IMG/VR virus record: IMGVR_UViG_3300010157_000150
Coordinates: 1-33,700 of that record
Direction: 5' to 3' (one strand)
DNA from: a virus
Length of the DNA: 33,700 nucleotides
Position numbers and translations under genes: made by a program. Of the stretch, positions 1 to 33,700 are shown piece by piece; positions within the stretch are counted from its first letter, which is position 1; every line of letters starts with the position of its first letter. The notes beneath the pieces were generated by a model. It saw only the letters and a list, made by a program, of their open reading frames with translations. It made no database searches and was not told the origin of the DNA.

Positions 1-39
1 CATATACCTAACAGGACTATCGAAATTTTAAATTTTAGT

Positions 40-57
40 GTAATTCTATGGAATTAC
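40..57 (+). promoter_or_regulatory. Leader hairpin before first virion gene
   Basis: A 7-bp perfect stem (GTAATTC / GAATTAC, loop TATG) ends one base before the GGAGG ribosome binding site (58-62) of the gene starting at 68. It may modulate access to that site or be the 3' end of a processed transcript. The upstream gene lies outside the window; one frame has a stop at 29-31, which could be its end. Confidence 0.35.
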
Positions 58-67
58 GGAGGCGGCA

Positions 68-1843
68 ATGAGCGACCCATATAGCAATGATGATGATATG
101 ACAGGTGGAGGTTCATACCTTCCATCGCTTCCTAAGTTATATCAAAATATTTTCAATAGCTTAGGATTTGCTCCTAACCCCGGTCCCGGCCCAGTTCACA
201 AAGAATTAGATATGCGGAATTATTTCCGCAAATTTGGCACTACTCCAGCGCAGACTGTTCGACCTGCTGCGGTAGCCCCTAATCTTAACCGGATACAACG
301 ATATCCTGACCATACGGGTGCGGCTCAAACCGGGTTTGGACCATATGGAAGAATGCCGCCAAATAATGAAAATTATGGCAATGGATTAGATTATTCTGGT
401 TACTCTCCTACAAATGCAGTAAAAATTAATAGGAATATTAACCAAACGTATGGTTCAAGAGGTTACGGCGCTGGCCTTTATGCGTCTTCCCAACAATACC
501 CAGATCAGCAAATATTTTCTGACCAGCCCAGCGTAGGCGATAGGTCATCGATGCCTGTTTACCCGCAGCGTCAGTCCAGCCCACCAATGTATACGCCGCC
601 AGAGGCAAATGTGCCTATGCCGTCTTTTATGACAAACAGGGCATCGCAACAAGTTACTGACCCATTGCAGCGCACAATGCTTGGTTTAGATGATGACGGA
701 ACGCAAACAACACAGCCATCCGGCGGTTCGCAGCTTGCTGATCCACGGGCTGTAAGGGCATTAGACCCGTCTGCACGTCCTTATCCCCCGCGTCCGGATG
801 AGGGTGGCGGCTCCGACAACGCTCCCTTAATTACCAGTGGCATGATTCCATCCACGGGTCGGGCGCATATGACCTCGCCTATTATCCCCAAAGATGCCGC
901 CGCATCTAAGGGCCGCGCCCACATGTCGGCACAATCTCAAAGCCAACCTGATTTACCCGCATCTAAAGAAGCTGGTGATACGGGTGAATTTCTTAACAAT
1001 GATCCCAACGATATGCGTCCGGGGTCTTTGGGCGAAGCCCGTAAATTGTTTCCGGGTCGCCCACTCCAACAGGCTATTTACTATACTGAACCATCTCATG
1101 GAAGAGAAGGTGGCGGATCAATGCGCCGCATTGGCGTAGGCGCGGATACGTCCAACCTAAATCCAGATTATGTTGCACGTATTTGGGAACCTGCTGACAT
1201 GTCTGGCGGGGAAAGATTTATTCGGGGTGCATATGAGACACCGGGCAAAAACCCACTTACATACACGCCTGAAATGGCTTCTGGCGGAGCGGCTGGACAG
1301 GCTGATAAAATTGCCCGTGAAAAGGCGACCCCTTGCCATGTTGGTCCTATTACTATGGCAGTTGGCGGGCGTACTGATCATATTCCTATGAACGTGCTTG
1401 AAGGTTCATATGTGTTACCAGCCGATATTGTTTCCGGATTGGGCGAAGGCAATACGCTTGCTGGCACTAAGTTGATCAACAATATGTTTAGCAGTGGTCC
1501 ATTTGGTGTAAGTGCAAAAGCCCCTAAATTTGCACAAGTTTCTCAGCCAAGTTTGGGTCAGTACGGCTCTATGCAAAAAATGTTTGGAAGCAGTCAAAAT
1601 TTAGGGCAAATCAACGCGCCGCAAAAGGCGGCTGCTGATGGTGGTCCAGTTTTATCTGGAAAATACCGTCCAGTTCCTATTGTCGCTGCTGGCGGCGAAT
1701 ACGTCATTCACCCTGATGTCGTTAAAAAATTAGGTAATGGCAATATGGATAGGGGCCACGATTATCTGGACAATTTCGTAAAAGGCGTCCGTAAGCATCT
1801 TGTTAAAACTCTTAGCAAGTTGCCCGGACCAAGGAGAGATTGA
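68..1843 (+). CDS. Virion-associated protein with duplicated GEYV-type motif
   Basis: This 591-residue protein has a long Pro/Gly/Ser/Gln-rich, low-complexity N-terminal two thirds and two related C-terminal segments. The first, around residues 430-475, reads GGRTDHIPMNVLEGSYVLPA followed by DIVSGLGEG. The second, around 527-591, has GGEYVIHPDVVKKLGNG and ends in LSKLPGPRRD. This motif pair is familiar from structural-module proteins of podo- and siphovirus-like phages of Proteobacteria, where it is usually annotated as hypothetical. A GGAGG site 5 nt before ATG supports the start. The stop overlaps the next start (TGATG), so the two genes are probably translationally coupled. No enzymatic motif is visible; a role in the virion or tail is inferred from position and the shared motif only. 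Confidence 0.75.
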   Translation: MSDPYSNDDDMTGGGSYLPSLPKLYQNIFNSLGFAPNPGPGPVHKELDMRNYFRKFGTTPAQTVRPAAVAPNLNRIQRYPDHTGAAQTGFGPYGRMPPNNENYGNGLDYSGYSPTNAVKINRNINQTYGSRGYGAGLYASSQQYPDQQIFSDQPSVGDRSSMPVYPQRQSSPPMYTPPEANVPMPSFMTNRASQQVTDPLQRTMLGLDDDGTQTTQPSGGSQLADPRAVRALDPSARPYPPRPDEGGGSDNAPLITSGMIPSTGRAHMTSPIIPKDAAASKGRAHMSAQSQSQPDLPASKEAGDTGEFLNNDPNDMRPGSLGEARKLFPGRPLQQAIYYTEPSHGREGGGSMRRIGVGADTSNLNPDYVARIWEPADMSGGERFIRGAYETPGKNPLTYTPEMASGGAAGQADKIAREKATPCHVGPITMAVGGRTDHIPMNVLEGSYVLPADIVSGLGEGNTLAGTKLINNMFSSGPFGVSAKAPKFAQVSQPSLGQYGSMQKMFGSSQNLGQINAPQKAAADGGPVLSGKYRPVPIVAAGGEYVIHPDVVKKLGNGNMDRGHDYLDNFVKGVRKHLVKTLSKLPGPRRD

Positions 1844-2316
1844 TGGATTATCCGGTCAGATTAGCCACTGTTGAAGATGCTGATAACATAATGATTCTTC
1901 TTGCTTTGATGCACGAAGAAAATGGTCTATTTGAAATGGACTATGATGCCGTTAGAGACATGGTAACCAACGTATTAAGTGGCAAAAATGGCATCATTGG
2001 CGTTATCGACGGCGAAGAGGGTTTAGAGGCGGCTGTTTGTCTTGTTATCGACAAACTTTGGTACGCTAAAACTTGGTGTTTAAACGACGTTTTTAACTTT
2101 GTCGCACCTAAATATCGTCGTTCTACAAGGGCAAAATCATTAATTTCTTTTGCCAAAAACTATTCTGATCAAGTGGGTATTCCCCTTTTGATGGGTATTG
2201 TTTCCAACGTTCGGACAGAAGCAAAAATCAAACTGTTGGAACGTCAAATGAGTAAAGCTGGCGCGTTCTTCATTTACAATCATGTGAATGAAAAACCTGA
2301 TAACCATGTACAGTAG
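1843..2316 (+). CDS. GNAT-like acetyltransferase
   Basis: The 157-residue protein opens with the GNAT pattern VRLATVEDADNIMILLALMH (strand 1, helix 1). It continues with a central strand containing IIGVIDGEEGLEAAVCLVID, then FVAPKYRRSTRAKSLISFAK, which fits the acetyl-CoA binding loop and following helix with an R/K-rich version of the usual Q/RxxGxG/A. The start is taken as ATG at 1843, which shares its A with the TGA of the preceding gene and lies just after AAGGAGAG; an in-frame TTG at 1840 has no better support. GNAT genes inside virion modules are common in phages and the acceptor is generally unknown, perhaps a virion or host protein. Family call moderately firm; substrate unknown. Confidence 0.7.
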   Translation: MDYPVRLATVEDADNIMILLALMHEENGLFEMDYDAVRDMVTNVLSGKNGIIGVIDGEEGLEAAVCLVIDKLWYAKTWCLNDVFNFVAPKYRRSTRAKSLISFAKNYSDQVGIPLLMGIVSNVRTEAKIKLLERQMSKAGAFFIYNHVNEKPDNHVQ

Positions 2317-2326
2317 GATTTAGGCT

Positions 2327-5300
2327 ATGGGCTCATTATGCCAAGGATTATTTGGTTCACAGGCTTCGACGACGTATCAGCCGCCAGAGGCTGTAAAGAA
2401 CGCCGTAACGGACATTCTTGGCCGCGCAGCAACGCAGTCTAATCAACCATACCCGCAATATACCCCAGACACTGCGGCACAGTACTCTAATTACAATGCA
2501 GGGTTGCTTGCCCCTATGACGCCTAATCAGGCTCAGGCAGGTCAATCTATCGCTGGTTTGCGGGGCTATACGGCTCCTAATTTTGGAGCAGCAACTAATT
2601 TAGTAGGCGCTGCGGCCAGCCCATTACAAATGCAGCAGTTTTCGCAGGGCGCTGTCAATCAATACATGAATCCATATCTTAATGATGTGGTGGGTTCAGC
2701 AGTTGCCAACATCAACCAAACCAATGCCCAACAACAGCAACAAGTGTTGGGCAATGCAATCCAACGGGGCGCATTTGGTGGCGACCGTGCTGGTATTGCA
2801 CAGGCTGAATTGGCCCGCCAACAGGGCTTGGCAAACAATGCAACGATTGCCAACCTTCTTGGTCAGGGTTACAACCAAGCACAACAGCAGTTCAATCAGC
2901 AACAGCAAACGGACCTTGCTACTCAGTTGCAGAATCGCAATTTGATGACCAATGCAGGTCTCAACCTTGCAAACCTTGGCACACAGGGTCAGCAAGCCGC
3001 CCTGCAACAAGCTAACGCTCAGTACGGATACGGTACGGCAGAACAGCAGCAACAACAGGCTGGTCTATCGACTGCTTATCAGCAGTATATGAACCAACAG
3101 GCATTCCCTTACCAACAACTCAGCTACTACGCTGGCTTGGCATCAGGTGCTGCTCCTGCAATGGGCGGGACGACAACTGGCTATTCACCTACTGTCAGCA
3201 ATGCTGGCGGCCTTTTAGGTGGTCTGTCCATACTTGGTGGGCTTTCCAACCCCGGAGCGGTTTCCGCTTCTAATCCATATTCTGCGGCATCGGCTGGCAT
3301 TGGTGCGCTTACTTCCGGTTTTGGAAGTCTCTTTGGCTTAAAAGATGGTGGACGTGTTGAACGGGCGTCTGGTGGCCGTACTGGTTATGCAGATGCGGGT
3401 GCAGTTCCCGTAAGCCCCGTAACTCAAGCATATAATGATTACAATAATGCAGTCGCTGCGGGCGCTCCGTATGATGTTCTGCAACAATTGTATCGTAGAT
3501 ATCAGCAGTCATTTCAAGGTGCTACCCCTCCTTGGGAAAAGACAGCAGCCACGGCCAATGCTCCGGCAGCCGCTAAGGTAAATGCCCCAGTAGCGGACGC
3601 TTCTGGAGTAGTAGGAACACCGGGTGGTGGTGGCGGCGGCGAAGGAAATGCCGCAATTACGGCTCGTAATGCTGATTATTCTCCAGACTTTACGAGCAGC
3701 AATGGTCCCGTTGGTGGCGGTGGTTACGGCCCATATGACGCTGGTGGCGGACCGGGCAATACATTTAATTCAGGAGCAATACCCGGCGGTGGTATAATTG
3801 GCGGTATTTTAGGTGGATTGTTTGGTGGCCCCCTTGGCGCTTTAGCTGGTTCCGCATTAGGAAATTACAATCCAAATGAAAAAAACGTAAATACAACCCC
3901 ATATGATCCAAATTATACAGGCGTTGTATCTTCAATGAGTTCTGACCCGGCTGCATCTGGCGTAAGTGGTGCAAGAACAATTGGCATTGAAAATCCAGAC
4001 AGACCAATTGACGAACGTGCAGGATTTTATGGCACACCAACGGATAACGGCGCAGACCTTCCCGCTGCTAAAACGGCAGGTGAAGGATATGGCGGTTTTA
4101 TGCCATCAGGTTCAGTAGGTTCCCGTTCAACAGGATTTACAGGAGATTATGCAAAAATAGCACATGATCTTGAAGTGCAATATAGTTTGCCGGAAGGGAC
4201 GTTGGCTGGAATTGCAAATGTTGAAACTGGCGGAACATATAATCCAAACATTTCTAACCCATCGGGAACTTCTAAAGGGTTAATGCAATTTCAAGACCCG
4301 ACTGCTCAAAAATATGGTTTGCAAAATCCATTTGATCCAATTGCGGCGTTAACTTCTGCTGCTCAATATTCCGCAGATATTGCAAATGCTCAAGGCAATA
4401 AGGCAACCGTTGGAAGTATTGGTCTTGCTTATAATCAAGGTTTAGGTGGATTTAACGCATTGAAAAATGCCGATCCAAATGCTTTGGCCGTTGATGTTCT
4501 TGGTCGGAATTTTACAAGCAACCGATTTGGCTTGCCAATGGATGCTACTGTTTCCGATTATATGAATGCGGCGCAAAACGCTTATTCAAAGGGCGCTATT
4601 CCAACTCCCTCTCAAACTTTTGATCCAGCTAATCCGCCTTCGCCTCCTTCTAACCCTGAATACTCCAAAGGGTTGGCTGACATACAAGGTGCAAGTGGCG
4701 TTCCGGGGGTCGCCGGAATGGCTCCTGACGGCAAGGGTCTGGGCAATGCAGGTTATAGTCTTGGCCTTCCTGACGCGGGAGCTGCCCCTGCACGGGATAC
4801 GTCAAGTGATCGCGCCAATATTTATAGCGAACCAGCGGGTCCGCCAGCGCCTGATAATTCTGACAATTCAAATGATCAAGGTGGCTTTGGTGATGCAAGA
4901 ACCAATGACTCCAGTTCTTCAGAAAAACGTGGTGGTCGTATTAAGCCGCATCATTATGCTGCTGGCGGGTATGAGCCATTTCATATGCAATATGGGATGC
5001 CAACTGAAACGGACATTGAACAACAAGCACAGGACTATTCTGGTTCCGGCGCTGGCGTTCTTGGTCCACAACTCCAAGCTTTGGCGGCAAAGGGCGTTCT
5101 TCCTTCAGCTAAGGGCGGTCGTATCCATGCTCAAACAGGCACTGGCATATCTGTTGATGAAGCGCCTGTTGTTCATAGCTGGGATGAACCAGACGACAAT
5201 GCACAGGTTTCAAAAAATAAACCAACAACCACAGCACCTGTTGTTGAAAGCAGATTCAAAACTCCCTTGCAGCAGTTAGGCAGCACTATTTCAAGCGCAG

Positions 5301-6895
5301 TAAAAAGCGCAGATGAATATATTGCACCAAAGGCAGAAGCGGTGGTTAAAGCTGCCACAGAACCACAATATGTTGCTGATCCAAATTACGTTGCCCCAAA
5401 GTATCGTTCTATGGAAAATGCTGGACCGTATGATGCCGCCCCAACACAGGCGGCAGAATTAAGGAAGGCATCGGGAACGTATACCAAGCCATACGAAAAA
5501 ACTCAGCCAATTGATCCCACCAAATCATTTGCTGTGGATCAAGGCGCAGGTAATGTTGCTGATGAAGGTCAAGAGGCCGCACCAGCCGCATCGGCAGCAC
5601 CTGTTGCGCGGCAACGTGATGTCGCTCCCGGCATTAAAGAATGGTACAACGCGCCGCCTCCTGTTGATATGCGCCAGATGGCTGCATTAAATTTTGGGGC
5701 TAACTTGCTTGCTGGTGGTGATTTTGGTTCTAACCTTGCCCGTGCAGGGCATGATTACGCCAATACAATCCTTGCACAGCAAGATCAGCAACGTGCCACG
5801 ATGCGGAATGAATCTGAGTCTGCGCTTCACCGGTCGCAGGGCATTGAAGCTGGTGCAAGAACGGCCAAAGAACGCATTCAGCCAATGGGCCTTGGGTATT
5901 CTATTGTTTCTGGCACAGGCACTCCGGACGACCCAATCATTCTTACTGGCATTCAAGGCGCAGATGGTCAGGCTGGCGGGACAAACGTTCAAGGCGGCGC
6001 AGGTGGTGTTGGCGGGAAAACCGCACAGATTGTAATGAAACAGCCGTATAACGGCGAAACTTATGTGCCTGACTTCTCCGACAATCCACAGGCGCAACAA
6101 ACCGCTGCTGCTAATATAACGATGCTTGCCCATCAGGCAAAGGCAGCTATGCCTATGCAAACTGAGTTGGCGAAAAAGAATTATGAATTATCTCAAGCGG
6201 AAGTTCAGGCGGCAAGACAAGATGCCCGTGCTGCTGCGGATAACATCGTTCCTTATTCGGAAGTTATGGACGCCATCCATGCCATGCCACAAGGCGGGCC
6301 TCTTTCTCCGGGCTTGACTGGTAAGGCCCGTTACACCGCAATTGCAGGTCTTAACGAAGCTGCAAGAACGGTTGGTATTGATCTTGGGTTGACCGATACA
6401 ATGTCTGCTGCGGAAATTATGAACAAGTTCGCAACTGCCGCCGCAAACCAAACATCGGAAAGCCGTGCAGCTAAGTGGCTTGAAACAACCGCCGCTTCGT
6501 TGCCTAGCATTGGCTTGAATCTTCCAACGATGCAGAAGCTGGCAGCTAACCAATTTACCGCAGCGCATACGAAACAAATGTATGCCAATACGGTTGCTAA
6601 ATTGGCGGCAGAGTCTGATGGTCAAGACCGCGACATGACGGGTCATTTCTATGCAGTTAACCCACGTCAGAACCAAGTCAAACTTCAAAACGCTATCTAC
6701 AAGCTGATGAATGCCCATCAGAAGGAAGGTGGTAAAGCAGAAGGCGCTTGGATAAAGAATCCAGAAACTGGCCGTTATGAAACGCCAATTTCTATGTTCC
6801 AACACGGTCAATTAACAGCAGAGCAGTTTGACAAAATATCGTATGATTTGACTGGTATGAAGAATATGTCTTCGGTCTTTGGCGCTGGACAATAA
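2327..6895 (+). CDS. Giant internal virion protein with transglycosylase (SLT) domain
   Basis: A 1522-residue protein. Residues about 110-270 are Gln/Asn/Ala-rich and probably coiled coil. About 335-355 carries KDGGRVERASGGR, and about 430-520 is Gly-rich. Residues about 605-735 form a lysozyme-like lytic transglycosylase domain: LAGIANVETGG with the likely catalytic Glu near 633, SKGLMQFQDPTAQKYG, and GLAYNQG. Further GGR motifs (KRGGRIKPHH, AKGGRIHAQTG) lie near 870 and 930, and the C-terminal 400 residues are helical. The domain would open peptidoglycan locally during DNA entry, as known for virion-associated transglycosylases such as T7 gp16. Start is ATG at 2327, 10 nt after the GNAT stop, with only a weak AGGA upstream. 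The next ATG follows the stop by one base. SLT call firm; ejection-protein role inferred. Confidence 0.8.
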   Translation: MGSLCQGLFGSQASTTYQPPEAVKNAVTDILGRAATQSNQPYPQYTPDTAAQYSNYNAGLLAPMTPNQAQAGQSIAGLRGYTAPNFGAATNLVGAAASPLQMQQFSQGAVNQYMNPYLNDVVGSAVANINQTNAQQQQQVLGNAIQRGAFGGDRAGIAQAELARQQGLANNATIANLLGQGYNQAQQQFNQQQQTDLATQLQNRNLMTNAGLNLANLGTQGQQAALQQANAQYGYGTAEQQQQQAGLSTAYQQYMNQQAFPYQQLSYYAGLASGAAPAMGGTTTGYSPTVSNAGGLLGGLSILGGLSNPGAVSASNPYSAASAGIGALTSGFGSLFGLKDGGRVERASGGRTGYADAGAVPVSPVTQAYNDYNNAVAAGAPYDVLQQLYRRYQQSFQGATPPWEKTAATANAPAAAKVNAPVADASGVVGTPGGGGGGEGNAAITARNADYSPDFTSSNGPVGGGGYGPYDAGGGPGNTFNSGAIPGGGIIGGILGGLFGGPLGALAGSALGNYNPNEKNVNTTPYDPNYTGVVSSMSSDPAASGVSGARTIGIENPDRPIDERAGFYGTPTDNGADLPAAKTAGEGYGGFMPSGSVGSRSTGFTGDYAKIAHDLEVQYSLPEGTLAGIANVETGGTYNPNISNPSGTSKGLMQFQDPTAQKYGLQNPFDPIAALTSAAQYSADIANAQGNKATVGSIGLAYNQGLGGFNALKNADPNALAVDVLGRNFTSNRFGLPMDATVSDYMNAAQNAYSKGAIPTPSQTFDPANPPSPPSNPEYSKGLADIQGASGVPGVAGMAPDGKGLGNAGYSLGLPDAGAAPARDTSSDRANIYSEPAGPPAPDNSDNSNDQGGFGDARTNDSSSSEKRGGRIKPHHYAAGGYEPFHMQYGMPTETDIEQQAQDYSGSGAGVLGPQLQALAAKGVLPSAKGGRIHAQTGTGISVDEAPVVHSWDEPDDNAQVSKNKPTTTAPVVESRFKTPLQQLGSTISSAVKSADEYIAPKAEAVVKAATEPQYVADPNYVAPKYRSMENAGPYDAAPTQAAELRKASGTYTKPYEKTQPIDPTKSFAVDQGAGNVADEGQEAAPAASAAPVARQRDVAPGIKEWYNAPPPVDMRQMAALNFGANLLAGGDFGSNLARAGHDYANTILAQQDQQRATMRNESESALHRSQGIEAGARTAKERIQPMGLGYSIVSGTGTPDDPIILTGIQGADGQAGGTNVQGGAGGVGGKTAQIVMKQPYNGETYVPDFSDNPQAQQTAAANITMLAHQAKAAMPMQTELAKKNYELSQAEVQAARQDARAAADNIVPYSEVMDAIHAMPQGGPLSPGLTGKARYTAIAGLNEAARTVGIDLGLTDTMSAAEIMNKFATAAANQTSESRAAKWLETTAASLPSIGLNLPTMQKLAANQFTAAHTKQMYANTVAKLAAESDGQDRDMTGHFYAVNPRQNQVKLQNAIYKLMNAHQKEGGKAEGAWIKNPETGRYETPISMFQHGQLTAEQFDKISYDLTGMKNMSSVFGAGQ

Positions 6896-6896
6896 A

Positions 6897-9800
6897 ATGG
6901 ATAATCAAGATTTATTGGGTTCTTTTTCATTAGACAGCCACGTAGCCCCACAAGGTAAAGCGCCTTCTGGGGGCGCTGGTGCTGCGCCAGAAAAAGCTTC
7001 TGATAATATTGTAAATTCATTTTCTTTAGATGAGCCGTCTGGCGTTACTTCTCAAAGAGAAGAGAAAGAACGGGCGTCAAAAACCAAACAATACAAAGAT
7101 ACGACTGCATCCGACGTTGCAAAAGGACTTGGCGCTGGTGTTGAATTGGGCGCTGCTCAAATTCTTGGTTTGCCCGGCGATATTGCCCGTGCTGGACGTT
7201 ACTTAAAAGAAGAAGGCACATATTACGGCAAGAAGGCGTTAGAGAATTACGGCTATCTGCCGGAAGGAACCGCTGACGAAGACTGGAAAGCTGTAGAAGA
7301 GGCCCGCCAATCTCCTAACCGTGGTTGGGTTGGCCCATTGCCTAGCAGTGAAGTAACGGAAGCTGCCGCCAAGAAGTATTTGCCGGGGGCTAGTTATGAG
7401 CCTGAAAGCCGTGGTGGCGCGTATGCACACACCATTGGTGAATTTGTCCCGACTATCCTTGGCGGCGAAGGTTCCGCTATTAAGAAACTTGGTACGGCGG
7501 CTATCGCTGGTGCAGGTTCTGAAGCTGCGGGACAAGCTACGGAGGGTACACCATACGAAGGCATCGCCCGCATAGGTGGCGCTTTGGTTTCGCCGTTTGC
7601 CGCAGAGAAAACGCTTTCCCGCCCATTAGGTTCCGTTGGCTCCGCAATGGGTGTTGGCGATGAGGCTCTTAGTTCTGTTGGCTTGACATCCAGCAATATG
7701 GCGGCAAGACAAAAACTTGTCGATGAAGCTGCACGGTTGCAGAAAATTGGTGCGCTATCCGGTTTGTCAGAATCCGACATTCGTTCGGTTATATCCGACG
7801 AGGCTGCACGGGGCGTTTCTCCAGAAAATTCCGTCATTCATCAGTGGTCTGCAATTTCCAATTCGCCTACTGATATTGTCAATCGGTTTGTTAAAAACTC
7901 CCTTCAAAACTCCAAGGTCCGCCAAGGCGTTGAAGAAATGTATGCTAATGCCAACCGTTCCGCTGACATGGCGGATGTGGCTGCGGGCAGCATGTTTAAT
8001 GATATGCATGAAGAGGCCACCGTTAATGCTTTAAACGCTCAACGGCGTTCTCATGGCCTTCCTGACAATATTACAGAGGCCCCCGCTCCGGAACAAATTC
8101 GCAGAACCGCAGAGGAAGTTAAACAGGGCGCTTGGGAACGTGAAGTTCAACCAGTTTTTAATAAGCATGAAGTGGTTGATAGCCCTACGCTATCGGCCAT
8201 GCTGCCTATTGTTAAACCAGAAATGGTTGAAGTTACCAAAAACGATTATAATCGTTTGCGTATGGCCCGTGGTGAAAACCCATTCCAATTCCTTACCAAG
8301 GACCAAAACAATAAATACCAGACGCAGGGGTTCAACCATCCTACGGGCATGACTAACGGCGCTCCGCTGGAATACTGGGACATGCTTGCCAATAACTTGC
8401 AAGCGTCTCAAAACGTGGCGGATAATCTTATCGGTAAACAAATGCGCGAAGGTGTTGAGCAGTATTTTACTGCTAAAGGCCTTCCCCATGAGTTGAATAC
8501 TGCAAAACAATCGTTCCGCAGTGTCCGTGGTGAAACCAACGCATTGGACGCTGGTATGCGGTTCGTAACGGATGGCGCATATCAAACGAATCCAGCAAAA
8601 CGGTCTGCCTTCCTAAACCGTTGGAACAAAATGAATGACGTTGAAAAAGGCCTGTATCAGGCTGGCGTCATGCAACAGGCGTTTTCGACAATTGCTCAGG
8701 GCAGCAAGGGATTTGTCAATTGGAAGGGCGTATTGCAGAACCGCGACAACCGCCAATTGCTTCAAGAAATCCTTAACTTCCGCCCACAGGGCGCACCTGT
8801 TAAAGCTGGATCAAGCAATTTTGATAAATTCAATAGCGCATTGAATGTTGCAAATGCATTTAAGAGGGAAAATGCAAGCCACGTTCTTGCTTCTACCCCA
8901 GAGGTTAGGACATTCCTTGGCCGCATATTGTCGACGGGTGATCGTAGTCCGTTGGATATTGCTTTGCATGCCGCGTACCGCGGCGCGTTCAGCCCTGATC
9001 TAGGTTACATTACCTTGCTAAGTGGCGGCTTGGGTTACCTTCGTCAGGTACAAGCTGACCGCCAAGCATTACGCATGTTGCAAATGTTCAACAGCAAGAA
9101 CCCTAATGACGCAATTCAGCTTGCACGGGACATTGCTGCATCTAAGGGTCATCAGACAAGCTGGCAGAAGGTTCAGTCTTTGTTAGACTTCACCAATAAG
9201 TCTACCATTAATTTCTACCGCCGTGCTGCCATTGCCGCCAATAGCCAGCAGCCTCAACAGCGCAAAGAAGGTGGCCGCGTAGGTTACGGTCCCGGCGGCG
9301 AGGTTGATAGTCCTGATGACGCCCCGCAGTTCCCTAACCGTAAGGTTAATGAATTAGGTTTCTATAGCCGTGCTGGTGAAGCGCTTCGTGGTTTTCCCAA
9401 TCAGGAAAAACAACAGGACATTGCAAAGATAATAAAAACGCTTTACGAAAGGCATGACGTCCATCCGGATGAGATGCGTTACACTGGCATTACAACGCCG
9501 GAAAGCAATCCCAAGAATATTCAATTATCCGATACGTTTGGCGGCATGGGTGAAATGTCCCCGGCTGATTTGGCTCAACACATAGAAAGCCAACAACCAA
9601 AAATGTATCGGAAACGTATGGGAACGCCACAATACTCAACCCTTTCCATTGATAATCCACATCTGTCGGATTACACAGAAGACGTGTACCATTTCCCAGA
9701 AAGGAAAATAGATAAGTCTTTAGAATGGCAAGCTGATCCTACAAAATGGACTGTTCACCGTGATGAACATGACAATGCAAATGTTCACGACGAAAATAAT

Positions 9801-11072
9801 AATTATTTATCACATGTTAATCAAAAATTTTCGGATGATGAAGCTATCCGAATTATTCATGGTGAATGGGCGGAACATAAAAAAGATAAAACAGAATCAG
9901 GATTAAATTTTAAAGAACCGCATTTTTCCGGAACTGAGGATTATAATAAATCTGGCTGGATGAGGCACAATGTAGCTACATTTCCGCCGACGCCAAATAA
10001 TCCTAACGGTGCAAAATTTAAAAATATTGAAGAATTGCAGCCTCAACGCGCCCAACAGGCCGAAAAACAAGGATTAAATATTGAACCTTATAATCCTAAT
10101 AAAGAAGATGAATTGCGTAACCGTTGGAAAGAAGCCAGTGCAGCGGAAGCTAAAGCTACAACAGCCGCAGAACGTAAAATTCATGGTGACCGGGCAGATG
10201 CATTAAGAAAACAGTATCTTGGCTATAAGACCAACCACTCCGGTAGTTATGGTGGAATTGCTGACGCACCATATACTAACTCTGTTGAAGCTTCTACCAA
10301 ACGTTATGTCCGTCAAATGCTAGCTGACGCGGCGAAAGAAGGCATGAGTGGGGTTAGTATCACGCCGTGGTACAGAAACGCCGAACGGGCGGGCGCTCAA
10401 CCCATAGACCAAATTGAACTTACGCATGACACTGATAGAAGCAACCAGCCTATAACGCAGTTAACTGTAAAAGGTGACAAGTACTCTAAAGACCTTGGCG
10501 TATTCCCCCGCCATGATCGTTTGACAGATGACGACATGGAAAGACTACACGATGCTTTTGGTAAACAAACAACCAAAAGAATTTTGGAGGCCATGAAAGG
10601 GTCTAACCAAAAAAAATCAGATGTTGTAATGACGGCTTTGGATGAAGAAAATCCTCTTATGTTTTCGCCGTCTCAAAATGGTCACGTTATTGATGGTCAC
10701 CGTTATTATTACCGTGATTATTTGCCCCGTGTTTTAGAAAAAGAAGCCCGCCGCCTTGACCCTGATGCCAAGGTTCAGGGTTTGTTCCGCTTGGCTGATC
10801 CTAAAGGAAAATTTAAGGACAAGATGGGAACCCATCAAGGCATTGTTTTTTCCAAGAAATTTATAAAAGCTGCTAAGGCTGGCGGGTTCCGTTCGTTTAA
10901 AGACGGCGGCGAAGTAGAACGCCCAAAGCGGGCAACGGGTGGTCGTATTCCGGAAGTGGATAAATTATTTAAAGCTGCCAAAAAAGAGTTAGATAACTCG
11001 ACTAAACCTATGCTTAATATACATGATGACCACATCGTTAATGCGCTTAGGATTGCCCAAGGACGGATTTAA
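6897..11072 (+). CDS. Giant internal virion protein with C-terminal polyvalent-type domain
   Basis: A 1391-residue protein. The N-terminal part has small-residue-rich, membrane-like stretches (about 75-95 GLGAGVELGAAQILGLPGDI, about 190-240), typical of internal or ejection proteins. The middle is helical. From about residue 815 to 1330 the order of motifs resembles the large polyvalent-protein-associated region of phage and plasmid polyvalent proteins: VNELGFYSRAGEALRGF, HPDEMRYTGI, HFSGTEDYNKSGWMRHNV, then IADAPYTNS...KRYVRQMLADAAKEG, and a final MGTHQGIVFSKKF. It ends with KDGGEVER...ATGGRIPEVDKLFKAA. Start is taken as ATG 6897, one base after the preceding stop; an in-frame TTG at 6879 overlaps the upstream gene. 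Region 9640-10100 is more A/T-rich than its surroundings. Virion location inferred from neighbours; polyvalent similarity recalled from the family, not searched. Confidence 0.7.
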   Translation: MDNQDLLGSFSLDSHVAPQGKAPSGGAGAAPEKASDNIVNSFSLDEPSGVTSQREEKERASKTKQYKDTTASDVAKGLGAGVELGAAQILGLPGDIARAGRYLKEEGTYYGKKALENYGYLPEGTADEDWKAVEEARQSPNRGWVGPLPSSEVTEAAAKKYLPGASYEPESRGGAYAHTIGEFVPTILGGEGSAIKKLGTAAIAGAGSEAAGQATEGTPYEGIARIGGALVSPFAAEKTLSRPLGSVGSAMGVGDEALSSVGLTSSNMAARQKLVDEAARLQKIGALSGLSESDIRSVISDEAARGVSPENSVIHQWSAISNSPTDIVNRFVKNSLQNSKVRQGVEEMYANANRSADMADVAAGSMFNDMHEEATVNALNAQRRSHGLPDNITEAPAPEQIRRTAEEVKQGAWEREVQPVFNKHEVVDSPTLSAMLPIVKPEMVEVTKNDYNRLRMARGENPFQFLTKDQNNKYQTQGFNHPTGMTNGAPLEYWDMLANNLQASQNVADNLIGKQMREGVEQYFTAKGLPHELNTAKQSFRSVRGETNALDAGMRFVTDGAYQTNPAKRSAFLNRWNKMNDVEKGLYQAGVMQQAFSTIAQGSKGFVNWKGVLQNRDNRQLLQEILNFRPQGAPVKAGSSNFDKFNSALNVANAFKRENASHVLASTPEVRTFLGRILSTGDRSPLDIALHAAYRGAFSPDLGYITLLSGGLGYLRQVQADRQALRMLQMFNSKNPNDAIQLARDIAASKGHQTSWQKVQSLLDFTNKSTINFYRRAAIAANSQQPQQRKEGGRVGYGPGGEVDSPDDAPQFPNRKVNELGFYSRAGEALRGFPNQEKQQDIAKIIKTLYERHDVHPDEMRYTGITTPESNPKNIQLSDTFGGMGEMSPADLAQHIESQQPKMYRKRMGTPQYSTLSIDNPHLSDYTEDVYHFPERKIDKSLEWQADPTKWTVHRDEHDNANVHDENNNYLSHVNQKFSDDEAIRIIHGEWAEHKKDKTESGLNFKEPHFSGTEDYNKSGWMRHNVATFPPTPNNPNGAKFKNIEELQPQRAQQAEKQGLNIEPYNPNKEDELRNRWKEASAAEAKATTAAERKIHGDRADALRKQYLGYKTNHSGSYGGIADAPYTNSVEASTKRYVRQMLADAAKEGMSGVSITPWYRNAERAGAQPIDQIELTHDTDRSNQPITQLTVKGDKYSKDLGVFPRHDRLTDDDMERLHDAFGKQTTKRILEAMKGSNQKKSDVVMTALDEENPLMFSPSQNGHVIDGHRYYYRDYLPRVLEKEARRLDPDAKVQGLFRLADPKGKFKDKMGTHQGIVFSKKFIKAAKAGGFRSFKDGGEVERPKRATGGRIPEVDKLFKAAKKELDNSTKPMLNIHDDHIVNALRIAQGRI

Positions 11073-11539
11073 TGGACCCTTTTACGCTTATAGCTGGCGC
11101 TACCGCCATTTATAACTCAATCAAGTCCTCCGTGGATGCGGGCAAGGACGTGATGGAGACTGCGGAAAAGGTGGGCAATCTTTTCAGCAAAGTTGCCCAA
11201 ATCGTCACTATTGCGTCAACGCCGCGCAAAAAGAAAATGTTTCAGTCTCAGGCGGAATTTGAGGCAGAGGCGGTTAAGATTTATGCCGTTAAGGCCAAGG
11301 CCCAGCAGATGCAATTGGATGTCAAGAACATGTTTGTGGGTCAGTACGGCCCGGCAGCATGGGAAGGCATTCAAAGGCAGGTGATTGAAATGCGTAAGGA
11401 GGCTGCACGTCAGGCGGCTGCTGCGCTAAAAGAACAAGAGGAGAACCGGAAGGATTTAATTATGGTTAGCAGTATTGTTGGTTTTCTGGTACTAGGTATT
11501 GGCGCAATTGGCGTTTTTCTTATGATAACGGTGAAATAG
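11072..11539 (+). CDS. Small protein with C-terminal membrane anchor, lysis cassette
   Basis: A 155-residue protein, MDPFTLIAGATAIYNSIKSS at the N-terminus, a long charged Ala/Gln/Lys helix (about 60-125, likely coiled coil), and one hydrophobic segment near the C-terminus (about 130-153, VSSIVGFLVLGIGAIGVFLM). The TAATG junction at 11070-11074 couples it to the giant virion protein upstream, and the holin gene begins two bases after its stop. Similar MDP-starting proteins sit before holins in other alphaproteobacterial phages. A spanin-like or lysis-accessory role is possible from position and topology, but no lipobox or spanin pair is visible. Confidence 0.7.
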   Translation: MDPFTLIAGATAIYNSIKSSVDAGKDVMETAEKVGNLFSKVAQIVTIASTPRKKKMFQSQAEFEAEAVKIYAVKAKAQQMQLDVKNMFVGQYGPAAWEGIQRQVIEMRKEAARQAAAALKEQEENRKDLIMVSSIVGFLVLGIGAIGVFLMITVK

Positions 11540-11540
11540 G

Positions 11541-12044
11541 ATGGACATTCTTAAAACTTTTGGCCCTTTAATCGGGTCCGTTGCCCCTACGATTGCTACC
11601 GCCCTTGGTGGCCCAGTTGCTGGCATGGCGGTGAAAGCCTTGTCTGGTGCTTTATTCGGCCATGAGGACGGCACGGAAGAAGATATTCAGGCAGCTTTGG
11701 CTAACCCAACGGGGGATCAGTTAGCGGCTCTTAAAAAGATCGACGCCGATTTTAAGACGCAGATGAAGTCGTTGGACATCGATCTGGAGCGTATTGCGGC
11801 TGATGACCGTAACTCCGCCCGCCAGATGGCTATTGCGACGCATGATTGGACGCCCCGTATTTTGGCGGTGGTCGTTATTTGTGCTTGGGTAATCATCCAG
11901 TGGCATTTGCTTAACAGCGTCATTCCAGACGTAATGCGGGAATTGATTGCACGGGTTCTTGGAACCTTAGATGCTGCATTAACCTTAGTTCTTTCATATT
12001 ACTTTGGTTCGTCTCACCAGCATACCCCCGCTCCAAAGGAATAA
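11541..12044 (+). CDS. Holin, GTA-type three-helix family
   Basis: The 167-residue protein has the arrangement of the 'holin of 3TMs' family described for gene transfer agents. It opens with a Gly/Ala-rich hydrophobic stretch (about 7-40, GPLIGSVAPTIATALGGPVA), then a charged central helix containing IDLERIAADDRNSARQM, then two membrane segments (about 107-125 ILAVVVICAWVIIQW; about 139-157 LGTLDAALTLVLSYYFGSS). The DRNSAR-type linker followed by a W-T-P tract before the second helix is typical of this family. It would permeabilise the inner membrane at the end of infection to release the endolysin encoded immediately downstream. Start ATG 11541, two bases after the preceding stop. Confidence 0.88.
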   Translation: MDILKTFGPLIGSVAPTIATALGGPVAGMAVKALSGALFGHEDGTEEDIQAALANPTGDQLAALKKIDADFKTQMKSLDIDLERIAADDRNSARQMAIATHDWTPRILAVVVICAWVIIQWHLLNSVIPDVMRELIARVLGTLDAALTLVLSYYFGSSHQHTPAPKE

Positions 12045-12047
12045 GCC

Positions 12048-12560
12048 GTGAAAGATAATTTTGAACAATGCCTAGCCTTAGTCTTGAAGGAAGAAGGCGG
12101 TTATGTTAATGATCTCCGCGATCCGGGGGGTAGAACGAACCACGGCGTTACTCAAAAAGTATGGGAAGATTGGGTCGGTCATCCGGTAACGGAGGCCGAC
12201 ATGAAGAATCTTACTATTGAAGACGTTGCGCCCCTGTACAAGAAAAACTACTGGGATAAGATAAATGGCGACGCACTTCCTCTTGGCATTGACTATGCCA
12301 CTTTTGATATGGCTGTTAATAGTGGGCTAACCCGTGCAGCAAAAACCCTTCAGCAGGTATGCGGTGTGGGTCAAGACGGACATGTCGGCCCCGCCACAAT
12401 TGCGGCTGCTGAAGAGGCAAACGGTCGTGAAGTTGCAACAAGAATCTGCGAAGCACGGTTGGCTTTTCTCCAAGGACTCCCCACTTGGCCCACCTTCGGA
12501 AAAGGATGGGGTGGACGTGTCTCAAGGGTTGAAAACTTAGCATTTAGAATGGTAGAATAG
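12048..12560 (+). CDS. Endolysin, glycoside hydrolase 108 family
   Basis: A 170-residue muramidase-type endolysin. The N-terminal GH108 signature is clear: LVLKEEGGYVNDLRDPGGRT followed by NHGVT, with the catalytic Glu at about residue 16 (EGGY). YWDKINGDALPLGIDYATFD and the C-terminal half, with GQDGHVGPATIAA, match the peptidoglycan-binding part that normally follows in this family. No signal peptide is seen, so export depends on the holin. The start is GTG at 12048, supported by AAAGGA seven nt upstream; no ATG gives the conserved N-terminus. It closes the late operon and is followed by two hairpins. Confidence 0.93.
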   Translation: MKDNFEQCLALVLKEEGGYVNDLRDPGGRTNHGVTQKVWEDWVGHPVTEADMKNLTIEDVAPLYKKNYWDKINGDALPLGIDYATFDMAVNSGLTRAAKTLQQVCGVGQDGHVGPATIAAAEEANGREVATRICEARLAFLQGLPTWPTFGKGWGGRVSRVENLAFRMVE

Positions 12561-12596
12561 AGGCGGCGCGGTCTTTTTTCCTTTCCCGCGCCACCT
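12561..12596 (+). terminator. Hairpin with U-rich loop after endolysin
   Basis: AGGCGGCGCGG (12561-12571) pairs with CCGCGCCACCT (12586-12596) with one mismatch, around a loop that contains six consecutive T. The U-run lies inside the loop rather than after the stem, so it is not a standard terminator by itself. It may act with the next hairpin or stabilise the 3' end. Confidence 0.45.
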
Positions 12597-12608
12597 CCCA
12601 TGACTTGA

Positions 12609-12643
12609 GGAGACTGATTATTCGGGGTCAGTCTCCTCCTTTT
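12609..12643 (+). terminator. Rho-independent terminator of the late operon
   Basis: A perfect 9-bp stem, GGAGACTGA (12609-12617) with TCAGTCTCC (12628-12636), is followed by TCCTTTT. Orientation fits termination of the plus-strand late transcript. The stem overlaps the 3' end of the convergent minus-strand gene ending at 12618, so it could also affect that transcript. Confidence 0.65.
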
Positions 12644-12929
12644 CTTCATCAATCGTAACGATGTATTCGCAGCTACTGACAACGGGTAGATTGCGGCCAG
12701 ACTTTTTGTACATACGTTGGCTATCCAACCAACCCAAATCCTTCAGCCCGTTAAGGCTCCGGATCGTGGTCCCAGTAGAGGTGTTGGTCAGCTTAGATAT
12801 CTCATCAATGGTGGCGGTGAACTTTTTAGTGCCGTAGGTATCCATAAGGCGCAGCATGAATAGCTGCTCCCTTGGTTTAGCATTGGCGGTCCATATCACC
12901 ATTTGCTGGGGAGTTAGTTTCTGATCCAT
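12618..12929 (-). CDS. Small winged-helix DNA-binding protein
   Basis: A 103-residue protein. Residues about 38-72 (ATIDEISKLTNTSTGTTIRS, LNGLKDLGWL) read as a winged helix-turn-helix of the MarR/replication-initiator kind, followed by a wing-like segment and an acidic tail (IDEEKEETDPE). It is the last gene of the early minus-strand operon. Its first 53 bases overlap the end of the upstream gene in another frame and no good ribosome binding site precedes the ATG, so initiation probably depends on coupling. It may regulate phage transcription; no target can be read from sequence. Confidence 0.68.
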   Translation of the reverse strand: MDQKLTPQQMVIWTANAKPREQLFMLRLMDTYGTKKFTATIDEISKLTNTSTGTTIRSLNGLKDLGWLDSQRMYKKSGRNLPVVSSCEYIVTIDEEKEETDPE

Positions 12930-13149
12930 GTGTAAAGCCAGACGTTGTGTTTGGTATTCTTGGTCGGTTAAAGGTCGGGTTGCTTTGCGATCTAACTTGG
13001 GGATTAGGCCATGTCCAAATTTCCCCGGAGTTCTCTTGAATGCATACCCACATCAAATGATGTTCTTCCCCGTAATCGATCAGAAAATGAGCCAGTGCTG
13101 GCCCTTTTGGGGTCAACATAGGTAGGGTGGGATTTAATTGAATGATCAA
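12877..13149 (-). CDS. Conserved small phage protein (ALAHFLIDYG family)
   Basis: A 90-residue protein beginning MIIQLNPTLPMLTPKGPALA, then HFLIDYGEEHHLMWVCIQE and GEIWTWPNPQVRSQSN. This compact sequence is one I recognise as recurrent in phage early regions, usually as a 60-70 residue hypothetical protein. Here it has a Ser/Thr/Asn-rich extension of about 20 residues that runs into the following gene. Its start overlaps the stop of the upstream gene by ATGA. Function unknown. Confidence 0.75.
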   Translation of the reverse strand: MIIQLNPTLPMLTPKGPALAHFLIDYGEEHHLMWVCIQENSGEIWTWPNPQVRSQSNPTFNRPRIPNTTSGFTHGSETNSPANGDMDRQC

Positions 13150-13472
13150 TTAAATTTCTCCTTCCCTGCTTCAAGCAGGTGCTTCAGGTAATCCTGCGTA
13201 ATGCCCTTCACCTTTTTAAAGGTCATGTCCAAGGTGTTGTCTTCAAGGACTTCACGGTTCATCATGCAGACGATAAGCATCAGGGCAATGGAATGGATGA
13301 TGATTGCATCCGACATGCTATCTGTGACTTTGCCGTCCTTGATCATATCCATAGTGGATTCATTAATTGCGTAAGACAACTTATCGGCGATGGGGAAAGC
13401 ATGATCGTAGATGTTCTCTAACGGGCTTTCTTTTTCGTCCGGGTTAAAACCCTCTGGTAATATTAAAGCCAT
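13146..13472 (-). CDS. Hypothetical helical protein, early operon
   Basis: A 108-residue, mostly helical protein without a motif I recognise. A hydrophobic, Met-rich stretch (SDAIIIHSIALMLIVCMMNR, about 53-72) looks like a buried helix rather than a clear membrane span because charged residues flank it closely. It shares ATGA with the downstream gene and TAATG with the upstream one, so it is translated within a tightly coupled operon. Function unknown. Confidence 0.7.
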   Translation of the reverse strand: MALILPEGFNPDEKESPLENIYDHAFPIADKLSYAINESTMDMIKDGKVTDSMSDAIIIHSIALMLIVCMMNREVLEDNTLDMTFKKVKGITQDYLKHLLEAGKEKFN

Positions 13473-13732
13473 TAGTTAACTCCATCCATGTCAATTGGGA
13501 AATGTTTATGGTTTTTTATAAAGTCTTGTGCTTCTTCTAACGTTTCAAATGTTGCAATATTTTCATACGTTAAGAAAAAGTCCTCCCACCGTTTTACTCT
13601 AAACCCAATTTCTTTCTTTTCTGCCCTACCATTTCGGTCATATGTAGTCACTTGAAGGGCATCAATTATCCATTTTGGGTTCCTCCAAGACAACCGCACC
13701 AATGGTCTCATTATGGCGTAAAAAAATTCCAT
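13472..13732 (-). CDS. Hypothetical protein, early operon
   Basis: An 86-residue protein starting MEFFYAIMRPLVRLSWRNPK, with Lys/Arg-rich centre (GRAEKKEIGFRVKRWEDFF) and a C-terminal segment FETLEEAQDFIKNHKHFPID. A short helix of the 'EEAQ.F' type is often seen in small phage proteins. Stop and next start share one base (TAATG). No recognised family. Confidence 0.7.
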   Translation of the reverse strand: MEFFYAIMRPLVRLSWRNPKWIIDALQVTTYDRNGRAEKKEIGFRVKRWEDFFLTYENIATFETLEEAQDFIKNHKHFPIDMDGVN

Positions 13733-13745
13733 TATTTACCTCCTG

Positions 13746-13997
13746 TTAAATTCTATCTTTGCTGCTACGCTGCATAATGTAATGATATTCTGCGTGATGT
13801 TTTGTCCAGCTTGGCGCTTTTCGTTGAGCCAAATAAACAAGACCCCGTTCTTTCATGGACCAAACATAGTTAGCCATTTGGGACAATTCAGAATTACTAT
13901 TGCCCCTGTCTTTGATTAGCCACCCTGTATAATAGGTGGTTTCATCTCCCCTTTTGGCATCAGAAATCCAATCTGACACCGCATTGATACTCATCAT
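13746..13997 (-). CDS. Hypothetical protein next to HNH gene
   Basis: An 83-residue protein containing YYTGWLIKDRGNSNSELSQM and MKERGLVYLAQRKAP, followed by a polar tail. The ending resembles a short helix-turn-helix or winged fold (repeated aromatic and basic residues) but no defining motif is present. Its start overlaps the stop of the HNH gene by ATGA. Function unknown. Confidence 0.7.
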   Translation of the reverse strand: MMSINAVSDWISDAKRGDETTYYTGWLIKDRGNSNSELSQMANYVWSMKERGLVYLAQRKAPSWTKHHAEYHYIMQRSSKDRI

Positions 13998-14344
13998 TCT
14001 TCATCTCTCCTAACTACAGTTCCATCTAATTTACGTTTGAATGCCGACCTTTTACCAAAAGGTAGCGGCGTCCTAGATACGTGAACTCCAAGGTGACGTG
14101 CTTCGCGCCGTTTAGCCTTTGCAATTTTACCCACGTCATCAGTCGTTTTTGTTCGATGGCATTTGATATGCGATGGACGCCAATTGCTTTCGTCATCCGC
14201 CCCGCCCATCGCAAAAGGAATAACATGCTCAACGTCCCAAGCTTCTCCAACACTGATTTTACCTCCACAGATGTGGCAGACCCCGTCGTGTTTGGCGAAC
14301 AGGGCTACCCTTTGTTTGGTTGATATCGTCTTACGCTTTACCAC
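13994..14344 (-). CDS. HNH endonuclease
   Basis: A 116-residue HNH nuclease. The ββα-metal core is visible: CHICGG (Cys23, Cys26), WDVEHVIPFAMGG with the metal-binding His40, Asn54 in ESNWRPSH, and SHIKCHRTKT with Cys62 and His63. The remaining zinc position is His59 rather than a second Cys. The C-terminal half is basic (KRREARHLGVHVSRTPLPFG) and probably binds DNA. It lies in the early recombination operon rather than beside the terminase, so a role in replication, recombination or host DNA degradation is more likely than packaging. Confidence 0.87.
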   Translation of the reverse strand: MVKRKTISTKQRVALFAKHDGVCHICGGKISVGEAWDVEHVIPFAMGGADDESNWRPSHIKCHRTKTTDDVGKIAKAKRREARHLGVHVSRTPLPFGKRSAFKRKLDGTVVRRDEE

Positions 14345-14643
14345 GGCATCTCATCGTTTAAAGCGTCCTTGACGGAGGTTTTCTTTTCAGGCGTTCCATA
14401 TGCCTCGTCGATAGCATTATTAGGTTTACGGTTGCCCCAAGCAGGTGCTGTTTTTGGCTTTGATGGCTCACCCATACGGCCCGATAGGAAGTTCGTTCCG
14501 GTCTTAGCTGTGCGGTTCCACAGGGCTACATCGTGATCAACGCCATCAATGTTGATCTTGCCCCGCCAATCAGGTTGGCTGTCTTTGGTCTTATTGTCGT
14601 TTGGAAATAGCGATAGATCGCCGTGTTTACTTTCCCATGCCAT
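14338..14643 (-). CDS. DUF736-like small DNA-metabolism protein
   Basis: A 101-residue protein. GDLSLFPNDNKTKDSQPDWR followed by GKINIDGVDHDVALWNRTAK and TGTNFLSGRM has the 'xLFxNxxKxxxxxPDxxGxIxIDGxxxxLxxWxxxxKxGxxFxS' pattern of DUF736 proteins, which have an OB-like β-rich core. The C-terminal half is disordered and ends in acidic plus aromatic residues (DALNDEMPW), reminiscent of ssDNA-binding protein tails. It overlaps the HNH gene by 7 nt. An ssDNA-binding role is a guess from the tail and the recombination neighbourhood. Confidence 0.68.
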   Translation of the reverse strand: MAWESKHGDLSLFPNDNKTKDSQPDWRGKINIDGVDHDVALWNRTAKTGTNFLSGRMGEPSKPKTAPAWGNRKPNNAIDEAYGTPEKKTSVKDALNDEMPW

Positions 14644-14644
14644 T

Positions 14645-15097
14645 TTACTTACTCCATAATTCGGTTAGGCGAAAACCTAACAACTGTTCAACTTCAACGA
14701 TTAGTTCTGACGTATTCAATCCGGGGATAACTTCTTCCACAATGACATCCAATGCGGCATGAAAGAATTTCCGGAACTCTTCCTGATCCATTGCGTTAAA
14801 GCTGATGGATTGTGCAACCCACCAAACCTTATCGTCATGGAACCGGACCTCTTCGACGTATCCAAGGCGGATTTTCAGCCATAGCAATAGCTGTTCTGCT
14901 CTGCGATACTCTGCATGGTTCTCACATATCTTATTGAGTATAGTCCAAAAGAACCGATGCTGCTTCGTACTGCGGGTGCGACTTATCGTCACAGACAAGT
15001 CTTTCTCCGCAGGGAACTCCTGTAAAGCTTCTTCGTCCACAAGGGAGCAAGGTTCCAACTTACTCCCCCGCCTACGGACATAGATAACTTCCGCCAT
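14645..15097 (-). CDS. DUF1367-like recombination-associated protein
   Basis: A 150-residue protein that reads like the DUF1367 family: MAEVIYVRRRGSKLEPCSLV, then SVTISRTRSTKQHRFFWTIL with the family's H-RxFW motif, and FHDDKVWWVAQSISFNAMDQ followed by EEFRKFFHAALDVIVEEVIPG. Such genes usually sit beside phage annealases or NinB-like genes, as here next to ERF. Start is ATG 15097, one base after the ERF stop; an in-frame TTG at 15106 is less likely. A 14-bp perfect palindrome, AGCCAAGCTTGGCT, spans 15101-15114 just before the start codon. Confidence 0.75.
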   Translation of the reverse strand: MAEVIYVRRRGSKLEPCSLVDEEALQEFPAEKDLSVTISRTRSTKQHRFFWTILNKICENHAEYRRAEQLLLWLKIRLGYVEEVRFHDDKVWWVAQSISFNAMDQEEFRKFFHAALDVIVEEVIPGLNTSELIVEVEQLLGFRLTELWSK

Positions 15098-15098
15098 G

Positions 15099-15722
15099 TT
15101 AGCCAAGCTTGGCTTTCAGGGTTTTATAATACTCCTGCAACTCTGAACGATGGCCGGGGAGCAACATACCAATCTTGTCTTTGTTGTCCGTCGTCCAGTT
15201 TGAAAGTTCTTCAGCGTTCTTGCACATGTCCATTGCACCCTTGATAACGCCAAGCAGGTTGGTGCTATCTTCTGGCTTTAGACCCGGCTCCATTTGCTTT
15301 GCAGGGGCCTTGCCCTTGATAGGGCGAAGTTCTGCCGCCTGAGCGGCGTTGCCGTCGTCATCATCTTCACCCGCAATGCCAACCATAGCAAACAGGGAAT
15401 AGCGGCGGGCATAGGTCATTGCTGAACCCATTTCTTGTGGCTTGCCAAAGCCGCCTACTGGATAGTCCGATTCTATAAATTGCCCGCTTTTGTGAATGAT
15501 GCGGGTATTGAGAATGATCACCCCATCCATTACGGACGTGCCTTGTACGAATGTCAGGTCATGCTTTGAGAAGCATTCCCGTAGGGCTGTAAGGCCGTCA
15601 GACAGGTCTACATAGGCAGACTTGAAGTGGGGGTTGATCTTGGTCTTGGCAGGGTTCTTTAGCACTCCTTGAGCCTTAATCAGGGCGGCTGCTAGTTCAT
15701 TGATTGATTCGCTACTACGCAT
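15099..15722 (-). CDS. erf: ERF-family single-strand annealing protein
   Basis: A 207-residue protein of the ERF superfamily. The N-terminal core is diagnostic: MRSSESINELAAALIKAQGV, NPHFKSAYVDLSDGLTALRE, then a GxP...GSAMTYARRYSL segment (FGKPQEMGSAMTYARRYSLF). The acidic EDDDDGN follows, then a linker and a short helical C-terminus. It anneals complementary ssDNA produced by the exonuclease encoded two genes upstream, giving RecA-independent recombination. The longer open frame to 15848 runs through the preceding gene; the start at 15722 is chosen because AAAGGAAAG lies just upstream and the conserved family sequence begins there. Confidence 0.92.
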   Translation of the reverse strand: MRSSESINELAAALIKAQGVLKNPAKTKINPHFKSAYVDLSDGLTALRECFSKHDLTFVQGTSVMDGVIILNTRIIHKSGQFIESDYPVGGFGKPQEMGSAMTYARRYSLFAMVGIAGEDDDDGNAAQAAELRPIKGKAPAKQMEPGLKPEDSTNLLGVIKGAMDMCKNAEELSNWTTDNKDKIGMLLPGHRSELQEYYKTLKAKLG

Positions 15723-15732
15723 GGTCTTTCCT

Positions 15733-15981
15733 TTAATGTGGTTTCTTGGTCTTATCTCTATTGGTGACTTCAAATAAAACGCCGTAAGCATTTCCCTTAT
15801 CCATTGAGAACTTTCTGGCGGTTTCTGGATCACCGATTTGGGTTGCAAGGACAGGTAGCATTTCTGCTAATCTATCCCGCACAAACTCCCCTTCGTCACG
15901 GGGAATCAAAGGATGGACTTCAATCTCAAATCCATCCGGCAACATAAATATTTTGAGTATTTCAATTCTTTCTGACATCAT
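15733..15981 (-). CDS. Hypothetical protein between exonuclease and annealase
   Basis: An 82-residue protein starting MMSERIEILKIFMLPDGFEI, followed by EVHPLIPRDEGEFVRDRLAE and a Lys/Arg-rich end. Two ATG codons in tandem begin the gene; the first overlaps the exonuclease stop (ATGA) and has GAAGGG upstream. The conserved placement between a YqaJ exonuclease and an ERF annealase suggests an accessory recombination role, but nothing in the sequence shows what it is. Confidence 0.72.
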   Translation of the reverse strand: MMSERIEILKIFMLPDGFEIEVHPLIPRDEGEFVRDRLAEMLPVLATQIGDPETARKFSMDKGNAYGVLFEVTNRDKTKKPH

Positions 15982-16760
15982 TCGCCCTTCAGACGAAGTG
16001 AACCCCGCTTGTCCCGCTTGATGCTGACGCCATAGCCGTAAGCCTCCGCCATATCTTCTTCCACCAAACCTTTCAGGCTGTTGGCGGCTTCATCATATAG
16101 CTTCTTGCCGTTGCTATTCATCTTCAACTGATTCGCAAAGCTAGCCCATGCGTTGTTACCCGTCATGTCAACACGACGAACAGCATCCACAGGGGCCTTG
16201 ACGGTTATTGCCACTGGCGGTGTGCCACTTTTGACACAATCCCAGAAGCGGCGTTCTGCATCAATCAGGATGTCGGAATAGATGGCATCCAAACTGATAT
16301 CAAACTTCTCAAACTTATGGTTACCGAAGAACACCGACAGAACCGCCTTGTTCACACCACAGACAAGCATGTTGTGGGTAAGCTGTGGGTAGTAGCGGTC
16401 AAGGATTTCATCTTCTTTGGCAAAGGCGGAAACGTGCTTGGCTTCAAACACAGTCTCCCCGCCGTCGGTTAGTCCATCAAGAGTACAGCCCATAAAAGAA
16501 TGAACAGCAGAAGTCCGCTGTGTGCCATTATCTGTTACCTTTCTACCAGTCTGCTTCTCAAACCATTGAATGTTAAACGGCTCAGTAAACACACCCATCT
16601 GGACAGGAAGCACGTCATCCAAGTTAACGTCTTCTTCTTGTCCCGACTTTACCCGCCAGAGGCGAAGGATGTTTTCTTCGTCTCCGGACATAATTGTATT
16701 AGCATCTGAACCGCCCAATAACTTGGAGCGGAACAGTCTCTGTTCTGCGGTTAATGTCAT
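15978..16760 (-). CDS. YqaJ-type (lambda exonuclease fold) nuclease
   Basis: A 260-residue viral recombinase exonuclease. The active-site series of the PD-(D/E)XK YqaJ family is clear: the LLGGSDA motif (residues 14-20), QMGVFTEPF with Glu60, GCTLDGL with Asp95, and VFEAKHV with Glu106 and Lys108. YYPQLTHNMLVCGVNKAVLS (about 137-160) contains the family Q-x-x-H/M helix. It resects dsDNA ends 5' to 3' and pairs with the ERF annealase downstream. GGAGAG lies seven nt before the ATG. A promoter and an AGTACT-type repeat lie in the 62-bp gap upstream. Confidence 0.9.
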   Translation of the reverse strand: MTLTAEQRLFRSKLLGGSDANTIMSGDEENILRLWRVKSGQEEDVNLDDVLPVQMGVFTEPFNIQWFEKQTGRKVTDNGTQRTSAVHSFMGCTLDGLTDGGETVFEAKHVSAFAKEDEILDRYYPQLTHNMLVCGVNKAVLSVFFGNHKFEKFDISLDAIYSDILIDAERRFWDCVKSGTPPVAITVKAPVDAVRRVDMTGNNAWASFANQLKMNSNGKKLYDEAANSLKGLVEEDMAEAYGYGVSIKRDKRGSLRLKGE

Positions 16761-16784
16761 TGTGTCTCTCCATTTGACAACTGT

Positions 16785-16813
16785 GTTATTTCAGTACTTC
16801 TCATATTCGTCAA
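16785..16813 (-). promoter_or_regulatory. Promoter of the exonuclease/annealase operon
   Basis: Read on the minus strand: TTGACG (complement of 16808-16813), a 17-nt spacer, then AATAAC (complement of 16785-16790), five and four matches to consensus. The spacer contains one copy of the AGTACT repeat, so a protein binding there would sit inside the promoter. Confidence 0.4.
16792..16803 (+). repeat. AGTACT-type repeat, copy A
   Basis: CAGTACTTCTCA, identical to the copy at 25018-25029. It lies between -35 and -10 of the putative promoter of the exonuclease gene. A further AGTACT at 16813-16818 gives a second half-site 21 bp away. Confidence 0.55.
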
Positions 16814-16822
16814 GTACTGCGG

Positions 16823-17314
16823 TTAAAATTTTATAAATTCCCCTAAATTAAATTTACAAGTGTATGTGTCTTCTGAACTTCCCCTTTCTTTGTCTTTGGT
16901 AAATCTTACGTCCCATAAATGTTTTGTGTCTCTTTTGACCACAAAAGCATGGGTCATTGAATGATTAACGATAAAAATGGCGGCGGGGTTCGCCCTATCG
17001 CAGTTGATTTTCTGCGCCACCATCATATCGGGATATGGGTAATCTTTCTCCGACGTGAAATCGAACCTGCGACGTTTTACCTCAATCGGATGCGGGGTGA
17101 AATCAATCACACCTTCCGTTGTTTTGTAGGCAATGATGTCTCCACGGTCCGCATATTCAATTGATTGATGCACAGATGGGGCCAATTCCATCGAAGGAAT
17201 CATAACGGTCAGGTTCTTCTCAAAGTTAAGGTATTGGGCAACCTTGAACACCGCTTCCCGTGTTTCCATAAAGCGTTTCCGAAACAGGTGGTATTCCCAT
17301 TCAGACTGCCTCAT
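16823..17314 (-). CDS. Putative PD-(D/E)XK nuclease-like protein
   Basis: A 163-residue protein with a likely restriction-endonuclease-fold core. YADRGDIIAYKTTEG supplies an acidic residue (Asp59), and HPIEVKRRRFDFTSEKDYPY gives the E-x-K pair (Glu78, Lys80). It continues MMVAQKINCDRANPAAIFIV, which fits the helix and strand after the active site. A homologue-like role as recombination or repair nuclease, or as a small Holliday-junction or housekeeping nuclease, is possible. The start at 17314 is preferred over 17368 because it overlaps the upstream stop as ATGA and has AAAGGG close by; the longer frame would overlap by 58 nt. Confidence 0.68.
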   Translation of the reverse strand: MRQSEWEYHLFRKRFMETREAVFKVAQYLNFEKNLTVMIPSMELAPSVHQSIEYADRGDIIAYKTTEGVIDFTPHPIEVKRRRFDFTSEKDYPYPDMMVAQKINCDRANPAAIFIVNHSMTHAFVVKRDTKHLWDVRFTKDKERGSSEDTYTCKFNLGEFIKF

Positions 17315-17781
17315 GCCACCCTTTTGCGGTCCGGCACTGTGTATCTCAGGAAGTGATGTTGACACCATGATTTACCTTTTACTGTTTCGTGGCCGCAATA
17401 TAATGTTTCAAAGTTCTTAATGGGGCCTACGATTGCTTTGCACTCCCCATACTTTAAATCCATTAATGTTTTATTTAATGGCTCAAAGTTTTCATCTTCT
17501 TTTATATCGTAAATGTTTAAAGGCGGTAATCTTTCTTTTTTGGCTTTTGTTATTTTAAAGTTGGAAACGGTTTTTTTCTTTGGCAATGGATGCAAAGGTT
17601 TTTCTTTTTCCATTGTCCTGTTTAGTAATGCAATGCCCCGCCTATGACATACTCCAATAACGGAGTTTTTATTTCGGTCGATTAATTCCATCGCTATGTT
17701 TTTGGCGGTATATCCTTTAGACGCCAAGTCGGACACTAATTTTATTTCTTCCCATGTCCAAGGTTTTGAATAAGTGACCAT
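17311..17781 (-). CDS. GcrA-like cell-cycle transcription regulator
   Basis: A 156-residue protein with both hallmarks of GcrA. The N-terminal HTH reads WTWEEIKLVSDLASKGYTAK, then NIAMELIDRNKNSVIGVCHR RGI. The Cys/His C-terminus reads YGECKAIVG, LYCGHETVKGKSWCQHH. A Lys/Pro-rich linker separates them. GcrA is an alphaproteobacterial regulator that works with sigma-70 RNA polymerase at promoters carrying CcrM-methylated GANTC; a phage copy could redirect host transcription or phage early promoters. Start at 17781 is chosen because GGAGAAA precedes it; an in-frame ATG at 17796 lacks a site. It is the first gene of the early operon, divergent from a Cro-like gene. Confidence 0.83.
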   Translation of the reverse strand: MVTYSKPWTWEEIKLVSDLASKGYTAKNIAMELIDRNKNSVIGVCHRRGIALLNRTMEKEKPLHPLPKKKTVSNFKITKAKKERLPPLNIYDIKEDENFEPLNKTLMDLKYGECKAIVGPIKNFETLYCGHETVKGKSWCQHHFLRYTVPDRKRVA

Positions 17782-17805
17782 TTTAATTTTCTCCATTTAA
17801 TGGTA

Positions 17806-17839
17806 TTGACATACTGCACATTCGCCTATAGGTTGTCAA
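17806..17839. promoter_or_regulatory. Divergent overlapping early promoters
   Basis: TTGACA (17806-17811, plus) and its mirror TGTCAA (17834-17839, i.e. TTGACA on the minus strand) face each other across 22 bp. Plus strand: TTGACA, 15-nt spacer, TATAGG (17827-17832). Minus strand: TTGACA, 17-nt spacer, CAGTAT. The two promoters therefore overlap completely and could not be fully active together. They separate the GcrA-like gene from the Cro-like gene. Confidence 0.55.
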
Positions 17840-17860
17840 CATGAAGTTTAGGGGAAGTGA

Positions 17861-18124
17861 ATGACGCATTTAATTGCTAAACGGGTTATAACAAAATTGG
17901 GAGGGCCACGGGCCGTCTCAGGAATGTTAGCCATGTCTACACAGAGTATCTACAAGTGGATGTGGCCGATGGACAAAGGCGGAACGGGCGGGTTGATCCC
18001 TGTCCGCCGCCAGATTGAATTGATGGTTGCGGCAAAACAACGCGGCATCATATTGACTAAAGATGACTTCTTCCCAAAGGACCTAGCAGATGCCAGTGAA
18101 GTACAAGGTAGCCCCGAAGATTGA
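17861..18124 (+). CDS. Cro/YdaS-like helix-turn-helix regulator
   Basis: An 87-residue protein. Residues about 6-35 (AKRVITKLGGPRAVSGMLAM then STQSIYKWMW) form the HTH of the YdaS/Cro type, in which 'GG..AVA..L..S...V..W' is followed by IPVRRQIELMVAAKQRGIIL and a terminal LTKDDFF. Such proteins act as Cro-like repressors in lambdoid phages. GGGGAAG precedes the ATG. Its promoter overlaps that of the divergent GcrA-like gene, the usual arrangement for a transcriptional switch. Target operators are probably in the 64-bp divergent gap or beyond. Confidence 0.8.
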   Translation: MTHLIAKRVITKLGGPRAVSGMLAMSTQSIYKWMWPMDKGGTGGLIPVRRQIELMVAAKQRGIILTKDDFFPKDLADASEVQGSPED

Positions 18125-18491
18125 GCGGACCATTGATGGAATCGTGTTTGATTCCAAAAGGGAAGCCGCCCGCTACGCTGATTTGAAATTGGCGGAGAAG
18201 CTTGGGAATATTAAGAATTTGTCGTTACAGCCAGAGTATCCGGTAGAGATCAATGGGAAGCATTACTGCACCTACACCCCTGATTTTAAGTACACGGAAA
18301 CTCTGACAGGCAAGGAAATCATTGAGGAAGTCAAATCGACGGGTACAATGAAGGATGCGGCATATCGTCTCAGAAAGAAGGCCGCCGAATTGTTTTACGG
18401 AATAGAGATCACGGTCTTTATTGTCGGGTGGAAACCAAAACGCTTGACTAAAAAGTGGCCGGGGCCTAAAAAGAAAGCGGTCCCCAAATAG
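18090..18491 (+). CDS. DUF1064 nuclease-like protein
   Basis: A 133-residue protein of the DUF1064 family, believed to be PD-(D/E)XK-like: FDSKREAARYADLKLAEKLG, LSLQPEYPVEINGKHYCTYT with PDFKY, EIIEEVKSTGTMKDAAYRLR KKAAEL. The acidic residue of YTPDF and the E-x-K of EEVKS form the expected active site. The C-terminal tail is strongly basic (GWKPKRLTKKWPGPKKKAVPK is its composition). Start ATG 18090 overlaps the regulator gene by 35 nt, with AAAGGA upstream. Probably a junction or repair nuclease in replication. Confidence 0.85.
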   Translation: MPVKYKVAPKIERTIDGIVFDSKREAARYADLKLAEKLGNIKNLSLQPEYPVEINGKHYCTYTPDFKYTETLTGKEIIEEVKSTGTMKDAAYRLRKKAAELFYGIEITVFIVGWKPKRLTKKWPGPKKKAVPK

Positions 18492-18500
18492 GGGACCGCT
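18476..18500 (-). terminator. Perfect hairpin spanning a stop codon, oriented for minus strand
   Basis: A perfect 10-bp stem AGCGGTCCCC / GGGGACCGCT with loop AAATA includes the DUF1064 stop codon. The plus side is followed by AAGAAGG, with no U-run; the minus side is followed by TTCTTTTTAGG. As an intrinsic terminator it therefore fits minus-strand transcripts, though no minus-strand gene lies nearby. It may also be a 3' stabilising or attenuating hairpin for the plus strand. Confidence 0.5.
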
Positions 18501-18583
18501 AAGAAGGTAACGGGATGGCGATCCCTGATCCTTAAACTCACAGCAGCAGAAGTTCCGGACTGTCATCCATATAGCCCAAAGAC

Positions 18584-18612
18584 GACTGCAACGCAATAGG
18601 TAGTATGCAGTC
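18584..18612 (+). promoter_or_regulatory. Hairpin abutting the replication gene start codon
   Basis: GACTGCA (18584-18590) pairs perfectly with TGCAGTC (18606-18612), and the ATG of the replication gene is the next base. The only Shine-Dalgarno-like bases (AATAGG) lie in the 15-nt loop. The rest of the 121-bp gap (18501-18583) holds a small GGGATGGCGATCCC repeat and no gene. Confidence 0.4.
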
Positions 18613-19539
18613 ATGTCTCACATCGCATCATATTGGGCCGTAAACCAAACAGGCATTTCGTCGATGGCGAAGCTTGTCCTGATGGTTCTTGCCGATTACC
18701 ACAATTTAGAGACGGGTGGATGCTTTCCATCCAAGTCTGCATTGGCTGAGAAGTGCTGCTGCACGGAGCGCACCATAATCAATGCGACACAGGAATTAGA
18801 ATTTGCGGGTCTAATCACCGCAACGAGCCGCCAAGATCAATTCGGTCGGCAGAGAAGCAACCAGTACATTTTGAACATCAAGGTGGGGGAGGGTGAATTT
18901 AATTCACGGGGGAGGGTGAACGAAACGACACCCCTTGAACCAGTAATAAATAACCATACAAATCCTTCGGATTTGGAAGACCCAGTACTTAGCATATTTG
19001 CGAATCACGAAGAGCCGCCAGAAAGCAATAACAAAACCTTCTGGGATGAGGCGGTGGGTATGCTGATGGGCATGGGTGTGGCAGATGTCACGGCCCGCAC
19101 CTTTGTCGGGCGGTGTTTAAAGCTTGCCAACGGGGATCAATCAGAGATTTTACGGGTACTGGAGGCGGCTGTTGCTAACGGCGTCCGCGATCCAATCCCG
19201 TATCTATCCGCTGCTCTTGGCGGCAAAAAGAAGAAGGATACAGTCGTTAAAAACAAGCAAATCGCAAATGCATTTGCAGAATTGGAGGCAGCAAGTGAAC
19301 GCAGAAAGGCGAAGTGGAGGGAAGAATACGGCACGGAGTATGGTGTCCTTCCTGACACCGGAACAGGCGGTGCAGAAGATCATGCAGAACTACAGCCTGA
19401 ACCACATGGCGAACTCAGAGATGTTCCTAAAGAACGCGGCAGAAGCCCTAGAAAGGTTTCCGCCAGACGTGTTGCACAAGTTATCAAGCCCAGTATCGGG
19501 AATAGTAACGAAGTGCAAGTTTCCGCCAACGATTTCTGA
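18613..19539 (+). CDS. Phage replication initiation protein with HTH domain
   Basis: A 308-residue protein. Residues about 8-80 form an HTH_36-like winged helix common in phage replication proteins: SSMAKLVLMVLADYHNLETG, GCFPSKSALAEKCCCTERTI followed by INATQELEFAGLI. A linker leads to a second helical domain (about 140-200: FWDEAVGMLMGMGVADVTAR, then FVGRCLKLANGD and IPYLSAALGGKKK), which resembles the helicase-loader or primosome-type C-terminal domain. The last 80 residues are low complexity and lie over another gene in a second frame. It likely marks the origin and recruits the helicase encoded downstream. Start codon is next to a hairpin. Confidence 0.8.
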   Translation: MSHIASYWAVNQTGISSMAKLVLMVLADYHNLETGGCFPSKSALAEKCCCTERTIINATQELEFAGLITATSRQDQFGRQRSNQYILNIKVGEGEFNSRGRVNETTPLEPVINNHTNPSDLEDPVLSIFANHEEPPESNNKTFWDEAVGMLMGMGVADVTARTFVGRCLKLANGDQSEILRVLEAAVANGVRDPIPYLSAALGGKKKKDTVVKNKQIANAFAELEAASERRKAKWREEYGTEYGVLPDTGTGGAEDHAELQPEPHGELRDVPKERGRSPRKVSARRVAQVIKPSIGNSNEVQVSANDF

Positions 19540-19594
19540 AATGGTAACGGAGGCGGACCGTTACATGAAACCAACAAGTAAAAACTTTGTATAA
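19295..19594 (+). CDS. Small replication-region protein embedded out of frame
   Basis: A 99-residue protein in the +1 frame relative to the replication gene, overlapping it by 245 nt. The start is GTG 19295, six nt after a clean GGAGG. An in-frame ATG at 19340 is the alternative. The sequence is protein-like: FLTPEQAVQKIMQNYSLNHM, NAAEALERFPPDVLHKLSSP and TKCKFPPTISEMVTEADRYM. The last segment is a pattern I recognise from phage replication-region proteins ('CKxPPTIxEI'). By contrast the overlapping frame of the replication protein is low complexity there. Probable partner of the initiator or helicase; function unproven. Confidence 0.72.
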   Translation: MNAERRSGGKNTARSMVSFLTPEQAVQKIMQNYSLNHMANSEMFLKNAAEALERFPPDVLHKLSSPVSGIVTKCKFPPTISEMVTEADRYMKPTSKNFV

Positions 19595-19604
19595 GGAAAA
19601 GAAA

Positions 19605-19901
19605 ATGGATACGACGAAGCAGAAGACCCACGGCAACTATCGTGACACCGCCAACATCAGCCAGTCACTGAAGAACGTGATGTCAGTTGGCCGTAACTGG
19701 GAAAAGCTAAACGATATGCAGCGGGAGGCTCTTGAACTAATCGCGATGAAGATTGCCCGCATCTTATCAGGCGACCAGAATTATCGCGACCACTGGGACG
19801 ATATTGAAGGATATGCTGAATTGGGCGGTGATAATGGCGGTGTGAGTTTGCCGCAGATCAACCTTGACCTTACTAAAGCATTAGGGGGCGGTAATGACTG
19901 A
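19605..19901 (+). CDS. DUF6378-like phage protein
   Basis: A 98-residue protein with HGNYRDTANISQSLKNVMSV, GRNWEKLNDMQREALELIAM then KIARILSGD and HWDDIEGYAEL. This is the DUF6378 pattern, widespread in phages ('WEKM...QREALEMIA.K..RI..G....DHW.DI.GYA.L') and of unknown function; it has been compared with MazG-like helical proteins. Start ATG 19605 follows AAGGAAAAG; the longer frame beginning at TTG 19587 is less likely. Confidence 0.85.
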   Translation: MDTTKQKTHGNYRDTANISQSLKNVMSVGRNWEKLNDMQREALELIAMKIARILSGDQNYRDHWDDIEGYAELGGDNGGVSLPQINLDLTKALGGGND

Positions 19902-20103
19902 ATGGAAAACAATGGACTCCGCGCCAAAAGATTTAATGATTTTATTGGGCGGCAGGGATGACGAAGGAAACCAATGGGTGGATTCCGGCTACTGGGAAAC
20001 TTATGAGCATTGGCCCGAAAAATTGCGGCCTGAGCCTGAGTGGGCTTGGGATGTAGATTTCCCGCCTAAGTATTGGATGCATTTGCCGGAGTTACCGAAA
20101 TGA
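19894..20103 (+). CDS. DUF551-like small protein
   Basis: A 69-residue protein opening MTEWKTMDSAPKDLMILLGG and closing KYWMHLPELPK. The 'W..M.SAPKD' start and 'WM.LPE.P' end are the DUF551 signature seen in many phage early regions. Trp-rich centre (YWETYEHWPEKLRPEPEWAW). It overlaps its neighbours by 8 nt and by ATGA. Function unknown. Confidence 0.85.
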   Translation: MTEWKTMDSAPKDLMILLGGRDDEGNQWVDSGYWETYEHWPEKLRPEPEWAWDVDFPPKYWMHLPELPK

Positions 20104-20219
20104 GACAGTGGATAGTCCGACATGAGCGGGACGGCGACAACATATGTGCGCTGTGGGAGAACGAAGACGGAGACCGCTGGTATGTACAGGTCGTCATTAA
20201 CGGGGAGGTGCAGTGGTGA
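20100..20219 (+). CDS. 39-residue microprotein
   Basis: ATG at 20100 overlaps the preceding stop (ATGA) and the frame ends in TGA at 20217-20219, whose A starts the next gene. The product begins MRQWIVRHERDGDNICALWE and continues NEDGDRWYVQVVINGEVQW, with β-strand-like alternation of aromatic and polar residues. It was missed by length cut-offs; the perfectly tiled start and stop overlaps and absence of rare-codon runs support it. Function unknown. Confidence 0.6.
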   Translation: MRQWIVRHERDGDNICALWENEDGDRWYVQVVINGEVQW

Positions 20220-20326
20220 TGGATGATTTTATAGACCTGTTTAAAGCTACGTTTGCTGTGGTTCTTGGTATGGGATTGGGGGTTATATGCGTAATTGTAA
20301 TAGCCAAAATTGTGTTTGGGTTTTGA
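20219..20326 (+). CDS. 35-residue single-span membrane microprotein
   Basis: ATG 20219 shares TGATG with the previous gene and is preceded by GGGGAGG. The product starts MDDFIDLFKATF, followed by one hydrophobic segment (AVVLGMGLGVICVIVIAKIV) and ends FGF. The N-terminus is acidic and the segment is followed by one Lys. Predicted one-span inner membrane peptide. Similar tiny membrane peptides are frequent in phage early operons; effect on the host membrane or sensing is possible but unproven. Confidence 0.6.
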   Translation: MDDFIDLFKATFAVVLGMGLGVICVIVIAKIVFGF

Positions 20327-20336
20327 GGGGTGAGTG

Positions 20337-20585
20337 ATGGATATCGTAGAAAAACTACGCTTGGTTGATTGTACATTTTGGTACAAGCCACTTGGTCATG
20401 GAATTGATACAGATTTGGATGTTCCCGCCTATGAATTGGGAGCGTTGTCGCATGAAGCCGCCAATGTGATTGAACGGTTGCGGGAAGTAAGGGATATGCT
20501 GCAAGCCATAAATGAAGCAAAAGATAAAGAAATAGCAATATTACGGGCTGAAAAGCATTTGGCCGCATTGAAGGAGGGTGAGTGA
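20337..20585 (+). CDS. Small coiled-coil phage protein
   Basis: An 82-residue protein. DIVEKLRLVDCTFWYKPLGH at the start, then SHEAANVIERLREVRDMLQA and INEAKDKEIAILRAEKHLAA, a helix of at least 40 residues with heptad-like Leu/Ile spacing. The 'EAA..IERLR' stretch is typical of small phage proteins of unknown function. ATG 20337 is used; GTG three bases earlier is also in frame. Stop overlaps the next start (TGATG). Confidence 0.72.
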   Translation: MDIVEKLRLVDCTFWYKPLGHGIDTDLDVPAYELGALSHEAANVIERLREVRDMLQAINEAKDKEIAILRAEKHLAALKEGE

Positions 20586-20911
20586 TGGGTATTCGTGAAG
20601 ACTTACAAGACCATATGACCGATATCAAATTGGTATTTTTAGCTGAACCGGAGTACGATGAGGCCATTATTGGTGTAATGGAGTCCTACGACAAATGGGC
20701 GGTGGCCTATGATCTGGCTAAACTATTGGTCATTTTATGCCGCACAATGTCATTGGAAGAGGCAAGAGATTGGTACGATTACAACATTCTTGGTGCATAT
20801 ATGGGGGAACAAACCCCTGTATTCGTAACGACAAGAAACTATTTGGAGAATAACTATGTGTTGTCGGAGACAGGAAATGACGGGATATCAGAGCAAGAAG
20901 ATGTCGGCTGA
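20585..20911 (+). CDS. Hypothetical acidic protein, replication operon
   Basis: A 108-residue protein, MGIREDLQDHMTDIKLVFLA at the start, then YDEAIIGVMESYDKWAVAYD and LAKLLVILCRTMSLEEARDW followed by YDYNILGAYMG. The helix-rich layout with 'EARDWYDYNI.GAY' recurs in phage early proteins I have seen as hypotheticals. GGAGGG precedes ATG 20585, which overlaps the previous stop. Function unknown. Confidence 0.72.
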   Translation: MGIREDLQDHMTDIKLVFLAEPEYDEAIIGVMESYDKWAVAYDLAKLLVILCRTMSLEEARDWYDYNILGAYMGEQTPVFVTTRNYLENNYVLSETGNDGISEQEDVG

Positions 20912-21095
20912 AATTCGCTGGTTGGGGCCGTATGCCCCTAACAGCCGCCATGTTGATCCGGAAACACTGGATCATATCATTGACCTACGCAAAAAACTGG
21001 CGGAGGCGGAACGGCAAAGGGATAATGCGTTGGACAAGGTTATGTCTATGCATAAAAAGATTACCGAAATGAAGGAGGCATTGGGTCTAAAATGA
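20877..21095 (+). CDS. Small coiled-coil protein
   Basis: A protein of 72 residues from ATG 20877 (79 from ATG 20856; each has GGAG seven nt upstream, so the start is open). It contains GPYAPNSRHVDPETLDHIID and a C-terminal coiled coil LRKKLAEAERQRDNALDKVM. It overlaps the previous gene by 35 nt and shares ATGA with the next microprotein. Function unknown. Confidence 0.6.
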   Translation: MTGYQSKKMSAEIRWLGPYAPNSRHVDPETLDHIIDLRKKLAEAERQRDNALDKVMSMHKKITEMKEALGLK

Positions 21096-21187
21096 CCAGT
21101 CTGACTATTTTGACTATCGCTTTTTACGGGGTGCATACGTTTTTGTGCTTCGTGGTGTTGTGCATACAAATGTGGAGGAATGAATAA
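21092..21187 (+). CDS. 31-residue single-span membrane microprotein
   Basis: ATG 21092 overlaps the preceding stop by ATGA and the frame ends TAA at 21185-21187, whose last A starts the next gene (TAATG). GGAGG lies 13 nt upstream. The product, MTSLTILTIAFYGVHTFLCF then VVLCIQMWRNE, is hydrophobic from residue 4 to 26 and ends in charged residues, so it is a likely one-span membrane peptide. Below usual length cut-offs. Function unknown. Confidence 0.55.
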   Translation: MTSLTILTIAFYGVHTFLCFVVLCIQMWRNE

Positions 21188-21381
21188 TGGCAATTCATAA
21201 AAGAAGGAAGGCGGGGAATGGTAGCAACCAACATTCTTCCGTGGAATATGCGCCTAAAGTCGTATTGGTGACGCCGAAGCAATATAAACGGATAGAAAAT
21301 ATAAGAGCCGCCTTTCAGCCGGATAAGAAACCAAAGGTAACATTACCTAAATTTTCATGGGATAAGACAGATGACAAATAA
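21187..21381 (+). CDS. Small basic protein
   Basis: A 64-residue basic protein starting MAIHKRRKAGNGSNQHSSVE, with VVLVTPKQYKRIENIRAAFQ and a Lys/Pro-rich end (PDKKPKVTLPKFSWDKTDDK). High Lys/Arg content suggests nucleic-acid binding. GTGGAGG precedes the ATG, which overlaps the previous stop. No family recognised. Confidence 0.68.
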   Translation: MAIHKRRKAGNGSNQHSSVEYAPKVVLVTPKQYKRIENIRAAFQPDKKPKVTLPKFSWDKTDDK

Positions 21382-21580
21382 TGAATTGGAAGTAGCATTA
21401 CAGGAATCAATGGCGGTTGTAGCGATTGCTATTAACATCATCAACGATGCTGAAGATAGACTTGGCGTCCGTCAAATGTGGTCAGATAAAGCAAACGAAC
21501 TATTACGGGAGTATTTTAATCATGTTAGATTTAACGATGCTAGCAACGAAGCACGGCATCAGGATTGGATCGGCGACTAA
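21371..21580 (+). CDS. Small helical protein
   Basis: A 69-residue protein, MTNNELEVALQESMAVVAIA then INIINDAEDRLGVRQMWSDK and ANELLREYFNHVRF. All-helical by composition, overlapping both neighbours (11 nt upstream, 59 nt with the zinc-ribbon gene). The large downstream overlap in another frame makes the exact arrangement less certain. Function unknown. Confidence 0.6.
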   Translation: MTNNELEVALQESMAVVAIAINIINDAEDRLGVRQMWSDKANELLREYFNHVRFNDASNEARHQDWIGD

Positions 21581-21836
21581 GGGGGCGCAAAAGACAACCT
21601 GCCCCCGATGCAGTAGCAAACGGGTGCATTCATTAGAGCCTTGCCTGTCAGTAAGAATAGACCAGTCGGGAATTGGTTGGCGGTGCTTTCATTGTGGTTG
21701 GACAGGTGGAGAAATGTCCGATGCTTTCAGAACTACACAAAAAATGGTTAACAAAACGGGGAATAAACCCCGAAGTAGCGATCCGTATGGGGACTTACTC
21801 CGTAAGGCGCGATCCCAATGGGCAGTTGGTCAGTGA
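21522..21836 (+). CDS. Zinc-ribbon protein, primase zinc-binding domain
   Basis: A frame of 104 residues containing a Cys4 ribbon of the T7 gp4 primase type: TTCPRCSSKRVHSLEPCLSV followed by RIDQSGIGWRCFHCGWTGGE. In T7-like primase-helicases this ribbon is at the N-terminus of the same polypeptide and reads the DNA priming site. Here it is in a different frame (+1) from the TOPRIM-helicase frame, which begins inside it at 21721. After GGE the sequence (MSDAFRTTQKMVNKTG...) loses family character. The start is uncertain: ATG 21522 (GGAG 10 nt upstream) or 21537. It may be a separate protein or joined to the next by a +1 shift. Confidence 0.6.
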   Translation: MLDLTMLATKHGIRIGSATKGAQKTTCPRCSSKRVHSLEPCLSVRIDQSGIGWRCFHCGWTGGEMSDAFRTTQKMVNKTGNKPRSSDPYGDLLRKARSQWAVGQ

Positions 21837-23211
21837 TCCGGAGGGCGATGTTATCGCCTTCCCATTTGTAAAAGATGGGGAAATTGTGGGCCACAAATAC
21901 AGGGGGCCGCACAAAACATTCTGGCAACAAGCAAACGGAAGGAAACAGTTTTACAATGTCGACATTCTTGAAGAACCTGCGTTACACGACGGAAGCATGG
22001 CCCTTGTTATTACTGAGGGAGAACTTGACGCATTGGCGGTGGCAACTGCCGGATACCCATATGTTGTCTCCGTCCCAGACGGTGCGCCGCCTCCCCGTGA
22101 CGCGGATGGACGGCTCATTGTCGTTCCAAGGACAACAGATGATATCATACCAGATGCCGATACAAAATTCGGATACATTACCGCCGACTGGGAAAGCCTT
22201 ACGAAGGTCCGTAGGATCGTCATAGCAACTGATAGCGATGAGGCGGGCAGAAGATTAGCAGAGGAACTGGTTCGCCGTCTGGATAGGGTTCGCTGTTCGT
22301 TTGTTGTCTATCCCGAAACCTGCAAGGATTTGAACGAGGTTTTGGTACAAGAAGGTGCGGACGGGGTAATGGCGGTTATCAATGCCGCCAAGCCCTATCC
22401 GGTGGATGGGGTGTACAAGCTATCGGACTTCCCGCCAGAGGAGCCTATCAAGACCTATTCCACGGGGTGGGGGCAACTGGATGAGATACTTCGGCCCTAC
22501 CTTGGGGCGTTCATGGTTGTGGGCGGCTTTCCGGGGCATGGTAAGTCGACTTGGACGATGCAACTGGCTACCAACATGGCTAAACTGCATGGTTGGAGCG
22601 TTGCGGTTGCATCTTTTGAGATGCGAATCGTGCCGTATGTCACTGACACGGTCATGTCGACCTATTTACAGGGGCCGATAGCCCATGCTGCACCGCAAAA
22701 CAGGAAGCGGGCTTGGGATTTCGTGGAGCGTAAATTTACGTTTATTGCGCCGGATAGGAGCGACAATGAGACTGAGCATGATATTGACTGGCTTTTGGAT
22801 CGCATGGCTGTTGCTGTTATCAGGGAAGGTGTACGGATGGTTTTGATCGATCCGTTCAATGAAATAGAACACCGGAAACGGCATGATGAAAGCATGACGG
22901 AATATATTGGGCGGGCAATCCGGAAGCTAAAAGGGTTCGCGATGCAATATAATGTTTTGGTATGTGTGGTTGTACATCCTACCAAGGGTTCAAATGGGTT
23001 AGATAGTTCGGAATTGAGCCTGTACAGCCTTGCTGACTCATCCCATTGGGCGAACAAAGCGGACATTGGGGTGATCATTGGGCGGGTGGGCGATCCGAAG
23101 ATTGATGTCATTACGGGGGTTTACATTAAGAAAATACGCTATCAACCGGACGCCGGAACATTAGGTGATGCATTCTTGACCTTTGATAAAAGTAGCAGGT
23201 TGTTTTCCTAA
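21721..23211 (+). CDS. TOPRIM primase / DnaB-type helicase
   Basis: A 496-residue protein. The N-terminus MLSELHKKWLTKRGINPEVA resembles the first helix of the alphaphage primase-helicase family. A TOPRIM domain follows: VITEGELDALAV (about 95-108) and IATDSDEAGRRLAEELVRRL (about 167-187), then CKDLNEVL. The RecA-type helicase has Walker A GGFPGHGKST (268-277), VAVASFEM, Walker B MVLIDPFNEIE (about 371) and VVHPTKG. It unwinds DNA and would synthesise primers at the fork. GGAG lies 9-10 nt before ATG 21721; the frame is open upstream to a TTG at 21673, but the sequence there is not family-like. Strong terminator follows. Confidence 0.9.
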   Translation: MLSELHKKWLTKRGINPEVAIRMGTYSVRRDPNGQLVSDPEGDVIAFPFVKDGEIVGHKYRGPHKTFWQQANGRKQFYNVDILEEPALHDGSMALVITEGELDALAVATAGYPYVVSVPDGAPPPRDADGRLIVVPRTTDDIIPDADTKFGYITADWESLTKVRRIVIATDSDEAGRRLAEELVRRLDRVRCSFVVYPETCKDLNEVLVQEGADGVMAVINAAKPYPVDGVYKLSDFPPEEPIKTYSTGWGQLDEILRPYLGAFMVVGGFPGHGKSTWTMQLATNMAKLHGWSVAVASFEMRIVPYVTDTVMSTYLQGPIAHAAPQNRKRAWDFVERKFTFIAPDRSDNETEHDIDWLLDRMAVAVIREGVRMVLIDPFNEIEHRKRHDESMTEYIGRAIRKLKGFAMQYNVLVCVVVHPTKGSNGLDSSELSLYSLADSSHWANKADIGVIIGRVGDPKIDVITGVYIKKIRYQPDAGTLGDAFLTFDKSSRLFS

Positions 23212-23274
23212 GTGTCAGGGTGTATTATGCAGATGTGTGTTCCTCTGTGCCTCTCCACACAGGGTTGAGCCTTC

Positions 23275-23314
23275 GGGCGGTTGGCATTCCCGTTTGTCAA
23301 CCGCCCATTTTTTT
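23275..23314 (+). terminator. Rho-independent terminator of the replication operon
   Basis: GGGCGGTTG (23275-23283) pairs with CAACCGCCC (23298-23306), followed by ATTTTTTT. A strong intrinsic terminator directly after the primase-helicase gene. Confidence 0.88.
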
Positions 23315-23334
23315 ATCTAAGTTATTGCAAAATA

Positions 23335-23361
23335 AGAAAAAACCTGCTATAAAATAGCAGG
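23335..23361 (-). terminator. Rho-independent terminator, convergent minus operon
   Basis: On the minus strand CCTGCTAT / ATAGCAGG (8 bp, 3-nt loop, 23343-23361) is followed by TTTTTTCTTATTTT. It terminates the 23397-24994 operon. The plus-side terminator lies 20 bp away, so the two converging transcripts are insulated by back-to-back terminators. Confidence 0.85.
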
Positions 23362-23396
23362 CTGTTTCTCATTGTAAAGTATGTCTGGGTGAGTGG

Positions 23397-23612
23397 TTAT
23401 TGAGACCGCTTGCCTTGTTTATCCATATGGTAATCCAGATGGGACATCCCGATAGCAAACATTCCTTTGAGATATTCCGCCCCTTCGGTTTCCTTTGCTA
23501 CCCTAACCAAGCCCGTTACGATGTACGCGATGACCTCCGGTCCCTCCCGTTCAATTAGGTCATAAATGCTGTCCATAACCGCATCTGCACGGTGTTCTTC
23601 CTTCGTCATCAT
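23397..23612 (-). CDS. Hypothetical helical protein
   Basis: A 71-residue protein, MMTKEEHRADAVMDSIYDLI then EREGPEVIAYIVTGLVRVAK and MFAIGMSHLDYHMDKQG. Entirely helical by pattern. Two tandem ATGs begin the gene, overlapping the previous stop. Last gene of the minus operon and followed by its terminator. No family recognised. Confidence 0.68.
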   Translation of the reverse strand: MMTKEEHRADAVMDSIYDLIEREGPEVIAYIVTGLVRVAKETEGAEYLKGMFAIGMSHLDYHMDKQGKRSQ

Positions 23613-23809
23613 AAGTTTCCGCTCCGGTTCATAGGGTTATAACCCGTTGTTATAGGTTTAGGTTCGGTTTCTGGCATCAATTCAAAATTAAAGGCGTCAA
23701 TGTCCTCATGGCGGACACAATCGGTTAGGTATTCAAGTAGGGCATCGTAAGCCTGTATTTCATTTTCGCAATTATAAAAGATATCTTCGAAGGTGACTTT
23801 AAATTGCAT
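23609..23809 (-). CDS. Hypothetical small acidic protein
   Basis: A 66-residue acidic protein starting MQFKVTFEDIFYNCENEIQA, with YDALLEYLTDCVRHEDIDAF and a Pro-rich tail. The first half resembles the β-α beginnings of small phage proteins of the 'V..E.E.EA...L..YL..CV...D..AF' type, which recur in phages as hypotheticals. GGAGAG precedes the ATG. Function unknown. Confidence 0.7.
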   Translation of the reverse strand: MQFKVTFEDIFYNCENEIQAYDALLEYLTDCVRHEDIDAFNFELMPETEPKPITTGYNPMNRSGNL

Positions 23810-23818
23810 GGTTCTCTC

Positions 23819-24079
23819 CTATTCGGTTAAATCGCGTTGATCGGCATCTAATATTTTGCCGCCACGGGTTAGAACGTAATACAGGTTAGCATTCTCTTTC
23901 CCGACAGCTTTAAGGGCGGCATGGATTATATCCATTGCATCCCATACGGCGGTTTGATCCATCGTGTCGTCGTTTGCGTAGTCCAGAAAAACGCCTGTTA
24001 CGGCGTTTTCCTTTGTTGCTTCCTCATAAGACGAATAGATATCGCCATCATAAAATTTAAGTGTCGCACCCTGTGCCAT
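23819..24079 (-). CDS. Hypothetical protein
   Basis: An 86-residue protein from ATG 24079, chosen because AAAGGAAAA precedes it (the frame is open to GTG at 24094, which would overlap the upstream gene). Sequence MAQGATLKFYDGDIYSSYEE, ATKENAVTGVFLDYANDDTM and MDIIHAALKAVGKENANLYY. Looks like a compact α/β domain. No family recognised. Confidence 0.7.
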   Translation of the reverse strand: MAQGATLKFYDGDIYSSYEEATKENAVTGVFLDYANDDTMDQTAVWDAMDIIHAALKAVGKENANLYYVLTRGGKILDADQRDLTE

Positions 24080-24090
24080 AGTTTTTCCTT

Positions 24091-24840
24091 TCACTGCCTA
24101 ACAACGAAGCCCGATGCGTCTTTTTTTGCGCGGCTTCCTTTTGGTGTTAATCCGATGATGACGCCCTTAGGATCAAGGTGCCGCAAATCGTGTTCGTCTC
24201 CGCTGATCACCTTCCGGTTAAGATACGAATCAGGAAGGGAACCGCTAAAAACAACAGCAACATTGAATCCGTCAGATAATAATGCGTCACAATCGGCCTC
24301 GTTTGTCTCTGATCTCGAAAAAGTTAAGGAATAATTGGAAGGTAACGGCTTTTTGAACCGGTTAGGGTTTTTCGTATAATCGACGAACTGAACGTCAGGG
24401 AATGCTTCCATAAGGTTACGGAATGCTTTTCCGTTGCGCTCACAGGCTACACCTTCAAAGGGTATATCCGACGAACCGTTTGGACGGATGACTAGCTTTA
24501 AACCTTCCTTATGGGCTTGGGCTTGGGCTTTTTCTATATGAGCCACAAACTCGACCATGAAAGCCTTACGTTCTGTCATAAAGTATTGCGCTTTCCGTTT
24601 CCGGCTATCGCGCACCTTTTCGCTCATGGCGGCTTGGCCGGAATGCTCGCCTAAGCAGAGCATAATGCAACCAAGGGAAGCATGAGAACAAAGGTTAAAT
24701 TTTCCGCCTGATTTGTGGGGTGCCATATAATTGATTGCGTTAAGATAGCCGTAACCAACAGCTTTAATCGCTTTCGGGTTGTCCATTGATAGGAATCGTT
24801 TAAATCGCGTTTTCATCGTTAAAGGCCCCTTCTTTGCCAT
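24091..24840 (-). CDS. GP88-like phage protein
   Basis: A 249-residue protein similar to the phage 'gene product 88' family. It shows a Cys-containing motif early on, KFNLCSHASLGCIMLCLGEH, then SGQAAMSEKVRDSRKRKAQY and FEGVACERNGKAFRNLMEAF, PDVQFVDYTKNPNRF, and VISGDEHDLRHLDPKGVIIG. The three conserved Cys could hold a metal or Fe-S cluster; the biochemical role is not established. The frame opens at ATG 24840; ATG 24816 (MKTRFKRFLSMDN) starts where the family normally does and reduces the overlap with the upstream gene, so it may be the true start. Confidence 0.78.
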   Translation of the reverse strand: MAKKGPLTMKTRFKRFLSMDNPKAIKAVGYGYLNAINYMAPHKSGGKFNLCSHASLGCIMLCLGEHSGQAAMSEKVRDSRKRKAQYFMTERKAFMVEFVAHIEKAQAQAHKEGLKLVIRPNGSSDIPFEGVACERNGKAFRNLMEAFPDVQFVDYTKNPNRFKKPLPSNYSLTFSRSETNEADCDALLSDGFNVAVVFSGSLPDSYLNRKVISGDEHDLRHLDPKGVIIGLTPKGSRAKKDASGFVVRQ

Positions 24841-24994
24841 GATAAGGTTCTACGGTTAAAGGGAATATAACCGACTGATTCGACCAGTCGTCATCGCAAG
24901 CCTCGTTGTCGGCGATTGCAACGGCTTCCCGTTCGCTTTCGGCTTCGACGATTGCGTACTGAGTAAGGCGTAAAGTTACCATATACTTAGGCAT
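24800..24994 (-). CDS. Hypothetical small protein, first gene of minus operon
   Basis: A 64-residue protein: MPKYMVTLRLTQYAIVEAES, EREAVAIADNEACDDDWSNQ and SVIFPLTVEPYHGKEG. The 'V.L..T....VEAES..EA...A' start is common among small phage proteins with a βαβ fold. AGAGGAGAG precedes the ATG. It lies just downstream of a promoter with an AGTACT-type repeat. Confidence 0.75.
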   Translation of the reverse strand: MPKYMVTLRLTQYAIVEAESEREAVAIADNEACDDDWSNQSVIFPLTVEPYHGKEGAFNDENAI

Positions 24995-25017
24995 TGCAGT
25001 CTCTCCTCTGTTTGCTT

Positions 25018-25029
25018 CAGTACTTCTCA
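25018..25029 (+). repeat. AGTACT-type repeat, copy B
   Basis: CAGTACTTCTCA, identical to copy A (16792-16803). It touches the -10 of the putative minus-strand promoter of the 23397-24994 operon, a position suited to repression. Confidence 0.55.
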
Positions 25030-25056
25030 GTATTGCGATTTACTGGAAAGAGTCAA
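25029..25056 (-). promoter_or_regulatory. Promoter of the 23397-24994 operon
   Basis: On the minus strand TTGACT (complement of 25051-25056), a 16-nt spacer and AATACT (complement of 25029-25034): five and four matches to the sigma-70 consensus. The AGTACT-type repeat lies immediately downstream. A GAGTC site (GANTC) overlaps the -35 on the plus strand at 25050-25054. Confidence 0.45.
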
Positions 25057-25090
25057 GCGAAAATATTTTTCTTTTCGGCGAAAATAATTA

Positions 25091-25118
25091 TTGACGGATT
25101 AAATAAAAAGTTTAAATT
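25091..25118 (+). promoter_or_regulatory. Promoter of the DUF932 gene
   Basis: TTGACG (25091-25096), a 16-nt A/T-rich spacer and TAAATT (25113-25118), 47 nt before ATG 25165. The surrounding 25060-25125 is very A/T-rich (AAAATATTTTTCTTTTCGG, TTTAAATTTAATTTTG), consistent with a strong promoter with UP-like sequence. Confidence 0.5.
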
Positions 25119-25164
25119 TAATTTTGCGTTCTGGAGAGACGCTTAACCAAATGGAGAAAATAAG

Positions 25165-25944
25165 ATGTTAGACATCGTTTCAATGCCGCAATCGGTTCAA
25201 GCTATGGCGGCCCATGAGTCACGTTCGCCTAAATATACACACCTTCCTACGGCTAAGGTTATTGAATACATGAGGGAAGCTGACTTTGTCCCTGTTCATG
25301 CCGTCGAAACAAGAGCCCGTAAAGCTGATAAACGCGGCTTTCAAAAGCATATGCTCCGTTTCCGTCATCAAGGCCTAACGGCTTTAGTCGGCGACAGCTT
25401 GCCTGAGATCGTTGTGATCAATTCACATGACGGATCGACGGGACTTCAATTATGGTCCGGCGTGTTCCGGTTAATCTGTTCAAACGGAATGGTTGTCGCC
25501 TCTGAGACTTATGGCAAGGTTAGTTTGCCGCACCGTGGCGATTTGCAAGGGAAGGTTATTGATGCCTCTTACAAGGTTATTGATAACGCGAATAAGGCTT
25601 TGATAGGTGTTCAGGAATGGTCAAAGATTGACCTTGACCGCTCCGCGCAACTTGACTTTGCGGCGGCGGCTTTAATGGCCCGCTATGATGATTTGAAAGC
25701 CTCGCCTGTCCAGCCTCATGAGATATTGAAGGTTAACCGTGCAGAGGATCAGGGAAACGATTTGTGGACAACCTTCAATGTTGTTCAAGAGAACCTGATT
25801 CGTGGCGGCGTAGGAAGCCTGAGACAGCTTGATAATGGCCGGATTGGATTTAGGTCTGTAAGGCCCGTTCGTGGCGTTGGCCGCAATGTGGAATTGAATG
25901 CTGATTTGTGGCGGCTAGCAGATAGCTTTGCACAGGTAGCCTGA
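25165..25944 (+). CDS. DUF932 family protein
   Basis: A 259-residue DUF932 protein, a family found on phages and plasmids. Recognisable segments: YTHLPTAKVIEYMREADFVP, KADKRGFQKHMLRFRH, PEIVVINSHDGSTGLQLWSG, VFRLICSNGMVVAS, then ARYDDLKASPVQPHEILKVN and a basic C-terminus RPVRGVGRNVELNADLWRLA. The 'N.H.G....L..G.FR..CSNG....' core is the most conserved part. Some members are annotated as plasmid-related (YfjQ-like), but no activity is established. A GGAG site eight nt before the ATG. Single-gene transcription unit with its own promoter. Confidence 0.9.
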   Translation: MLDIVSMPQSVQAMAAHESRSPKYTHLPTAKVIEYMREADFVPVHAVETRARKADKRGFQKHMLRFRHQGLTALVGDSLPEIVVINSHDGSTGLQLWSGVFRLICSNGMVVASETYGKVSLPHRGDLQGKVIDASYKVIDNANKALIGVQEWSKIDLDRSAQLDFAAAALMARYDDLKASPVQPHEILKVNRAEDQGNDLWTTFNVVQENLIRGGVGSLRQLDNGRIGFRSVRPVRGVGRNVELNADLWRLADSFAQVA

Positions 25945-25966
25945 TCAATCCAGTAAATAGCAATGT

Positions 25967-26000
25967 TGAGAGGTACTGATAGGAATATCAGTACTTTTCA
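25967..26000. repeat. AGTACT-type inverted repeat, copies C and D
   Basis: TGAGAGGTACTGAT (25967-25980) and ATCAGTACTTTTCA (25987-26000) form an inverted repeat of 14-bp arms with two mismatches around AGGAAT. Each arm is one copy of the AGTACT-type repeat. The pair sits 22 bp after the DUF932 stop. The remainder of the 209-bp gap (25945-26153) contains copy E and a terminator but no supportable gene. Confidence 0.55.
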
Positions 26001-26067
26001 TTTTTGGAATGTACGGTTCAAACAGCCAAACAAGCCCGAATAAAAGGCCCGCAATAAATAGCAACTA

Positions 26068-26079
26068 TGCAATGTACTG
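26068..26079 (+). repeat. AGTACT-type repeat, copy E
   Basis: TGCAATGTACTG (minus: CAGTACATTGCA). Shares the YAGTAC core with the other copies but has ATTGCA instead of TTYTCA after it, as does the copy at 27418-27429. Confidence 0.45.
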
Positions 26080-26116
26080 AGACAAGGCAAAGGATTATAT
26101 AGAATAAGGAAAGAGA

Positions 26117-26142
26117 ACAACCTGACCACAGGATCAGGTTGT
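26117..26142. terminator. Hairpin between convergent genes
   Basis: A perfect 9-bp stem ACAACCTGA (26117-26125) / TCAGGTTGT (26134-26142). The minus side is followed by TCTCTTTCC, a weak U-rich tract; the plus side has none. It probably ends the 26154-26957 operon and may block read-through from DUF932. Confidence 0.5.
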
Positions 26143-26153
26143 CAACTGAATAT

Positions 26154-26342
26154 TTAATCGCTTGACAGCTGGTGCGACCAGTAGGCTTTAGTACGTTTCA
26201 AATCAGGGAAAGAGACGTGAATTTTCTTGCTGATTTTGATAACAGTACCAACGATGCCGCAATATGGATCAGGAAAGATAGGCCGAACCTTTGTGCCTAT
26301 TCCAATGATACGGTAAGAACCGTTAGGATTTTCGTCTAGCAT
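26154..26342 (-). CDS. Small hypothetical protein, possibly SH3-like
   Basis: A 62-residue protein from ATG 26342, chosen over the longer open frame because AAAAGGAAA lies just upstream and the extra N-terminus is Cys/Arg/Gly-rich and unlike protein. Sequence MLDENPNGSYRIIGIGTKVR then PIFPDPYCGIVGTVIKISKK and IHVSFPDLKRTKAYW. The 'G..V.......G..G.V..I....V.V.F' alternation suggests a small β-barrel such as SH3/KOW. Function unknown. Confidence 0.7.
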   Translation of the reverse strand: MLDENPNGSYRIIGIGTKVRPIFPDPYCGIVGTVIKISKKIHVSFPDLKRTKAYWSHQLSSD

Positions 26343-26364
26343 GATATTTCCTTTTGAGATGTAA

Positions 26365-26382
26365 GGGGGGCTTTTGCCCCCC
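26365..26382 (-). terminator. G/C hairpin between minus-strand genes, copy 1
   Basis: GGGGGGC TTTT GCCCCCC (7-bp stem, 4-nt loop) in the 44-bp gap between two minus-strand genes. No strong U-run follows on either strand (CTTACATCT on the minus side). It recurs at 26697-26714 in the equivalent position, so it may be a processing or mRNA-stabilising signal. Confidence 0.45.
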
Positions 26383-26386
26383 TCTG

Positions 26387-26674
26387 TTAGTCGACAACGA
26401 CACTGAAAGACATATTGCCGAATGCATCCCTGACCTTGTCCTCCCAATCGATATCCTGTAGGGCGGATTCGATTAAAGACTCGACCTCCGACTCCCAAGA
26501 GGAGTTCCAGTCATGGTTCTCCAGTTCTTCGATACGCTCAACCAAACTGAGCATATTCTCCGCTTTGACGGCGGCATCTGCATTGTTGCAACTTGCGGCT
26601 TCCAAAGCGATAAGACGGCGGCGGATATCGCTGAGATTTTCAGCGATTGCCATAAATGCGTCAAAGTAATCCAT
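26387..26674 (-). CDS. Hypothetical coiled-coil protein
   Basis: A 95-residue acidic protein: MDYFDAFMAIAENLSDIRRR, LIALEAASCNNADAAVKAEN, MLSLVERIEELENHDWNSSW followed by ESEVESLIESALQDIDWEDK. Helical with coiled-coil character over residues 10-52. GAAAGGAAAGG lies upstream of ATG. No family recognised. Confidence 0.72.
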   Translation of the reverse strand: MDYFDAFMAIAENLSDIRRRLIALEAASCNNADAAVKAENMLSLVERIEELENHDWNSSWESEVESLIESALQDIDWEDKVRDAFGNMSFSVVVD

Positions 26675-26696
26675 TTCCTTTCCTTTCGTTTGTGGT

Positions 26697-26714
26697 GGGG
26701 GGCTTTCGCCCCCC
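26697..26714 (-). terminator. G/C hairpin between minus-strand genes, copy 2
   Basis: GGGGGGC TTTC GCCCCCC, nearly identical to the hairpin at 26365-26382 and in the same location relative to the next gene's ribosome binding site. Confidence 0.45.
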
Positions 26715-26720
26715 TATTGA

Positions 26721-26957
26721 TTAATTGCTTCCGGCTTGGACAGCTTCAATTCCGGCGGCTAGGCGTTTCTGAAAATCTTCATCTGAGATGACTTTAATCC
26801 GAAACTCCCTTGGCTCTTGCACAAATCCTTCTTTGGAGTTGTGCCAAGTTTCCCGATAGTGTTCCGATTTGCCGAATAGCGTTTCAATGGCGGCAGCCGT
26901 CTGAGCATTCATTGGAACGATGACGTTCTCATATGAAAAATTGATATGATACTTCAT
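26721..26957 (-). CDS. Hypothetical small protein
   Basis: A 78-residue protein: MKYHINFSYENVIVPMNAQT, AAAIETLFGKSEHYRETWHN, and a tail IKVISDEDFQKRLAAGIEAV. The 'MKY.I.F' start with alternating hydrophobics suggests a small α/β fold. GGAGAAC precedes the ATG. It is the first gene of a three-gene minus operon, and its leader holds an 8-bp perfect hairpin (26976-26996) that leads into the palindrome-rich region. Confidence 0.72.
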   Translation of the reverse strand: MKYHINFSYENVIVPMNAQTAAAIETLFGKSEHYRETWHNSKEGFVQEPREFRIKVISDEDFQKRLAAGIEAVQAGSN

Positions 26958-26975
26958 AAGGTGTTCTCCAGTTAG

Positions 26976-26996
26976 ATAGGCGACCCGTTCGCCTAT
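26976..26996. repeat. Palindrome, leader of minus operon
   Basis: ATAGGCGA (26976-26983) and TCGCCTAT (26989-26996), perfect 8-bp arms, 5-nt loop. First member of the palindrome cluster, 19 bp upstream of a minus-strand start codon. Confidence 0.6.
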
Positions 26997-27082
26997 GAAT
27001 AAGAATATAAAGATTATTCCTTTATTTAGTAGATCAAAGATTGCATGGCGGCTATGTTCTAATGCATACCTTACGTTACGTC

Positions 27083-27104
27083 ACCTGTCAATTTATTGAC
27101 AGGT
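27083..27104. repeat. Palindrome, operator type I copy 1
   Basis: ACCTGTCAAT TT ATTGACAGGT, perfect 10-bp arms around 2 bp. Core CTGTCAA-N4-TTGACAG at 27085-27102, repeated 30 bp downstream. Confidence 0.7.
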
Positions 27105-27114
27105 ACAGCTGTAA

Positions 27115-27132
27115 CTGTCAACTCTTTGACAG
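27115..27132. repeat. Palindrome, operator type I copy 2
   Basis: CTGTCAA CTCT TTGACAG, same 7-bp arms and 4-bp spacer length as copy 1 and followed by the same GGTA. Its start is offset exactly 30 bp from copy 1, three helical turns. ACAGCTGT (27105-27112), an 8-bp palindrome, lies between them. Confidence 0.7.
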
Positions 27133-27146
27133 GTAACATTGTAAGC

Positions 27147-27174
27147 TGACGTTGCGTCAATGTCAATGTGACAT
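27147..27174. repeat. Two short palindromes with TGAC arms
   Basis: TGACG TTG CGTCA (27147-27159) is followed directly by ATGTCA ATG TGACAT (27160-27174). Both share the TGAC/GTCA half-site of operator type I but with a 3-bp centre. Confidence 0.55.
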
Positions 27175-27185
27175 AGTGTCGCACC

Positions 27186-27207
27186 TTGCTTGCATAAATG
27201 CAAGCAA
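27186..27207. repeat. Palindrome, operator type II copy 1
   Basis: TTGCTTGCAT AA ATGCAAGCAA, perfect 10-bp arms around 2 bp. Core CTTGCAT-AA-ATGCAAG at 27189-27204. Confidence 0.7.
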
Positions 27208-27216
27208 TACCCTCGA

Positions 27217-27231
27217 CCAGGCGTAGCCTGG
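27217..27231. repeat. Short G/C palindrome
   Basis: CCAGGC GTA GCCTGG, 6-bp arms and 3-nt loop, between the two type II copies. Confidence 0.5.
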
Positions 27232-27259
27232 ACTTGCATTAATGCAAGTCAATGCATTG
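27232..27259. repeat. Palindrome, operator type II copy 2, plus adjacent palindrome
   Basis: ACTTGCATTAATGCAAGT (27232-27249) is a perfect 18-bp palindrome with core CTTGCAT-TA-ATGCAAG, offset 44 bp from copy 1. It is followed without a gap by the 10-bp palindrome CAATGCATTG (27250-27259). Confidence 0.7.
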
Positions 27260-27288
27260 ACATGTAAATTTTTTGACATGTCAAAAAA
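27257..27288. repeat. Palindrome with TTGACATGT direct repeat
   Basis: T6-GACATGTC-A6 (27269-27288) is a perfect 20-bp palindrome. TTGACATGT also occurs at 27257-27265, so the half-element is repeated directly with 16-bp offset. A stem with an A/T base of this type can also serve as a bidirectional terminator. Confidence 0.65.
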
Positions 27289-27300
27289 CCGACACCCCTA

Positions 27301-27339
27301 CCCCCCTTTTAGCGAAGCGTCCCGTAGGGAAAAGGGGGG
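27301..27339. repeat. C/G-rich hairpin with nested stem
   Basis: CCCCCCTTTT (27301-27310) pairs perfectly with AAAAGGGGGG (27330-27339). The 19-nt loop contains TCCC GTA GGGA overlapping its right edge. The C6/G6 arms recall the two smaller G6/C6 hairpins at 26365 and 26697. Confidence 0.6.
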
Positions 27340-27385
27340 CCCCATCCCCCAAATCCTGACAAAAATCACCACTACTTCTCACATC

Positions 27386-27397
27386 TGAAAAGTACTA
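27386..27397 (-). repeat. AGTACT-type repeat, copy F
   Basis: TGAAAAGTACTA (minus: TAGTACTTTTCA), matching copies A, B and D except for the first base and one pyrimidine. Confidence 0.5.
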
Positions 27398-27417
27398 CCC
27401 CTATTAAATCTCATTTC

Positions 27418-27429
27418 TGCAATGTACTA
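27418..27429 (-). repeat. AGTACT-type repeat, copy G
   Basis: TGCAATGTACTA (minus: TAGTACATTGCA), matching copy E in eleven of twelve bases. It overlaps the stop codon of the minus-strand gene ending at 27427 and lies 21 bp from copy F. Confidence 0.45.
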
Positions 27430-27675
27430 AGACCCCCCTACCCCTTTTTGGGTCCCCTCCCCCACCAAAGTTAATGGAGCGTCTGTTTCTATCCATAGCT
27501 TTGCGCCACATGGCCTAGGAGCCTCTGGGCGGTACACCATTCTTGATGGTCCATCTATAATGACCTCCATGCAGTATTTTACTTTACCGCCTTCTTCTAC
27601 CCTTACTACGGGTTCTTGGCGGTTGTGTTTTGCGTTTTGTTGGATGATGTTGCGGTTAATGTGTATGATCTTCAT
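27427..27675 (-). CDS. Hypothetical small protein
   Basis: An 82-residue protein from ATG 27675, chosen because AGGAGG lies seven nt upstream. The frame stays open to ATG 27771, but those extra residues are Arg/Ser-rich. Sequence MKIIHINRNIIQQNAKHNRQ, EPVVRVEEGGKVKYCMEVII, DGPSRMVYRPEAPRPCGAKL then WIETDAPLTLVGEG. Such short 'hydroxylation-of-nothing-known' type basic proteins with a C-terminal WIET segment occur as phage hypotheticals; no function is assigned. Last codons lie over a C/G-rich tract. Confidence 0.72.
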   Translation of the reverse strand: MKIIHINRNIIQQNAKHNRQEPVVRVEEGGKVKYCMEVIIDGPSRMVYRPEAPRPCGAKLWIETDAPLTLVGEGTQKGVGGS

Positions 27676-27954
27676 TGCGGCCCTCCTAAAGTGGAGAAAC
27701 CGCCAGAGTTTTCCCTGACGGCTTCTTGAGACCCGCCGACCGCGACGCGACCACAGTCCATTGTTCTCCATTAGCGGCTATACTTTACGGGTGGTAGACT
27801 TGACGCTGTTCTGCTTCGTTCTACCCAAGACGCGGAAACAGCAAAAACACGCCGCCCCGTAAACTTGTACATAGTAACTTCCACGCCTTACATCCGGACA
27901 TGGCATTTACCAAAGCTTGCCGCCCTGTATAGGGTGACAATAAAAAATTGTCAA
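27676..27954 (-). other. 279-bp gap with possible microprotein frames
   Basis: No gene of normal length is supportable. Two tiny minus-strand frames tile the gap with overlap-coupled ends: 27771-27872 (33 residues, MYKFTGRRVFAVSASWVERS..., GGAAG five nt upstream, ending TAATG onto the 27771 start) and 27672-27761 (29 residues, MDCGRVAVGGSQEAVRENSG..., GGAG upstream, ending ATGA onto the 27675 start). Base composition and length cannot prove either. Just after the stop of the next gene a hairpin TGACAAT AAAAA ATTGTCA (27935-27953) is present. Confidence 0.3.
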
Positions 27955-28191
27955 CTAACCGCAGACCATGCCGCAATAGCCCAGCGTATCGCTGTAGTGG
28001 CCTTCTTCTTCCCCATTTTCTTTCCACTCATACTTTGCCCGCCACGCCATGCACTTTGTACCAATGCATGCGCGGCCAGCTTCCAGCCCGTCATAAACAA
28101 GAACACGGTTGTTCATGCCCGAACCAACCGACATAGGGCATATTTTCTTGGCGGCTTCTACTTCCGTAATATAATGCGGCGCATTAGACAT
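27955..28191 (-). CDS. Conserved Cys-rich small phage protein
   Basis: A 78-residue protein: MSNAPHYITEVEAAKKICPM, SVGSGMNNRVLVYDGLEAGR, ACIGTKCMAWRAKYEW and YSDTLGYCGMVCG. The order 'ITE.EA....CP....C.G..CMAWR....GYCG' is a pattern I recognise from many proteobacterial phage genomes. The five Cys likely bind a metal, perhaps zinc or an Fe-S cluster. Function unknown. It is divergent from the metallophosphoesterase gene with a 76-bp gap. Confidence 0.82.
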   Translation of the reverse strand: MSNAPHYITEVEAAKKICPMSVGSGMNNRVLVYDGLEAGRACIGTKCMAWRAKYEWKENGEEEGHYSDTLGYCGMVCG

Positions 28192-28267
28192 TGCTTTTTC
28201 CCCAATTAGTGGTAATAAAACTTACACAGTTTCAAGGCATTATACGCCAAACAACGGGGAAAATCAA

Positions 28268-29206
28268 ATGCCAACACCTAAACTGTCTGTTGAAATTCTA
28301 ATTGAAACCCTCAAATTATTAGAAGCACATAACCGCAGACCAAGCATAGCAGCCAAGGCGGGTGGCATATCCCCCAATACATTTAACCATAGAATGAAGA
28401 TGGCGTTTGAAAAGTTTCCCAACGGATTAGACGATGTAAAAATAGACCGCCCTACTTCCGGATGGACCTACCCCCGCCTCAAAACAATTGAAGCACCAAG
28501 TACAAAATGGATCATAGGTTCTGATCTCCACGTCTGGGACGGTGACCCAACCCTCATCTACAAAGCTTTTGTTAAAGTAGCTAAAACCCTTAAAGTCGAT
28601 GGGATAATTTTAAACGGTGATATCATTGACGGGGCGCGAATCAGCCGCCACCCATCCATCCGGGGTTCCAAAGCCCCCAAGATTGAAAAAGAAATAGACA
28701 CCGCCAAGAAATGGCTCCGCCTCCTTCCCAATGCCAAATATAAACTGTGGACCCTTGGCAACCACGACGTCCGCATTGACAACTACATCGCCGCCAACGC
28801 CTCAGAACTGGACGGCTATATCCTATCCCTGCATGAACATTTTACGGATTGGGATTTCTCTTTTGCATTTGACATCAACGGGACGGAAGTCCGCCACAGG
28901 TTCAGGAGCGGAATCCATGCAGGATGGAACAATGCCCTACATGGCGGCATAAATATTATTACGGGCCATACGCACCAGTTACAGGTAACCGCTATGCGGG
29001 ATAGGCGCGGATCGCGGTGGGGCGTGGAGACTGGGATGATGGCGGACCCTACTGGTCCGCAGTTTCAGTACTCAGAAGGAACCCCGTCCCGGTCGCAGCA
29101 AGGGTTTGCGGTTATTTCGTATGATGAAGACGGGACAATGTTCCCACCGGAACTTTGTGAAATGATAAATGGCCGCCCCGTTTTCAGAGGCGACCACGTA
29201 TTCTGA
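28268..29206 (+). CDS. HTH plus calcineurin-like metallophosphoesterase
   Basis: A 312-residue protein. Residues about 5-45 (LSVEILIETLKLLEAHNRRP, SIAAKAGGISPNTFNHRMKM) form a helix-turn-helix. Residues about 80-290 form a metallophosphoesterase with every dinuclear-metal motif: GSDLHVWD (Asp86, His88), GDIID (Asp118), GNHD (Asn165, His166), GIHAGW (His217) and GHTH (His234, His236). Such phage enzymes may cleave nucleotides, nucleic acids or phosphate groups. The fused HTH suggests recruitment to DNA. Own transcription unit between two minus-strand genes; GGGG lies upstream of ATG. Confidence 0.88.
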   Translation: MPTPKLSVEILIETLKLLEAHNRRPSIAAKAGGISPNTFNHRMKMAFEKFPNGLDDVKIDRPTSGWTYPRLKTIEAPSTKWIIGSDLHVWDGDPTLIYKAFVKVAKTLKVDGIILNGDIIDGARISRHPSIRGSKAPKIEKEIDTAKKWLRLLPNAKYKLWTLGNHDVRIDNYIAANASELDGYILSLHEHFTDWDFSFAFDINGTEVRHRFRSGIHAGWNNALHGGINIITGHTHQLQVTAMRDRRGSRWGVETGMMADPTGPQFQYSEGTPSRSQQGFAVISYDEDGTMFPPELCEMINGRPVFRGDHVF

Positions 29207-29218
29207 TTAAGAAAAGGA

Positions 29219-29638
29219 TTACGCCTCTTCTTCTTCGTCCTCTTCGGAATCATCGCCCTCATCAGGGTACTCATATTCTACTTCGATTTCGACCAGCTTA
29301 TCCAAACCATCCTCGTCCTTAACAATTTTAAGGGCGGGGAGTTCAAATGCGGCGGCCATAAGGTCAAAGTCGTCCGCAACTTCTTGGAAGCTGTTGCCGT
29401 ATGGGGTGCAACCCTCATCCGACCAGAACTCAATCTCACCGTCGTCGTCGTAAAATACTTCACGGATGGTGTACGAATCTTCACTGAAAATTTCACCTTC
29501 AGTGGCGGATTCCATAATAACGCGGTAGTTCCAAGACATGTTATCGTTCCCTATGTTGAAAGAATCTGATGATATTGTAAACACTGGGATTTCTCCCAAA
29601 GTCCATTCAAGTGTAACGTTAGTCGCAGTCAAACCCAT
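29219..29638 (-). CDS. Hypothetical acidic protein
   Basis: A 139-residue protein from ATG 29638, chosen because AGGAGG lies five nt upstream; the frame is open to 29689. It contains MSWNYRVIMESATEGEIFSE, DSYTIREVFYDDDGEIEFWS, DEGCTPYGNSFQEVADDFDL and MAAAFELPALKIV, then a strongly acidic tail (DEGDDSEEDEEEEA). The W-N-Y-R-V, 'I.EV.YD.DG....W' pattern recurs in small phage proteins. The acidic tail resembles DNA-mimic or charge-repulsion tails, but no activity can be assigned. Confidence 0.75.
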   Translation of the reverse strand: MGLTATNVTLEWTLGEIPVFTISSDSFNIGNDNMSWNYRVIMESATEGEIFSEDSYTIREVFYDDDGEIEFWSDEGCTPYGNSFQEVADDFDLMAAAFELPALKIVKDEDGLDKLVEIEVEYEYPDEGDDSEEDEEEEA

Positions 29639-29685
29639 GAAAACCTCCTGTAAGGGGGACGATGCTACACTATACCAGATTCTCA

Positions 29686-29892
29686 TCACTTTGATGACGA
29701 TATTTTCTTCTTAGGGGAAAATTCTTCGCAAGTGCTGGTTTCAAAAGTCACCGCCGCCCTACGGATATCCCGCACAATATCCCCGGAAGATGGGTTAAAG
29801 TGGTCGTATAGGCGGTCATTTATAGGGTTCATGCAGTTAAAACCCATGTCTTGGGCATATACCCACTTACAATTAACGCAAATCTTTTCCAT
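29686..29892 (-). CDS. Small Cys-containing protein
   Basis: A 68-residue protein: MEKICVNCKWVYAQDMGFNC, MNPINDRLYDHFNPSSGDIV and a tail TFETSTCEEFSPKKK. CVNC, GFNC and TC give four Cys that could bind one zinc ion (ribbon type 'C.NC.......C..P'). This 'C.NC.......C.NP.....' pattern is common in phages. Its start shares TAATG with the coiled-coil gene upstream. Function unknown. Confidence 0.75.
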   Translation of the reverse strand: MEKICVNCKWVYAQDMGFNCMNPINDRLYDHFNPSSGDIVRDIRRAAVTFETSTCEEFSPKKKISSSK

Positions 29893-30356
29893 TATTTTCC
29901 TCCCGGTAAAACTTTTTCCAAAAATTCTTCATAATTTTTTAAAAGATTATTATGCGCCCGCTGAAGGCTTTCATGTTCCCGCTGTAACCTTTCATATTCT
30001 TTGGCGGCTCCCATCCAGCTTTCGCGGTAAAAATCCCGGCTTTCTTTGTATTCTTCAGGGTCAAGCCTGTCCAATTGAGATTTTAAATATTCATTTTCAG
30101 CGTATAGCTGCAACCCCAACGCCCCCGCTTGATCGCTTTCCCGTAGCCCCGCAATACGTACAGCACGTAAATTGATAACTTCTCTTTTAAGTTCAATAAC
30201 GGCCCGTGCTAATGATAGGCGGCCAGTTATCCAATACAAAACCCGCCAGAACCAATTGGTTTCACCTTCAACACGTATTGCAACGGACCACGGATCATAT
30301 TCCCTTGCTTCACGTAATTCTTTTAAATCAACAAGTCTTGGATATTCTTCACGCAT
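29892..30356 (-). CDS. Coiled-coil protein
   Basis: A 154-residue protein with a short N-terminal domain (REEYPRLVDLKELREAREYD, WFWRVLYWITGRLSLARAVI) and a long coiled coil from about residue 75 to 148 (LYAENEYLKSQLDRLDPEEY, KEYERLQREHESLQRAHNNL). One Trp-rich hydrophobic stretch (about 33-42) is too short for a confident membrane span. No ribosome binding site is visible. It heads a three-gene minus operon, divergent from the terminase operon. Confidence 0.7.
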   Translation of the reverse strand: MREEYPRLVDLKELREAREYDPWSVAIRVEGETNWFWRVLYWITGRLSLARAVIELKREVINLRAVRIAGLRESDQAGALGLQLYAENEYLKSQLDRLDPEEYKESRDFYRESWMGAAKEYERLQREHESLQRAHNNLLKNYEEFLEKVLPGGK

Positions 30357-30368
30357 GGAAGTAACTTT

Positions 30369-30383
30369 CTGAAAGCGTTTCAG
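30369..30383. promoter_or_regulatory. Inverted repeat upstream of terminase promoter
   Basis: CTGAAA GCG TTTCAG, perfect 6-bp arms, 5 bp upstream of the putative -35 of the terminase operon and between two divergent genes. Possible operator. Confidence 0.4.
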
Positions 30384-30387
30384 GGAC

Positions 30388-30415
30388 TTGCATTGTATTC
30401 AACTTTTAGTATATA
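30388..30415 (+). promoter_or_regulatory. Promoter of the terminase/portal operon
   Basis: TTGCAT (30388-30393), 16-nt spacer, TATATA (30410-30415), 25 nt before ATG 30441. This is the only obvious promoter for the late packaging genes in the window. Confidence 0.55.
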
Positions 30416-30440
30416 TACAAGACAAAGTTGGGGATTTTTT

Positions 30441-30905
30441 ATGCCAAAAACAACCTATGACAACCGTAAAGGAGCCGACGAGCCTAAACGGAAACATAAG
30501 ATTGATGACACGGAATTGGTCCGTAAGGCTATTATGGGCCTAGCTAAACAAGGTAAAACAATACCTGAGATAGCGGATATCATGGGTGTCAGCGCCTCCC
30601 ACCTTAAAAGCAAATACGCACATGAGTTGAAATGCGGCAAGGAAATTGCGGATGCTTTGGTGGCGGAAAATATCTACCAGCAAGCGATGAAAGATTCCCC
30701 CGCAGCTATGCCAGCCGCCATGTTTATTGCCAAATCCCGTATGGGCTGGCGGGAAAAAGAAGACCCCAAAGACAACCGTCCTAATATTGTGTTTGATTTT
30801 GGCAGCCTAACTTATGAGGAGCGGGCGGCTCTGCGGGAAAACCTTTTGCAAAAAGTACAACCGCAACCCCTGACCATTGAAGGTGAAGTATTAGAAGATG
30901 ACTGA
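30441..30905 (+). CDS. terS: Terminase small subunit
   Basis: A 154-residue protein placed directly before TerL, with which it overlaps by 8 nt. The N-terminal half carries an HTH: ELVRKAIMGLAKQGKTIPEI, ADIMGVSASHLKSKYAHELK. It is followed by the small-subunit-like AENIYQQAMKDSPAAMPAAM and FIAKSRMGWREKED. TerS binds the packaging site and recruits the large subunit. Start ATG 30441 follows GGGG; the frame is open upstream to 30393, which would run into the promoter. Confidence 0.88.
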   Translation: MPKTTYDNRKGADEPKRKHKIDDTELVRKAIMGLAKQGKTIPEIADIMGVSASHLKSKYAHELKCGKEIADALVAENIYQQAMKDSPAAMPAAMFIAKSRMGWREKEDPKDNRPNIVFDFGSLTYEERAALRENLLQKVQPQPLTIEGEVLEDD

Positions 30906-32493
30906 TGCTTTCCGGGCGGCCCACCTTGAACACGCCATTAAACAATACCCAGAGGACGCCCTTCGGGAATTGGACAGGCTGGACATGGAAGAGGACATGG
31001 TCCAGTTTGTTGAAAACGCTTGGAAGTATATTGACCCTAACCCTTACAAATACGGTTGGCATCTTGAAGCTATAGCTGAACACCTTCAGGCGGTTGCCCG
31101 TGGAGAAATCCGCCGACTGGTCATTAACGTTCCGCCCCGTACATCCAAATCATCTATGGTGTCCGTTTGTTTCCCCGCTTGGACATGGGCGCAATCCCAA
31201 ACTGGACCATTGTCTGGTCCACATGTGCAATTTCTTTTTGCCTCATACGCCCAATCTCTGTCCATCCGCGACAGCATTAAAACCCGCCGATTGATAGAAT
31301 CTCCTTTCTACCAGTCCTATTGGGGCCGCCATATGAAGATTACATCGGACCAAAACACCAAAGTCCGATTTGATAATGACAAAGGCGGCTACCGCCTTGC
31401 CACATCGGTCGACGGCGCTTTGACGGGTGAAGGTGGATCTATTATTGTGGTCGATGACCCGCACAACGCCAATGAGGTAGAATCCGATCTGGTCCGCCAA
31501 GGTACGTTAGACTGGTGGGACCAATCCATGTCCACCCGTCTCAACGACCCCAAAACGGGTGCATACATTGTAATTATGCAGCGGTTACATGAATCCGACC
31601 TTACGGGCCATGTTTTGTCCAAAGACCGGGGCGAATGGACGCATTTGTGCCTTCCAATGCGGTTTGAACCGGACCGCCAATGCATTACGCAATGGTTTGT
31701 AGACGACCGCGTAGAGGGTGAACTGCTGGTTTCTGAACGGTTTGGCGAGGCAGAAGTTGCATCCCTTGAAGCTGCACTTGGCCCGTTTGCCGCCGCTGGT
31801 CAGTTGCAACAACGCCCCCGTCCCAAAGGCGGCGGTATTATTAAACGCGACTGGTGGGTGTTGTGGGATGAAACTGTTTCCGGGCGGGAAGGCATGCCTA
31901 AGAATGTATTCCCACCATTTGAATACGTTATTGCTTCCCTTGATACGGCCTACACCACCAAACAAGAAAACGACTATAGCGCCATGACTGTCTGGGGCGT
32001 CTGGACCGACCGCCAAGATAACCGCCGCATCATGCTCATCCATGCTTGGCAAGAACGGTTGGAGTTTCCTAAACTGGTGTTAAAAGTTATTAAAGAATGC
32101 AATAATTTTAAAGTAGACAAGCTTTTAATTGAGTCTAAGGCGGCTGGAATATCGGTTGCACAGGAACTTAGAACCCACTTTTCCCGTGAAGATTGGGGCA
32201 TTCAACTTGTTGATCCGGGCCGTGGAGACAAGGTGGCCCGTGCTTATGCTATCCAACATTTGTTTTCAGAAGGCATGATCTACGCCCCCGACATGGAATG
32301 GGCGGAAATGGTTATTAGCCAGACCGAAGCGTTCCCAAAAGCCGCCCATGATGACTTGGTCGATAGCATGACCCAAGCACTAACTCATTTAAGACTCATA
32401 GGTTTTGCACAAAAACCCGTGGAGATAGTAGCGGAACGCACAGAAGGTATGCTATACAAGCCAAGTCGTAATCAACAATTGTACCCGGTGTAA
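30898..32493 (+). CDS. terL: Terminase large subunit
   Basis: A 531-residue packaging ATPase and nuclease. The ATPase has the variant Walker A PPRTSKSS (79-86, in VINVPPRTSKSSM), then FASYAQSLSIRDSIKTRRLI and Walker B IIVVDDPH (about 182-189). The RNase H-like nuclease has SLDTAYTTKQENDYSAMTVW with its first Asp near 349, LLIESKAAG (about 406) and AHDDLVDSMTQALTHL (about 482). It cleaves concatemers and drives DNA into the prohead through the portal encoded next. Overlaps TerS by 8 nt. This subtype with R-T-S-K-S Walker A is common in podovirus-like phages of Proteobacteria. Confidence 0.95.
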   Translation: MTDAFRAAHLEHAIKQYPEDALRELDRLDMEEDMVQFVENAWKYIDPNPYKYGWHLEAIAEHLQAVARGEIRRLVINVPPRTSKSSMVSVCFPAWTWAQSQTGPLSGPHVQFLFASYAQSLSIRDSIKTRRLIESPFYQSYWGRHMKITSDQNTKVRFDNDKGGYRLATSVDGALTGEGGSIIVVDDPHNANEVESDLVRQGTLDWWDQSMSTRLNDPKTGAYIVIMQRLHESDLTGHVLSKDRGEWTHLCLPMRFEPDRQCITQWFVDDRVEGELLVSERFGEAEVASLEAALGPFAAAGQLQQRPRPKGGGIIKRDWWVLWDETVSGREGMPKNVFPPFEYVIASLDTAYTTKQENDYSAMTVWGVWTDRQDNRRIMLIHAWQERLEFPKLVLKVIKECNNFKVDKLLIESKAAGISVAQELRTHFSREDWGIQLVDPGRGDKVARAYAIQHLFSEGMIYAPDMEWAEMVISQTEAFPKAAHDDLVDSMTQALTHLRLIGFAQKPVEIVAERTEGMLYKPSRNQQLYPV

Positions 32494-32496
32494 CCC

Positions 32497-33700
32497 ATGC
32501 CATTAGCACCTATGAACATTCGTCAGGTTCCCGTTTTGGGAAATTCATATGACGAATTTGACGCATTAGACATGGATATGACCGCTGATGGAGATGCGGA
32601 AGTAGAGGTTAATCCTAAATCTCCGTATGTAAAAGTTGAGTTGCCGGACGGTTCTGTAACTATTTCTTTTGGTGGTCAGCAAAAAACTGACGAAGAAGAT
32701 GGCGATTTCCATGAAAATTTGGCGATGCATTTGGACAATAGTTCTTTGGGCCAAATTGCCAGTGAACTTGTACGGCTAATTGAACAAGACAACGAATCCC
32801 GTCAAGAATTGCTTCAACAATATGTTATGGGCTTGGATTTGCTGGGAACCAAAATTGAATCGCCGCGGTCCAATGCGACAGACGGGTCGACGGCTGTTGA
32901 AGGACAAGCAACAGTTCGTCACCCACTTCTTTTGGAATCTATTGTACGGTTCCAAGCTAACGCCCGTGGTGAGTTACTCCCATCTGGCGGGCCTGTAAAA
33001 ATCCGCAATGACGGTTTAGACAGCGCCAACATCAATGCTCAGGCAGAAGCATTGGAAAAAGACTTTAACCATTATCTTACGGTCACGGCATCAGAATATT
33101 ACCCAGACACTGAACGCATGTTCTTTGCTTTGGGCTTTGGTGGGACAACTTTTAAAAAAGTTTATTATTGCCCAATTCGCCGCCGCCCTGTGTCAGAATT
33201 TGCCAGCATTCCAGAAGTTATTATTTCTAATGCTGAAACAACCGTATCCACGGCGCAACGCATTACCCACGTTATTAAGATGTCGCCAAGCACCTTAAAG
33301 CGGTTGCAGTTGGTGGGAATGTACCGGAACGTGCCTCTTTCGTCGGCTCAACCCCCTAAAAACAATGTGGTTGAGGACAAATTAGAACAATTAATGGGCG
33401 TTATCCCCCGCAATATGTCTAATACGGACAATCAGCCCCGTGAAATTTATGAGTGCTATTGCGAATTGGACCTTCCGGGTTATGAGCATGAGGATGATGA
33501 GGGACCAACGGGCCTCCAACTTCCTTACCGCGTAACCATTGACAAAACATCCTCTGAAATTTTGGAAATCCGTCGTTGGTGGAAAGAAGATGATGAGCAG
33601 TGTCTGCGTCGGCAAGTGTTTGTTGATTATATCTTCGTACCCGGCTTTGGTTTCTACGGTCTTGGCCTTTTACACCTTGTGGGTAACACGACGATGGCGC
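32497..33700 (+). CDS. Portal protein, N-terminal part (cut by window end)
   Basis: An open frame of 401 codons from ATG 32497 to the last base with no stop. The start is ACCC ATG directly after the TerL stop (3-nt gap). After an acidic N-terminus, LIEQDNESRQELLQQYVMGL and ESPRSNATDGSTAVEGQATV, RHPLLLESIVRFQANARGEL and FFALGFGGTTFKKVYYCPIR are typical of P22-like/podoviral portal proteins: the 'R....ATVRHP.L.E....FQA.A...L' block and 'GFGGT.FKK'. It forms the dodecameric ring at the packaging vertex. The rest of the gene lies outside the window. Confidence 0.88.
   Translation, partial: MPLAPMNIRQVPVLGNSYDEFDALDMDMTADGDAEVEVNPKSPYVKVELPDGSVTISFGGQQKTDEEDGDFHENLAMHLDNSSLGQIASELVRLIEQDNESRQELLQQYVMGLDLLGTKIESPRSNATDGSTAVEGQATVRHPLLLESIVRFQANARGELLPSGGPVKIRNDGLDSANINAQAEALEKDFNHYLTVTASEYYPDTERMFFALGFGGTTFKKVYYCPIRRRPVSEFASIPEVIISNAETTVSTAQRITHVIKMSPSTLKRLQLVGMYRNVPLSSAQPPKNNVVEDKLEQLMGVIPRNMSNTDNQPREIYECYCELDLPGYEHEDDEGPTGLQLPYRVTIDKTSSEILEIRRWWKEDDEQCLRRQVFVDYIFVPGFGFYGLGLLHLVGNTTMA

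Follow-up and report, generated by a model that had tools for sequence, protein, structure and literature searches.

The gene-free interval to the left of position 27427 in the window (a 33.7-kb contig from an uncultured virus, analyzed over its whole length) carries a dense array of inverted repeats that is probably a cis-acting leftward promoter/operator region. Small leftward genes would be transcribed from it, and it would offer binding sites to two or more dimeric proteins. This reading draws directly on the excess of dyads, their fixed geometry, a promoter layout found in three phages, and the restriction of these features to one region. Ten perfect inverted repeats (arm of at least 6 bases, loop of at most 6) fall within 26970-27300, compared with a mean of 0.70 and a maximum of 4 in 300 shuffles. 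Over 26976-27339, a loop limit of 4 bases leaves 8 repeats with arms of at least 6 (500 shuffles: mean, 0.38; maximum, 3), and arms of at least 8 with loops of at most 6 leave 5 (mean, 0.03; maximum, 1). The densest 240-base stretch of the entire contig starts at 27061 and holds nine repeats; the next independent place holds four. Between 26957 and 27427 the only open reading frames are mechanical ones of 48 aa. An earlier sequence-only reading had thus been right to describe an above-chance cluster of palindromes in a gene-free region, and the repeats that it listed were recovered where it placed them or 1 to 3 bases away.

Arrays occupy the same place in two relatives, L038 and L023, with 11 and 12 inverted repeats (shuffle mean, 0.9), and these two are the densest palindrome places among 162 compared loci (1.1 Mb), where palindrome-rich places elsewhere are AT-rich or coding and weaker. 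The flanks of L038 are 88.6% identical to the window over 25000-26686 and 91.5% over 27340-27433, and for L023 the figures are 77% on one side and 82% on the other. Within the array itself, 167 of 216 aligned bases match between the window and L038, more than in shuffled sequence (mean, 138; maximum, 146) but far below the flanks, so the arrays are homologous yet change much faster than their surroundings. The complementarity of the arms is kept in both L038 and L023; with the excess over shuffles, this passes both of the tests that the earlier reading had proposed for refuting it. In L007, L014, L016, L020, and L032, which are more distantly related but share this gene order, the tested stretch has 0 to 2 repeats; this part of the genome can therefore do without the array. 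Part of the L023 array is duplicated in tandem, over 100 bp. In L007 (3391-3474) and L014 (4954-5068), other repeats (GTCTGTTCACGG-type and CTAATCAGTGAAG-type, respectively) fill the interval, which is thus generally variable and repeat-prone. A possible, if doubtful, reading is that the palindrome array is hypervariable: between phages whose flanks diverge by roughly 10%, most of its sequence would be rewritten and the dyad symmetry itself preserved, as might happen if operators and immunity regulators diversified together or if template switching renewed the palindromes.

The window encodes a large terminase with 46% identity to the terminases of Roseobacter phages CRP-901/902, along with a GcrA-like protein, an O-like initiator (18613-19539), a primase-helicase, and Erf and RecE-like proteins. 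Given the CRP-901/902-like terminase, the GcrA-like protein, and the other encoded proteins, the host is likely an alphaproteobacterium, and the virus is a tailed phage, probably of such a host. The array lies in a block of small leftward genes bordered by rightward genes for a DUF932 protein (25165-25944) and a metallophosphoesterase (28268-29206). To its right are a phrog_8676 gene (27427-27675, minus strand, 82 aa) and a small leftward gene at 28191-27955. Past the array come two minus-strand genes with no assigned function, the first at 26721-26957 (78 aa) and the second at 26387-26674 (95 aa; conserved in L038), and a further small leftward gene at 26339-26154. In L038 the position corresponding to the first of these is taken by an unrelated 81-aa open reading frame; since the array is kept beside it, the array is not tied to gene 26957-26721. 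The phrog_8676 protein has 230 relatives among virus contigs and is conserved to an unusual degree, with 73 to 84% identity in the best 80. An Rfam search returned no match in the array and a single one in the window, a CyVA-1 RNA (RF02965) at 27785-27862 on the minus strand, which also occurs in L014 (5516-5593) and L007 (3858-3935); this RNA is thus found in a phage of probable alphaproteobacterial host and is conserved in its relatives. No prophage relatives were found through the metallophosphoesterase, and searches of named phages and plasmids (with window positions 26700-28300 and the L023 array as queries for the phages) gave only short chance DNA matches.

Sorted by half-site and spacer, the dyads fall into three families, F1, F2, and F3, in agreement with the earlier proposal of at least two; sites for more than one protein, also proposed then, would be the simplest reading of these families. 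F1 (TKACGYAACGTMA) has just two exact occurrences in the window, at 27071 and 27147, and in all three phages it sits in the spacer of leftward sigma-70-like promoters, between -35 and -10. The best of these in the window, the candidate promoter P1 (27138-27166, minus strand), reads TTGACA-17-TACAAT and matches the consensus at 11 of 12 positions. Its spacer holds the F1 dyad TGACGCAACGTCA (27147-27159), which is also present in the spacers of the promoter of L038 and both promoters of L023, and its -35 is overlapped by a further dyad, ATGTCAATGTGACAT (27160-27174). A second candidate, P2 (27063-27091, minus strand; TTGACA-17-TATGCA), has a weak -10 and was read from the sequence below the scan threshold, but it is laid out like P1, 75 bp downstream of it, with the F1 dyad TGACGTAACGTAA (27071-27083, minus strand) in its spacer. 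The corresponding leftward promoters are TTGTCA-18-TATAAT in L038 (6912-6883; 11/12) and, in L023, TTGACA-18-TACAAT (462-433; 11/12) and TTGACA-18-TAACAT (600-571; 10/12), all with F1 in the spacer. Promoter-like matches in L038 and L023 do not exceed shuffles in total number, though their scores and shared layout are unusual. When each TTGACA copy in the window was tried as a -35, with the 16 to 18 bases downstream read, a good -10 appeared only at P1. Beyond L038 and L023, the pattern GCTATGCAT-N3-ATGCATAGC was met in one hairpin of L083, an otherwise unlike phage, and this candidate was set aside.

F2 (TGTCAA-N4-TTGACA) has five copies in the window, four in L038, and three in L023, and its half-site centers lie 10 bp apart, about one helical turn. 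Two window copies match at 12 of 12 positions: TGTCAATTTATTGACA (27086-27101) overlaps the -35 of P2, and TGTCAACTCTTTGACA (27116-27131) sits shortly past the P1 -10, close to where transcription should begin. The remaining three form a head-to-tail tandem of 16-bp sites at 27247-27262, 27263-27278, and 27279-27294 (11, 11, and 10 of 12). L023 has a three-copy 16-bp tandem as well (595-642), at the same right-hand end of the array as in the window, whereas the spacings in L038 are 17, 15, and 16 bp rather than exactly 16. Shuffles predict 0.0005 exact copies of the core GTCAA-N4-TTGAC for the three arrays together; the arrays contain 3, 3, and 2, and none was found in the other loci among the 162 compared, apart from overlapping pieces of the same three contigs. 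Outside the array, the window has a single 10/12 match to F2, and none turned up at the Cro-like/GcrA-like switch near 17.8 kb. The hexamer TTGACA occurs 8, 6, and 6 times in the three arrays, and seven 6-mers are present at least twice in each of them (0.15 expected). Apart from L023, the pattern TTACGTTACGTMAC..TGTCAA had one match elsewhere, in L082, and that match was rejected because it is coding.

The original list of palindromes needs three corrections. The repeats at 27250-27259 and 27269-27288 (the latter TTTTTTGACATGTCAAAAAA) are the core and junction of the three head-to-tail sites, so the striking palindrome TTTTTTGACATGTCAAAAAA arises where neighboring F2 sites abut. The short palindrome at 27105-27112 is present without representing an excess, as a count as high as the observed one at that size (arm of at least 4, no loop) turns up in 44 of 500 shuffles. 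The 10-bp stem at 27301-27339 (CCCCCCTTTT/AAAAGGGGGG, with a 19-nt loop) is likewise real but lies outside the array, in a separate C-rich module. A similar module occurs in L007, L014, L020, L023, and L032, all of which except L023 are without the array. The phrog_8676 gene appears to have been inserted into this module, which is continuous in relatives.

F3 (TTGCAT-N2-ATGCAA) has exact copies at just two window positions, 27190 and 27234, within the dyads TTGCTTGCATAAATGCAAGCAA (27186-27207) and GACTTGCATTAATGCAAGTC (27231-27250); the relatives hold related TGCAT dyads with different spacing. Several dyads belong to no family of fixed geometry, among them CCAGGCGTAGCCTGG (27217-27231) in the window and TATGGTCATGACATGACCATA in L023. 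The Shine-Dalgarno dyad, ATAGGCGA-N5-TCGCCTAT (26976-26996), immediately precedes the ribosome-binding site of gene 26957-26721; its L038 counterpart, CTAGGCAA-N2-TTGCCTAG, has two pairs changed on both sides and a different gene downstream. This is the clearest single dyad kept through change, and compensated change was counted for it alone, to the exclusion of the promoter-spacer dyad and a GGC hairpin. ATAGGCGA also occurs at 17822, in the Cro-like/GcrA-like switch, besides both arms of 26976-26996; the window has four occurrences in all (0.98 expected), and it may possibly be a site shared by the switch and the dyad.

Overall, the array combines a promoter overlapped by operator-size dyads with a repeated operator of constant half-site spacing, and the placement of F1 in the spacer and of F2 at the P2 -35 and the P1 start is, to judge by these predicted hexamers, the layout of a repressible promoter. 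From this arrangement we infer protein binding, a repressive effect, the responding genes, and the activity of P1. P1, possibly together with P2, would drive the small leftward genes from 26957 to about 26150. A putative dimeric regulator bound to F1 between the -35 and -10 would exclude RNA polymerase, and a second putative dimer on F2 could repress or, from the upstream tandem, activate. Two of the F2 sites border or overlap the promoters, and the other three form the tandem about 80 to 130 bp upstream of P1, a spacing that would allow cooperative binding or looping, and the TTGCAT dyads of F3 may be read by a third putative factor. The DNA-binding proteins encoded in the window, a contig that is possibly incomplete, include a Cro-like protein (17861-18124), about 9 kb from the array, and the GcrA-like cell-cycle regulator encoded next to it (17311-17796, minus strand). 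GANTC, the CcrM/GcrA methylation site, is absent from 26901-27500, compared with 58 occurrences in the window, and regulation of this stretch by the GcrA-like protein through GANTC is therefore unlikely.

Alternatively, the dyads could form hairpins in a leftward transcript; ahead of gene 26957 this would be a structured leader or noncoding RNA acting on stability, translation, or termination. Predicted folding of the leftward strand is strong in all three arrays (z = -7.9, -8.6, and -7.8), the Shine-Dalgarno dyad is still paired in L038 despite its two changed pairs, and outer mismatches lean toward G-U on the leftward strand (10 versus 4), although these are too few to convince. However, the opposite strand of the window folds equally well or better (z = -10.0), and strong folding on both strands is what palindromes acting as DNA dyads would be expected to give. 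Many of the dyads have loops of 0 to 2 bases, too short for hairpins; those to the right of P1 are upstream of that promoter; and hairpins need neither fixed spacing nor repeated half-sites. We consider an RNA function for the array unlikely.

Palindromy itself might instead be the object of selection or mutation: the dyads would be remade again and again, perhaps through template-switch repair of imperfect palindromes or because they serve as decoys for palindrome-binding enzymes, and the families would be by-products. The disparity between array and flank identity, the tandem duplication in L023, and the 10 to 12 dyads present in each of the three arrays despite turnover all fit such a process, and the dyads outside any family, together with the high turnover, keep it in consideration. 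If palindromy alone mattered, however, F1 and F2 would not be expected to share half-sites and keep their spacers constant, and we judge this explanation quite improbable.

A near-palindromic 28-bp element, approximately CAGTACTTCTCA-N6-GCAATGTACTG, occurs at about eight mostly intergenic sites (16792, 18983, 25018, 25951, 25989, 26052, 27370, and 27402), with two copies (CAGTACTTCTCA..GTACTG) at 27370-27429. It gives nine strand-hits of at least 20/28 in the window and none in 15 shuffled windows, is present in relatives too, and resembles an operator or stoperator-like site of genome-wide distribution. The region had also been proposed as an origin of replication, and its tandem short sites in noncoding DNA do recall iteron-type phage and plasmid origins; the adjoining C-rich module with its 28-bp repeats and the O-like initiator and primase-helicase encoded in the window also speak for an origin; but F2 is palindromic rather than directional, cumulative GC skew near 26 to 27 kb is at a maximum rather than a minimum (weak evidence in a partial phage contig), the most iteron-like site is the dispersed 28-bp element, with one copy inside the O-like gene at 18983, and relatives that must replicate too are without the array, so that an origin, or part of one, is very unlikely here.

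As a promoter/operator region, the array belongs to a kind of system already known, the cis-regulatory array, although its density and turnover are unusual. Lambdoid oR/oL regions are clusters of symmetric operators that overlap promoter hexamers, and the array resembles them in its clustered dyads, in half-site centers about one helical turn apart, and in the overlap with promoter hexamers. It differs in its number of dyads, about ten from three or more families where lambdoid regions have a few from one, in lying away from the repressor/cro gene, and in turning over much faster than its flanks; the lambda-type oR layout, with operators between divergent repressor and cro genes, was not found, the array lying among small leftward genes. 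Lambdoid repressors bind a few symmetric operators (PMC1934351). Among the operators and stoperators of mycobacteriophages L5 and L1, the L5 operator, GGTGGMTGTCAAG, contains TGTCAA, and one copy overlaps the early promoter Pleft; L5 sites are asymmetric 13-mers, bound by monomers and dispersed over the genome (PMC1934351, PMC9283540). F2 shares with these stoperators its TGTCAA half-site and its occurrence at multiple sites, but it is symmetric and confined to one region, and the 28-bp element of this phage is closer to them in distribution. The literature search, which had partial coverage, returned no description of the array. If our reading is right, at least two, and perhaps three, dimeric regulators act on one compact promoter in this phage, an apparent origin can be struck from the candidate list, and the natural variants in L038 and L023, with rewritten operators and kept geometry, would offer a ready test of how sites and proteins co-diversify.

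Follow-up and report, generated by a model that had tools for sequence, protein, structure and literature searches.

Several described systems offer counterparts to repeated short dyads in phage DNA. Lambdoid operators of the P22 type are 18-bp dyads with an uncontacted centre, the R sites of lambda cosB are short repeated sites, and phage origins of the lambda O type carry iterons. The IHF site, WATCAANNNNTTR, has an A at the second base of WATCAA.

The role of the central bases in lambdoid-type operators is treated in the part of PMC3317979 that was available. On sequence grounds, the closest published consensus to the motif described here is the Pseudomonas FleQ box, as given in the accessible portions of the FleQ papers. 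FleQ boxes have a 14-bp core in which GTCAAT and ATTGAC are separated by two mostly A/T bases, and they stand in tandem at most biofilm promoters, according to the accessible text of PMC10723142. The consensus has been given as GTCaNTAAAtTGAC for P. aeruginosa and GTCAaAAAAtTGAC for P. putida in available passages of papers citing it, from which it was taken (PMC8125075; PMC6120874).

Here, a viral DNA stretch of 33,700 nucleotides (IMG/VR record IMGVR_UViG_3300010157_000150, positions 1 to 33,700; called the window) was analysed around a pair of dyads at 27085-27132. The pair is best explained, with a probability of roughly 0.55, as a duplicated operator of a dimeric helix-turn-helix-class protein, set in a more extensive region that would control a leftward promoter of the phage. 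Readings of the dyads as a packaging site, as origin iterons or as an RNA leader are weaker.

The dyad pair and its putative control region

The pair comprises exact copies of CTGTCAA-N4-TTGACAG at 27085-27102 (A1) and 27115-27132 (A2), as the first-pass annotation had reported, with identical 7-bp arms, different 4-bp spacers (TTTA and CTCT) and a start-to-start offset of 30 bp. The palindrome that it had placed between the copies is ACAGCTGT at 27105-27112, inside the linker GTACAGCTGTAA (27103-27114). Its shared GGTA after the right arm shrinks to GTA, the first G being the last arm base. An arrangement of two dimers on the same DNA face, about three turns apart, had also been proposed; the 30-bp offset stands, but it amounts to 2.86 helical turns, so the same face is only approximate. 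No third exact copy of CTGTCAA-N4-TTGACAG occurs anywhere in the 33.7-kb record, which has five matches with up to three mismatches (mean 1.38 and maximum 4 in 100 shuffles).

The pair is a 30-bp tandem duplication, each unit being a dyad with the 12 bases after it, and the two units are identical at 23 of 30 positions. The seven differences all fall among the 16 non-arm bases and spare the 14 arm bases (Fisher p = 0.007, post hoc). Read from 27083 to 27104, A1 becomes a palindrome with 10-bp arms, ACCTGTCAATTTATTGACAGGT, and ACAGCTGT forms the centre of a larger inverted repeat built from A1 and A2 (27096-27121, 13-bp arms, one mismatch).

The pair is in noncoding DNA, with a leftward gene (26721-26957) on one side and, near 27295-27465, C-rich DNA on the other. 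This noncoding stretch has five copies of the dyad TGTCAA-N4-TTGACA, two of which are the pair. A mismatch scan also placed three contiguous 16-bp units at 27247-27294, with 1, 1 and 2 mismatches; their summed mismatch is 4/36, and none of 300 shuffles went below 13. The same stretch is rich in perfect palindromes, which fall into several classes unrelated in sequence. Inverted repeats with arms of at least 7 bp number seven in these 333 bp, against at most three in 1000 shuffles, and the corresponding stretches of two near relatives, L003 and L065, have 11 and 8 (shuffle maxima 3 and 4). Twenty other related loci have at most three in any 333 bp. The inverted-repeat scan found a further dyad, GACTTGCATTAATGCAAGTC, at 27231-27250.

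A sigma-70-like promoter, P1, is predicted on the minus strand at 27166-27138. It reads TTGACA-17-TACAAT, with the -35-like hexamer at 27161-27166, the -10-like hexamer at 27138-27143, a 17-bp spacer and 11 of 12 consensus matches. At the corresponding place, L003 has TTGTCA-18-TATAAT and L065 has TTGACA-18-TACAAT, again with 11 of 12 matches each. The promoter scan was not above chance (matches in the window, L003 and L065: 1, 2 and 2; means in shuffles: 1.4, 2.2 and 1.6), so the support for P1 is its shared position in the three phages. With the transcript start assumed 7 bases after the -10 hexamer, A2 would cover about -1 to +16 and A1 about +29 to +46 of the leftward transcript. The promoter spacer contains the dyad TGACGTTGCGTCA (27147-27159), whose counterparts, TGACGTTACGTCA in L003 and TTACGTTACGTAA in L065, show paired changes; the dyad centre falls at -23 in both relatives and at about -22 in the window, where the arms are only 5 bp. 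An upstream dyad, TTGCTTGCATAAATGCAAGCAA (27186-27207), is centred at -65.5 from the predicted start, and its counterpart in L003 and L065, GCTATGCAT-N3-ATGCATAGC, at -66.0. Promoter-region dyads at matching positions differ in sequence among the three phages, with paired arm changes.

P1 would serve a leftward operon. Its first gene (26721-26957, minus strand) encodes 78 aa of no family and has a 74% identical copy in the contig of L065; the second (26387-26674, minus strand) encodes 95 aa with no family over cut-off. A terminator-like hairpin follows the leftward genes at 26116-26143 on the minus strand.

In the proposed mechanism, a dimeric protein would recognise GTCAA-N4-TTGAC through the two arms and not through the four central bases. 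Its cluster of three contiguous sites would stand some 115-165 bp upstream of the predicted start; the 30-bp pair would add two further sites, spanning the start itself and the transcribed bases up to +46. If P1 works and the sites are bound, binding would presumably repress it: RNA polymerase would be kept out by dimers at the downstream pair, which could also form a loop with the upstream cluster. What computation establishes is the set of sites and copies, the fixed N4 spacing, the recurrence of arrays in other phages and the promoter layout common to three relatives; a working promoter, occupied sites, repression and the protein's identity are inferred. Against an operator stand the other, unrelated dyad classes of the same region, which would need other binders or another reason for the palindromes, and the lack of a protein family common to all five large array-bearing records, so that no binder can be named.

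Recurrence in near relatives and other phages

L003 shares 88.6% DNA identity with the window over 1696 bp of neighbouring DNA. Its array consists of four contiguous units at 7958, 7975, 7990 and 8006 (7958-8021), with steps that include 17 and 15 bp; its triple has a summed mismatch of 11, against a shuffle best of 15. The array of L065 has three contiguous units (595-642) with a summed mismatch of 2/36, against a best of 14 in 300 shuffles. TGTCAA-N4-TTGACA with at most one mismatch occurs four times in the window, three times in the record of L003, twice in that of L065 and once in one other, and is absent from the remaining 10 of the 14 records.

Conservation does not extend to the 30-bp pair itself, which L003 and L065 lack at the orthologous place and which no other contig of the viral contig and genome contig collections contains. 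Other palindromes occupy its place, centred at +22 and +34 in L003 and at +12 and +33.5 in L065. When the gap was allowed to vary from 4 to 34 bp, no tandem pair was found in the viral contigs and one in the genome contigs, from Calothrix, which was set aside as a repeat inside a coding frame. The DNA of 26700-28300 has no match in annotated phages. The contiguous array, the leftward promoter and the dyads at about -66 and -23 are kept in the three relatives, and the 30-bp pair is not; the pair most likely belongs to a larger array, which is conserved in kind and not in detail.

A scan with the 18-base seed TGTCAANNNNTTGACATGTCAA returned 22 contigs, namely those of L003 and L065 and 20 further viral contigs (L090-L109). 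Outside the seed, extra exact copies of GTCAA-N4-TTGAC were found within 400 bp in 17 of the 20 (37 copies). Among 60 arm orders tested, GTCAA gave these 37 copies and each of the 59 others none; among spacer lengths of 0-12, N4 gave 37, N10 gave 7 and all others 0 or 1. Both counts took all 20 loci, which are not independent. Spacings within clusters were 16 bp in 14 cases and 32-34 bp in 12, the window's 30 being the only 30. Counted over 63 copies, the four central bases are 81% A/T, a bias that holds in contigs of 55-60% G+C as well. Composition and spacings were computed with the near copies of L090 and L103 (L098, L101, L092 and L094) left out and with the mutually related L095, L097 and L109 kept. 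An A/T-rich N4 agrees with the indirect readout of central operator bases by dimers that the available part of PMC3317979 describes.

The first-pass annotation had read fixed arms around a free N4 as the signature of a dimeric regulator site, and had named a lack of further copies, together with arms drifting independently, as what would speak against it. Searches for the dyad returned further copies in the region, in both near relatives and in other phages, with the spacer fixed at 4, a pattern that favours such a site. As written text, the motif retrieved nothing from the open literature but one unrelated paper, a weak negative given that motifs are often shown as logos.

Other dyads accompany or replace the motif in some phages. 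In L100 (1690-1830), TGTAAA...TTTACA palindromes are interleaved with the GTCAA-N4-TTGAC array. The annotated environmental phage MW202483 (L110, MW202483.1) has a large terminase subunit 80.8% identical to that of L105; it contains no TGTCAA-N4-TTGACA with up to one mismatch, and carries 15 GTTTAC/GTAAAC half-sites in the 500 bp upstream of its terminase genes (L110 2638-3010). On the broader and doubtful proposal given below, such GTTTAC arrays in a close relative of an array phage would reflect dyad exchange, suggesting specificity turnover as in immunity systems.

Candidate binding proteins

The Cro-like and GcrA-like proteins of the phage had been put forward as binders. Both are disfavoured, being 99% and 97% conserved in the phage of L003, which is without the pair, and missing from most array-bearing contigs: the Cro-like protein is found in the window and the contig of L003 only, and GcrA in 3 of 18 records, many of which are fragments, so that absence is weak evidence. 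The 64-bp promoter region shared by the two genes has no TGTCAA-N4-TTGACA with up to two mismatches. GANTC, the link to GcrA through methylation, is absent from the window, L003 and L065 regions, where only about 1.7 occurrences were expected, so the count is uninformative. For the Cro-like protein, Pfam P22_Cro stayed below cut-off, and comparison with solved structures gave nothing convincing (one match, E 0.8, to an unrelated enzyme). The GcrA-family protein of the window (17311-17796, minus strand) scores 48.9 bits against a cut-off of 26.9; it is also present in G017, whose terminase is 53% identical.

Compared with the operators of lambdoid repressors and Cro, the dyads are alike in having about 18 bp, a variable 4-bp centre and several copies at an early promoter, here a predicted one; they overlap the predicted start of P1. 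They differ in that no repressor gene adjoins the sites and the Cro-like gene's own promoter has none. A regulator common to the phages that share the site was not found among the records, many of them fragments.

Other families were no more widely shared. HTH_36 is present in 3 of 27 records (20 array-bearing or array relatives and 7 annotated phages), and HTH_8 is over its family cut-off in none of 20. IHF or HU as the binder was rejected, since each of the five dyads in the window carries G where the IHF site has A (second base of WATCAA), and phage-encoded HU/IHF is present in 0 of 18 records. Among the five large cluster-bearing records (the window and G016-G019), no open frame has relatives at E 0.01 in all other four; the best shared one, a portal-size protein, has relatives in three others. 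This test left out G014, which has isolated sites only, and G015. The lack of a common protein makes a host factor plausible, and a host protein, or a phage protein so far unrecognised, is a likelier binder than the Cro-like or GcrA-like protein of the phage.

A special case of the dimeric operator, with the binder named, is that the sites are targets of a host regulator of FleQ-like specificity (NtrC family, Fis-type helix-turn-helix), through which the leftward promoter of the phage would answer to a signal of the host, for example c-di-GMP or flagellar control. We regard this as unlikely. As FleQ boxes are described in the accessible texts, the 14-bp core GTCAA-N4-TTGAC, the A/T-rich centre and the frequent tandem arrangement at one promoter are shared, five dyads lie around P1, and the minus strand of 27087-27100 within A1, GTCAATAAATTGAC, matches the P. 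aeruginosa consensus, as quoted there, exactly. The failure to find a common phage protein in the five large records also agrees with a host regulator. The same quoted consensus, however, fits only one GTCAA-N4-TTGAC copy among the window, L003, L065 and L090-L109, and it is frequent in genomes: the available part of PMC6120874 gives 536 matches in one Pseudomonas genome and calls the consensus unreliable. The sites also differ from FleQ boxes in lying in phage DNA, in forming contiguous 16-bp arrays and in having no FleQ-like gene with them, as the HTH_8 result indicates. The consensus comes from Pseudomonas; the GcrA-like gene hints at a host among the Alphaproteobacteria.

A broader proposal, which we hold to be doubtful, is that the arrays are an undescribed recurrent phage control element, often near the terminase end, through which phages without a common regulator would read one conserved host protein of FleQ-like specificity, the dyad being exchangeable. 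Should the dyad be the site of a single protein, its presence in phages that share no regulator would point to a factor of the host consulted by many of them; the arrays would then be a marker for tracking down this factor and the hosts themselves. With a phage protein as the binder, the arrays, taken together with the GTTTAC version of a close relative, would record a shift in the specificity of phage control circuits.

Packaging, origin and RNA readings

A role of the arrays as a cosB- or pac-like packaging site, bound by the terminase small subunit, would fit the gene neighbourhood: 14 of the 22 seed-scan contigs have a terminase gene no more than about 3.3 kb from the array (13 by family or homology matches, L094 by ORF layout alone, the same as that of L103), although short contigs inflate this closeness. 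About 155 bp separate the array from the end of a small-subunit gene of the Sf6 type in L095, L097 and G018; in the window the distance to the small-subunit gene (30393) is 3.1 kb. As at the lambda cosB R sites, short repeated sites lie near terminase genes in many contigs; unlike there, one dyad goes with different small-subunit families, phrog_309 in the window and phrog_1482 in L095, L097, G017 and G018, while the presumed small subunits of L096 and L105 belong to no family. MW202483, with its L105-like large subunit, has GTTTAC/GTAAAC half-sites in place of the dyad. Taken together, these differences make packaging very unlikely. The 16-bp tandem units could also be iterons bound by a phage initiator, being, like those of the lambda O type, short tandem dyad repeats in noncoding DNA, and blastn gave the arrays of L096 and L105 weak matches, next to a replication protein in Streptococcus phages and in an O-like initiator gene of Pasteurella phages. 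An origin nevertheless appears quite improbable: the window array is neither in nor beside a candidate initiator gene, the possible HTH_36 initiator (18613-19539) being 8 kb away, without iterons or repeats inside and of a family in so few records; its flank is C-rich and not A/T-rich; and the 30-bp pair is at a predicted promoter. GC skew gave no clear origin.

The dyads might instead act as RNA hairpins in the 5' leader of the leftward transcript, at whose 5' end the pair would begin. The leaders fold better than shuffles (z -2.6 in the window, -3.9 in L003, -1.5 in L065), and an 8-bp perfect hairpin, ATAGGCGA-ACGGG-TCGCCTAT (26976-26996, minus strand), immediately precedes the ribosome-binding site of the gene that opens the leftward operon; it is identical in L065 and becomes CTAGGCAATGTTGCCTAG, CTAGGCAA-TG-TTGCCTAG, in L003, with paired changes. 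Many dyads, however, lie upstream of the predicted promoter, and 10 of 18 distinct dyads with arms of at least 8 bp have central loops of fewer than 3 nt, unusable for hairpin pairing (rough null 0.25, p 0.005). None of nine near-perfect dyads has a G-U-compatible mismatch in the leftward RNA, and three have one in the other strand. In the minimum-energy fold of the window leader, the two dyads pair with each other. Hairpins in RNA are a distinctly unlikely account, and the duplicated operator is preferred to all three.

Several minor observations were made in these loci. In L134 (Pasteurella phage Pmp13), TGTCTAAATTTTTGACA-form repeats at about 2440-2620 lie inside an O-like replication gene and are probably origin iterons. 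The window is C-rich at 27340-27465, where an element like CACTACTTCTCA...AATGTACTTA is kept in L003, L004, L042 and L065, while L050, L057 and L059 have it in altered form. At 25010-25060, before a DUF932 gene, there is a similar element. The element may be another phage-specific site. A CyVA-1 RNA (Rfam RF02965) was matched at 27785-27862 on the minus strand with 44.4 bits against a gathering score of 41.4, and similar DNA is present in related loci such as L049-L057. In two relatives, genes for tRNA-Tyr and tRNA-Pro (L004, 2299-2469) and for tRNA-Pro (L042, 3168-3244) lie upstream of a phosphoesterase gene, near the place of CyVA-1 in the window.
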